Source: a virus. Taken from it: DNA of 36,742 nt. Numbering within the stretch: the first letter of the stretch is position 1; every line of letters begins with the position of its first letter. Position numbers and translations under genes: made by a program. Of this stretch, positions 1-36,742 are shown in pieces. The stretch spans positions 1 to 36,742 of IMG/VR virus record IMGVR_UViG_3300049259_000398; one strand, given 5' to 3'. The notes under the pieces were generated by a model. The model did no database searches. It was not told the DNA's origin and worked only from the letters and a program-made list of their open reading frames with translations.

Positions 1-852
1 ATGTCCCTCTGCCTTCTAAGCAGAGGGCTGCAAAATTGTGGCTTGTCCAAACGCGGATCCTGCTTTCAGCTGTTAAAAGTGATGATTGCATTGCTCTTTG
101 ATTCGGCCTTATTGCAATCAACCTGTTCAACCTCTCAGCCAAAGCAGCAAAAAAGCCTTTGGAGACAGTTGCCTCCGTCTTTTGACCGGGTAGCCGAACG
201 CTCGATCTCTCAAGCCACCACTTTGCGTCGCTGCAACAATCCTTCGAGTGAGGTTGGCGACGGGCGGTATCTGCTGCAGGCGGAGGACGCTTCGAAAAAG
301 CATCCGTTATCATCCTTAAACTCACCCGATCATCCTTTTCGTTCAGCCCATACTCTTCCAGCCGATCGTCTGTGTCTGGTTTGCGGCGCTCATTGCTCCG
401 CGTCATGTGCTGTTTGCGACCAAGATTTCTGCAGTACTCATCTTTACGCATGTGTTGAGTGTGATAACCAATATTGCAGCCGCTGCCTTGACGACCACCG
501 CGCCGACGGTCACTGGACCGATTCCGATACTGCTGCCGAACTGAATCGCGGTTTGGGAGATAAGTCTGCCTCCGGCGCCTTTCGTGTTGGAAACATGGAT
601 TTGTCTCTACTCCCAATTGGACGCAATGCTCTTGCAGTGATCAACCCGCGTGTCAGCCTTGCTCCAGCGCTATCCCAAGTAGCGGGTCACATTCAGCGGT
701 CTTGGAGCTTGCAACGCAACGCTCTAAGTGCTGTCGCTTCGCTGATCGCTTATCTATTGCGCACCTTTCGCCGGGGTCTGTCATCGTCTGCGGATCGCAC
801 AGTTGTGAAGTTGCTCTCGCAATCAGAAATTTCCCTGGAGGTCTCACTGTGA
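1..852 (+). CDS. Cys-rich zinc-binding protein, hypothetical
   Basis: Function not recognised. The reading frame is open from the first base, so the gene may begin upstream; the first 100 residues look unstructured. A dense cysteine cluster lies at residues 125-162 (C125, C128, C132, C136, C139, C144, C151, C154, C159, C162), followed by His residues near 166-171. This spacing resembles a B-box or double zinc-ribbon fold, so a zinc-bound protein- or nucleic-acid-contacting role is inferred. Its TGA overlaps the GTG of the next gene, which indicates translational coupling. It is the first of four small genes ahead of the large terminase. The reading frame is reasonably sure; the true start and function are not. 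Confidence 0.55.
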   Translation: MSLCLLSRGLQNCGLSKRGSCFQLLKVMIALLFDSALLQSTCSTSQPKQQKSLWRQLPPSFDRVAERSISQATTLRRCNNPSSEVGDGRYLLQAEDASKKHPLSSLNSPDHPFRSAHTLPADRLCLVCGAHCSASCAVCDQDFCSTHLYACVECDNQYCSRCLDDHRADGHWTDSDTAAELNRGLGDKSASGAFRVGNMDLSLLPIGRNALAVINPRVSLAPALSQVAGHIQRSWSLQRNALSAVASLIAYLLRTFRRGLSSSADRTVVKLLSQSEISLEVSL

Positions 853-1079
853 CCAAACCGCGCAACCCTCACCTGGTTACCACAGTGAAGTGTGCCGCGC
901 CCGGATGCACCAATGTCCGCCGCCAGGCGAATCACTGGTTTGTCGTCACTGTGGAGCAGCGTTTTACTTGCCGTCCGTATTCGGCCACCACTGACTTGCG
1001 CCCCATGGATGAACCGGCATGCGGCCAGGCATGTGCTCAAAAACTGTTTGAAAGATATCTCGCAAAGCAGGCCTTATGA
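849..1079 (+). CDS. Small zinc-finger-like protein (76 aa)
   Basis: I chose the GTG at 849 because GGAGG at 837-841 sits 7 bases upstream and the start overlaps the preceding TGA. A longer frame from 702 would lie inside the upstream gene. The product is 76 aa with two Cys pairs: C-x4-C near residues 15-20, and a later C plus C-x3-C near residues 41 and 58-62, a probable single zinc site. The C-terminus is a basic helix. No family was recognised. The end overlaps the next ATG (ATGA), so it belongs to a coupled string of Cys-rich genes leading into terminase. Confidence 0.65.
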   Translation: MTKPRNPHLVTTVKCAAPGCTNVRRQANHWFVVTVEQRFTCRPYSATTDLRPMDEPACGQACAQKLFERYLAKQAL

Positions 1080-1483
1080 CAACACAGCTCAATCAAACAC
1101 AAATCGTTTCAGCCATACAAGAGAAGAACAAAATGCACTTCGATCATGAATTGCCATCAGCTTCCATGCAGTCTTCCTCACCGCGCTCTGCAATATCCGA
1201 TGGTCTCAGCCAATCTGCTTCTCAACAATTTTCAGCCGGCAAGCACGCGTTGCGTCCATGTATCTATATTGCTCTCCGATGCTCACGCTGCGGCCCTGTC
1301 CGTCAGGCACTGCCAGAACTGCCAACACAAGATGTAATCGCTTGCCCAGAATGTAGCCGCGAGTGCGGCTTCGTCCTGCTCGGCTCCGGACTCACATCAA
1401 GAAATCTTCCGTTTCATCAGATTCACACCATTGAGCCCACGCGCTGGGACCCGCAGGTCGATGGTGAAACCAATAGCTCCTGA
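1076..1483 (+). CDS. Zinc-ribbon hypothetical protein (135 aa)
   Basis: The start codon overlaps the preceding stop (ATGA at 1076). A second in-frame ATG at 1133, preceded by GAGAAG, is an alternative start. Residues 1-60 are Ser/Gln-rich and probably disordered. A zinc ribbon follows: C69-x2-C72, then C90-x2-C93 with C97. The fold suggests nucleic-acid or protein binding, but the role is unknown. It is third in the run of Cys-rich proteins upstream of the terminase. About 130 bases follow in which I see no gene. Confidence 0.6.
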   Translation: MTTQLNQTQIVSAIQEKNKMHFDHELPSASMQSSSPRSAISDGLSQSASQQFSAGKHALRPCIYIALRCSRCGPVRQALPELPTQDVIACPECSRECGFVLLGSGLTSRNLPFHQIHTIEPTRWDPQVDGETNSS

Positions 1484-1612
1484 AGAATGTCGCAAAGCAA
1501 ATGATTCAGGTGCGACGCCGCGCGACTTTCGGCGCCGAAGGCAATGTGCCAGCCCGCAGTCGTCGCACCAACCAAGGTAGCAAGTTTTCTCAAGGTTTGA
1601 GGGGGAATACCA

Positions 1613-2122
1613 GTGTCGCAGCTTCTTGTACCCGTTTATCGAATGCACCAACCCGCGTTTGTTTCTCCCTGCATTCTTGGGGATCCGTGCCACACCTGTG
1701 CGGTTCATGCGTATTGTCTTGCTCATCCCTGCAAAGACTGCCGCCAGGGCAAGACGGTGCATTGCGAGCGTGCTTATCCGGCGCCGCCCGCTTTTGCCGT
1801 GCGTGTCCTTTCTGCCATCAGGCTCGTCACAGACGGAATGGCTGAGTTCATTCATCAGAACAATGCCTTGCGGCTGACCTTTGCCAAGATTACTTATTTG
1901 CGCGATACCAGCTGCAACATCAATGGCACCGCCATCTGGGAGTATGCGGCGGGCTCAGATCGCGTCAAGGCTGCTCTTTACGTTGGATGGCGGAAGAATT
2001 TGGCAACCATTACGTCTATCGACGATGAAACCTTAGCTGATTTGGAAATGGAAGATGAAGCTGACATGCCGGGCGAAGCATTCAAACATCGGCAAATGTA
2101 TTCCGCAAAAATTGAGGCATAA
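1613..2122 (+). CDS. Hypothetical protein in the small-terminase position
   Basis: The GTG start at 1613 is supported by a strong ribosome-binding site (GAGGGGG at 1599-1605). The product is 169 aa. The N-terminal third holds seven cysteines (C20, C26, C29, C35, C40, C43, C51), again suggesting bound metal. The C-terminal part is mixed alpha/beta with an acidic stretch near residues 138-150. It ends 5 bases before the large terminase, the place where small terminase subunits usually lie. I see no helix-turn-helix or other small-terminase signature, so that role is inferred from position only. Confidence 0.6.
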   Translation: MSQLLVPVYRMHQPAFVSPCILGDPCHTCAVHAYCLAHPCKDCRQGKTVHCERAYPAPPAFAVRVLSAIRLVTDGMAEFIHQNNALRLTFAKITYLRDTSCNINGTAIWEYAAGSDRVKAALYVGWRKNLATITSIDDETLADLEMEDEADMPGEAFKHRQMYSAKIEA

Positions 2123-2127
2123 ACCCC

Positions 2128-4134
2128 ATGGCTGCAACCGGCAAACGCCAGAGTATGAAACGCCCCAAAAAAGAAGGCGGTTCCAATCGCACGCCTCAAT
2201 TGCAGGCAAAGGCGAATTCCGGATCGGCCTCAAGCAACCCACCTGATCATAAGACTGCTAATTCGGCCGCATCGGCAAACAATCCCAAAGTCCTCAAGCT
2301 CTCTCTCAAAGACTTTGTTGAACAGGCATGGGGCATCCTTGAGCCTGTCAGTACTCTCGTCTGGAGTTGGCATCTTGATCTCATCTGTGAATACCTCACG
2401 CTGATCAGGGATGAGAAGTTCAAAGATGTTTGCGGCGATCTTGAAGGTATCATCTTCAATGTTCCTCCCCGGACAATGAAGAGCCTGCTGATCTCTGTCT
2501 TTTTTCCCATTTGGGTTTGGACCACCAGGCCATCCTGCCGGTTTATGTTCGTTTCATACTCTGAGAAGCTCAGCACGCACCACAGCGTTTTTCGTCGCAG
2601 CATCATTGAGTCAGAGTGGTACCAGAAACGGTGGGGCAAGATTTTCTCGCTGTCGCATGACCAGAACGTCAAAAGTCACTATGGAAATTCCGCTCGCGGC
2701 ACCATGTTCTCCACCGGCATGCAGGCCACAGCCACGGGCATGGGTGGTGACGTTTTGATCTTTGACGATCCTCTCAACCCGGAGCAGGCCATCAGCCAGG
2801 TGGAAAGGGAAGCCGTGAACCTGCGATTTGATACAACTTTTCGCAGCCGTATCAATGATCCTGCAACCGGAGTAAAGATCATTATTATGCAGCGCCTGCA
2901 TGAGCTTGATCTCACTGGACACGTCCTGGCTCGTGAAAGTAGTCGATGGAAGCATGTCAGTCTGCCGGCGGTTGCTCCAAAAGATGAAGCTTGGGAATTT
3001 CCGCGGTCTAAGAAAATTGAAAATCAAAAATCCGGCGACTTGCTCTGGCCCGCGCGTCTGCCGCAATCTTTTCTGGATAGCCAGCGCGTCGGCATGGGGA
3101 ACTGGGCGTTCAACGGACAATACCAGCAAACGCCCGCCCCGCTCGATGGCGGCATCATCAAGCGCCAATGGGTGCGTTTTTATCGCCAGCTGCCGGAGAA
3201 ATTTGAGTTCATGGTCCAATCCTGGGACTGTACCTTCAGCGGCGGCAGTGATAATGACTTCGTTGCGGGGCAAGTTTGGGGGCGCTCCGGCGGAAAATAT
3301 TTCATGCTGCCGTACCGCACGTATGACCGGCTTGATTTCGGCCCCACCATGGCCGCTATCAAGGCCTGCCATGCTAAGTTCCCCCAGGCCCATGCCGTGC
3401 TGATTGAAGATAAGGCCAACGGCCCGGCCATCATCAGTGAATTGCAGAAAGAAATTCCTGGCGTCGTACCCGTAAATCCTGAAGGCGGCAAGCTCGCTCG
3501 CGCTCAGGCCACCGCGCCTCTCTGGGAAGCAGGCAGCATTGAACTTCCTGATCCGCAGGTTTTCGGCTGTGCTTGGATTGAAGACTATCTGCACAATATA
3601 TGTACGTTTCCCAAGGCCGCGCACGATGATGACGTCGATGCTACTTCGCAGGCTCTCATCTATATGCGCAACCGCCTCGGCGGCGGCATTGTCGAGTTCT
3701 ATCGCCAGCAGGCAACCGGAGAGCTTGCGCTCGGACAAACCATCAAGCCGTTTGAACTCGGGTCAAAAAGTGGTCGTGGACCGCAGGCGCCCCCGCCTGC
3801 GGGTAAACACATTTCATCTCACAATTCTGTATTGGCCCGCAATGTACTGGCTGCCGTAGCGCAGGGCAATCAGATCCAGTGCAATTTCAAACAGTACCCA
3901 GAAGTCCGCGCTGCCCTGACCGACGCTGCGGTGCGATGGAGCGCATTTGCAAACGAACCTCATGCCTTATGGGCACGCAGTGAAATTAAGCGATTGGATT
4001 TGTTGTTCTTAAATCGCAATGAGCAGGAGGCAATTTCTAGAACGACGGCCCAAGGACACGAGGTGGCGGATCAGAAACCCGCCGTCATCCCGAGTTCCGT
4101 AGATGAGGGCGCGCTTTCTTCAGCGCCCGAATAG
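2128..4134 (+). CDS. terL: Phage terminase, large subunit
   Basis: ATPase-nuclease motor that packages phage DNA into procapsids. The ATPase domain covers about residues 60-280: a Walker A-like PPRTMKS at 113-119 and Walker B VLIFDDP at 209-215. The RNase H-like nuclease covers about 360-515: acidic motifs SWD (D367), IEDK (E427, D428) and DDDVD (500-504). The Walker A has Met where classic P-loops carry Gly, a variation I recall from related phage terminases. Residues 520-668 form an extension beyond the nuclease with no recognised domain. GAGG at 2114-2117 serves the ATG. Unusually, the portal gene is not next but 6.5 kb downstream. Confidence 0.95.
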   Translation: MAATGKRQSMKRPKKEGGSNRTPQLQAKANSGSASSNPPDHKTANSAASANNPKVLKLSLKDFVEQAWGILEPVSTLVWSWHLDLICEYLTLIRDEKFKDVCGDLEGIIFNVPPRTMKSLLISVFFPIWVWTTRPSCRFMFVSYSEKLSTHHSVFRRSIIESEWYQKRWGKIFSLSHDQNVKSHYGNSARGTMFSTGMQATATGMGGDVLIFDDPLNPEQAISQVEREAVNLRFDTTFRSRINDPATGVKIIIMQRLHELDLTGHVLARESSRWKHVSLPAVAPKDEAWEFPRSKKIENQKSGDLLWPARLPQSFLDSQRVGMGNWAFNGQYQQTPAPLDGGIIKRQWVRFYRQLPEKFEFMVQSWDCTFSGGSDNDFVAGQVWGRSGGKYFMLPYRTYDRLDFGPTMAAIKACHAKFPQAHAVLIEDKANGPAIISELQKEIPGVVPVNPEGGKLARAQATAPLWEAGSIELPDPQVFGCAWIEDYLHNICTFPKAAHDDDVDATSQALIYMRNRLGGGIVEFYRQQATGELALGQTIKPFELGSKSGRGPQAPPPAGKHISSHNSVLARNVLAAVAQGNQIQCNFKQYPEVRAALTDAAVRWSAFANEPHALWARSEIKRLDLLFLNRNEQEAISRTTAQGHEVADQKPAVIPSSVDEGALSSAPE

Positions 4135-4157
4135 GAGCGAGGGACCTTGTGCTTGTT

Positions 4158-4196
4158 AAGCAAGCAAGCAAGCAAACAAGCAAACAAGCAAACAAG
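4158..4196 (+). repeat. (AAGC/AAAC)n tetranucleotide tract
   Basis: About ten tetranucleotide units lie just after the terminase stop: four AAGC, then alternating AAAC and AAGC, ending in AAG. Such tracts are prone to slipped-strand length change. It lies at the junction between the packaging gene and the minus-strand cargo block and is not inside a credible gene. A minus-strand reading frame across it is only a hydrophobic artefact of the repeat. Confidence 0.9.
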
Positions 4197-4222
4197 TATG
4201 TTCCCATCAATGGAGACACAAA

Positions 4223-4933
4223 TCACGCTCCTCGGCTGAACATCCTGACCTGTTTCGCCGGATATGCGCACAGCTCCTTCACCGGACACTCATAACATTG
4301 CGGTGATTTATCCCGGCAAATTTCTTTTCCATGTTGCCGCAATAACATATGCGCCTGGGCGATCGCCTCCGCTTTACGCGGAAGCTCCGGCTTCAATGCT
4401 TCCTGCACAGATCAGTAGGCAGCGCCATAATTTTTCTGCCACCGCCCATAGCCGACGCGTGTCAGGACTCGCAAGCCGTTCCACTCCAGCGGTAGTCCGG
4501 GCGATGCTCCGCAGAACATCAGGATCTTTTCCGCGCCCGGATCGCCGATGTTAGGAAACTGCTTCAACGCTTTCTTGGCCTGCGCATAGGGCAGCTTGAC
4601 TATCTGATCCAGGTCGTCACCAAACTGGCTCATGGTGATTCGTGCAATCTCCTGCCAGCGGAAAACCCGCACCTTGGGACGCATGCCGCCCATTGTGGCC
4701 AGCGCCAGCAGGGAATCAGGATCAGCCGTGAGGATTGCTTTTGCATTCAACCCGATCTGTTTTCTCAAGCCCTCGAACACAGTGGCACGGCGATCATCGG
4801 GCAGTAGGTAGCAGGCGTTCTCCCACATCACCAGCTCAAACGGTCTCTTCGCTGGCGGCATCGTGGGTGCGCCGTAAGCACGTTTTAGAGCAGCAATAAT
4901 TTTCTTCAGCTCAGCCATTGTGCCGAAGAGCAT
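4223..4933 (-). pseudogene. Endonuclease III-like HhH-GPD protein, interrupted by TGA
   Basis: Two segments lie in the same frame: 173 residues (4933-4412) and a tail ending at 4223, separated only by one TGA at 4414-4412. The helix-hairpin-helix lies near residues 126-138. The tail carries a C-x6-C-x2-C-x5-C loop, the 4Fe-4S signature of the endonuclease III family. The TGA falls where related proteins, as I recall them, have Arg in an AAYRSV-type motif, so CGA to TGA is the simplest explanation. Two catalytic residues are also replaced: the Lys of the hairpin by Pro (about 132) and the conserved Asp by Asn (N152). It was probably a cellular DNA-repair-like gene, now broken. A sequencing error is the main alternative. 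Confidence 0.75.
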
Positions 4934-4997
4934 AACCCGGAAACGGGGGCACCGTAACCACTGATCGTTCTAGCCGAAAGCTACAAAAAGGAGTTAT

Positions 4998-5153
4998 ATG
5001 AGTGACGACGAATTCCTCGCATGTCTCGCCGCTTACCTAGGTCGGTCCACTGACGGTATCGAGCCCGAAACTCCCATTTTCACGAATGACGATGGCTCCA
5101 TTAACCGCGAAAAAACTCTCGCCCTGCCTTGCTACTGGAACTTCAAGCTTTAG
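4998..5153 (+). CDS. Small hypothetical protein (51 aa)
   Basis: An ATG at 4998 follows AAGGAG at 4988-4993, a near-ideal ribosome-binding site. The frame runs 51 codons to TAG at 5151. The protein is acidic at the start (MSDDEF) and has two Cys and several Thr and Asp; it has no membrane segment. It is divergent from the endonuclease III-like gene and converges tail-to-tail, with a 4-base overlap, on the outer-membrane protein gene. No homologue was recognised. The ribosome-binding site is the main support. Confidence 0.5.
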   Translation: MSDDEFLACLAAYLGRSTDGIEPETPIFTNDDGSINREKTLALPCYWNFKL

Positions 5154-6571
5154 AACAGGCTCGGCCTTGCAGAACTCCCCAGCAATGAGGTATTTACGTT
5201 CACGATCGTGTGTGTGCCTTCGTGTCCACCAAATGCAAACAGCAGATATACCATCGGAAAGCCCCCGGCGCGCAGGTTTATGCCGGCAGCATAGCTGTGT
5301 CTCCACGGATTGCTGCCCAGGTCCCCGCGCAGCAGAGCTACCTTGCCCTGATCGGCACGCAGCGTGACCCCCAGAGGCCAGTTGCCAATCGAATGATCGA
5401 TCCATTCTTGCAGCAGCAGCACATTCGGTGCACGGAAACGATAGTCCTGGTAACTGGGTACCGCGGGGTTGCCGTTGATGTCGGCTCCGCCCAGCGTTGG
5501 CTGAAAATAAAACGGCACCACGTTCGTGCCTGGCACAAAGGAAAGGGAAGTGGCCGCCCTCACCCCCAGCGTGCCCTGCATGCTTCGGCTCGTGGCATGT
5601 TGACAGGTTGAGTGAGCGTCCGTGGGATCAATACGGCAATCGTTCGGATCATTCGTATCTCTCGCCACATAGACATTGCGGTGATAAAACGAGATCTCCT
5701 GGCGAAGGTCAAATGTCAGCCGCTGAAATGAAAAACCTGAACCATCCGTATCGATGAACGGCTGGTACATTGCGCTGTAATCGAAGTGCAGAAGATTATT
5801 CGTAGCGGAAGGGCGCATCCTCAGGCCCATGCCCGGTTGAAAAAAGAATGGCTGGTGCGCAAGTCCCGGTGCGGTCGCTGGCGTGTACACAGCCTCAATG
5901 GAAGGCGACGGCTGGCCTGTGCTTCGCCGAATGTCCGGCAGGCGTCCGTTGAGTTCAGCAAAAAAACTCATATTGAGCTTTTGATAAACGGGCCGGATCA
6001 TGTTGCCGCCGATGATGTGCTCCGTCATCCCAAAGAAGGTCCGTCCGGCCGTTGTCGTCGTTGGGCCTTCGCCAAAGAATGTTAGCTTGTTGAGCGAAAT
6101 GGATTGGGCATAAAGGTTATAAACCGGCCGCCCGACATAAGGCTGGATATCGTCCGGGTTCACGCCGGCCGTTCCCATCTGCACGTCTGACGGTTGAATG
6201 CGGGTGTCCACAAATTTCAGGTAAAAGCCCGCGCGCCATGACGCGTTGCTCGAGCCAATCGCGTCCGCGCTCCAAGAGGTGCTCCAGTTGTCTGTGTCTT
6301 TGTGTCCCACATATGCCAGCCCGGCGCCAAAACCGTTTTGCGGCGCAATGCTTCCCACCGCAATGTGCAGTGGCTGCCCAGTAAACAGCACCTCTGCGCA
6401 GCCAACAATGTGCTTGGGACAGTTCAGCTTGAGCTTACCCAGCTCTGTCGCCGGCTCCTGCTTCTTTTCGTTCTCTACGCCGGAATTTGGGGTCGGACTG
6501 GGACTGGCAGAGGGCTGTTGTGCCCAAACGCTTCCAGCGAGCAACATGAACGCGAAAACAAATCGTCGCAC
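5150..6571 (-). CDS. Outer-membrane beta-barrel protein
   Basis: Residues 1-17 form a classic signal peptide (basic start, hydrophobic core, VWA cleavage site). A Pro/Ser-rich linker follows, then about 420 residues of alternating polar and aromatic strands ending in a terminal Phe, the pattern of Gram-negative outer-membrane barrels. It resembles BamA/TamA-type surface-antigen barrels without POTRA repeats. The GTG start abuts the stop of the Lys-rich gene with no gap, and AGGAG lies about 7 bases upstream inside that gene, so the two are co-translated. Its partner and cargo are unknown. As prophage cargo it could alter the host surface or serve as an export pore for the upstream phosphoesterase; both ideas are inference. 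Confidence 0.8.
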   Translation of the reverse strand: MRRFVFAFMLLAGSVWAQQPSASPSPTPNSGVENEKKQEPATELGKLKLNCPKHIVGCAEVLFTGQPLHIAVGSIAPQNGFGAGLAYVGHKDTDNWSTSWSADAIGSSNASWRAGFYLKFVDTRIQPSDVQMGTAGVNPDDIQPYVGRPVYNLYAQSISLNKLTFFGEGPTTTTAGRTFFGMTEHIIGGNMIRPVYQKLNMSFFAELNGRLPDIRRSTGQPSPSIEAVYTPATAPGLAHQPFFFQPGMGLRMRPSATNNLLHFDYSAMYQPFIDTDGSGFSFQRLTFDLRQEISFYHRNVYVARDTNDPNDCRIDPTDAHSTCQHATSRSMQGTLGVRAATSLSFVPGTNVVPFYFQPTLGGADINGNPAVPSYQDYRFRAPNVLLLQEWIDHSIGNWPLGVTLRADQGKVALLRGDLGSNPWRHSYAAGINLRAGGFPMVYLLFAFGGHEGTHTIVNVNTSLLGSSARPSLF

Positions 6572-6940
6572 TTACTTTCTCCTTGCTTTGCGTGACGTAC
6601 GCTTGTTTTGAGTTGATTTCTTTTTTGATTTGCTGGCAGTTTTTTTGCCGGCAGCTTTCTTTTTGGACTGCTTCTTTGTCCGAGATTTCTTTGCCGCTTT
6701 CTTGCCGTATTTATGCAGCAGCGCCGTCACTCTTTGTATGTACTCGCTCGCTTGGCGCTCCGTGTGTAGCATATTAATGTTTATGTTCGTCCGCTGTTTT
6801 TGCGGAACCATCAAATTCTCCGCATGGTGCAGGTGCAGCAACTGCGTGCGGATTAGACTCGAGATCGGCCGGTCCGGGTTATAAGCATCTTTTACATCGA
6901 ACTCAATAATGTCGACTACAGGTGCATCTTTGATCGCCAT
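6572..6940 (-). CDS. Lys-rich tailed small protein (122 aa)
   Basis: Residues 1-75 form a compact acidic-to-neutral domain. Residues 79-122 are almost entirely Lys, Arg, Ser, Thr and Ala, like a histone-type tail, suggesting polyanion binding (nucleic acid, phospholipid or LPS). It starts 3 bases after the phosphoesterase stop and ends directly at the start of the barrel gene, so it is the middle gene of a three-gene operon. No family recognised. The tail could also act as a chaperone or tether for the acidic phosphoesterase; that is speculation. Confidence 0.75.
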   Translation of the reverse strand: MAIKDAPVVDIIEFDVKDAYNPDRPISSLIRTQLLHLHHAENLMVPQKQRTNININMLHTERQASEYIQRVTALLHKYGKKAAKKSRTKKQSKKKAAGKKTASKSKKKSTQNKRTSRKARRK

Positions 6941-6943
6941 ATC

Positions 6944-8191
6944 TCAGCCTTTCATTGCCTTCGGGAAGAATACGCATTCGTTGTCCGGACGCAGTTTGTC
7001 GCCCAGCCAGTCCAGGAACGTCTCTGCCTGCTGCTCTCGCGGCGTGCCCATATCATTGCCGTTAAGGAAATGTTTGCGCACCGTCGCCGGGATTGACGCA
7101 TGCTCAAAAATCCTCTGATTCGCGGGATCTTCCGGCCCGGGAATAACCGTTCTGCGCGGAATGTAGGGTGAAACCAGCACGGCCGGCACGCGAATGCCCA
7201 GACGGTCGAAGTCGAAAGTAAGGCCGGGCACTCCGGTGGCTGCTTCGGGGGCATGGAAGCCGTCAGGTGTGCAACTCGGCGGCACCACGTGGTCATACAG
7301 TCCGCCGTGCTCGTCATAAACAATCAGTAGCGCGGTGCTCTGCCATAGCTTCGGATTTATTCGAATGCAGTCGTAAACTTTTCCGATGAAATTGTCTCCC
7401 GCCAGAACGTGATGGTCCGGATGCTGGTCCGTCGCCAGCAACTGTGTGCCGTCCAGTGCCGGATGGTCAGAGTAGTTTGGCTCCACGAAGCTGTATTGCG
7501 GCAGGTTGCCGGACTTGCAATCGGCAACAAAGTCGCTGAACACGCCAAAGAAACTCTGGTCTTTGATCAGGTTAACGATCTCCATCGTCGAACTCGGCAG
7601 ATCGTAGTAATAAAGTTTTGCGCTGTGCCCTCCCGCCGCCAGCCTCTCGTAGATCGTCGGGATCTTCGCCCGGTCAGCATCGCTGACCAGGAACATATTC
7701 ATGTCCACGTTCCCAAATGATGTCCCATAGTGAGCAAACGCGCGATTGCAAATCGTCGGCCCCGGAATTGACGAGAACCATCCGTTGAACACTGCGTACT
7801 CGGTTGCCAGCGTGGTTAAAACCGGAATTTTCTCCGGTGAAAAATACTTCATGATCGCATGCGAATCGTTGACGCTCGTGCCCTGCGTGCCATAGCTCTT
7901 CACAAAGCCTTGCATGTTGGCTGCGCGCCCTGTAGAGAACGGCACGCCACCGTAAATCTGCACGTCCACGCCTGGGAAATGATGGTCCGGATCATGGCTC
8001 AGCTGCCCGCGATAGTCCGCCGTCGCCGACACCTGCACCATATTCCCGGCGCTATCCGGATTCGTCTCATTCCCGGTCAGCCCGTTGATCTTGGGAAATT
8101 TTTTGCTCAGCCCACCCAGCATGTGGTCGAAGGAGCGGTTTTCCATCATCAGCACAACAATATGTTCCAGGTTGTCCAGTCCTTGTGACAT
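6944..8191 (-). CDS. Phospholipase C / acid phosphatase-type phosphoesterase
   Basis: Member of the phosphoesterase family that includes non-haemolytic phospholipase C and AcpA (alkaline-phosphatase superfamily). Recognisable motifs are MMENRSFDHMLG (residues 15-26, metal-binding E17/N18), GPTICNR (144-150), YDEHGG with D293, E294, H295, YDHV (D300, H301) and FEHASI (E363, H364). It would hydrolyse phosphodiester or phosphomonoester bonds, perhaps in phospholipids. At 415 aa it is a compact member and lacks the Tat or Sec signal peptide usual for secreted relatives, so it is either cytoplasmic or exported another way. First gene of the operon with the Lys-rich protein and the barrel. An AT-rich stretch upstream (8230-8245) could hold its promoter. 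Confidence 0.88.
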   Translation of the reverse strand: MSQGLDNLEHIVVLMMENRSFDHMLGGLSKKFPKINGLTGNETNPDSAGNMVQVSATADYRGQLSHDPDHHFPGVDVQIYGGVPFSTGRAANMQGFVKSYGTQGTSVNDSHAIMKYFSPEKIPVLTTLATEYAVFNGWFSSIPGPTICNRAFAHYGTSFGNVDMNMFLVSDADRAKIPTIYERLAAGGHSAKLYYYDLPSSTMEIVNLIKDQSFFGVFSDFVADCKSGNLPQYSFVEPNYSDHPALDGTQLLATDQHPDHHVLAGDNFIGKVYDCIRINPKLWQSTALLIVYDEHGGLYDHVVPPSCTPDGFHAPEAATGVPGLTFDFDRLGIRVPAVLVSPYIPRRTVIPGPEDPANQRIFEHASIPATVRKHFLNGNDMGTPREQQAETFLDWLGDKLRPDNECVFFPKAMKG

Positions 8192-8325
8192 GCAGACATC
8201 TCGCTTTCATCGAAAACGTTTCACGGCGTACCGATAATATAAATGGCAGCTTCTTTGTTTAGTGGCACAAAGGGGCGAATCGTTTCACGCATTCCATTTT
8301 CCAGCGCATGAAAGGCACGAATGGT

Positions 8326-8730
8326 TCAATTTGGTAACTGAAACGTACCACTCTCGGTCTTTTCAATTTCGCCGGCTTCCGCCATGCGGCGCAAAACTGT
8401 ATGAATGGACGACAACAGATTCACCTGTCCCACGCCGATTCCCATCTTCACCAGGTCGTCTCGGACATCGGTTGGGCTTAGCGGTGTCTGGTGTATGCGG
8501 AACAGCCGCCGGATGGCGTCAGTAAATCCCGGCTTGGCATCAATGGCAAAGCCCTCGACCAGGAGCAGCTTGTCGATCTCCTCGGGGGCGGCGCCGCACA
8601 GCTCGCCCAGGGCCTTGACCGTCTGTTTGAGTTTGCGGATCTTCTGCTCCAGGTCGTCTCGTTTTTGCAGCTGTTGCAGCAGGTCCTGCTTCGCTGCCGC
8701 GTATGCCTGCTTGTAAGTTTCGCGCGCCAT
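8326..8730 (-). CDS. Coiled-coil / winged-helix regulator (134 aa)
   Basis: Residues 1-45 are a heptad-rich coiled coil (alternating Leu, Lys and Gln). Residues about 68-131 look like a winged helix: TPLSPTDVRDDL, then a recognition-like segment and a short wing ending in GTFQLPN. This suggests a dimeric DNA-binding protein. It sits behind a good promoter overlapped by a perfect palindrome, which suggests autoregulation. No ribosome-binding site precedes the ATG and the predicted transcript starts a few bases away, so it may be translated from a leaderless message. It is transcribed away from the candidate RNA. Confidence 0.75.
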   Translation of the reverse strand: MARETYKQAYAAAKQDLLQQLQKRDDLEQKIRKLKQTVKALGELCGAAPEEIDKLLLVEGFAIDAKPGFTDAIRRLFRIHQTPLSPTDVRDDLVKMGIGVGQVNLLSSIHTVLRRMAEAGEIEKTESGTFQLPN

Positions 8731-8736
8731 AAGTGT

Positions 8737-8781
8737 GTCTAAGTCTAAGTAACGTCTAAATAATTGTCAACACTTGACAAT
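8737..8781 (-). promoter_or_regulatory. Promoter and palindromic operator of the winged-helix gene
   Basis: On the minus strand, TTGACA (8770-8765) and TAGACT (8747-8742) are spaced by 17 bases, placing initiation about 5 bases before the ATG at 8730. The -35 box lies inside a perfect inverted repeat, ATTGTCAA at 8763-8770 and TTGACAAT at 8774-8781 with a CAC centre. Three copies of GTCTAA (8737, 8743, 8754) follow. A repressor bound to the palindrome would block polymerase. The binding protein is inferred to be the gene product itself. Confidence 0.6.
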
Positions 8782-8833
8782 GTCCGATAATAAGCTGAAA
8801 TTAGAGAAAAATCGGCAAAAATGATTTTTGCTA

Positions 8834-8863
8834 TTGACTTCGGCAAGCGATCTGTCGTATAAG
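8834..8863 (+). promoter_or_regulatory. Predicted plus-strand promoter
   Basis: TTGACT at 8834-8839 and TATAAG at 8858-8863 are separated by 18 bases. Initiation would fall at about 8868-8871, exactly at the start of a hairpin. No credible gene with a ribosome-binding site follows for more than 400 bases, so the likely product is an RNA. Confidence 0.55.
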
Positions 8864-8867
8864 ATGT

Positions 8868-9096
8868 CTATGCAGGGCGGAAGTTGGTTCTGCATAGCCG
8901 GGAGCGGCGCCGGCTTAATCAAACGGCCTGCACCCTTTCCAAGGCCGGCGTACCGTTTGCGTCTGCTGCGGGAACCTCATTCTGGGCTTTTGCATGTGGC
9001 GTCATCGCCTGTCTCGGCAGGGATGCGCGCTCACATCGGGAGCAGAGCACAAGCGCCCACGTGGGTTCTTACTCCATCGCAGAATGATAGGTTCCC
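8868..9096 (+). ncRNA. Candidate structured noncoding RNA
   Basis: The 580-base stretch without a gene (8731-9311) holds this element. The predicted transcript opens with a hairpin whose 8-base arms match perfectly (CTATGCAG 8868-8875, CTGCATAG 8890-8897). AAACGG (about 8921) can pair with CCGTTT (about 8953). A long closing stem joins GGGAACCTCATTCTG at 8970-8984 to 9080-9096 with a 2-base bulge. It encloses an apical hairpin (ATGTG at about 8994 with CACAT at about 9032, inner CCTG/CAGG) and a CCCACGTGGG palindrome near 9056. The closed lower stem, asymmetric internal loop and apical stem recall 6S RNA, but I cannot assign it. No clear terminator follows. Weak open frames overlap it. Confidence 0.45.
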
Positions 9097-9211
9097 AAAA
9101 ACCGTCAAAAAGAGCCTGTAAAAAAATAAGGCAAAGTCATCGCCGTGATTGTGCGACCCAGGATTTGCAAATCAGCGGCTGAAATTAACAGCTGCAAAAG
9201 TTCAATCGCCT

Positions 9212-9241
9212 CCAAGTACCAAATACCAAGTACTCAATACC
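9212..9241 (+). repeat. ACCAA-rich interspersed repeat, copy 1
   Basis: A 30-base tract of TACCAA-type units that matches 35169-35198 at 26 of 30 positions. It lies 70 bases upstream of a gene, while the other copy lies 21 bases upstream of one. It is probably a genome-wide interspersed element. Confidence 0.7.
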
Positions 9242-9311
9242 CATAATCTAAATCTGCCGTCTCAGGCCGCCCTGCTGTTCGCCGGTCTGCGTCCGGCGCA
9301 GAGGTGTTTCC

Positions 9312-9569
9312 ATGGCACACGATCATAACGGACGTGTCGGTCCGCCGCGCTGCGAAGAATGTAACGCGCCTCTCAACTCTGACGAACGCCGGTCGGCTTC
9401 AGCTTTCGCGCGCTCGCTCTGTCTCGACTGCCACCGCGAACGCAACCCGTTCCCCATGATCAAGAGAAGAGGCCGTCCCCGTGCCGAGCTGCGTCTGAGC
9501 GCCTCCAAACTCTTACTCTTCGATACTGCTATCCCGAACTCCGACGTCGAGCCCTTGGTGAGACCGTAG
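9312..9569 (+). CDS. Small zinc-finger / AT-hook-like protein (85 aa)
   Basis: The ATG at 9312 follows AGAGGTG about 6 bases upstream. C14-x2-C17 and C37-x2-C40 form a four-Cys zinc site of the short DksA/TraR-like spacing. A basic RRGRPR stretch at residues 52-57 contains the core of an AT-hook. Together these suggest a small DNA- or polymerase-associated protein. The tail (60-85) is unremarkable. It follows the candidate RNA on the same strand and could share its promoter. Family not recognised. Confidence 0.6.
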   Translation: MAHDHNGRVGPPRCEECNAPLNSDERRSASAFARSLCLDCHRERNPFPMIKRRGRPRAELRLSASKLLLFDTAIPNSDVEPLVRP

Positions 9570-9667
9570 CGGGTGAGGGATCGGCTCCGCTGCAGCATCG
9601 CGTGAGCCAGAATAGTTTTGCGCCGCAAAAAAACATCTCTAACGAAACTATGTTCCGCGCACGAGAC

Positions 9668-9701
9668 AAGTGTCAGGGCACGAGTTTACTCGTGCCGTAA
9701 C
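9668..9701 (+). repeat. 34-bp hairpin repeat, copy 1
   Basis: Identical over 34 bases to 10343-10376; the match extends to 39 bases with one mismatch. The core is a 9-bp perfect inverted repeat (GGCACGAGT at 9677-9685, ACTCGTGCC at 9688-9696) with a 2-base centre. The two copies flank the gene at 9755-10294 in direct orientation. Confidence 0.9.
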
Positions 9702-9754
9702 ATTTCCAAAATGATTCCGGGCTTTAGCCTCTGAAAAGAATCCAGGAGATATCC

Positions 9755-10294
9755 GTGAACAAAAAAGCTTTTTACCTTGCTCTTCTCGCGCTGCTCTGCA
9801 TCACCACACTTCTCGTCTTCTCGCAAACTTCCAGCCAGTTTCCCGAGCTGGATAAAAACGGCAGGCCACTGTTGCCGCGCCCCATGCCTCACCTGGTTTA
9901 TTCCCCCACGGATCTGGCGCACAGCGGCGTTGCGATGCCTGCTTCCATCGGCGGCGCTACTCCGAGCACCAGCATCATCCGCATCGGCGACGCCACCAAG
10001 ATGACCGTCTTCGCCTCCTGCACGCAGAACTTTGACCTCGTCATGAGCATCTACATTGCGGACGATCAGGGTCAGTCGAACCCGAACTTCATCCTATATA
10101 ACAGTTACGTTATCGCCACCAACATGGCCTCTGGCGCGCAGCAGGCATACTTGGCCGCTGAACTTGCTCCCACCGTAACCAGTGGCACACTCGGCGCACC
10201 AGTACGTCTGCCGCAACTCGCGGTTTCTTTCTTCGAGAAAAATGACGTTGCCACCGCCGGCACCTGCACTGACCGCGTCATCATCGGCTACTAA
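9755..10294 (+). CDS. Secreted hypothetical protein (179 aa)
   Basis: The GTG start is served by AGGAG at 9744-9748. Residues 1-23 form a signal peptide (KK, then a Leu/Ala-rich core, ending SQT). The mature domain is beta-rich with two central-to-late cysteines (in ASCTQNF and GTCTDRV) that could form a disulphide in the periplasm, and a C-terminal IIGY. No family recognised. It is enclosed by two direct copies of a 34-bp hairpin repeat, so it may have arrived as a unit. As secreted prophage cargo it is a candidate lysogenic-conversion protein. Confidence 0.65.
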   Translation: MNKKAFYLALLALLCITTLLVFSQTSSQFPELDKNGRPLLPRPMPHLVYSPTDLAHSGVAMPASIGGATPSTSIIRIGDATKMTVFASCTQNFDLVMSIYIADDQGQSNPNFILYNSYVIATNMASGAQQAYLAAELAPTVTSGTLGAPVRLPQLAVSFFEKNDVATAGTCTDRVIIGY

Positions 10295-10342
10295 ACCCGG
10301 CTACTAAACCTGGATCGACTAGGTTGCTTCCTACGTAGAGAT

Positions 10343-10376
10343 AAGTGTCAGGGCACGAGTTTACTCGTGCCGTAAC
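10343..10376 (+). repeat. 34-bp hairpin repeat, copy 2
   Basis: Second exact copy of the 34-bp element, downstream of the secreted protein gene, with the same 20-base hairpin core. It could act as a transcript-stabilising or weak terminating hairpin, but it has no T-run. Confidence 0.9.
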
Positions 10377-10505
10377 GTCGCCCTCGTCACGATTCCTTGC
10401 TGCAGCAGGCTTGCGCGCAGCTCTCTCCATCCGAGACGCCGAGGACCTCCGCTATCCGGTGGAGAGCGAAGCGCATTAAAACATCAACCCGAAAGGAAGC
10501 GACAT

Positions 10506-10673
10506 ATGAAATGGACAGGCGAATACATTATCGATGACGCAGGCCAGTGCCGCTGGCATGAGGGCCTGCGCATTCAGGATGAGCACATGAAGTCCGCTTA
10601 TCGCAAGAATTCTCTGATTGAATTCATCATTGAAACTTCCGCCGTAATGGGCGTGAAAGTGGGGATTGCCTGA
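10506..10673 (+). CDS. Small protein ahead of portal (55 aa)
   Basis: The ATG at 10506 follows AAGGAAG at 10494-10500 and the frame runs 55 codons to TGA at 10671. The protein starts MKWTGEYIIDD, is charged in the middle and ends in a hydrophobic stretch (SAVMGVKVGIA). It stops 2 bases before the portal gene, so it is almost certainly cotranscribed with it. Small genes in this place occur in many phages and may help head assembly, but I do not recognise this one. Confidence 0.65.
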   Translation: MKWTGEYIIDDAGQCRWHEGLRIQDEHMKSAYRKNSLIEFIIETSAVMGVKVGIA

Positions 10674-10675
10674 CT

Positions 10676-12178
10676 ATGGCTGAAACACTCAATGGCGGAA
10701 AACTTACTGCGCTCGAGCCCGGCTTTGTGGAGCGCGTCGGGCGCAAGCTGCGCAACACGCTCGACGTCTGGTTTGGTCCTGACCTGCCCATGTCGCCCAG
10801 CGCGCCCATAGGCACTCCACCGCGGACGCTCGATTACCCCGTGGGTTACAACATCAACATTCAGCCGCGCAACATGGAGCCCATCTCTTTTGAACAGATG
10901 CGCTCGCTGGCCGATTCCTTTGATCTCGTGCGTCTCTGCATTGAGACGCGCAAAGACCAGGTCAGCCGCATGCCCTGGGCATTTCGCTTGAAGACGCCGC
11001 CGGGCGCGCCAAAGCGCGCGGCCAACACCAGCAACAGCGCCATCAGCGGTGATGACGACGAAGAGAAAGATCCTCGGCTCACGCAGCTGACAAATTTTTT
11101 CTCTTATCCCGATCGCGAGCATACCTGGCAGCAGTGGGTTCGCCTGCTGCTGGAAGACCTGCTCGTCCTCGATGCTCCGGTACTGGTTCCCATCGTTTCT
11201 CAGGAAGGTGAGTTGTGGTCTACTGGCAAAGCGCTTTATGCGTTGGAAGTGATTGATGGTTCCACCATTGCGCGCAAAATTGACATTATGGGACGCACGC
11301 CTGCATCTCCGGCAATCGCGTACCAGCAGATCCTCAAAGGCTTGCCCGCGGTCGATTTCACCGCTGATCAGCTCATCTATCGTCCGCGCAATGTGCGAGC
11401 GCACAAATTTTTCGGCTTCTCGCCGGTCGAGCAGATTATTCTCACCATCAACATCGGCCTGCGCCGCCAGATTCATCTGTTGAATTATTACACTGAAGGC
11501 AACGTGCCGGAAGCCGTGGCCCAGGTGCCTAAGGAATGGTCGGCCGACCAGATCAGCGAATTTCAGGAGTGGTTTGATAGCTCGCTGGCTGGAAACTCGG
11601 CTCGCCGTCGTCGCATCACCTTCGTTCCTGAGTGCGGCAATCTCCAGTTCACGCGCGATCCCATGCTCAAGGACGCGCTGGACGAATGGATCACCCGCAT
11701 CGTCTGTTATGCCTTTGGTCTCTCACCACAGCAGTTTGTCAGCGTAATGAACCGCGCCACGGCAGAAACCAGCGTCGAGCAGGCCGCCGCGGAAGGCCTT
11801 GTTCCGATCCTCGGCTACCTCGCTGACACTATCAACTTCATCGTCACGCGTCACTTTGATTTCAACGATATCGAATTTGTCTGGGAGCAGGACCGCACCT
11901 CGAACCCGCTGGAACAGGCGAAGATCGATGACATTTACGTCCGCGCCGGAGTGCTCTCCATCGACGAAGTACGCGAAAGCCTGGGCAAGCATCCTGTCGG
12001 TATGGCCAATGCTGTGATTACCACTCGCGGCGCTTTCCCGCTCCAGATCAAGGGCGTACGTCGAGGCGCTGGATCGCCAGAAAAAGTTCAATCGAACGGT
12101 GAATCTCAACCTATCGCTGGATCTCAGCCTGTGCCCGACTCTCAACCGCTGTCATCTGAGCGGCACCGAGCGCCGTAA
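10676..12178 (+). CDS. Phage portal protein
   Basis: Forms the dodecameric ring at the unique capsid vertex through which DNA enters and leaves. The 500-residue length and body fit HK97/Mu-type portals: an N-terminal wing (SFDLVRLCIETRKDQV, near 83-98), a stem/crown segment with a RARxFGFSPVEQI-like motif near residues 240-255, and a long helix after LNYYTEGN. The C-terminal 35 residues are Ser/Pro/Gln-rich and probably disordered. It starts 2 bases after the small upstream gene and heads the contiguous structural operon that continues with protease and capsid. Confidence 0.93.
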   Translation: MAETLNGGKLTALEPGFVERVGRKLRNTLDVWFGPDLPMSPSAPIGTPPRTLDYPVGYNINIQPRNMEPISFEQMRSLADSFDLVRLCIETRKDQVSRMPWAFRLKTPPGAPKRAANTSNSAISGDDDEEKDPRLTQLTNFFSYPDREHTWQQWVRLLLEDLLVLDAPVLVPIVSQEGELWSTGKALYALEVIDGSTIARKIDIMGRTPASPAIAYQQILKGLPAVDFTADQLIYRPRNVRAHKFFGFSPVEQIILTINIGLRRQIHLLNYYTEGNVPEAVAQVPKEWSADQISEFQEWFDSSLAGNSARRRRITFVPECGNLQFTRDPMLKDALDEWITRIVCYAFGLSPQQFVSVMNRATAETSVEQAAAEGLVPILGYLADTINFIVTRHFDFNDIEFVWEQDRTSNPLEQAKIDDIYVRAGVLSIDEVRESLGKHPVGMANAVITTRGAFPLQIKGVRRGAGSPEKVQSNGESQPIAGSQPVPDSQPLSSERHRAP

Positions 12179-12342
12179 GGCGTGAGGTAAAGTCGAAGTT
12201 GAGCCGTCTTGCGGGCGTCTAAGCCCGAAGGCGAAATCCCGAGCGCAGCCGAGGGAGCTCCGAAGTACCCCGAGGATCCTTGTCGTAACGAGGTCGCATC
12301 ACGGAGTCTCACGAGACAAGATCTACTTCGCATCACCACCAA

Positions 12343-12369
12343 GGCAGCCCACCGGCTGCCTTTTCCTTT
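12343..12369 (+). terminator. Terminator-like hairpin before protease gene
   Basis: GGCAGCC (12343-12349) and GGCTGCC (12354-12360) form a perfect 7-bp stem with loop CACC, followed by TTTTCCTTT. It lies 165 bases after the portal stop and only 10 bases before the next start codon. It may attenuate rather than stop transcription. The remaining 12179-12342 shows no gene. Confidence 0.6.
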
Positions 12370-12378
12370 GGAGCCAAC

Positions 12379-13479
12379 ATGAAATCCATGAACCTCTTCG
12401 CCCAGATAGCCAAGATCGACGAATCAAAACATGAAGTCTGGGGTGTCGCCACGGCCGAGATCGTCGATAAAGAAGGCGAAATCTTTGACTATGACTCTTC
12501 CAAACCTTATTTCAAGCGCTGGAGTGACGAAATCTCTAAAGCCACTGACGGTAAGAGCCTGGGCAACGTCCGCGAGATGCACGAGCCCAGCGCCGTGGGC
12601 AAGCTCGTCGCCATCGCCTTTGATGACGACATGAAACAGATCCGCGTCGGCGCGCGCATCGTTGACGGCGTCGCGTGGCAGAAATGCATGCTCGGCGTCT
12701 ACACCGGTTTCTCGATCGGCGGCGCTTACGTAAAAGCATGGAAAGATGGAGAGTACGTCCGCTTCACTGCCAATCCCGTCGAGATAAGCGTCGTCGATAA
12801 TCCCTGCGTTCCCGGCTCGCACTTTACGGCGGTCAAGACCGACGGTACCTGCGAAGTCCGCAAATTCACTCGCACTAGCGGCGGGACGAATCAAGCTCTC
12901 AAAATCGGCGCGCGCCATTCCAAAGCCACAATGGTACATCTTGACGCGATTAAAAGCTGTATGGACAAAATGGCGGAAAACCACCAAGAAGCCGCCACGC
13001 ACATGGATGCGCTACTCGATACCGATGAAGCCGCTCGCTCGGCCTCGGCACACATGAAAAAAATCCCGGGCGATCCACGCTCCGGAGTAAAGACAGGAGA
13101 TCAAAGCACAATGCTGGAAGCAAATGACAAAGCGCAATTGGAAAAGGCACGGGCCGGCTCCGCATCTGCGCTCGCCAAGCTGGCTGAAATGGAGCAGGAA
13201 GTGGCCGGCTTGCGCAGCGAAATGGAGAGCAATAACCAGGAGATCCAGCGTTCGCTGAGCAATCTCCTTTCACTGGTGGAAAAACTCGTCTCGCCGCATG
13301 AATCCGGGTCTCCAGTAGAGCGCGGCCGTGTGGCGCGTACCGCTGTGCCCACACAGACCGTAACTAAAGAAGATGACGCACGTCCCGCGCTGGCCAAGTC
13401 CGCCGGCGAGCCCAGCGTCCATGAGCTGCTGAAGCGCACGCTGCAGCAACCGCAGCCCGCCTCCGTATACCTGCGTTAG
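12379..13479 (+). CDS. Prohead protease with C-terminal scaffold
   Basis: Capsid-maturation serine protease of the HK97/assemblin type. Motifs are REMHEP (catalytic His about H68), YTGFSIGG (nucleophile about S112) and EISVVDNPC (135-143), as in XkdF-like proteases. Residues about 185-320 are coiled coil (AQLEKARAGSASALAKLAEM onward), the expected scaffold that guides capsid assembly, and the Pro-rich tail ends in ASVYLR. At 366 aa it is a protease-scaffold fusion, so no separate scaffold gene is needed, and none is seen before the capsid gene. Confidence 0.9.
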   Translation: MKSMNLFAQIAKIDESKHEVWGVATAEIVDKEGEIFDYDSSKPYFKRWSDEISKATDGKSLGNVREMHEPSAVGKLVAIAFDDDMKQIRVGARIVDGVAWQKCMLGVYTGFSIGGAYVKAWKDGEYVRFTANPVEISVVDNPCVPGSHFTAVKTDGTCEVRKFTRTSGGTNQALKIGARHSKATMVHLDAIKSCMDKMAENHQEAATHMDALLDTDEAARSASAHMKKIPGDPRSGVKTGDQSTMLEANDKAQLEKARAGSASALAKLAEMEQEVAGLRSEMESNNQEIQRSLSNLLSLVEKLVSPHESGSPVERGRVARTAVPTQTVTKEDDARPALAKSAGEPSVHELLKRTLQQPQPASVYLR

Positions 13480-13561
13480 AGCGTCCATCGGCGAACTCTT
13501 CCGCGAAGTTTCATTCCACTTTAAAACCGCGAATCACCGGGCGGAGAAAAGGAACCAGAAA

Positions 13562-15055
13562 ATGTTTGGCGATCTCAGTCAGCAGACGTTCGATCTGCTC
13601 AACAAGGCGGACCTGTCCTCCTTGAACAAAACCACCATCAGCCAGGCGACGATCAGCGGCGCGCCTGGCAATTTGAACGCATTTGATCTGCGCGGACCGG
13701 CGCTCCAGCTTTATCCGGTCATCACGCCGCTGCGTAACCGCTTGCCTCGGCAGGTAAGTGACCGTGGCGATCTGGCCACGCGCTGGAAGGCGATCACCGG
13801 CGTCAACACGCAGGGATTCGAACTCGGCGTTGCTCCGGGCCGTCGCTCGGCAGAAATGAGCGTCACGGAGCAGGATTACATCGCATCCTACGCGGGCCTC
13901 GGGCTTGAAGCTTCGATCGACTGGGAAGCTGTCTGGTCGGGCGGCAAAGAGTTCGATAACAAAGCCACTCTCGTCCAGTCATTGCTGCGCGCGGTGATGA
14001 TCGGTGAAGAGAACGTCATTCTCAATGGCAACGCCTCGATGCCTTTGGGCACACCTACTGCGCCAACCGTTGCCCTGGCCAATGGCGGAACACTGGGCTC
14101 CGGACTGAGCCTACTTGTTTTCGTGACGGCGCTCACCGCCCGGGCACTGGCCAACGCCACCGTCTCCATCAGCGGCGTGCCCTACGGTCAGGTAACGCGC
14201 GTCAATATTGACGGTACTTCCACCCAGTACGGCGCGGGTGCCAGCGCTATCAGTTCTGCATCGTCCGCTGCCGTGACCACTGCTGGTCAGCAGACTGTTG
14301 TTGCCACTGTACCTGCCGTGAAAGGCGCGGCCGGGTATGCATGGTATATCGGCACAAGCGCGGCCACTGCGACGCTCAATACCATCACGACGGTGAACAA
14401 GGTCACTATCAGCGCTCCAGTTGCGGGCACGCAGTTGGCCAATACCGCAAACTCCAGCACAGATGGATCCGCGAATGCTCTGGTCTTCGACGGCTTTCTC
14501 ACTCAAGCTTTGAAGTCCAACGCCGGCTACTTTGCCTCGCTCGACGGCAACACGCTCACCGCCGACCAGGCAAATGGCGTTCTGGAAATTGACACGGCCT
14601 TGCAGTGGTTTTGGGACAACAAACGTCTCAGTCCAACCGAAATCTGGGTCAATTCGCAGGAAGGTCGCAATATCAACAAGAAAATTGTTGCTTCCGGCGG
14701 CGTGCCTCTGTTCCGTTTCACGTTACCGGGCGGCACCGGATCAGAAGACGACAAACCGGCTCTGCTGGGCGGCGCCAGTATCGCCAAGTACTGGAACAAG
14801 TTCACGCAGCAGTTCCTCGACATCCGCATCCATCCGAATCTGGCTCCCGGAACGATCTTCTTCAACAGCTCGGAAATTCCTTACCCGCTTTCCGGCGTGG
14901 ACAACGTGTCTTTTGTCCGCTGCCGCCGCGACTATTACCAGATTGAGTGGCCCGTGGTTTCTCGCCAGTATGTTTATGGCGTGTATGCCGACGAGGTGCT
15001 TGTCTGCCGCGCTCCGTTCTCGCTTGGCGTGATTGCCAACGTTGCCAACGGATAA
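13562..15055 (+). CDS. Major capsid protein (HK97 fold, inserted domain)
   Basis: Main shell protein. Residues 1-160 and about 305-497 carry the HK97-like core: N-terminal arm, ASYAGLGLEASIDWEAV, and a C-terminal region with NNKRLSPTEIWVNSQ-like and HPNLAPGTIFF segments. Residues about 165-300 are a Gly/Ala/Thr/Val-rich beta insertion with Ig-like character (YAWYIGTS, TTVNKVTISAP) that could project from the capsid surface. AAAGGA lies upstream of the ATG. The position directly after the protease agrees with the call. Whether the N-terminus is cleaved cannot be read from the sequence. Confidence 0.92.
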   Translation: MFGDLSQQTFDLLNKADLSSLNKTTISQATISGAPGNLNAFDLRGPALQLYPVITPLRNRLPRQVSDRGDLATRWKAITGVNTQGFELGVAPGRRSAEMSVTEQDYIASYAGLGLEASIDWEAVWSGGKEFDNKATLVQSLLRAVMIGEENVILNGNASMPLGTPTAPTVALANGGTLGSGLSLLVFVTALTARALANATVSISGVPYGQVTRVNIDGTSTQYGAGASAISSASSAAVTTAGQQTVVATVPAVKGAAGYAWYIGTSAATATLNTITTVNKVTISAPVAGTQLANTANSSTDGSANALVFDGFLTQALKSNAGYFASLDGNTLTADQANGVLEIDTALQWFWDNKRLSPTEIWVNSQEGRNINKKIVASGGVPLFRFTLPGGTGSEDDKPALLGGASIAKYWNKFTQQFLDIRIHPNLAPGTIFFNSSEIPYPLSGVDNVSFVRCRRDYYQIEWPVVSRQYVYGVYADEVLVCRAPFSLGVIANVANG

Positions 15056-15129
15056 ACGATTCATCGGCGGCTTGATTGCCGCGAATCCCCGCTGATGGCT
15101 CCTCGACCAGCAGGTTTGAAGGAGAAGAA

Positions 15130-15172
15130 GGCAGTCTGTGGTCCCTCTCTACCCAGACTGCCTTTCCTTTTC
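15130..15172 (+). terminator. Terminator-like hairpin after capsid gene
   Basis: GGCAGTCTG (15130-15138) and CAGACTGCC (15154-15162) form a 9-bp perfect stem, extendable by A-T pairs, followed by TTTCCTTTTC. It lies 75 bases after the capsid stop and would define the 3' end of an abundant capsid message while letting part of the transcription continue. Confidence 0.7.
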
Positions 15173-15227
15173 AAGTTTCACAAAACCAGCATTTGTGCTG
15201 CGAACCTGCTTCATCTCTGGAGGACCG

Positions 15228-15800
15228 ATGGCCGCCGCACCTGACGATCTTTGCACCGTTGCAGAACTGAAATCGTGGTTGCCCAACCAGGGCAACAACG
15301 ATGATGTCACTCTGCAAAGCCTTATCACCAATGCCAGCCTGCAAGTGTTGCAGTACATCGATCGCCCGCACATTCTGTCGTCAGTGCTCGGTCCACTGAC
15401 GGAAAACTATGACGGCAATGGTTCGGACCGCCTTCTTCCGCGCAATTTTCCCATTACTTCTGTCAGCAATGTCAGCATCGATGGCGTGGTGATTCCGGCA
15501 GCAACAACGCCGACAACCGCAGGCTATCTGTGGGACGGGCGGCGCATTCTGCTGCGTGGCTTTCGCTTCTGCCGCGGTGTGCAAAACGTTCAGCTTTCAT
15601 ATGCGGCAGGCTACCCGAGCGTGCCGCTTGATCTGAAGCAGGCAGCGATTGAGGCCTTTGCCTTGACGTATCGCCAGCGTGTCCGCATCGGTGAAAAATC
15701 CAACAGCATGAGCGGCCAGGTAAACGTGTCGTTCGATATGGGCGACATTCCGCCGCGCTCTCTGGCGATTTTCAGCCAGTATCGGAGGTTAGCGTTGTGA
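15228..15800 (+). CDS. Head-tail connector (gp6-like adaptor)
   Basis: The ATG at 15228 follows GGAGG at 15219-15223; a longer frame from 15138 would begin inside the terminator hairpin and is rejected. The product is 190 aa. Residues 5-60 are helical (LCTVAELKSWLP, then a helix and SLQVLQYIDRP). A beta segment (NFPITSVSNVSIDG, about 75-88) follows, then a helix (PLDLKQAAIEAFALTYRQR). This matches the HK97 gp6 / SPP1 gp15 adaptor family that binds under the portal. Its end overlaps the next gene by 4 bases. Confidence 0.85.
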   Translation: MAAAPDDLCTVAELKSWLPNQGNNDDVTLQSLITNASLQVLQYIDRPHILSSVLGPLTENYDGNGSDRLLPRNFPITSVSNVSIDGVVIPAATTPTTAGYLWDGRRILLRGFRFCRGVQNVQLSYAAGYPSVPLDLKQAAIEAFALTYRQRVRIGEKSNSMSGQVNVSFDMGDIPPRSLAIFSQYRRLAL

Positions 15801-16261
15801 TTAGCGTAACGATTGACGATTCTGCCGTGCAACAACTCCAGCAACGCCTTGCCGGGCTCGCCCCTCGCGTGGTGGCCCAGGTTTATGAGGCTTTGCAACC
15901 GCTCATTTATCAATCACTGCGCACGGCGGTCCCAAAGTATTTTGCGGGATCAGGAGGCAAAGGCGGGTCGAGTGACCGGCTGACTTCGCGCAGCGGCAAC
16001 CTGATGAATTCGGTCCTGCAATCGATAGAGACCAAGATTGACGGCCAAAGTCTGACCGTCAGCATTGGGTCGGATTTGAAGTACGCCCGTATTCACGAAT
16101 ATGGCGGGTTTGCCGGACGGGCTGGACCGTTCAAGAAGAAAGAAGGCCGGCGTCCTTACATTCGTCCACGGCCCTATCTGCGTCCGGCAATCAGTGATCT
16201 TCAAAAGGCATTGCCTGCTCTGCTTGAGCAGGCGATCCAGCAAGTTCAGGTGTCAGAGTGA
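15797..16261 (+). CDS. HK97 gp10-like head-tail joining protein
   Basis: The GTG start overlaps the preceding TGA; GGAGG lies at 15784-15788. The product is 154 aa. The hallmark is YARIHEYGG near residues 95-103 followed by RPRPYLRPAI near 123-132, found in the HK97 gp10 / Mu virion-morphogenesis family that completes the tail-proximal connector. Basic patches between them (FKKKEGRRPY) are typical. It is translationally coupled on both sides. Confidence 0.85.
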   Translation: MISVTIDDSAVQQLQQRLAGLAPRVVAQVYEALQPLIYQSLRTAVPKYFAGSGGKGGSSDRLTSRSGNLMNSVLQSIETKIDGQSLTVSIGSDLKYARIHEYGGFAGRAGPFKKKEGRRPYIRPRPYLRPAISDLQKALPALLEQAIQQVQVSE

Positions 16262-16710
16262 TTTTTCCTCGTGAGCAAATTTATTCCGCGTTGTTCTCCG
16301 TGTTGCAAGGCGCGCTCCTTACGCCGGCTGGTCCGTTCAAAACGGTCAGCCGGCGCTGGCAGGACCCATCGCAGATCTCGCCCGCGGACCGTCCATCGTT
16401 GTACCAGGTGCAGAAGGATGAACTCACCAGCACCAGCGTGAATGGACTTCCCATCCACGCCAGGTTGGCGGTGGATCTTGTGTTGTACACCGCTGGAGAC
16501 AGCGAACCGAATTCGATCCCTTCCACCGAACTCAATGCTCTTCTGGACGCCGTGGAAGCGGCCATTCGCAACGCGACGCCGGGGATAGCGCAGTCGCTGG
16601 GCGGCAAAGTTTCGCACTGCCGCATTGAAGGAAAGATTGAGATCGTGGAAAACGTTGTTGGCTCCATGGCGCTCGCCGTGGTGCCCATAGAAATTCTTAC
16701 CACCGCTTAA
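16258..16710 (+). CDS. Tail terminator / completion-like protein
   Basis: The GTG start overlaps the preceding stop (GTGA). The product is 150 aa of mixed alpha/beta with the order helix (REQIYSALFSVLQGAL), strand (FKTVSRRWQ), strand (HARLAVDLVLYT), helix (STELNALLDAVEAAIRN) and strand (KVSHCRIEGKIEIV). This topology and length fit gpU-like tail terminators, which cap the tube and bind the connector. The assignment uses fold pattern and position, between gp10-like and tube genes, not a signature motif. Confidence 0.7.
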   Translation: MIFPREQIYSALFSVLQGALLTPAGPFKTVSRRWQDPSQISPADRPSLYQVQKDELTSTSVNGLPIHARLAVDLVLYTAGDSEPNSIPSTELNALLDAVEAAIRNATPGIAQSLGGKVSHCRIEGKIEIVENVVGSMALAVVPIEILTTA

Positions 16711-16799
16711 GACACCACATTCAGTTCACAAACCGCAGCCGTTCCGCGGCTTCAATTTATGGGAGTGCAGGGCCGGCTCCCCAAAAGGAGAAAGAAAAA

Positions 16800-17552
16800 A
16801 TGTTTGAATTTGGCGCAGGTACCTTGTGGGGCTTTCCCGTCGGCGGCAACACCGCCGCGAACCCCACTCCCATGAAATTCGGAACGCTGCAGGACGTCTC
16901 GCTGGATATTTCAGGCGACGTGAAGCAGCTTTACGGGCAGAAACAGTTTCCTGAGGCTGTGGCCCGCGGAAAATGCAAGATCACCGGCAAGTCCAAGTTT
17001 GCCGCCATTAACGGCAAAATGCTGAACGACCTGTTCTTCGGTCAGACGATGCCCGCCGGCATGAAACAGGTGGCCCTTGATGAATCTCATGCCATCCCCG
17101 CTACACCTTTCCAGGTGACGATTACCCCGCCAAACTCCGGCGTGTTTGTGCAGGATTGGGGAGTGCGTTACGCGGCCACCGGGCTCCCATTTACCCGCGT
17201 TGCCTCCGCGCCTGTATTGGGACAGTACTCCGTTACTGCGGGCGGGGTTTACACGTTTGCCTCGGCGGATAACGTGGCTGGCGCCGTGGCCCTTATGAGT
17301 TACACCTACTCCCTTGCGGCTGTCGGATCACAGCTCAATATCACCAATCAACTCATGGGCTTCGCGCCGACCATCCAGGTGCTATTGGAAAACGTGTACA
17401 ACGGCAACCAATTCAACGTGCTGCTGTACTCGGTGGTGGCCTCAAAGCTCACGTTTGCGACCAAGCAGGAAGACTTCATCATTCCCGAGTTTGACTTTGA
17501 GGCCTTCGCCAATGCCGCCGGTCAAGTGATCGACATGTACTCCAACGAATAG
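16800..17552 (+). CDS. Major tail tube protein
   Basis: Forms the stacked hexameric rings of the tail. The product is 250 aa. Residues 25-105 (LQDVSLDISGDVKQLYG, GKCKITGKSKFAAING) and 175-250 (LNITNQLMGFAPTIQVLLEN, FIIPEFDFEAFANAAGQVID) form the beta-sandwich typical of siphovirus tubes. Between them, residues 141-171 carry a GQYSV..GVYTF.SAD..SYTYS module also seen in the tail-tip protein. AGGAG precedes the ATG. The position ahead of the two chaperone frames and tape measure is classic. Confidence 0.88.
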   Translation: MFEFGAGTLWGFPVGGNTAANPTPMKFGTLQDVSLDISGDVKQLYGQKQFPEAVARGKCKITGKSKFAAINGKMLNDLFFGQTMPAGMKQVALDESHAIPATPFQVTITPPNSGVFVQDWGVRYAATGLPFTRVASAPVLGQYSVTAGGVYTFASADNVAGAVALMSYTYSLAAVGSQLNITNQLMGFAPTIQVLLENVYNGNQFNVLLYSVVASKLTFATKQEDFIIPEFDFEAFANAAGQVIDMYSNE

Positions 17553-17564
17553 CTCTCTCCAAGT

Positions 17565-17597
17565 GCGGGCCGGCTCCTTGCCGCGCCCGCTTTTTTA
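17565..17597 (+). terminator. Terminator after tail tube gene
   Basis: GCGGGC (17565-17570) pairs with GCCCGC (17585-17590), followed by TTTTTTATA. It lies 12 bases after the tube stop, the best rho-independent form in the window. It would keep tube mRNA abundant relative to downstream chaperone and tape-measure mRNA. Confidence 0.75.
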
Positions 17598-17634
17598 TAC
17601 AACGGCTTTGCCAATTTCTATTAGGAGGAAAATC

Positions 17635-17946
17635 ATGCTTAAGCAGCAAACTGTCCCCACATCACTGGGACAACTTACGGTCTCATCTCTTACGCTCGGT
17701 GAATTGCGCGAGTTGGACTCGCTGTTCCAGGAAAAACCTTCCGCAGAAAATTCCGGGCTGGCTTCATTGCTCCGATATTTGCCCGTGATCCAGAATGCGG
17801 TAAGAAAAGTGCATCAGGACCTCACCACGGACCAGCTTGAAAACGGCCTTACCTTCGACGATTTCAATGTTCTTTTCAACACCATGCTTGAAGTGTCCGG
17901 GCTTAAGAAGGCGGCCGCGGGGGAACCGACTCCGGTACCGGTATAG
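17635..17946 (+). CDS. Tail assembly chaperone, short form (G-like)
   Basis: The ATG at 17635 follows AGGAGG at 17623-17628; earlier in-frame starts would lie in the terminator. The product is 103 aa, helical and acidic, ending in PTPVPV. Position between tube and tape measure marks it as the G-like chaperone that coats the tape measure during tail assembly. Near its end lies GGGGGAA (17919-17925), where ribosomes could slip back one base and continue in the frame that ends at 18227. The long form would be about 197 aa. Confidence 0.82.
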   Translation: MLKQQTVPTSLGQLTVSSLTLGELRELDSLFQEKPSAENSGLASLLRYLPVIQNAVRKVHQDLTTDQLENGLTFDDFNVLFNTMLEVSGLKKAAAGEPTPVPV

Positions 17947-18227
17947 CCGACTGGCCGTTTGTGTTTGGCCATGTCGCCACCGCTACCGGATGGACGTTCC
18001 CCGAGATCGACAAGCTTACCTTGTGGGAATTGAACGATCTCATGGCGTACTGGAAAGATTATCCGCCGACTCATGTGCTCGTGGCCGCTTATCTGATGGG
18101 CGGTACAAAAAAACCTGCAGGCAAAACTCGCCACCAACTCCAGAGCAATTTTGGTGAACTGACGCAGGCGGTGTTGTTTGCTGGAGGAAGCACAAGTAAA
18201 AAGCTTCCCCAGTTCTATAAGACATAA
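17907..18227 (+). CDS. Tail chaperone frameshift extension (T-like)
   Basis: This -1 frame is open from 17907 and overlaps the end of the G-like frame by 40 bases. Conserved-looking coding runs through IADWPFVFGHVATATGWTF and LTLWELNDLMAYW. There is an ATG at 17961, but no ribosome-binding site precedes it and protein-like sequence starts before it, so production by -1 frameshift from the G-like frame is favoured. The lambda G-GT pair works this way. The C-terminus is Lys-rich (STSKKLPQFYKT). I give the open span, not a separate start. Confidence 0.75.
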   Translation, partial: EGGRGGTDSGTGIADWPFVFGHVATATGWTFPEIDKLTLWELNDLMAYWKDYPPTHVLVAAYLMGGTKKPAGKTRHQLQSNFGELTQAVLFAGGSTSKKLPQFYKT

Positions 18228-18358
18228 CTTTATAAAGCGTTGCGTGCCGATATTGAAGCGCAAAACTTTAAATGTTACGGTTGTTCCAGATCATTCACTT
18301 TTTGCTTTGCAAATGCGGAAATGTCCACTAGTATCTCGCTTCCAAAGGAGATTAACTC

Positions 18359-19069
18359 ATGCGCCAGGCAGGCATTACGACTGGAACCAGTCTTAAATGG
18401 AGTGCGGGAGGAAAGAGAACCGGGCTCCCGCGTTTGTTCATCATCACACTTCTTGTCTTCGCGGTAGGATTCTCGAATGAAAAGGACACGAAGGCGATAA
18501 CGGATGCGCTGAATCTATCGATGAGCAAGGACTCGATCAAGCTTGTTTATATGATCGGCCGAGTTAATGGAAAATGCGGCAGTTTCACAACACTCGAACC
18601 TATTCCTGCGCAGATCGACTTTATCGCGGCACAAAAGGCTGGTTTAGTGACCATAGCGCCGGACGGCCCTGACTTTTGGGAGGTTGAGCTGGCAAATGCA
18701 AAGCCACAGGTACTGGAGAACTTGAAGAAGGCCAAATATAACGAGAAGGATGCGTGCCGATCTCTTACTATGTTCGATACTGTCGCGACAAAATCCGTTG
18801 TGGAGATCAAAAACATCTATGAAGTCACCAGTCAAAAATCTGAAATTGAGTTTACCTGGAAATGGGTGCTGGCTCCCACCGGCGTCAAACTAATCGATAA
18901 TCTTTCACAGAAAGAGTTATCACAGCTCAATAATAATTTGAGAAATCCAGCCCTGCTGATGAAACACGATGAGACCTTTAACTTAATGGATATAAGGCAA
19001 AGCACCACGCCCCACCCCGAGAAAAAGATGTTGAAGATATCCGGCGACGGCTGGGTGCTGGATCAGTAG
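18359..19069 (+). CDS. Membrane-anchored hypothetical protein, moron candidate
   Basis: The ATG at 18359 follows AAGGAG 8 bases upstream. Residues 1-26 are basic, then LFIITLLVFAVGF (about 27-39) is a signal anchor or long signal peptide. The remaining 195 residues are mixed alpha/beta with three Cys and would lie outside the inner membrane. It does not resemble any tail protein, lies between chaperone and tape-measure genes, has a 130-base AT-richer leader and is followed by its own terminator. That is the layout of a moron gene expressed in the lysogen, for example a superinfection-exclusion protein. A weak -10 (TAGTAT near 18331) is all I see of a promoter. A perfect GCGGGAG/CTCCCGC hairpin lies inside its early codons. 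Confidence 0.6.
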   Translation: MRQAGITTGTSLKWSAGGKRTGLPRLFIITLLVFAVGFSNEKDTKAITDALNLSMSKDSIKLVYMIGRVNGKCGSFTTLEPIPAQIDFIAAQKAGLVTIAPDGPDFWEVELANAKPQVLENLKKAKYNEKDACRSLTMFDTVATKSVVEIKNIYEVTSQKSEIEFTWKWVLAPTGVKLIDNLSQKELSQLNNNLRNPALLMKHDETFNLMDIRQSTTPHPEKKMLKISGDGWVLDQ

Positions 19070-19091
19070 TCATTCGGATTCGAGCTTTACG

Positions 19092-19116
19092 AAAGCAGCC
19101 TGCGAGCTGCTTTTTT
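19092..19116 (+). terminator. Terminator after moron candidate
   Basis: AAAGCAGC (19092-19099) pairs with GCTGCTTT (19106-19113) around a short loop, and the T-run continues (TTTTTTATT). It lies 23 bases after the stop of the membrane protein. Confidence 0.7.
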
Positions 19117-19148
19117 ATTGCTCCAAAATTGTTATCGAGGAAAGCTCC

Positions 19149-19211
19149 ATGCCAGACTTTCCCATCAATACCGGTGACACCGGCGAAATCACAAAAGCTC
19201 GGTCGTGGTAG
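19149..19211 (+). other. 20-codon mini-ORF before tape measure
   Basis: ATG at 19149 with GAGGAAAG about 5 bases upstream opens 20 codons (MPDFPINTGDTG...) ending in TAG at 19209. It lies in a different frame from the tape measure. It could be a leader peptide or the stump of a structural gene cut off when the membrane protein was inserted. Evidence is only the ribosome-binding site. Confidence 0.25.
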
Positions 19212-19281
19212 TGAGCGATCTCGAAGCTGCTTTTCTTTAGATTTTAACGTGCATTATCAAGAAACACGGAGAGTCACCACA

Positions 19282-21288
19282 ATGGCTGACAATGAAGTTT
19301 CCATAAAATTCACGGGCGACGCAAGTGGCGCTGAAGATGCCGCCACGACGACAAAGGAACACGTAGACAAAGCGACTGATTCTCTAAAAATACTGGAAGA
19401 CCTCCTCGGCGCTAAGATTCCTGAATCGGTCACGAAAATGCTTGCCGCAAGCAAGTTGATCGGCCCGGCTCTAACTGCCGCGTTCGAACCCTTGGCCATC
19501 ATTTCTCTCGGCGTTGCTTTGGTCGACGCTACGGATAAGATTTCAAAATTTGTCGGTGATGTCCTGACCGGCGCCGATGACCTGCGCAGATTTGATGACC
19601 AGTTAAAGACTGAGAACAAAACTCTGGAGGAATATGCTCGCAAGACAAAAGAGGCCAGTCGCGCTCTGGAACTGCTGAATGCGCCCGACCAAAAGACCAG
19701 GAATGCTCTAAAGCTCCAGTTCCAGATTGAAGATCAAGGAGGCTCGGCGGCGAAGCTTGAAGAGCTGTTAAAGGCCAAGACTGCCGAATTGCAGAAGCTG
19801 CTGCACAAAATCACAACAGAAGGCGTGGGAGATGCGGCCACGGGAATGACGACAGAGATTGAGACACTTGTTTCCGAAACTCGTCAAGGTAAAGAAGATA
19901 TCGAGCAGCTTTCCAGTGCAATTCGTCTGCTGGGTGCAAGACAAAGAGAGGCAGCCGCGGAAGAAGCCCTGACCAACAAGCAAAATAAGAATGATCTTGA
20001 TAGAGAAGCGTCGCAACGGGCCGCGATCGCGTCGCAGCAGAAATCTCTCACCGCGCAACGATCGGCGCAGCGAGCAGCGGCTGCAGCCGAAGAGCAAAAG
20101 TTTTTCGAGGATGCACTCCATCGTCACAACAAGATCCTTACCGCAAAGCAATTGGAAGCGCAGGCCGCGAAAGAAGATGCGGTTGCCGCAGGAGCACTGG
20201 CCCGCTACAGCGAGCAACAAGTAAAAGCTGCGCAGCAGGAAGCTGCTCTTGCCGAAAAAGGAGCAGAGAACAACGCGAAAATTCAACAGCTCCAGCGCGA
20301 TATTACGGACAGCCATGCTAAGAACAATGCCGCTCTTTCAGTTGCGCTCGGATACACAACTCAGGAAAAAGCCGATACCCAGGCGCTTGCGACACTGGAA
20401 AAGGACAAGTCCACAGCCATTGGTGACATCAATAGCCGCCTCAATGCCCAGATTGGAATCGTAAAGAACCTTGGTGCGGCCACCATGAACGGCATGCTTG
20501 GCTCGCCGGAGCAAAAAGCTGCTTTTCAAAAAGCCGTTCTCGATTATCAAAAGCTCAAGATTGAGGAACTAAATCTTGAGAAGAAGTATGACGATCAGAT
20601 TGCCGCTTTACAGCTAAAGCTCACCAATACTTCCACTGCTCAGCTTAGAAAGCAGATGTTGCAGTGGCAGAATGTCCATCAGGAAATGGTGAATCAGTTC
20701 ATGGCTTCTCTCAATAGCATGAACCAAAGTCTGGCCTCCTTTATTGTTACCGGGAAAAGCAACTGGAAACAGCTTGCGTCGAGCGCCATTGAAGCCATTC
20801 TCTCGATTGTCCTTCAGTATGAGGAATCCAAGCTGATCATGATGATCATGGACAAGCTTGGGGCAAAGACCAAACTGCAAATGGACGCGGAAACCGGCAT
20901 GGCCGAAGTGGAAATCGCTTCCAACGTAGGGGCCGCTAACGCCTACGCTGCGTTTGCGGACATGCCTGCTATCGCAGCGGGGATGGCGGCGGCGGCCAAG
21001 GGCATAATTTCCGGCTTCTCGGCTCCCATTGCTGCGGTTGCGAAACTCGACATGGGAACCAACTACGTTCCCATGGACGGACTTGCCTATCTTCACAAAG
21101 GTGAAAAAGTGATTCCGGCGGGAACAACGGGGCCAGGCTACAGCGGTGGCATTGGCGGAATCACTGTGGTCGTGAACCACTCCGTCAGCGCTGTGGACGC
21201 TGCTTCATTCCAGGGACACATACGCCGGCACGGCAACATGATTGCCAATGAAGTAACGCGGGCGCTGAAGCGGAAAGGAGTCAGATGA
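19282..21288 (+). CDS. Tail tape measure protein
   Basis: Sets tail length and leaves the tail during DNA ejection. The start at 19282 (MADNEVSIKF) is preferred because the upstream in-frame stretch from 19129 crosses the mini-ORF and looks non-coding. The product is 668 aa. It has a hydrophobic segment near residues 55-85 (LIGPALTAAFEPLAIISLGV), long coiled coil about 110-520, a second Ala/Gly-rich hydrophobic region about 590-625, and a C-terminal MGTNYVPMDGLAYLHKGEKV-type motif typical of tape measures. At about 0.15 nm per residue the tail would be near 100 nm. It overlaps the next gene by 4 bases. Confidence 0.92.
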   Translation: MADNEVSIKFTGDASGAEDAATTTKEHVDKATDSLKILEDLLGAKIPESVTKMLAASKLIGPALTAAFEPLAIISLGVALVDATDKISKFVGDVLTGADDLRRFDDQLKTENKTLEEYARKTKEASRALELLNAPDQKTRNALKLQFQIEDQGGSAAKLEELLKAKTAELQKLLHKITTEGVGDAATGMTTEIETLVSETRQGKEDIEQLSSAIRLLGARQREAAAEEALTNKQNKNDLDREASQRAAIASQQKSLTAQRSAQRAAAAAEEQKFFEDALHRHNKILTAKQLEAQAAKEDAVAAGALARYSEQQVKAAQQEAALAEKGAENNAKIQQLQRDITDSHAKNNAALSVALGYTTQEKADTQALATLEKDKSTAIGDINSRLNAQIGIVKNLGAATMNGMLGSPEQKAAFQKAVLDYQKLKIEELNLEKKYDDQIAALQLKLTNTSTAQLRKQMLQWQNVHQEMVNQFMASLNSMNQSLASFIVTGKSNWKQLASSAIEAILSIVLQYEESKLIMMIMDKLGAKTKLQMDAETGMAEVEIASNVGAANAYAAFADMPAIAAGMAAAAKGIISGFSAPIAAVAKLDMGTNYVPMDGLAYLHKGEKVIPAGTTGPGYSGGIGGITVVVNHSVSAVDAASFQGHIRRHGNMIANEVTRALKRKGVR

Positions 21289-21953
21289 GCAACCTTGTGT
21301 TTCCCAAAGTTCGGGGCCTGGGCTGGAGTATTACCAAGAATCCTACGTTCTCAACGGAAATCCAGTCCTCAATTGCCGGTCGCGAGGTGAGGGTGCAGAA
21401 CTTCCAGAACCCGATCTGGGAGTTCACCCTGGCCTATGAGTATCTGTTGAACGATCCGCGATCGAGAGATGAAAACGAACAGACGCCGCTGGAAACGCTT
21501 GTCGGTTTCTTTCTGGCCCGCGGCGGACAATTTGATGACTTCCTGCTGAATGAAAGCGACCTGACGCAGCGGCTGGAAGACTCGGTATACAGCGGCCAGC
21601 CGATAGGCACGGGTGACGGATCAAGCAAGAATTTTCAGCTCGTGCGCAACTTCGGCGGATTTCTGGAAGCTTGCCAGAATCCGGCCAACCAGGTGGCGAC
21701 TATCTACGTGAGCGGAGCAGTGCAGACCACAAGCGCTTACACCATCTCAAACGGCCTGGTGCAATTTACTAATGCTCCAGCGCTAAACGCGCCTATCACC
21801 GCAGACTTTACCTTTCTGCACCGCGTACGATTTGACGCCGGAACGTCGCGCGGCAGCTCTGCCAGCGGGGCGCGTGAAGGAATTGAGTTCAGCAACTTCT
21901 ATTTCAATCTGTACGAGTGTAAGGAAGTGCAGTTGATTACGGTCAGAAAATAA
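21285..21953 (+). CDS. Distal tail protein, DUF2460 (GTA g12-like)
   Basis: Forms the ring at the end of the tail tube. The 222 residues match the DUF2460 family, which includes g12 of the Rhodobacter gene transfer agent. Landmarks are FPKVRGLGWSITKNPTFST at residues 6-24, PIWEFTLAYEYL near 43-54, FFLARGGQFDDFLL (88-105), a beta insertion (110-180) and a final GIEFSNFYFNLYECKEVQL. The start codon overlaps the tape-measure stop, so expression is coupled. It begins a four-gene tip set in GTA order. Confidence 0.85.
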   Translation: MSNLVFPKVRGLGWSITKNPTFSTEIQSSIAGREVRVQNFQNPIWEFTLAYEYLLNDPRSRDENEQTPLETLVGFFLARGGQFDDFLLNESDLTQRLEDSVYSGQPIGTGDGSSKNFQLVRNFGGFLEACQNPANQVATIYVSGAVQTTSAYTISNGLVQFTNAPALNAPITADFTFLHRVRFDAGTSRGSSASGAREGIEFSNFYFNLYECKEVQLITVRK

Positions 21954-21960
21954 AACAGGT

Positions 21961-22041
21961 TTTACCACAGAGGACACAGAGGACACAGAGGGGAGTTGGT
22001 TTTTATTTCCCATGTTTCTTTGTGTCCTTTGTGGTTAAAGG
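21961..22041 (+). repeat. Palindromic CCACAGAGGACACAGAG repeat element
   Basis: The left arm at 21961-21991 contains CCACAGAGGACACAGAG; the right arm at 22015-22041 is its imperfect reverse complement (CTTTGTGTCCTTTGTGG). The arms can form a long hairpin in the transcript between two tail genes. The right end supplies AAAGG, the ribosome-binding site for the gene at 22048. A related single arm lies at 27035-27068. Confidence 0.85.
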
Positions 22042-22047
22042 TTTGAT

Positions 22048-22914
22048 ATGAAAACACCCACAAATATCGGCGGCAACAATCTCGTGACGTGGCTCCAGAA
22101 CGCAACAGAAATCCGCATGGCCGACCTTTACACCATCACGCTTAAGAACGGCGCTGCGTTGCGCTACACAACTTGGGACACAAACCTGCTAGTGCTGGGA
22201 AACACATTTGTGACTGGCCCGCCGAATATCGCGCGGTCGGCAATTGAAGAGAAGCTCGGCATGGACGTGGCGACGCTCGAGGTCACAATTGAAGCCAGCC
22301 TGACTGATGTGATCAATGGCGTCCCCATTCTGCAAGCGATCGGGCAGGGGCTGTTCGATGGTGCGGCGTTTCGCATCGACCGCTTGTTTATGGATTCCGC
22401 TTCGATCCAGATCGGCACTGTGGTGAGATTTTCCGGCTTCATCGGCGCGCTGGACGAACTTATGCGCTCTTCGGCGAAGCTCTCAGTAAACGCCGGCACC
22501 GCTTACCTGAGCATGCAGTTACCGGCCGTGATTCTTCAGCCGGGATGCACAAACACGCTCTTTGATGCGCGCTGCGGACTGGTTAAAGCCTCTTTCGCGG
22601 AAGTGAACACAGTACAGGCCGGGAGCACAGTCAATAAACTGCTTTCTCTTTCCGCCAACGGCGATCGCTATTACGAGAATGGGCAAATTTCCTTTACTAC
22701 CGGAGCCAACGCGGGATTGGTCAAGGCGGTAAAGACTTATGCGGGACAGCAGTTTACTTTCAACTCTCCACTGCCGTTTGCGCCGAATGCGGGGGACCTA
22801 TTTACTGCGTATCCGGGATGCGACAAAACGCAGCTCACATGCACCAATAAGTTTGCCAATCTGGTGAACTTTGAAGGCTTTCCTTACGTGCCGGCGCCGG
22901 AAACTGCAATCTAG
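22048..22914 (+). CDS. Tail hub protein with Fe-S motif, DUF2163 (GTA g13-like)
   Basis: Central hub of the tail tip. The product is 288 aa. The N-terminal domain (residues 25-160, with RMADLYTITLKNGAALRYT and FSGFIGALDEL) fits DUF2163. The C-terminal part holds four cysteines with spacing C167-x8-C176 and C258-x6-C265. Lambda gpL has the same x8 and x6 spacing and binds a 4Fe-4S cluster there, and the GTA hub protein also carries an Fe-S site. The ribosome-binding site AAAGG (22037-22041) lies in the flanking repeat. An iron-sulphur cluster is therefore likely. Confidence 0.86.
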   Translation: MKTPTNIGGNNLVTWLQNATEIRMADLYTITLKNGAALRYTTWDTNLLVLGNTFVTGPPNIARSAIEEKLGMDVATLEVTIEASLTDVINGVPILQAIGQGLFDGAAFRIDRLFMDSASIQIGTVVRFSGFIGALDELMRSSAKLSVNAGTAYLSMQLPAVILQPGCTNTLFDARCGLVKASFAEVNTVQAGSTVNKLLSLSANGDRYYENGQISFTTGANAGLVKAVKTYAGQQFTFNSPLPFAPNAGDLFTAYPGCDKTQLTCTNKFANLVNFEGFPYVPAPETAI

Positions 22915-22924
22915 GAGAAGCGAA

Positions 22925-23425
22925 ATGCAGCGACTGACCACAGAGCAGCGGACCAATATTGTGCGCGCAGCCAAAGAGTGGCTGGGCACTCCGTATCACC
23001 ACCACGCGCGGATAAAGCACGCCGGCGCGGATTGCGCGATGTTTCCCCTGGCTGTGTACCAGGAGTGCGGCGTGCTGCCGCTAGAGTATACGCCGCCGCA
23101 TTATTCGGTGCAGTGGCATCTGCACCGATCGGAAGAACTCTACCTGAACGAAATTGAAAAGTTTGTGGTGGAAATAGATTCATCTCCGCAACCCGCCGAT
23201 TTCGTTGTATTCAAATTTGGGCGAACGTACTCCCATGGCGCCATCGTGGTGGAATGGCCAATCGTGATTCACGCTTACATTCCCCACGGCGTTCTTCTAA
23301 GCGATGCGTTGCGCGATGGCGAACTGCTGGGAAGAGAACGCAAATGTTTTGAGCTACGGCCACTGGCAAGCATAGAAGCCGCGCGTCGGCTCAACGACGG
23401 TTCGCGGCTGACAATCAGCTTATAA
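22925..23425 (+). CDS. NlpC/P60 tail peptidase (GTA g14-like)
   Basis: Predicted cysteine peptidase that cuts peptidoglycan peptides as the tail penetrates the wall. The start at 22925 follows AGGAG; an earlier frame overlaps the previous gene. The product is 166 aa. The catalytic block is GTPYHHHARIKHAGADC with C37 as nucleophile. H104 in TYSHGAIVVE and H116 in VIHAY complete the pattern. Short length and lack of a signal peptide agree with a virion protein. It follows the hub gene by 10 bases, exactly as g14 follows g13 in gene transfer agents. Confidence 0.88.
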   Translation: MQRLTTEQRTNIVRAAKEWLGTPYHHHARIKHAGADCAMFPLAVYQECGVLPLEYTPPHYSVQWHLHRSEELYLNEIEKFVVEIDSSPQPADFVVFKFGRTYSHGAIVVEWPIVIHAYIPHGVLLSDALRDGELLGRERKCFELRPLASIEAARRLNDGSRLTISL

Positions 23426-23451
23426 ACACCAGAAAACATGAGGGTCGACCT

Positions 23452-26400
23452 ATGGCTTTGATGGGCGGCAAAGGCGGCGGCAAGAATGCGCTCGCGGCAA
23501 AACCGAATCTGCTCTCCGCGCTCAGGATTCAGACCAGCTCCTATGGGCAGGTGATCCCGATTGTCTACGGACAGAACCGCATTGCCGCACGGCTGATCTG
23601 GGCCGGTGATTTCGCAGCTATCCCGCACACCAGCACAACCAAAGTCGGAGGCAAGGGGCTGGGATCGGGCGGCGGCAATGCTATTTCTAACACCACATAC
23701 ACCTATCAAACTGCCGTAGCCATGGGATTATGCCAGGGGCCAATGCTGAACATTCACAATGTTTGGGACACAAAAGGAAAATTGACGCTAATCACCGCCA
23801 CTGTGCCGTTCACGGTTCCGGGTGGCGGCGGCCCGGTAACGGTCACACCCCCAGGCACCGGAGTATTTCATTCGCACCGGGGCGTAGGACGCGCGGATGC
23901 TTTCAGCTTTTCGCAAACGGACTTCGGTTCCGATGGCTCCGTGCCTTTTTCAGGCACACAGCAGACGCCGATGATGCAAGTGGGCAGTTCACCGGGCGCG
24001 GGACAATTTACGCAATCGAGCGCGGTCTTTACTTTCTCAGCCGCCGATGCCGGCAAGCTGATGACGATCACCTATGTTTACTCGGTCCCGGATTCCAATT
24101 CAAACGGCCAGCCGCAACAGAAGTTGAGCCTTACTCTGTTTCTCGGCTCGCGTCCGCAGACGCCCTGGACTTATCTGACCTCAGCGCATCCGGGGCAGGA
24201 CCTTGGCTATAACGGGATTGCTTACGTTGCCGCGTCCGCCATGGATCTGGGCGAATCCGGAACGCTGCCAAACCTGAGCTTTGAAGTGCTGAGCGCCATC
24301 ACCTTTGGCGCGGGTATTGCCGATGCGGAACCTTCAGTGATCATCGCCGACCTTCTGGCCAATCAGTTTTATGGACTGGCCGGCGTTGTGCCGATCGGCG
24401 ACTTCACGCAATACAAAAATTTCTGCACTACCAATGGCCTGTTCATCTCGCCGGTGCTGGACGCGCAAAAAGACGCCAGCGCCTGGATACAGGAGATTCT
24501 GGACATCACCAACGCCGCTGCTGTCTGGAGTGAAGGCGTTCTGAAGATCATTCCTTATGGCGATACGACGGCCGTCGGCAATGGGGCAACGTTCATTCCC
24601 AACACCGCGCCAATCTACGATTTGACTACTTCTGATCTTCTTACCGCAGTCACCATCAAACGGCCATCTGTGGCAGACGTGATGAATTCGGTTTCGATTG
24701 AATTTGCCAACCGCGCCAATGATTACAACCCAGATGTCGCGGAAGACAAAGACGATGCGATGATTGCGCTATACGGATTGCGCAAGGCTTCGCCGGTTCA
24801 GGCGCATTCCATCACTACCACTAACGTTGCCAAGTATGCGGCCAATCTGCTGCGCAAACGATCAGTGGAAATCCGCGCAACCTATACGTTCTCTCTGGGC
24901 TGGCAATTCAATTTGTTAGAGCCCATGGACCTAGTAACGCTCACGATTCCAGAGCTGGGCTACAACAAGAAGCCGGTTCGGATCACGGCCATGCGGGAAG
25001 ACGATTCAGGCAAGCTGGAAGTGGACTGTGAAGACTTTCCTTGGGGAACGGCGACGCCAACGCTCTATCCGCATCAGGCAGGCTCAGGTTTTATCACGCA
25101 AGCCAATTCGGATCCCGGCGCGGTTTCAACGCCGATTATCTTTGAAGCTAATGACCGTCTGTCGCTTACCGGAAATTATGAAGTGTGGCTTGGCGTCTGC
25201 GGACCAAAGGTAGCAATCACGGCGGCTTCAAACCCGGCATCGCCTTTGCCGATTCAGATTACAGCCGCGAATCACGGCTACAAAACCGACCAGAAGACTA
25301 CCATCTCCGGCGTTCTGGGAAATACGGCAGCCAACGGAACATGGACCGTCACGGTCATTGACTCAAACACTTTCACCTTGAATGGTTCCATCGGTAACGG
25401 GGCTTACACATCGGGCGGGGTAGCCGTGAACCTGGATTACGGCGGGTGCCACGTTTGGATTTCCCCGGACAATCAGAATTATGTTCAGGTGGGAAGCATG
25501 TATGGGCCGTCGCGCATGGGCGTCTTAACCGCGCAACTGGTTTCGTCTGCCGATCCTGATACCACGCACACATTAGCCGTGGATCTGACGCAATCCAGCG
25601 GAGTGCTGAACTCCGGCACGCAGGCCGACTGTGACAACTTCAGAACGCTTTGCTATGTCGATGGCGAGCTGATCAGCTTTGAAGACGCCACGCTTGCCGG
25701 ATCGTTTAAGTATGACTTGGGCGCACACGGCGCGGCGCAAACCGTCACCGGCGCAACAAACGCCAGCCCGATTCAGATTACCGTAGCCAATCACGGCATC
25801 GGCACCGGTGAAACTGTGGGCATTGCCGGGGTTGGTGGAAACACGGCAGCCAATGGAACATGGGTGATCACCGTCACCGGGGCCAACACGTTTACCCTGA
25901 ACGGCAGCACCGGCAACAGCGCTTACACATCCGGTGGGACAGCCGTAGTAGCAGCGCGGCTGCGGCGCGGCGTTTTCGGCTCGCCCATCGGAACGCACAA
26001 CACAAATTCCGTCTTCCTTCGCCTGGATAACGGCGTATTCGTCTGGGAAGCCGATCCCACGCTGGTGGGCTTTCCCGTAGGCATTACCGGCGCAACCAAC
26101 ACCAGCCCCATTTCTGTCACGGCCAACAATCACGGATTTTTTACCGGACAGTCGGTATCAATCTCCGGCGTGCTGGGCAGCACGGCGGCCAACGGGCAAT
26201 GGGTGATCACCGTCACGGGAACCAACACTTTTACCCTGAACGGCAGCGCTGGCAATGGAGCTTACACCTCCGGCGGCGTGGCTACTCCACTGATCTTTTT
26301 CAAGTTCACCAGCTTTAACCGCATGGGCTTGATGGAGCAGTCTTTGGCCAACGCTGCGCCGTACAGCTTCCTTTTCATGGGATTGTTCGGCAACCATGAT

Positions 26401-26811
26401 GAGACGCCGGCGAACAATGCCACCGTCGATTCCACTTTCATCAGCGGAACAGCGGACAACATCAGGATTTACGGCCCAAGCGGCACAACTTCACCTTACA
26501 CGGCATGGAAGATGAAGGACCAGGGCGCAACACGCACCATCCCGGCGCAAACCCTTACTTTGGTCGATGATCTGGGAACCGCGATCCAGATCAGCACGAA
26601 CTATTGGATTTCTTACGACTTCAACGCCGCGACGCACCGAGTCTGGGCCAACTACAACAATTACGTGCAAGCGGTTTATCGCGGGCAGATGCGTCTGGGA
26701 TCCATTCAGCCCACCTGCAACGCTGCCGGCACTGGCGGCGATACCGGCGGCCAGGGCTCAAGCGGCGCCGGCGGCGCAGGATCGGGAAGCCGCAAGCTTC
26801 CACAGATGTAA
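23452..26811 (+). CDS. Large tail tip protein with three FCCH-like repeats
   Basis: Tip/host-contact protein in the position of GTA g15. The product is 1119 aa. Residues 20-110 carry the SYGQVIPIVYGQNRIAARLIW-type N-terminus of tip proteins. Residues 184-211 share a module with the tail tube. Residues 300-560 form the hub-like core (FWLISPVLDAQKDASAW-like through the NLLEPMDLVTLTIPELGYN region). Three copies of a roughly 68-residue beta repeat lie at 589-659, 765-833 and 878-945, each with NHG, TAANG.W, NTFTLNGS and GAYTSGG; proteins with such repeats are often labelled E1 FCCH-like. The tail is Gly/Ser-rich. The repeats may bind receptors or form stalks. Confidence 0.85.
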   Translation: MALMGGKGGGKNALAAKPNLLSALRIQTSSYGQVIPIVYGQNRIAARLIWAGDFAAIPHTSTTKVGGKGLGSGGGNAISNTTYTYQTAVAMGLCQGPMLNIHNVWDTKGKLTLITATVPFTVPGGGGPVTVTPPGTGVFHSHRGVGRADAFSFSQTDFGSDGSVPFSGTQQTPMMQVGSSPGAGQFTQSSAVFTFSAADAGKLMTITYVYSVPDSNSNGQPQQKLSLTLFLGSRPQTPWTYLTSAHPGQDLGYNGIAYVAASAMDLGESGTLPNLSFEVLSAITFGAGIADAEPSVIIADLLANQFYGLAGVVPIGDFTQYKNFCTTNGLFISPVLDAQKDASAWIQEILDITNAAAVWSEGVLKIIPYGDTTAVGNGATFIPNTAPIYDLTTSDLLTAVTIKRPSVADVMNSVSIEFANRANDYNPDVAEDKDDAMIALYGLRKASPVQAHSITTTNVAKYAANLLRKRSVEIRATYTFSLGWQFNLLEPMDLVTLTIPELGYNKKPVRITAMREDDSGKLEVDCEDFPWGTATPTLYPHQAGSGFITQANSDPGAVSTPIIFEANDRLSLTGNYEVWLGVCGPKVAITAASNPASPLPIQITAANHGYKTDQKTTISGVLGNTAANGTWTVTVIDSNTFTLNGSIGNGAYTSGGVAVNLDYGGCHVWISPDNQNYVQVGSMYGPSRMGVLTAQLVSSADPDTTHTLAVDLTQSSGVLNSGTQADCDNFRTLCYVDGELISFEDATLAGSFKYDLGAHGAAQTVTGATNASPIQITVANHGIGTGETVGIAGVGGNTAANGTWVITVTGANTFTLNGSTGNSAYTSGGTAVVAARLRRGVFGSPIGTHNTNSVFLRLDNGVFVWEADPTLVGFPVGITGATNTSPISVTANNHGFFTGQSVSISGVLGSTAANGQWVITVTGTNTFTLNGSAGNGAYTSGGVATPLIFFKFTSFNRMGLMEQSLANAAPYSFLFMGLFGNHDETPANNATVDSTFISGTADNIRIYGPSGTTSPYTAWKMKDQGATRTIPAQTLTLVDDLGTAIQISTNYWISYDFNAATHRVWANYNNYVQAVYRGQMRLGSIQPTCNAAGTGGDTGGQGSSGAGGAGSGSRKLPQM

Positions 26812-26818
26812 ACATCTC

Positions 26819-26991
26819 GCCGCAGATTACGCAGATAAAACCTCATCTGAATTTGGTTCGGATTTGCGCTCATCAGCGCAAATCAGCGGCTATTCTCGAC
26901 ATCCGCTGCTCTGTCGCAAACACACGGATTTTAGCCGCGTATCAGCCAATTAATCCGAATTGGATTCGTGTTTATTCGCGAAATTCGCAGC
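26819..26991 (+). repeat. Interspersed palindromic repeats between tail genes
   Basis: The 204-base gap after the tip gene holds no gene. It carries GCCGCAGATTACGCAGAT (about 26820), a local hairpin (TTTGCGCTCATCAGCGCAAA near 26868) and a segment at 26963-26991 that matches 31914-31942 at 25 of 29 positions. These look like genome-wide intergenic repeats. Confidence 0.75.
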
Positions 26992-27015
26992 TTGCTTTTG
27001 ACTTTGGAGATTTCC

Positions 27016-28833
27016 ATGAAAAAACTTTTGCTTTTCTCTGTGTTCCTCTGTGTCCTCTGTGGTGAAGGCTTTTGCCAGAATCTCACCACGGTCTCCGCTT
27101 CCAACATCACCGATATCAACGGTGCCAAGCTGGCGGCGGGACAGCTCTGCTTTCTGATTACAGACCAGCAGGACAACCCGATTTCGGTTTCCATCGGCGG
27201 CGGCGGACAGGCCTTGAAACGCGGATACTGCTCTGGTATCACCGCCGGAGTCGTTACATCGTTTACCGTGCCCAATCCTTCAGCCACATCGCCCACGGGC
27301 ATTTACTACCGTGTAACGGTGAGAGACTCCAGCACCGGGCAGGAAGTTCTCAGATATCCGCTGGTAAGCTTTACCGGGGCAACCTTCAACTTTGATAACT
27401 ATGCTCCCACAAATCTTTTTGCCGGAGCGCCGCTGAGCGGAACCCTAGTAAACGGAAACCTGAGCGGCAACGGCAATGCCACGTTTACCGGGACCGTGAC
27501 AGGATCAAACATTCCGGGGAACATCCTGCAGCAGATATTCAGTTCAGGCGTAGGACAGACACAGCGCACGTCTTTCAATATGATGGCCGGGCTCGCTTGC
27601 TCTGACAATGCCGGAACGTCACGAACGGATTGCCGCCTGGGAACGCTTACCACGGTAGCATTCTCAGCCACACCCGCATTCGATGCATCCACTGCGGCCA
27701 GCTTCAAACTTACGCTTACCGGTAACGTCGCCAGCTCAACACTAAGCAATGCTGTAGCGGGTGAGCCAATCAGCTTTGAAATCTGCCAGGACGGAACTGG
27801 CGGTCGCATGTTTGTTCCGCCAGCCAATGTCTTGAATATGGGGACGATTGTGAGCACGGCAAGCGCTTGTAGTACGCAGGAATTCTGGTTTGATGGATCG
27901 AACGCGGTTTCGTCCGGGCCGATGCAGAGTAGTGGCGGATCGATCATTCCAGGCACTCTGTCCGTGGCAGGAACTTCAACGCTGGCCAATGTGAACCTGG
28001 GCGCGGCGAATACGCTGGGTGTGGCAACGATTAAACAAGTTTCCCCGACGACCGCATTTAACATTACAGACAACCTGGGCGTAAGCCATTTCTTTATTTC
28101 AAATTCCTCGCCTTATACGAACACGTTCGTGCAGGGCAATGGCACAGGCAGTGTATTTCTCGGCAGCACTGCCAAAGCATTTGTCTCCGATACTACCGGC
28201 GCCCTCACTACCGCTGGCGGCATCATCCTCCAGACCACGGCGCAAACGCTTCCGGCGAATATTACCAATGACACGGCAGGCGGAATCCTCTTCACGAACA
28301 ATGCTGGCAGCTCAATGCAATTCGGCAATGTTGGCACACTCTTCTTGAATAGTCCTCAGGGCATCCGGTGGACGGGGGCGACATCGGGCAATACGTTCGT
28401 TCAGGCATCAGCAGTTGCAGGGACGGGCATCCTCACTTTACCTGCGACTGTAACCGATACTCTGGTGGCAAGAACCACGGTTGACACGCTGACGAACAAA
28501 ACTTTGACCTCGCCCATTATTACCAGCCCGACCATCAATACCGGCGTAAGCTCGGGAAGCGGAGTCAAGCATCAGAGATTCGGTGCTTCATGCACCACTG
28601 GTGCGGGGATTGGCGCGGCCTGCAACAGCACCTATACCTGGACCACTCCCTTTGCGGATGCAAATTATTCTGTGGTCTGTACTGGGGACAGTCGTGCCGG
28701 AGGCGCTTTGGGTATACCTGTGGTCATCAACACCAATAGTATTGGTCCATCAACATTTTTCTTAAGCATCGCTGCATTCAGCGCTACTGCCGCACAGTTT
28801 CCAGCAGTCGATTGCATCGCGTTTCATGATTGA
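27016..28833 (+). CDS. Fibre-like protein with a signal peptide
   Basis: The ATG at 27016 follows TTGGAG at 27005-27010. Residues 1-20 (MKKLLLFSVFLCVLC..) form a signal peptide or lipoprotein-like leader, unusual for a tail protein. The body (605 aa total) is Thr/Ser/Gly-rich and beta-structured. Residues about 490-515 hold TVDTLTNKTLTSPIITSP, a stalk motif common in tail fibres and collar proteins. The C-terminal 70 residues have three Cys and look like a small head domain. The leader is encoded by an interspersed repeat (27035-27068). Either the leader was acquired later and the product is exported to the host surface, or it is a virion fibre with a non-functional leader. Confidence 0.72.
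   Translation: MKKLLLFSVFLCVLCGEGFCQNLTTVSASNITDINGAKLAAGQLCFLITDQQDNPISVSIGGGGQALKRGYCSGITAGVVTSFTVPNPSATSPTGIYYRVTVRDSSTGQEVLRYPLVSFTGATFNFDNYAPTNLFAGAPLSGTLVNGNLSGNGNATFTGTVTGSNIPGNILQQIFSSGVGQTQRTSFNMMAGLACSDNAGTSRTDCRLGTLTTVAFSATPAFDASTAASFKLTLTGNVASSTLSNAVAGEPISFEICQDGTGGRMFVPPANVLNMGTIVSTASACSTQEFWFDGSNAVSSGPMQSSGGSIIPGTLSVAGTSTLANVNLGAANTLGVATIKQVSPTTAFNITDNLGVSHFFISNSSPYTNTFVQGNGTGSVFLGSTAKAFVSDTTGALTTAGGIILQTTAQTLPANITNDTAGGILFTNNAGSSMQFGNVGTLFLNSPQGIRWTGATSGNTFVQASAVAGTGILTLPATVTDTLVARTTVDTLTNKTLTSPIITSPTINTGVSSGSGVKHQRFGASCTTGAGIGAACNSTYTWTTPFADANYSVVCTGDSRAGGALGIPVVINTNSIGPSTFFLSIAAFSATAAQFPAVDCIAFHD
27035..27068 (-). repeat. Interspersed repeat arm inside the leader codons
   Basis: Read on the minus strand, this segment contains CCACAGAGGACACAGAGG and matches the arm at 21961-21991 apart from a 1-base indel and few substitutions. 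On the plus strand it encodes FSVFLCVLCGEG, the hydrophobic core of the signal peptide. Confidence 0.8.
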
Positions 28834-28854
28834 GAATAAGAATATTACCTTAAG

Positions 28855-29610
28855 CTAGAAACCGTTCGCAAGTACGGCGTGACAATCCAATGTCATTAAA
28901 TCCTGCTCAGGCATTGCTCTGAATGGGGAGGACATTTTGTTTTGCGCTGTGGGTATAGATGGCCAACAATTACGGTGTCTGACGGACACCACGAAGTGTT
29001 GTTCGAGCAACGCTTGCATCTTTGCCCAGGGAATCCGGTTTGTATAAAAACCGGATTTAGCCATGAAGTCACTTTCCCATATTCGTTCCGAGAATCGAAG
29101 ATTATTCAACGCATACTGAAGATGGTCTCGGAAATCGATTTGATGAGAGCCGATCCCGTGCGGTTTAAGAACGCGCTTCATCTCCATCACGAGGGGGAGA
29201 AATTCTTTCAACCGAATGTGCTCAAGCACCGCATTCGAAAAAAGAAAATCCACAGAAGCATCAGGAACTTCACGAAATGACTTAAGCCCTTCCGTCAGGT
29301 AAACGGTGTTAGGGAAGGGCTCAACGTCAGCAATGGGTTCTGAATCGATCAGCCATGTTTTCGTGGCGCGGAGTTCGTTAGCATACTTACCTGTCAACAG
29401 GCCATTGCCCGGACCAATTTCAAGGACCGTTTTGTTGCTGAGGTCAGAAAACCCAGTTGCACCAAAATGCTTATCAAAAACCGACCTAGCATACTGGTCG
29501 CTATCCATTCCACCGGCGCGGAACAAATGAAGCTTTTGCCAAGCCTTACCACCTACTGGCAGCCGGGATAGCACAAGCTTAGCGGGAATTTTTATATACC
29601 ACGGAATCAT
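28855..29610 (-). CDS. Class I SAM-dependent methyltransferase 1
   Basis: Transfers a methyl group from S-adenosylmethionine to an unknown acceptor. The product is 251 aa. SAM-binding motif I is TVLEIGPGNG (residues 61-70), the acidic motif II is LIDSEP (87-92), and SNAVLEHI (125-132) is the post-motif signature of the Methyltransf_11/23 group. GGAGAT lies upstream of the ATG. Last gene of the minus-strand cassette and convergent with the fibre gene (22-base gap). Relatives are frequent in O-antigen and exopolysaccharide clusters, so a glycan acceptor is inferred. Confidence 0.85.
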   Translation of the reverse strand: MIPWYIKIPAKLVLSRLPVGGKAWQKLHLFRAGGMDSDQYARSVFDKHFGATGFSDLSNKTVLEIGPGNGLLTGKYANELRATKTWLIDSEPIADVEPFPNTVYLTEGLKSFREVPDASVDFLFSNAVLEHIRLKEFLPLVMEMKRVLKPHGIGSHQIDFRDHLQYALNNLRFSERIWESDFMAKSGFYTNRIPWAKMQALLEQHFVVSVRHRNCWPSIPTAQNKMSSPFRAMPEQDLMTLDCHAVLANGF

Positions 29611-29735
29611 ATTTGTTGAGATCTCCCGAAGGATGGCGCCAACTCCTAAATCATGGGCGTGCGAAAAAATAGAACATTAAGCGTTGGGTTGATTGTGAAA
29701 CTATTTTACACCGATCACGTGATTTGCTCGCCGAT

Positions 29736-30566
29736 CTAGCTGCTCTTGAATCCGACAGCAACCCAATATGGTGTGCCGTCGCGGAAAGAGATGTTGAATA
29801 GTCCGGCACCTTTCATCATTGCTTCGATTTCGGGGCGGGCAAAGCGCTTTTCGAGTTTGGTGCCAAACCTGTCCAGAGCGTCATTTCGCAGAATGTAAAA
29901 GGACTTGTCGCGATAATAGCTGAGAGGCACAGCGGATACATTAATGCCAAGCTTCTCCAGCAGCCCGGCAAGCCTCGCCGCTGGCCAGTAAATCAGCGCG
30001 GCGATGATTTCACAGATAAAGGACTTCAGGCGAAACGGAAGGGCACTGATGAAGATGCGCGGAACATTGCTTAACCTCCAGATTAGACGGAACCACGCCG
30101 GTCGATTCTCCAGGCGGTAATAAAGATAGAGCAAGAATGGCGCGCCAACTTTGAGTTTGTGAACGATGTGGCGCAAGGATTGCGCTGTGTTGGTAACGTG
30201 ATGGAGAACGCCAAGGCAATAACCAAAATCCAATGAAGCATCAGGGATTGAGATCGAGTCAGCAGGTTCCATCAGGAAAGAGCAGTTATGATATGCGGAC
30301 AGTTTCTGTTCAGCCACTGCCAGCGCTTTCTCACTGGGGTCAATGCAGTAAAGATGTCCAACCCGGGGAGCGACAAAAAAAGCAAATCGGCCTGATCCGC
30401 AGCCCACGTCACAGCCAGTCGCATTCGGTGGAAGAGCTGACCAGGGAAAGATGGAGAAGTACTCGCTGAACATGAGTCGCTGATCGTCAGTGATCTCATT
30501 TTTGAACTTGTCCCATTCATTGCCGAAAGAGGAAACAACGCTATTTTGTAGACGATCTTCTTTCAT
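29736..30566 (-). CDS. Class I SAM-dependent methyltransferase 2
   Basis: The product is 276 aa. Motif I is CDVGCGSGR (residues 52-60), acidic YCIDPS (73-78), and GVLHHV (119-124). The C-terminal half is unusual: PAWFRLIWRLS, then a hydrophobic LKSFICEIIAALIYWPAARL segment and PLSYYRDKSFYILRNDALDR, a pattern I recall from methyltransferases in O-antigen clusters. The hydrophobic part suggests association with the membrane and a lipid-linked glycan. Its start overlaps the upstream small membrane-protein gene by 26 bases. Confidence 0.85.
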   Translation of the reverse strand: MKEDRLQNSVVSSFGNEWDKFKNEITDDQRLMFSEYFSIFPWSALPPNATGCDVGCGSGRFAFFVAPRVGHLYCIDPSEKALAVAEQKLSAYHNCSFLMEPADSISIPDASLDFGYCLGVLHHVTNTAQSLRHIVHKLKVGAPFLLYLYYRLENRPAWFRLIWRLSNVPRIFISALPFRLKSFICEIIAALIYWPAARLAGLLEKLGINVSAVPLSYYRDKSFYILRNDALDRFGTKLEKRFARPEIEAMMKGAGLFNISFRDGTPYWVAVGFKSS

Positions 30567-30744
30567 TGACTCCGGCCGTAAAGGCGTACAGGATAGCGCA
30601 GGTTGCGAGAAAGTACCAACCCACTAGAAAAGCCGAATCGTATAACCCGCGAAGTAGCCGATGGCGGCTGTCTTCTGGCGCGTTACCACCGATTTTGTCA
30701 TATAGGTATGCAATGACTTTCATGCTTTTATTCAGAGTACACAT
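30541..30744 (-). CDS. Small inner-membrane protein (67 aa)
   Basis: Encodes one clear membrane helix (SAFLVGWYFLATCAILYAF, residues about 37-55) with a charged N-terminal half and basic tail. The ATG at 30723 (MKVIAYLYD) is an alternative start. It lies between methyltransferases 3 and 2 and overlaps the latter by 26 bases, so it belongs to their operon. Function unknown; possibly an accessory subunit tying the enzymes to the membrane. Confidence 0.5.
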   Translation of the reverse strand: MCTLNKSMKVIAYLYDKIGGNAPEDSRHRLLRGLYDSAFLVGWYFLATCAILYAFTAGVNERRSSTK

Positions 30745-30760
30745 TCTACTTTAAGGGACG

Positions 30761-31591
30761 CTACAAATGGAAGATGCACGGGCGGGTAGTCCGCTCAAAA
30801 ACATATTCATTCATCCGGATGATCCGGCCAAACGGATGCAGGGCTTTCAAGGCAAAGCCTCGTTTCTGATAGAAGCAAATAACGTCCGTGGGCTTGGCAA
30901 ATTCAAAAGGATAGCCGCCGGCCCAATCCACGATGTCGTGCCAGGCCGACATGCCGCGTTTTACTTTCCAGTTCTTCCAATCCGAGATGACGCGATGCGG
31001 GGACAGTAATAATTTTGGGAGCCAAAGAGTTATTAATGACGCAAGCGTGACGGCGGGACGAGACCACGGGTGAGCGACATAAGATCGCTTCAGGAACTGC
31101 CAGAGCCGGCTGACAGCGCCCTGATCAGCATAGAGGCAGATTATAAGATGCTCTTTCGCTGGAATGGTGATGAGATCCAGGCTCTTCCACATTGCACCGG
31201 TATGGTGGAGCACGCCCCAGGAATAAACAACCTCAAACTGTCCGAGCGAGCGCAGATATTGCTCGTCCAGGGCTGATCCCGCTTCAATCTGCCAGTTGGA
31301 CATTGGTGCAAAGCGCCGTTTCATCTCGGCGGTACAGGCCACGCTTTTCGGATCGTAATCAAAGGACACGACGCGGGCCGCGCCGAGGTGCACGGCGGCA
31401 AGGGAATGAATGCCGCTGCCGGACCCGGCATCAAGGAAAGATTTTCCGCTGATGTCACCCGCCATTTCAGCAAGACGGGCACTCGCCTGCGCTATACGGT
31501 CTTCATCGACCAGCGAAAGAAAATTGGTCCAGTTCTCGCCGAATTCAAAGCGGGCCGTTGCCTGTTGTTCGGGGCCGGTCATGCGAAACAT
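30761..31591 (-). CDS. Class I SAM-dependent methyltransferase 3
   Basis: I chose the ATG at 31591 (276 aa). A longer frame from 31678 would overlap the divergent plus-strand gene. Motif I is FLDAGSGSGIHS (residues 52-63), acidic SFDYDP (76-81), and SWGVLHHTG (124-132). The C-terminal WHDIVDWAGGYPFEFAKP and FYQKRGFALKAL stretch is characteristic of methyltransferases in polysaccharide clusters. It is the first gene of the minus-strand cassette, and its promoter should lie in the 75-base divergent gap. Confidence 0.86.
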   Translation of the reverse strand: MFRMTGPEQQATARFEFGENWTNFLSLVDEDRIAQASARLAEMAGDISGKSFLDAGSGSGIHSLAAVHLGAARVVSFDYDPKSVACTAEMKRRFAPMSNWQIEAGSALDEQYLRSLGQFEVVYSWGVLHHTGAMWKSLDLITIPAKEHLIICLYADQGAVSRLWQFLKRSYVAHPWSRPAVTLASLITLWLPKLLLSPHRVISDWKNWKVKRGMSAWHDIVDWAGGYPFEFAKPTDVICFYQKRGFALKALHPFGRIIRMNEYVFERTTRPCIFHL

Positions 31592-31666
31592 CCTATCACC
31601 GCCCTTGTTTGCTAAAGGGTGACAGCTTTTACCTGCGTGCGTCATTTTTTTCAGGAGAGAAACCCG

Positions 31667-31831
31667 ATGCAAATTCATTTTTCAGATTTTGTTACCGTAG
31701 CGAACCTGCTGGTGCTGCTGGGGATTTATCGCAAGATGTCGATCATCGTGTACCAGCACAAGCTGATGTGGACGGACTTTGCCGAGCGTAAGGGCATCAG
31801 CGCGAATGGAAAGCACGCAGCCAGTGTTTAG
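31667..31831 (+). CDS. Small membrane protein, lysis-region (54 aa)
   Basis: The ATG at 31667 follows AGGAG at 31653-31657. One membrane helix spans about residues 8-23 (FVTVANLLVLLGIY), followed by a charged amphipathic part with RKMSIIVYQHKLMW. Small single-helix proteins near phage endolysins are often holin or antiholin accessories, but no signature proves it. It is divergent from the methyltransferase cassette and begins the plus-strand lysis segment. Confidence 0.6.
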   Translation: MQIHFSDFVTVANLLVLLGIYRKMSIIVYQHKLMWTDFAERKGISANGKHAASV

Positions 31832-31860
31832 TCCGGCAGTCCGCCGACGATCAAAATCAA

Positions 31861-31942
31861 TTTAGCCGCGAATCAATACGAAAATCCGCGAATGGAAATC
31901 CTTTTCAGATTCTGATTCGTGTTCATTCGGGCAATTCGCGGC
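31861..31942 (+). repeat. Palindromic TTTAGCCGCGAATC repeat element
   Basis: TTTAGCCGCGAATCAATACG at 31861 and the segment ending GCAATTCGCGGCC at 31943 form imperfect inverted arms. The right arm (31914-31942) matches 26963-26991 at 25 of 29 positions. It fills the gap before the HNH gene. Confidence 0.8.
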
Positions 31943-31958
31943 CTTCAGGTGAATCCCA

Positions 31959-32363
31959 ATGAAACTTACTCCAAGAGAAAGATTTTTGGCGAAGGTCTGT
32001 CCGGAGCCGGGCAGCGGTTGCTGGCTGTGGCGGGGAATGGTGGTTGCCAGCGGTTACGGAATGGTGCGCTTTGAGCGAAAGATGTATCCAGCGCATCGGC
32101 TGGCATGGAAGCTCTTTCGTGGCGAGATTGCGCCCGGGCTGGTTGTCTGCCACAAGTGCGACGTGCGGACCTGCGTGAATCCTGAACATCTATTCGTGGG
32201 AACGATGGCGGACAACATACGAGACATGAAAGAGAAGGGCAGGAGTCCGCACGGTGACCAACACAGCCGGTCAAAGCTGACAGCCAAGCAGGTAAGCAGG
32301 ATCAAAGCGATGCTGGCGCAAGGGCACATGCGCGTGAGCGAGGTTGCACGCGCTTTGGCATGA
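31959..32363 (+). CDS. HNH endonuclease, C-terminally frameshifted
   Basis: Homing-type HNH nuclease of 134 aa as read. The nuclease core is [20 protein letters not shown] (residues 63-82): C64, H65, C67, C72, N74, H77, followed by [15 protein letters not shown]-binding helix-turn-helix begins at [15 protein letters not shown] but stops at RALA. One missing base near 32352-32353 explains the early TGA, because the next frame continues the motif (see remnant). The core may still cut or bind DNA with reduced specificity. It is a selfish insertion in the lysis segment, flanked upstream by repeats. Confidence 0.82.
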
Positions 32364-32494
32364 CACACGCAGCGATTGACTGCATCGCAAAAGGGAAGAC
32401 GTGGCGGCATGTCGAGGCCGCGTTCCAACGAAAGCTTCGGCTTGCGAAAGCGATGCTGTCGATCAGCCAAAGCAGGAATCCCTTGGTCCTATAA
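32354..32494 (+). pseudogene. Out-of-frame C-terminus of the HNH endonuclease
   Basis: In the shifted frame, [20 protein letters not shown] reads straight on from the HNH protein. It completes the helix-turn-helix and ends with the GKTWRHV-type signature frequent in phage HNH proteins. It runs to TAA at 32492-32494. Restoring one base at about 32353 would give a protein of roughly 178 aa. Confidence 0.72.
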
Positions 32495-32561
32495 CAATCG
32501 CTGAAGACGAGCTTTGATCATCGTTCCTGATGAACCCAATTTCAATTCTGGAGATACATGC

Positions 32562-33071
32562 ATGGCGGATTTCAAAACAGCATTTTTATTCACGCTGCAA
32601 CATGAAGACTCAACCCGCTCCGGCAAGGTGACTGTGGATGCCGGCGGGCGCACGCGCTTTGGCATTGCGGAGAAGTTCCATCCTGATCTGCCCAAAGAGT
32701 TTTTTACCGGGCCGGTGGAAGGTGCGCTGGCCGAAGCAGAAAAGATCGAAGAGCGCGAATACTGGGACAGCATGAGCCTGGCTGAAGTAGAGAACCAGAA
32801 CGTAGCCAACAAGCTTTTTGATATGGGCGTGAACATGGGAGTGCGGCAGGCAGCGGTCTATGCGCAACGAGCCGTAAACTCCCAGGGCCAGCAGCTCACA
32901 GAAGACGGCAAGATTGGGCCGAAGACCTTAGCGTCCGTCAACGCCATCGATCCGCAAGCTTTTTACGGGCTGCTCTGCCAATTCAGCGCATGGCACTACC
33001 GCCACATAGCCACCAACAATCCGGCCCAGGCCGTGAATTTGGCGGGATGGATGAAAAGGGCAAGTAACTAA
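32562..33071 (+). CDS. GH108-like muramidase (endolysin)
   Basis: Predicted to hydrolyse cell-wall glycan at lysis. The ATG at 32562 follows GGAG at 32550; a longer frame from 32514 is less likely. The product is 169 aa. E15 in LQHEDS aligns with the catalytic Glu, and GGRTRFGI (28-35) is the hallmark of glycosyl hydrolase family 108. The C-terminal part (NKLFDMGVNMGVRQA, then EDGKIGPKTLASV) matches the family's peptidoglycan-binding domain. There is no signal peptide, so release depends on a holin, for which the product at 34347 is the best candidate. Confidence 0.88.
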   Translation: MADFKTAFLFTLQHEDSTRSGKVTVDAGGRTRFGIAEKFHPDLPKEFFTGPVEGALAEAEKIEEREYWDSMSLAEVENQNVANKLFDMGVNMGVRQAAVYAQRAVNSQGQQLTEDGKIGPKTLASVNAIDPQAFYGLLCQFSAWHYRHIATNNPAQAVNLAGWMKRASN

Positions 33072-33299
33072 CCCAGAACTTTGAGCCCCCAGTTGCGATC
33101 AGCCGAAATGTTCTGCAATTGAACATAATCTGACCCGCTCTTCAATGATCTAAAATGGTAATATCCCTTGACACAAGTGCGTGCAACGTAAGGGCCAAAA
33201 TTGCCTTATTAACGTCTAACTATGCAGGGTCACGACCCACCAGTGACTCTATCATCGGCAGATGGTGGAAGCCAAACAAATGAAAGAGAATAAACCCAA

Positions 33300-33707
33300 A
33301 TGAAAAATTTTTCTAAGTGGCCGTTTACTCTTATGACTTTGGTTGTTGGCATTGTCATTGGGTTAATGCTCAGCCCTCGACTAGAGCACATTGTGTCTGC
33401 TCAAAAGCAGGCGCCTGTCCCAACCTGCACATCTACAACGGATGTAGAATGCGTGAGCCCGATTATGACTGTTGGATCAGCTGGTATAGGCACACTGCTA
33501 AGCAACCGGATTTCAACCGATCAGCTAACAGTTAACGGGTATGACATCCTCAAACTCCAAAATAATTTACTCAACACATTGCAACAAACACGCACGATTA
33601 CGCCCGAACAGGCTCAGGCAATCGCGAATAATTCACATCCAGATAAGCAGCTTCGTTTTCAGCCGCCGTCTCCAACTCCACCTCAACCCACGTCCCCTGC
33701 GAAATAA
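33300..33707 (+). CDS. Membrane-anchored periplasmic protein (135 aa)
   Basis: One N-terminal anchor (residues 8-25, FTLMTLVVGIVIGLMLSP), a soluble domain with a Cys pair (C43, C51) and a Pro-rich tail. It ends 3 bases before the next membrane-protein gene, so they form a pair. An N-terminal anchor plus Pro-rich tail recalls inner-membrane spanins, but the length and lack of a strong coiled coil leave this open. A very short frame (33280-33303) overlaps its ATG. The 228 bases before the gene show no other feature. Confidence 0.6.
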   Translation: MKNFSKWPFTLMTLVVGIVIGLMLSPRLEHIVSAQKQAPVPTCTSTTDVECVSPIMTVGSAGIGTLLSNRISTDQLTVNGYDILKLQNNLLNTLQQTRTITPEQAQAIANNSHPDKQLRFQPPSPTPPQPTSPAK

Positions 33708-33710
33708 GAC

Positions 33711-34112
33711 ATGAAATTACATCAAGTGGCAGTTTTTGTCGTACTCTGCGGCGCATTGCTCGCTCAAACGAAGCACGAGGTCTCGCCCACACCTGCGCGG
33801 AACGCGAGAGAAAAGACGGATCTGTTAACGCCAACGACTCCGGTGGTTCCTACGAATCTTCCTGATCGTTATAACGAAGGAATATTCACCACCAAGGAAC
33901 AGATGCACGATGCTGAGATCGCCGATCTCAAAGGAAGAGTCTTGTTCCTTGAGGGGCGTTCCAATTTCGTTACTGGAGCAGTTTGGGCAATCGGAATTCT
34001 GTTTGCTGTCTCTCTCGCAGTCCTTAAACTTTTTTGGAGAGGAATTGTTCAAGTTCTTTTACTTGAGATTCAACCACGGTCACCCATTGCATCTGATGAT
34101 CGAAGTAAATAG
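33711..34112 (+). CDS. Membrane protein with N-terminal signal and C-terminal helix (133 aa)
   Basis: Residues 1-18 form a signal peptide (MKLHQVAVFVVLCGALLA). A Pro/Thr-rich segment (24-52) and a charged helical part (61-82) follow, then a membrane helix at about 88-105 (VTGAVWAIGILFAVSLAVL). The arrangement, a periplasmic rod bound at both ends, resembles a unimolecular spanin, except that no lipobox is present. Starts 3 bases after the previous gene. Spanin-like function is an inference. Confidence 0.6.
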   Translation: MKLHQVAVFVVLCGALLAQTKHEVSPTPARNAREKTDLLTPTTPVVPTNLPDRYNEGIFTTKEQMHDAEIADLKGRVLFLEGRSNFVTGAVWAIGILFAVSLAVLKLFWRGIVQVLLLEIQPRSPIASDDRSK

Positions 34113-34346
34113 TTGATCGCTATTTCCGAGTGCTGCCGACAAATGTCGGGATGATAGATCCTGCAACAAATATTGCGATCACGTGGCGCTGAAGCAGTCC
34201 TTATGCCGACGCAAGAGCACGAAGTGCTGGACTTCTCTAAGATCGTTCCTGCCATCGCTCGCTCTTTTATCAAGTGAAGGGCCCCAAGCCGCTGGCTCTC
34301 CATGATCCGAACTAAAAACAATTTAATCGAGAAAAAGGACAACACC

Positions 34347-35096
34347 ATGAATCTTGCAACCTGGTTCAAGGGGCTGGGCGTGTTTGCGCTGAGCTCAATG
34401 ATTACCGCGCTGGCCACCATGCAACTGGATCCGGCAAGCTTTAACTTTTCCAAAGCCGGCCTGACGAAAATTGGCGCGGCGGCGCTGGTGATTGGCGTAA
34501 AGTCCGTGCTGCTGTATCTGAAGCAGTCGCCATTGCCGGGAAGCCAGCCGGCCCGGATCACTGACTGGACAAAGATTACCAGCGTGCTGATATTGTGCGT
34601 AACTATCCCGGCGTGCGCGCTACTGGCGGGGTGCGTTAGTACGTGGGACCAGACAACCTATGCGTCACTGGCCGCGAGCAAAGCGCTGATCGACTGCGCC
34701 GTGGCGGGCTACAACCACTTTGACGCCGACATTCGGCACGCCTGCGCCGCCGATTCACAGAATGCCGCGCAGGATGCGGCTTTTGATCCGAAAGCGTTTT
34801 ACCTGCCGCAGACGCGCGAGGCGCAACAGGCCGTGGAGAAAGCGCGCCAGGTGCAGATTGCCGCGGTGGACGCCTTTGCCGCCTATGCCGTGGCCAAGGT
34901 GGCAAAAGATAAATCTGCAACGTTGCAGGAAAAACAAGCGGCAGTTGTGGGATTGCTGGAACAATTTCCGGCGCTGTTGAATGCGGTGCGCGGTTTGATG
35001 GGCAAGAAGCCGGCGGGAGCTGCGGGACGGCCCGATGTTCGGGATACTGTGGCGGCGATTGCGGCGCTGAAGCCGGTGCTGGCGTTAAAGTACTGA
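34347..35096 (+). CDS. Holin-like / lipoprotein fusion
   Basis: The ATG at 34347 follows AAAGGA. The product is 249 aa. Residues 1-62 contain two hydrophobic segments (LGVFALSSMITALATM; AAALVIGVKSVLLYL) separated by a short loop, like small phage holins. Residues 76-96 form a third hydrophobic segment ending in LLAGC, a canonical lipobox (C96). The rest is an Ala-rich helical domain (AVEKARQVQIAAVDAFAAYA). Elsewhere such parts are separate genes; here they are one frame. It might be a holin with a periplasmic domain, or an o-spanin-like lipoprotein fused to a holin. Nothing credible is seen in the 234 bases upstream. Confidence 0.65.
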   Translation: MNLATWFKGLGVFALSSMITALATMQLDPASFNFSKAGLTKIGAAALVIGVKSVLLYLKQSPLPGSQPARITDWTKITSVLILCVTIPACALLAGCVSTWDQTTYASLAASKALIDCAVAGYNHFDADIRHACAADSQNAAQDAAFDPKAFYLPQTREAQQAVEKARQVQIAAVDAFAAYAVAKVAKDKSATLQEKQAAVVGLLEQFPALLNAVRGLMGKKPAGAAGRPDVRDTVAAIAALKPVLALKY

Positions 35097-35168
35097 ATGC
35101 AAATGTCATCAGCGGCTTAAAGCCCGAAACAAGAAAAGCTTTCGCGGCCATGAATGGCCGTTCTTCCA

Positions 35169-35198
35169 CCAAATACCAATTACCAAATACTAAATACC
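35169..35198 (+). repeat. ACCAA-rich interspersed repeat, copy 2
   Basis: Matches 9212-9241 at 26 of 30 bases. Lies just upstream of the next gene's ribosome-binding site, and an open frame running through it (from 35154) is considered spurious. Confidence 0.7.
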
Positions 35199-35219
35199 GA
35201 TTTTCCACGAGGTGCAATC

Positions 35220-35513
35220 TTGGCGACAAATCCAGTAACGAACATTTACACGTCAGACAGACTGCAACAAACATTGAAAACAGTCACCGACGCAGCGCTG
35301 TTCATTGAGCAGATCCTTGGTGCAGTCGCACCGGCCAGCGGCGTGAGCGAGTTGGATGCAGCAACGATGGAGCGAATGACAGCTGCATTCGGCAACCTGG
35401 CCGCGATCGCCATTCAAGCTGCGCACAATGTAGCAGGCAAAGAGGTGACGCCAGAAAGCGTGATGTCACTAATGCCGGTGAGTACGCCGTTGCAACCGGC
35501 CGTCGAGGGATAA
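35220..35513 (+). CDS. Hypothetical phage protein (97 aa)
   Basis: I chose the TTG at 35220 because GAGGTG at 35209-35214 lies upstream and the earlier in-frame ATG reads through an interspersed repeat. The product is 97 aa, mostly helical (DRLQQTLKTVTDAALFIEQI; MTAAFGNLAAIAIQAAHNVA), with no membrane segment or motif. Located between the holin-like gene and the integrase. Function unknown. The 270 bases that follow, to the integrase, hold no convincing gene. Confidence 0.6.
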   Translation: MATNPVTNIYTSDRLQQTLKTVTDAALFIEQILGAVAPASGVSELDAATMERMTAAFGNLAAIAIQAAHNVAGKEVTPESVMSLMPVSTPLQPAVEG

Positions 35514-35782
35514 AGCTGCGGAGGCACATAGCGTGGTCAGGCAAGGGATGGCGAGTCGAAATTAATTCCGTGATTTACCGGTCCGCCACTTGCACACTTA
35601 GATGTCCATTGCTTCCACCCGGCGTTTGACCAAAAGCTATATGTTGCGGCCAAGACTCACCAGCAGCGCTAGATTTTGTTGTAGCGAATAAAGCACGAAT
35701 CACATAGAATGACATTGAACCCAAGTAAGCGGTCTCCCGACTACTTCCTACGGCTGGAGCGCCGCAAAGCAAGGCCGAACCT

Positions 35783-36742
35783 ATGAGACTATTGACCCCA
35801 TTACAGTTTCGTACACTTCCTTTTGAGGAAGCAGCCATGCACTGGCTGGAGATCAAGAAAATGCACAGCAAAAAGCTGCGGACGATGGAAATGTATGAAT
35901 GGTATGTCCGAAATCTGAGCAAAATGTTTGCGGACTTGCTGCTGTCTCAAATTCATATCGGCCATTTTCTGGAATACCAGCGGCAACGGCGAATGGAAGC
36001 CGGAGCGTCCTGCGTGAATCATGAGTTGAATACGCTGGCGCAGATTTTGAAAACGGCAGACTTGTGGGACCTGATTGAGAAGCACTATAAGCCGCTGCCG
36101 CTGCCCAACTGGACACCACCGAAAGTCCTGACCGCGGAAGAAGAAGAAAGGTTTTTTCGCGTGGTGGCAGGGAACCCGGATTGGAGCGTGGCCTACTGGG
36201 CGGTGTCGGTAACGAATAATACGTCGGCCATGGGAATTGAGCTGAGACATCTGCAGATGAAACATGTTTTCCTGGAGCACGAGCCACCAACAATCCATAT
36301 CCCCGATACTAAAGTGAAGAATGAATTTCGCGCGCGCGTAGTGCCGTTGAATGCAGTAGCGGCGAAACAGGTGCGCAGGATTGTGGAGCGGGCAAAACGT
36401 CTGGGAGCGTGGCGTCCCGACCATTACATTTTTCCGTATCGATTGAAGCGCGGGAGCTATGACGCAACCAAGCCAGCGTCGCCATACTTTATACGGTCGG
36501 CATTCAGGACTATGCGGAAGAAGACTGGCCTGGAATGGCTGCAGCCGCGAAACTTCCGCAATCAGATCATCACGAAACTTTTTGAATCGGGTGCGCCCGA
36601 CGAAACAATTATGTCAATCGCGGGTCACCAGTCGATCAAAATGTCGCGCTATTATTCCAGAATCCGTATAACCGCCAAAGCGGAAGCGCTCAATGCCATC
36701 TGTCCGGGGAACGTGACTATAAGAACTATTGCAGAGAAATAG
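35783..36742 (+). CDS. int: Tyrosine recombinase (integrase), altered catalytic residues
   Basis: Integrase of 319 aa: an N-terminal SAM-like DNA-binding domain (residues 12-100) and a catalytic domain (115-305). The nucleophile Y291 (RYYSRI), GH (281-282), Lys in DTKVKNEFRARVVPL and R259 are present. In box I the catalytic Arg, expected in an NTT.RG.E-type motif, is Met150 (ATG 36230; AGG would be Arg). In box II the usual His is R256 and the His after the Arg is N260. It may be weakened, inactive or a specialised variant. It is the last gene of the window, so the attachment site is not visible. Confidence 0.86.
   Translation: MRLLTPLQFRTLPFEEAAMHWLEIKKMHSKKLRTMEMYEWYVRNLSKMFADLLLSQIHIGHFLEYQRQRRMEAGASCVNHELNTLAQILKTADLWDLIEKHYKPLPLPNWTPPKVLTAEEEERFFRVVAGNPDWSVAYWAVSVTNNTSAMGIELRHLQMKHVFLEHEPPTIHIPDTKVKNEFRARVVPLNAVAAKQVRRIVERAKRLGAWRPDHYIFPYRLKRGSYDATKPASPYFIRSAFRTMRKKTGLEWLQPRNFRNQIITKLFESGAPDETIMSIAGHQSIKMSRYYSRIRITAKAEALNAICPGNVTIRTIAEK

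Follow-up and report, generated by a model that had tools for sequence, protein, structure and literature searches.

In this study, we propose that a three-gene operon in a virus contig is optional temperate-phage cargo, composed of a two-chain phospholipase C (PLC) of the NPC4 type and an outer-membrane barrel with an Omp85 fold, which alters the host envelope and thus acts in lysogenic conversion; we hold this explanation with slightly more confidence than doubt. The window (the whole stretch of DNA that was analysed) is the full 36.7-kb virus record, which is classed as linear and whose phage genes include an integrase and, at 32.5 kb, the phage's own endolysin (GH108). The original prediction described a three-gene operon in which 3 and 0 bases separate the genes, lying as reverse-strand cargo within a virion gene cluster. 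Both parts of this description hold. The three open reading frames are present on the minus strand exactly at the predicted coordinates, with 3 bases between the PLC gene and the middle gene and none between the middle gene and the barrel gene. The trio is placed between terL and the portal gene (10676-12178), both on the plus strand, in the direction opposite to that of the late genes. The features of the region are as follows.

2128-4134, plus strand: terminase large subunit (terL), left border of the cargo site (phrog_38, E 2.6e-98)
4223-4933, minus strand: cargo gene resembling endonuclease III, flanking the operon on its other side, with one in-frame TGA in the window
5150-6571, minus strand: predicted Omp85-type outer-membrane barrel, GTG start, no POTRA (AlphaFold2, Foldseek, profile overlap with PF01103, loop-6 alignment)
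6572-6940, minus strand: putative detached PLC C-terminal domain with a 45-residue Lys-rich tail (HHalign, fused relatives, NPC4 profile alignment)
6944-8191, minus strand: predicted PLC catalytic domain, PF04185, NPC4-type, 415 aa (Pfam, NPC4 alignment, frame closed upstream)
8192-8325, minus strand: operon upstream region, with a leader shared among phage relatives
8326-8730, minus strand: HTH-like conserved phage gene bordering the cargo site, also found in phages without the operon

Just 5' of the PLC ATG, the leader 'GAAAGCGAGATG.CTGC' is common to the window and the related contig L082, and nearly so to L084; it is also present in L085, despite the divergent PLC allele of that contig. 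A promoter and terminator scan of the operon gave nothing above chance, a promoter-like match at 8261-8234 being at chance level. The endonuclease III-like gene has its in-frame TGA at 4412-4414 in the window and is intact in L083, L084 and L086, so the window copy could be a recent pseudogene or contain a sequencing error. Two other parts of the window were noted. Three SAM-dependent methyltransferase genes in a row (28855-31678, minus strand) form a second cargo block after the tail genes, and just upstream of the portal gene (9755-10294, plus strand) nearly all related phages encode a protein without family assignment whose N-terminus resembles a signal peptide.

The two enzyme genes

Judged by its sequence, gene 1 is the catalytic domain of an NPC4-type PLC. 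Its 415-aa product matches PF04185 over the full length (E 4e-68) and Arabidopsis NPC4 with an E-value of 1e-59. The catalytic residues of NPC4 are E23, N24, D76, H79, T158, H264, D299 and E300 (PMC9837106), and in the alignment all eight are conserved in the window PLC, as E17, N18, D67, H70, T146, H257, D293 and E294. An NPC-type PLC most likely cleaves phospholipid in this system. Against TIGR03396, the Pseudomonas-type phosphocholine-specific PLC, the window PLC scored 108.6 bits, where the curated cut-off is 580 bits, and it also fell far below the cut-off of TIGR03397.

The enzyme had been predicted to have no signal peptide, and the reading frame bears this out. A TGA lies six codons 5' of the ATG with no start codon in between, which rules out a hidden upstream signal peptide for the window PLC, and the relatives start at the same position. 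A corrected upstream start that would give a signal peptide was rejected on the ground of the closed frame. No signal peptide was found in the acidobacterial or phage copies of the PLC. A twin-arginine-type N-terminus was found in only 2 of the 59 loci with a barrel, both from Rokubacteria (GRREWLSTVARG; MVKTTGRREWLSTVARG...). These homologues, L049 (7890-8040) and L051, have the barrel downstream and differ in their N-terminus from the acidobacterial and phage copies. A third match to the twin-arginine pattern, in L086, was taken as chance because no start codon lies upstream of it.

The C-terminal domain is missing from the 415-aa PLC chain and is encoded by the adjacent gene. The middle protein (122 aa, pI 10.8) has a two-helix domain at residues ~17-77 and carries 23 K/R among its last 45 residues. 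The C-terminal extensions of long-form PLCs are homologous to it (HHalign probability 98.65%, E 5e-16, in a single comparison), and the fusion of the PLC with the middle domain is visible even by tblastn in three loci (L047, L048 and L060). The long-PLC profile aligns with residues 14-481 of Arabidopsis NPC4 (E 3e-118), a span that takes in the C-terminal domain. When the fused L060 protein was modelled with AlphaFold (pLDDT 80.5, pTM 0.86), the model matched the NPC4 structure 8haw at TM 0.79/0.78. In NPC4, the first helix of the C-terminal domain docks on the catalytic domain (PMC9837106). The key interface residues of NPC4 are only partly kept in the middle protein, which has Q33 and H36 where NPC4 has L435 and M438 in the HHalign/profile register, a point against the explanation that we favour. 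A PDB sequence search with the middle-protein profile gave nothing significant. From the homology of the extensions, the profile spanning NPC4, the match of the fused model and the eight catalytic residues, we conclude that genes 1 and 2 encode what is, at the level of sequence, a split NPC-type phospholipase.

The middle protein had been described as a histone-tail-like basic protein. This description does not fit its conserved part, which is the PLC C-terminal domain, and a histone-like or DNA-binding protein was rejected for this reason and because the tail is variable. The Lys-rich tail contains ~50% K+R in the phage clade and in its sister loci L002, L004 and L005, and is retained in the fused L047 and L048 enzymes; elsewhere it is short or absent in many copies, and it is therefore accessory. 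If the tail is a membrane tether, as it perhaps is, it would probably hold the enzyme to anionic membrane surfaces.

NPC4 (PDB 8hav/8haw) shares with the present system the catalytic domain, the catalytic residues and the type of C-terminal domain, and its activity is almost eliminated without that domain (PMC9837106). Here, in contrast, the C-terminal domain is a separate Lys-tailed protein whose gene is followed by that of an outer-membrane barrel. We infer that the C-terminal domain which NPC4 needs for activity comes in trans from gene 2, with gene 1 providing the catalytic domain, so that the product of gene 2 would activate that of gene 1.

The outer-membrane barrel

The claim that the third gene encodes an exported barrel is supported by a hydrophobic, signal-like N-terminal segment following a GTG start and by the predicted fold. 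In an AlphaFold2 model of moderate confidence (pLDDT 78.6), ~16 strands follow the signal peptide and a short linker; only ~45 residues separate the signal from the barrel, and the model contains no POTRA domain. All 50 matches listed by Foldseek against the PDB were Omp85-superfamily proteins or complexes with them (TamA, BamA, Sam50, CdiB and TOC), with TM 0.71 by target for the TamA barrel 8us4. The barrel profile had no significant match among PDB sequences, and a direct Pfam scan of 54 barrels gave no match. Weak matches of the barrel profile (A1) at E<1e-3 in acidobacterial genomes coincide with places where PF01103 also exceeds its cut-off, among them G034:C29, G241:C98 and G251:C40; this overlap is an indirect link. 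Some frames matched by both profiles, of 426-461 aa, have the size expected without a POTRA. Gene 3 is thus predicted by modelling to be a POTRA-less, 16-stranded outer-membrane barrel of the Omp85 type.

The loop-6 region reads LGG...TLRG[FY].DYRFR in the outgroup barrels, with LRGF or LRGY retained in L047, L048, L050, L053, L057 and L087, and LGG...LxSYxDYRFR in the window clade. The Omp85 loop-6 pattern [VIL]RG[FY] does not occur in the window clade, in which RGF/Y is replaced by xSY. The alignment thus indicates that this clade lost the RG of the motif and kept its surroundings. Omp85 barrels without an N-terminal domain and without POTRA have been described as noNterm Omp85 proteins (PMC4104836). 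The present barrel is like them in lacking an N-terminal domain but differs in three respects: the window clade has no RG in loop-6 RGF/Y, the barrel is tied to a phospholipase operon, and the Pfam Omp85 model misses it directly.

The PLC and the middle protein have no export signal in the phage and acidobacterial copies, whereas the barrel has one. Since the barrel is predicted to lie in the outer membrane, this topology weighs against the explanation that we favour, which does not account for physical contact between the enzyme and the barrel. A rival explanation is that the barrel carries both PLC subunits to the surface of the cell, or holds them at the outer membrane on its periplasmic side, the enzyme reaching the periplasm by an unrecognised route. 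This would be a trans version of PlpD, a type 5d protein in which a patatin domain, POTRA and an Omp85 barrel form one polypeptide and whose loss changes envelope phospholipids (PMC11116518). PlpD shows that a phospholipase can be coupled to an Omp85-type barrel, which makes it the nearest working analogue. The enzyme-barrel gene linkage is constant and the barrel has the Omp85 fold, which agree with such delivery, and the twin-arginine-type N-terminus of the barrel-linked Rokubacteria homologues suggests that at least some such enzymes are exported. However, no signal peptide was seen in acidobacterial or phage copies of the enzyme, the barrel lacks a POTRA that could take up a substrate, and its loop-6 motif is without the RG; we therefore regard this delivery as rather unlikely. 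The same doubt applies to the idea of a new two-partner system used by Acidobacteria, in which an Omp85 derivative that lacks POTRA and has a changed loop-6 motif delivers or holds a split, signal-less PLC with a separate activator subunit, and which phages borrowed for rebuilding the envelope. If this were true, the host envelope would be rebuilt, for instance to exclude other phages.

The enzyme signal peptide and the barrel POTRA that characterise type 5d and two-partner systems are both lacking here, and in comparison with PlpD there are three proteins instead of one and the enzyme belongs to PF04185. Because it departs from PlpD in the family of its enzyme, in how the chains are built and in lacking both the enzyme signal and the POTRA, the present system cannot be filed as type 5d. 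In the lysogenic-conversion explanation that we favour, the POTRA-less barrel would work in the same envelope-lipid process as the enzyme; we infer both the site of enzyme action and the role of the barrel.

Distribution in bacteria and phages

In a PLC scan of 84,980 species genomes, the best 80 loci were taken and typed by tblastn of the three proteins, by the middle-protein profile and by frame lengths, a PLC of <440 aa being counted as short. Wherever a short PLC has a barrel downstream (44/44 loci, phages included), the middle domain is found between the two, and these loci are nearly all from Acidobacteriota. In 15 further loci with a barrel, the PLC is long (460-531 aa) and a separate middle gene is absent. 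The trio order is far beyond chance and recurs in dozens of loci. The view that the three genes belong together is therefore upheld by their neighbourhoods: the order is kept in every locus with a short PLC and a barrel, the middle gene is never missing from them, and rare co-occurrence of the homologues was not seen. One locus, L052, has the N-terminus of the split clade on a long-form PLC and flanks like those of L003/L005, and is either chimeric or mis-assembled.

A close barrel homologue (E<1e-130) is present in 8 of 297 genomes that sample the phylum evenly, so the operon is widespread but patchy. No genes beyond the trio are generally conserved across the loci, and none of the window's phage genes were found near the chromosomal copies. 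The premise of a prophage-encoded system thus needs revision, since the trio belongs mainly to bacteria, from which phages acquired it. The distribution bears on another explanation, in which the operon is nutrient cargo: the enzyme frees phosphorylated head groups or diacylglycerol and the barrel moves the product, aiding a phosphate-limited soil host. The enzyme family does cleave the phosphorylated head group (NPC4, PMC9837106), and close homologues are widely, if patchily, distributed among soil Acidobacteria. The lack of conserved genes beyond the trio means that there are no nutrient-uptake neighbours, and the Omp85 fold differs from the fold of nutrient porins; we consider this explanation unlikely.

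Besides the window, seven viral contigs encode the PLC. Six of them are relatives of the window phage with the PLC at the same place, and the full trio is present wherever the contig is long enough; the seventh, L087, has a distant form with a long PLC. Further phage relatives were found via the capsid protein. In four (L097, L104, L106 and L108), terL is followed by the HTH gene, without the operon and without an intact endonuclease gene. At the same site, L098 and L102 have the endonuclease-III gene only and L109 has endonuclease III with HipBA, a HipA/HipB-like toxin-antitoxin pair (L109:1369-2969, minus strand). Because relatives show it empty or with other cargo, the terL-HTH interval is a cargo site. 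The operon is an optional, self-contained unit of foreign origin between conserved phage genes, as expected of a moron. The same recurrence leads us to reject mis-assembly or imprecise excision, by which host DNA would have become attached to a phage contig: the mainly bacterial nature of the set agrees with this, but the six related contigs carry the operon at the terL-HTH site with sequence divergence of their own, and we give this explanation practically no credence.

The related phage copies form one clade (support 97/94 for the PLC and 100/97 for the barrel) nested among acidobacterial sequences, beside the loci L002-L005, suggesting one capture. A diverged operon allele occupies the same site in L085/L114 and L086/L119. 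The PLCs of L085 and L086 are 61% identical to the window PLC while the structural genes are mostly 73-91% identical, and in L086 the endonuclease gene is on the opposite side of the operon; alleles were thus probably exchanged. The phage copies are under purifying selection, with dN/dS at 0.05-0.17 in each gene of the trio, comparable to that of the capsid gene, although dS is near saturation. The kinship of the operon suggests that this group of soil phages probably infects Acidobacteria; a search of the acidobacterial phylum for the phage gave only a 42%-identical capsid in one genome.

None of the three genes has a PHROG match, and the barrel was not found in annotated phages or plasmids. 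Phospholipase matches in four 'Acinetobacter phage' records were weak (23-30% identity) and were rejected as known phage cargo. PADLOC gave no convincing defence-system match, a weak match of the middle protein being mainly on its low-complexity tail.

Since the phage genome encodes a signal-less phospholipase and an outer-membrane protein, the operon might instead aid lysis, the PLC, late in infection, attacking the inner membrane on its cytoplasmic side and the barrel disturbing the outer membrane. The operon is, however, on the strand opposite to the late genes and optional within the phage group, the gene set is mainly bacterial with this phage's genes absent around it, and the phage has its own endolysin. 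A role in lysis is therefore quite improbable. As optional cargo of a temperate phage group, the set would alter the phospholipids or the outer membrane of the host in the prophage state, a lysogenic-conversion trait from which the phage may benefit.

Novelty and meaning

PlcH, PlcN and Francisella AcpA, also of PF04185, are exported single-chain enzymes. Their catalytic domain has the same fold, and their similarity to the window PLC is much lower than that of NPC4. The original prediction knew of no described system with this composition, and our literature search for the three-gene combination likewise found no description, in a coverage without most subscription journals, which is hence not proof. 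The combination of a split PLC with an Omp85-type barrel appears to be previously undescribed.

In conclusion, this study identifies a three-gene operon, two genes of which had no family assignment, and offers a mechanism for it that can be tested. The operon occurs throughout Acidobacteriota, a phylum that is dominant in soil and has been little studied, and is also carried by phages. Because the NPC form is naturally split here, mixing the two proteins would be a simple test of whether the C-terminal domain is an activator, as has so far been shown for plants. With its constant enzyme partner, the POTRA-less Omp85 derivative would also be useful for asking what the role of such barrels is.

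What the first reader, a model, noticed from the sequence alone, without database searches (positions are those of the whole stretch)
8834..9110. Candidate noncoding RNA with its own promoter and a long closing stem
A TTGACT/TATAAG promoter fires at a perfect 8-bp hairpin, then several nested pairings follow, including a 15-bp closing stem (8970-8984 with 9080-9096) around an apical hairpin. Overlapping open frames lack ribosome-binding sites. The shape of 8970-9096 recalls 6S RNA but it is not a clear match; it may be a new phage or acidobacterial RNA.
Basis: partly seen in the sequence, partly recalled or inferred. Interest (0 to 1): 0.6.

Follow-up and report, generated by a model that had tools for sequence, protein, structure and literature searches.

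The report
Phage copy of a nuclease-linked RNA
A virus of soil Acidobacteria carries a gene for a folded RNA that does not code for protein and that belongs to a seemingly undescribed RNA family; in the host chromosomes relatives of this RNA almost always sit in front of a gene for a nuclease-like protein, which the virus lacks.

Summary
The finding holds, in altered form. A + strand structured RNA (about 8868-9106) with its own conserved promoter is present in over 20 related acidobacterial phages and prophages, between terminase and portal genes. No reading frame is conserved. Across 24 aligned homologues 96.9% of the cells of a five-helix structure pair (at most 50.8% when slid), although no single pair passes a tree-aware covariation test. 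The unexpected part: the core (8896-8984) is homologous to a multi-copy chromosomal RNA in a few acidobacterial genomes (39 matches in 4 of 9 genomes searched). A model trained only on chromosomal copies finds the phage RNA, and the reverse also works. Of 28 chromosomal copies examined, 25 are followed on the same strand by a gene for an HNH_repeat (PF18780) protein with nuclease-like motifs; two are cut by contig ends, one has none. A terminator-like hairpin precedes that gene in 13 of 25. The phages carry the RNA without the gene. Best reading: an RNA partner or antidote of a nuclease-like protein, carried solo by phages. The mechanism is inferred.

The parts
8834..8863 (+). sigma70-type promoter TTGACT-18-TATAAG
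   Evidence: sequence; both hexamers kept in 23 of 23 rows with variable spacer; similar promoter placement in 12 chromosomal copies (by eye)
8868..8897 (+). P1, 5' hairpin: 8868-8878 with 8887-8897
   Evidence: 99.2% of cells paired, 6 of 11 pairs with two-sided changes; G-U pairs show that the + strand is the RNA
8900..8903 (+). P0 5' arm GGGA, pairs with UCCC 9093-9096 (closing helix; nearly invariant, so weak evidence)
   Evidence: 97.9% of cells paired, no two-sided change
8904..8931 (+). P2: 8904-8907 and 8909-8912 with 8924-8931 (C8908 bulged); most conserved element, shared with chromosomal RNAs
   Evidence: 100% of cells paired in 24 rows; GCGGCGYCGG..GGCCUGCAAC shared with chromosomal copies
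8936..8974 (+). P3: hairpin with outer and inner helix, apical loop around UACCGUUU
   Evidence: 93.3% of cells paired, 3 pairs with two-sided changes; hairpin with outer and inner helix in 7 phage and 12 chromosomal sequences
8978..9086 (+). P4: closing helix 8978-8986 with 9077-9086, variable interior
   Evidence: 95.8% of cells paired, 3 pairs with two-sided changes
8896..8984 (+). family core found by model R2, which was trained on chromosomal RNAs only
   Evidence: 46 bits, E 2.2e-9
9097..9106 (+). conserved 3' tail AAAAACCGUC; similarity drops after about 9110
   Evidence: identity 0.88 in 9086-9110, 0.37 in 9111-9135
8326..8730 (-). divergent neighbour gene, 134 aa: long helix plus probable winged helix
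   Evidence: beside the RNA in 20 phage loci; AlphaFold pLDDT 80.8, pTM 0.50; Foldseek best E 7.4e-3, winged-helix regulators among the top matches, none significant
9312..9569 (+). downstream neighbour gene, 85 aa with two CxxC motifs
   Evidence: same place in the relatives; no Pfam family at its cut-off

Best explanation
8868-9106 encodes a stand-alone structured RNA of about 240 nt, made from its own promoter. It is the phage branch of an RNA family whose chromosomal members precede, and probably partner, a protein with HNH_repeat repeats and a nuclease-like C-terminal domain. On the chromosome the order is promoter, RNA, (often) terminator, gene, which would make RNA in excess over protein, as in type III toxin-antitoxin and AbiF loci. 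The RNA most likely binds that protein and holds or directs its activity. The phage keeps only the RNA, which would act in trans on the host's protein and so shield the phage or lysogen, as a solo antidote or decoy. Shown here: RNA-level conservation, homology to chromosomal copies, gene association, terminator-like hairpins, absence of the protein gene from phage loci. Inferred: binding, nuclease activity, neutralisation, benefit to the phage.
For: Homology in both directions: phage-only model R1 finds G287 chromosomal copies (E 5.1e-5, 0.0105); chromosome-only model R2 finds 14 of 16 phage-type loci given to it (35-51 bits; misses L045 and L049). Same P2, linker and P3 layout. Of 28 chromosomal RNA loci looked at (one search gave 39 matches, 30 of them as loci, 2 of these phage-type), 25 have the HNH_repeat gene downstream on the same strand, 2 are cut by contig ends, 1 has none; leaving out the 11 loci used to train R2, 14 of 15 assessable. 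Terminator-like hairpin upstream of the gene in 13 of 25, against 6 of 1000 shuffles. Nearly invariant NExGV, PDC, ExE and IVCW..NW motifs in the protein. No such protein in 15 phage-side sources. The neighbouring genes differ between phage and chromosome while the RNA core stays, which speaks for a trans-acting RNA. Two of the genomes with the phage type (G001, G462) also hold chromosomal copies.
Against: No experiment. The nuclease reading rests on recalled motif patterns (Pfam sees only HNH_repeat; PADLOC none; PDB by sequence nothing significant). RNA-to-gene distance is long and variable (about 150-1230 nt). About half the loci lack a terminator by this scan. Genomes G003 and G658 have the protein without a detected RNA, as do L181, L190 and L193. 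G002 has the phage RNA without detected chromosomal copies (a MAG of about 3.0 Mb). The phage RNA adds P1, P0 and another P4, so binding to the same protein is not assured. In the window no + strand terminator-like site follows the RNA.
Confidence: 0.35

Rival explanations
1. Cis-regulatory leader: the RNA is the 5' UTR of the downstream gene (HNH_repeat gene on chromosomes, 85-aa gene in phages) and controls it by attenuation or ligand sensing.
For: Same strand and upstream of a gene in the phage loci and in 25 of 26 assessable chromosomal loci; terminator-like hairpins just before the gene in 13 of 25.
Against: Distance from RNA to gene is about 150-1230 nt and filled with unconserved sequence, once with a transposase-like ORF, so a direct switch between aptamer and terminator is hard. 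The downstream gene families differ between phage and chromosome. Phage spacer 9111-9260 is unconserved.
Confidence: 0.25
2. RNA component of an RNA-guided or RNA-scaffolded nuclease or of a homing element (OMEGA/HEARO-like), with the phage copy a remnant or a mimic.
For: PF18780 is named for homing endonucleases; multi-copy family (up to 19 matches in one genome); variable inserts in the P2 loop.
Against: No Rfam match at the RNA in five loci tested at E up to 1. Inserts are nearly identical in presumed orthologues L169/L175 and look structured, not guide-like (by eye). No shared element ends seen beyond RNA and ORF (not a formal test).
Confidence: 0.15
3. Unrelated phage function: a regulatory sRNA or an RNA needed for lysogeny or packaging, recruited from a host RNA but no longer acting on the host protein.
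For: The phage RNA has conserved P1, P4 and 3' tail not seen in the chromosomal cores and a linked, conserved divergent gene. It lies between terminase and portal genes.
Against: The shared core is the best-conserved part; nearby genes on the opposite strand look like morons rather than packaging genes.
Confidence: 0.2
4. 6S-type RNA that binds RNA polymerase.
For: Long hairpin and RNA length (sequence only).
Against: No Rfam 6S match at E up to 10; multi-helix architecture; the long closing stem is not conserved as drawn.
Confidence: 0.02
5. Not an RNA: a conserved DNA element or a chance fold.
For: Single pairs do not reach E < 0.05 in a tree-aware test.
Against: G-U pairs kept on the + strand and 96.9% pairing, a promoter facing the element, an unseen diverged copy found by the model (L049, E 1.7e-22).
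Confidence: 0.03

Closest known systems
AbiF/Abi_2 with ncRNA RCd22 (PMC12373285; abstract and section list seen)
   Same: A structured ncRNA linked to a protein gene, found in a prophage; that RNA is active in cis and in trans to neutralise the protein
   Different: Different RNA and protein families; here the phage carries the RNA without the protein; no function tested here
Type III toxin-antitoxin systems such as ToxIN and CptIN (PMC5086642; passages seen)
   Same: Promoter, RNA, Rho-independent terminator, protein gene on one strand (chromosomal loci)
   Different: RNA not in tandem repeats; protein not of a known type III toxin family by Pfam; long RNA-gene distance
RNA anti-CRISPRs, Racr (PMC10651486; abstract and section list seen)
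   Same: Solo phage-borne RNA that resembles an RNA of a host system
   Different: Host system here is not CRISPR; mimicry not tested
HEARO / OMEGA RNAs (search listing with start of abstract seen; details recalled)
   Same: Structured RNA beside a nuclease-like gene
   Different: No Rfam match; a different protein family
Acido-1 and Acido-Lenti-1 RNAs (PMC2864571; passages seen)
   Same: Acidobacterial orphan RNAs
   Different: No match of this RNA to them
6S RNA
   Same: Length and a long hairpin
   Different: See membership test

Membership tests
6S RNA | matches a 6S covariance model | tested here: not met
   no Rfam match at gathering threshold; none of the four matches at E up to 10 is 6S
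6S RNA | binds RNA polymerase | not testable with these tools
   -
Type III toxin-antitoxin | RNA gene upstream of the protein gene on one strand | tested here: met
   chromosomal loci, 25 of 26 assessable; not met for the phage copy, which has no such gene
Type III toxin-antitoxin | Rho-independent terminator between RNA and gene | tested here: inconclusive
   13 of 25 chromosomal loci, 6 of 1000 shuffles; none on the + strand in window 8200-9800
Type III toxin-antitoxin | antitoxin made of tandem repeats | tested here: not met
   no tandem array within 8866-9112; chromosomal copies read as single units (by eye)
Type III toxin-antitoxin | endoribonuclease toxin of a known type III family | tested here: not met
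   HNH_repeat is the only significant Pfam match, nothing in PADLOC
Type III toxin-antitoxin | protein toxic, RNA neutralises it | not testable with these tools
   -
AbiF RNA / Abi_2 | Abi_2 protein and abiF RNA motif | tested here: not met
   no Abi_2 match; no Rfam match at the RNA
HEARO / OMEGA RNA | Rfam HEARO match and IscB/TnpB-type protein | tested here: not met
   RNA; protein
RNA anti-CRISPR | mimics a CRISPR repeat | not tested
   the resemblance found is to an HNH_repeat-linked RNA; no CRISPR comparison was made
HNH_repeat-linked acidobacterial RNA (family defined here) | core P2 with GCGGCGYCGG..GGCCUGCAAC and hairpin P3, found by R2 | tested here: met
   window 8896-8984 46 bits; the one clear false positive seen scored 31.9 bits
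HNH_repeat-linked acidobacterial RNA (family defined here) | HNH_repeat gene downstream | tested here: not met
   absent in 15 phage-side sources including the window; met in 25 of 26 assessable chromosomal loci

The most novel reading that the evidence does not exclude
An undescribed RNA-plus-nuclease system of Acidobacteria, in many paralogous copies per genome, in which a dedicated structured RNA controls or arms a DNA-binding PD-(D/E)XK-like protein, and temperate phages carry a solo mimic of that RNA as an RNA-based counter-measure.
Probability: 0.25. Interest if true: 0.9.

Novelty: new variant of a known kind. Interest (0 to 1): 0.72.

Why it matters
It adds what appears to be an undescribed RNA family with a near-constant protein partner and shows the same RNA core on both sides of the phage-host divide. 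That makes a direct test possible: whether phages disarm a host RNA-protein system by carrying only its RNA. Multi-copy RNA-nuclease loci would also be a new item in acidobacterial genomes, which are poorly explored for RNA.

Tried and rejected
6S and other Rfam families: no match. Known phage and plasmid collections: only matches of 22-38 bases, taken as chance. Exact-motif scan of viral contigs: 32 stretches; the 14 outside this phage group read as chance by context. Second motif: 8 stretches, two of them outside the group (L086, L087). Chromosome-type motif in viral contigs: 0. Own tree-aware covariation test: best structure pair E 0.21, none below 0.05, so covariation is claimed only for the whole structure. 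On the chromosomal alignment A6 RNAalifold prefers another fold with little covariation; the structure I named pairs in 85.3% of cells with 9 two-sided cells against 4.8 in shuffles (20 of 500 reach it), and the number of pairs with a two-sided change is no better than shuffles (226 of 500): weak. Conformational switch between GGGAACC/GGUUCCC and P3: noted, not tested. Distant chromosomal relatives of the 134-aa gene (22 of 399 genomes, G001's prophage included) showed no R1 match in the 24 loci tested (L114-L137), so that gene is not the constant partner. Of the 17 genomes with an R1 match only G001 and G287 were followed up; five others (L140, L143, L145, L149, L152) were merely re-scored. 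The R2 match in G838 (31.9 bits) lies in coding sequence (SbcD/SbcC-like by recall) and is rejected. Dropped rows: L035 (partial) left out of A1. Against the association from the gene side: L181, L190, L193 and the genes of G003 and G658 have no detected RNA. Literature: searches returned nothing that describes this RNA or a PF18780-linked RNA; most subscription papers and all preprints outside PubMed Central are not held. The reading 'PD-(D/E)XK-like' is recalled motif knowledge and comes from no call.

Full report
What is there. The window is a virus record of an acidobacterial temperate siphophage: terminase 2128-4134, portal 10676-12178, integrase 35783-36742. The finding lies between a divergent 134-aa gene (8326-8730, -) and an 85-aa gene (9312-9569, +), in a stretch between terminase and portal that also holds opposite-strand genes such as a phosphoesterase.

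The region is a conserved element. Relatives were found through the 85-aa protein (20 loci), the portal (33 viral loci; 3 genome loci) and the 134-aa protein (18 loci); many are the same contigs. blastn shows 8736 to about 9116 conserved. Over 21 homologues mean identity is 0.82-0.93 in 8861-8985 and 0.88 in 9086-9110, but 0.18-0.39 in 9111-9260. In 20 loci the order 134-aa gene (-), RNA (+), 85-aa gene (+) is complete; in three more the contig ends before the 134-aa gene (L025, L034, L036); L049 lacks a detected 134-aa gene and has a strongly diverged RNA.

It is transcribed from the + strand and does not code. TTGAC and TGTCkTATAm are kept in 23 of 23 rows, the spacer is not. The three overlapping frames are open with a start in 4 of 23, 12 of 24 and 4 of 18 homologues. 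G-U pairs in P1 (14 and 15 of 24 rows at two positions) would be A-C mismatches on the other strand.

Structure. On a structure-blind MAFFT alignment of 24 sequences (A1; 25 were extracted, the partial L035 left out) the helices P1, P0, P2, P3 and P4 pair in 96.9% of 1045 cells, against 32-51% when slid; 13 of 44 pairs have a two-sided change, shuffles 3.9, 0 of 500 reaching it. The structure was taken from RNAalifold on the same alignment, so the slide control favours it. My tree-aware pair test finds no single pair below E 0.05: a few deep branches carry most changes. Single-sequence folds: z -3.80 for the region, -4.23 for 8868-9108, -4.56 (L047), -4.46 (L045), -2.26 (L048), -1.65 (L055). 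A covariance model R1 from A1 finds L049, which was not in it, at 72.9 bits, E 1.7e-22.

Chromosomal relatives. R1 against 399 genomes of the host's class gave one strong match, the prophage of G001 (the MAG of L054), and two in G287 (E 5.1e-5 and 0.0105); fifteen other genomes had weak matches, mostly short. Both G287 places have a promoter-like sequence of their own and are followed by proteins of one family with PF18780 HNH_repeat (E 1.3e-14 and 5.7e-18). A degenerate pattern then matched 3 of 397 genomes of the order (G001, G287, G462), reversed-pattern control 0. The protein family (A5) occurs in 8 of 387 genomes of the order, with at least six places in G001, G003, G287 and G462. Twelve RNA copies upstream of it were aligned (A6) and gave model R2.

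Homology of phage and chromosomal RNA. R2, which contains no phage sequence, finds 14 of 16 phage-type loci (window 46 bits, E 2.2e-9; L054 51.3 bits, E 1.1e-10; L045 and L049 missed) and, weakly, a second copy upstream of terminase in another phage (L093, 24.5 bits, below the one false positive). As a specificity check, 386 genomes of the phylum gave G001 and one false match of 31.9 bits in G838, inside coding sequence. The combined alignment A7 of 12 chromosomal and 9 phage-type rows shows the shared GAGCGGCGYCGG and GGCCUGCAAC segments (L045 departs most). P3 folds to a hairpin with an outer and an inner helix in 19 of 19 sequences tried, with different sequences in the stems; individual z-scores there are modest (-0.0 to -4.6).

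Association with the protein. R2 gives 39 matches in 4 of 9 genomes searched: G001 11, G287 8, G462 19, G002 1. Thirty were available as loci: two are the phage type; of 28 chromosomal ones 25 have the HNH_repeat protein downstream on the same strand, two (L203, L208) are cut by contig ends, one (L226) has none within 1.5 kb. Eleven of the 28 were in the training set of R2 and had been picked through the gene; without them it is 14 of 15 assessable. From the gene side, 15 of 18 protein loci fetched from G001, G287 and G462 have an RNA nearby (L182 partial); L181, L190, L193 do not, nor do those in G003 and G658. A terminator-like hairpin stands upstream of the gene in 13 of 25 loci, against 6 of 1000 mononucleotide shuffles; one more, in L198, was missed because the script chose a start codon inside the hairpin (by eye). 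The proteins share NExGV, PDC, ExE, NF-HxH and IVCW..NW motifs in at least 17 of 18 aligned sequences, which I read, from recall, as PD-(D/E)XK-like; no database confirms it. No such protein is found in the window or in 14 other phage-side loci.

Mechanism. The chromosomal layout equals that described for type III toxin-antitoxin loci, where a terminator parts RNA and toxin gene (PMC5086642, passages), and resembles AbiF, whose RNA acts in cis and in trans (PMC12373285, abstract). The RNA stays while the neighbouring genes differ between phage and chromosome, which speaks for a trans-acting RNA. A solo RNA on a phage whose hosts carry the matching system recalls RNA anti-CRISPRs (PMC10651486, abstract). 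In the sample of 397 genomes both genomes with the phage-type RNA are among the three with chromosomal copies (P 3.8e-5 by counting), but the genomes are related and G001 entered through the phage, so this is only suggestive. I put 0.35 on the partner/antidote reading; that the element is a real structured RNA of this new family I hold at about 0.9.

Noticed in passing
window 8764-8780 and 8736-8763: Palindrome TTGTCAA-CAC-TTGACAA and repeated GTCTAA boxes between the divergent 134-aa gene and the RNA promoter: candidate operator of that gene's product.
   Followed up: partly
L093 979-1069; G462:C21:55692-55783: A second, weakly scoring copy of the RNA core near the terminase end of two phage-type genomes (24.5 and 27.1 bits, below the one known false positive).
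   Followed up: partly
window 4412-8730: Block of opposite-strand genes between terminase and portal, including a phosphoesterase (PF04185), partly exchanged between relatives: moron-like.
   Followed up: partly
L157/L163 (G462:C1), between RNA and HNH_repeat gene: A transposase-like ORF (recalled as the REP-associated type) lies between RNA and gene.
   Followed up: no
L162 2828-2871: Acido-Lenti-1 (RF01687) match above gathering score (39.9 bits) near an HNH_repeat locus.
   Followed up: no
window 9668-9705: 18-nt inverted repeat around GGCACGAGTTTACTCGTGCC, like an extragenic palindrome.
   Followed up: no
window 9312-9569 and relatives: The 85-aa CxxC protein keeps roughly its first 48 residues, but its C-terminus varies strongly in length and sequence among relatives.
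   Followed up: no
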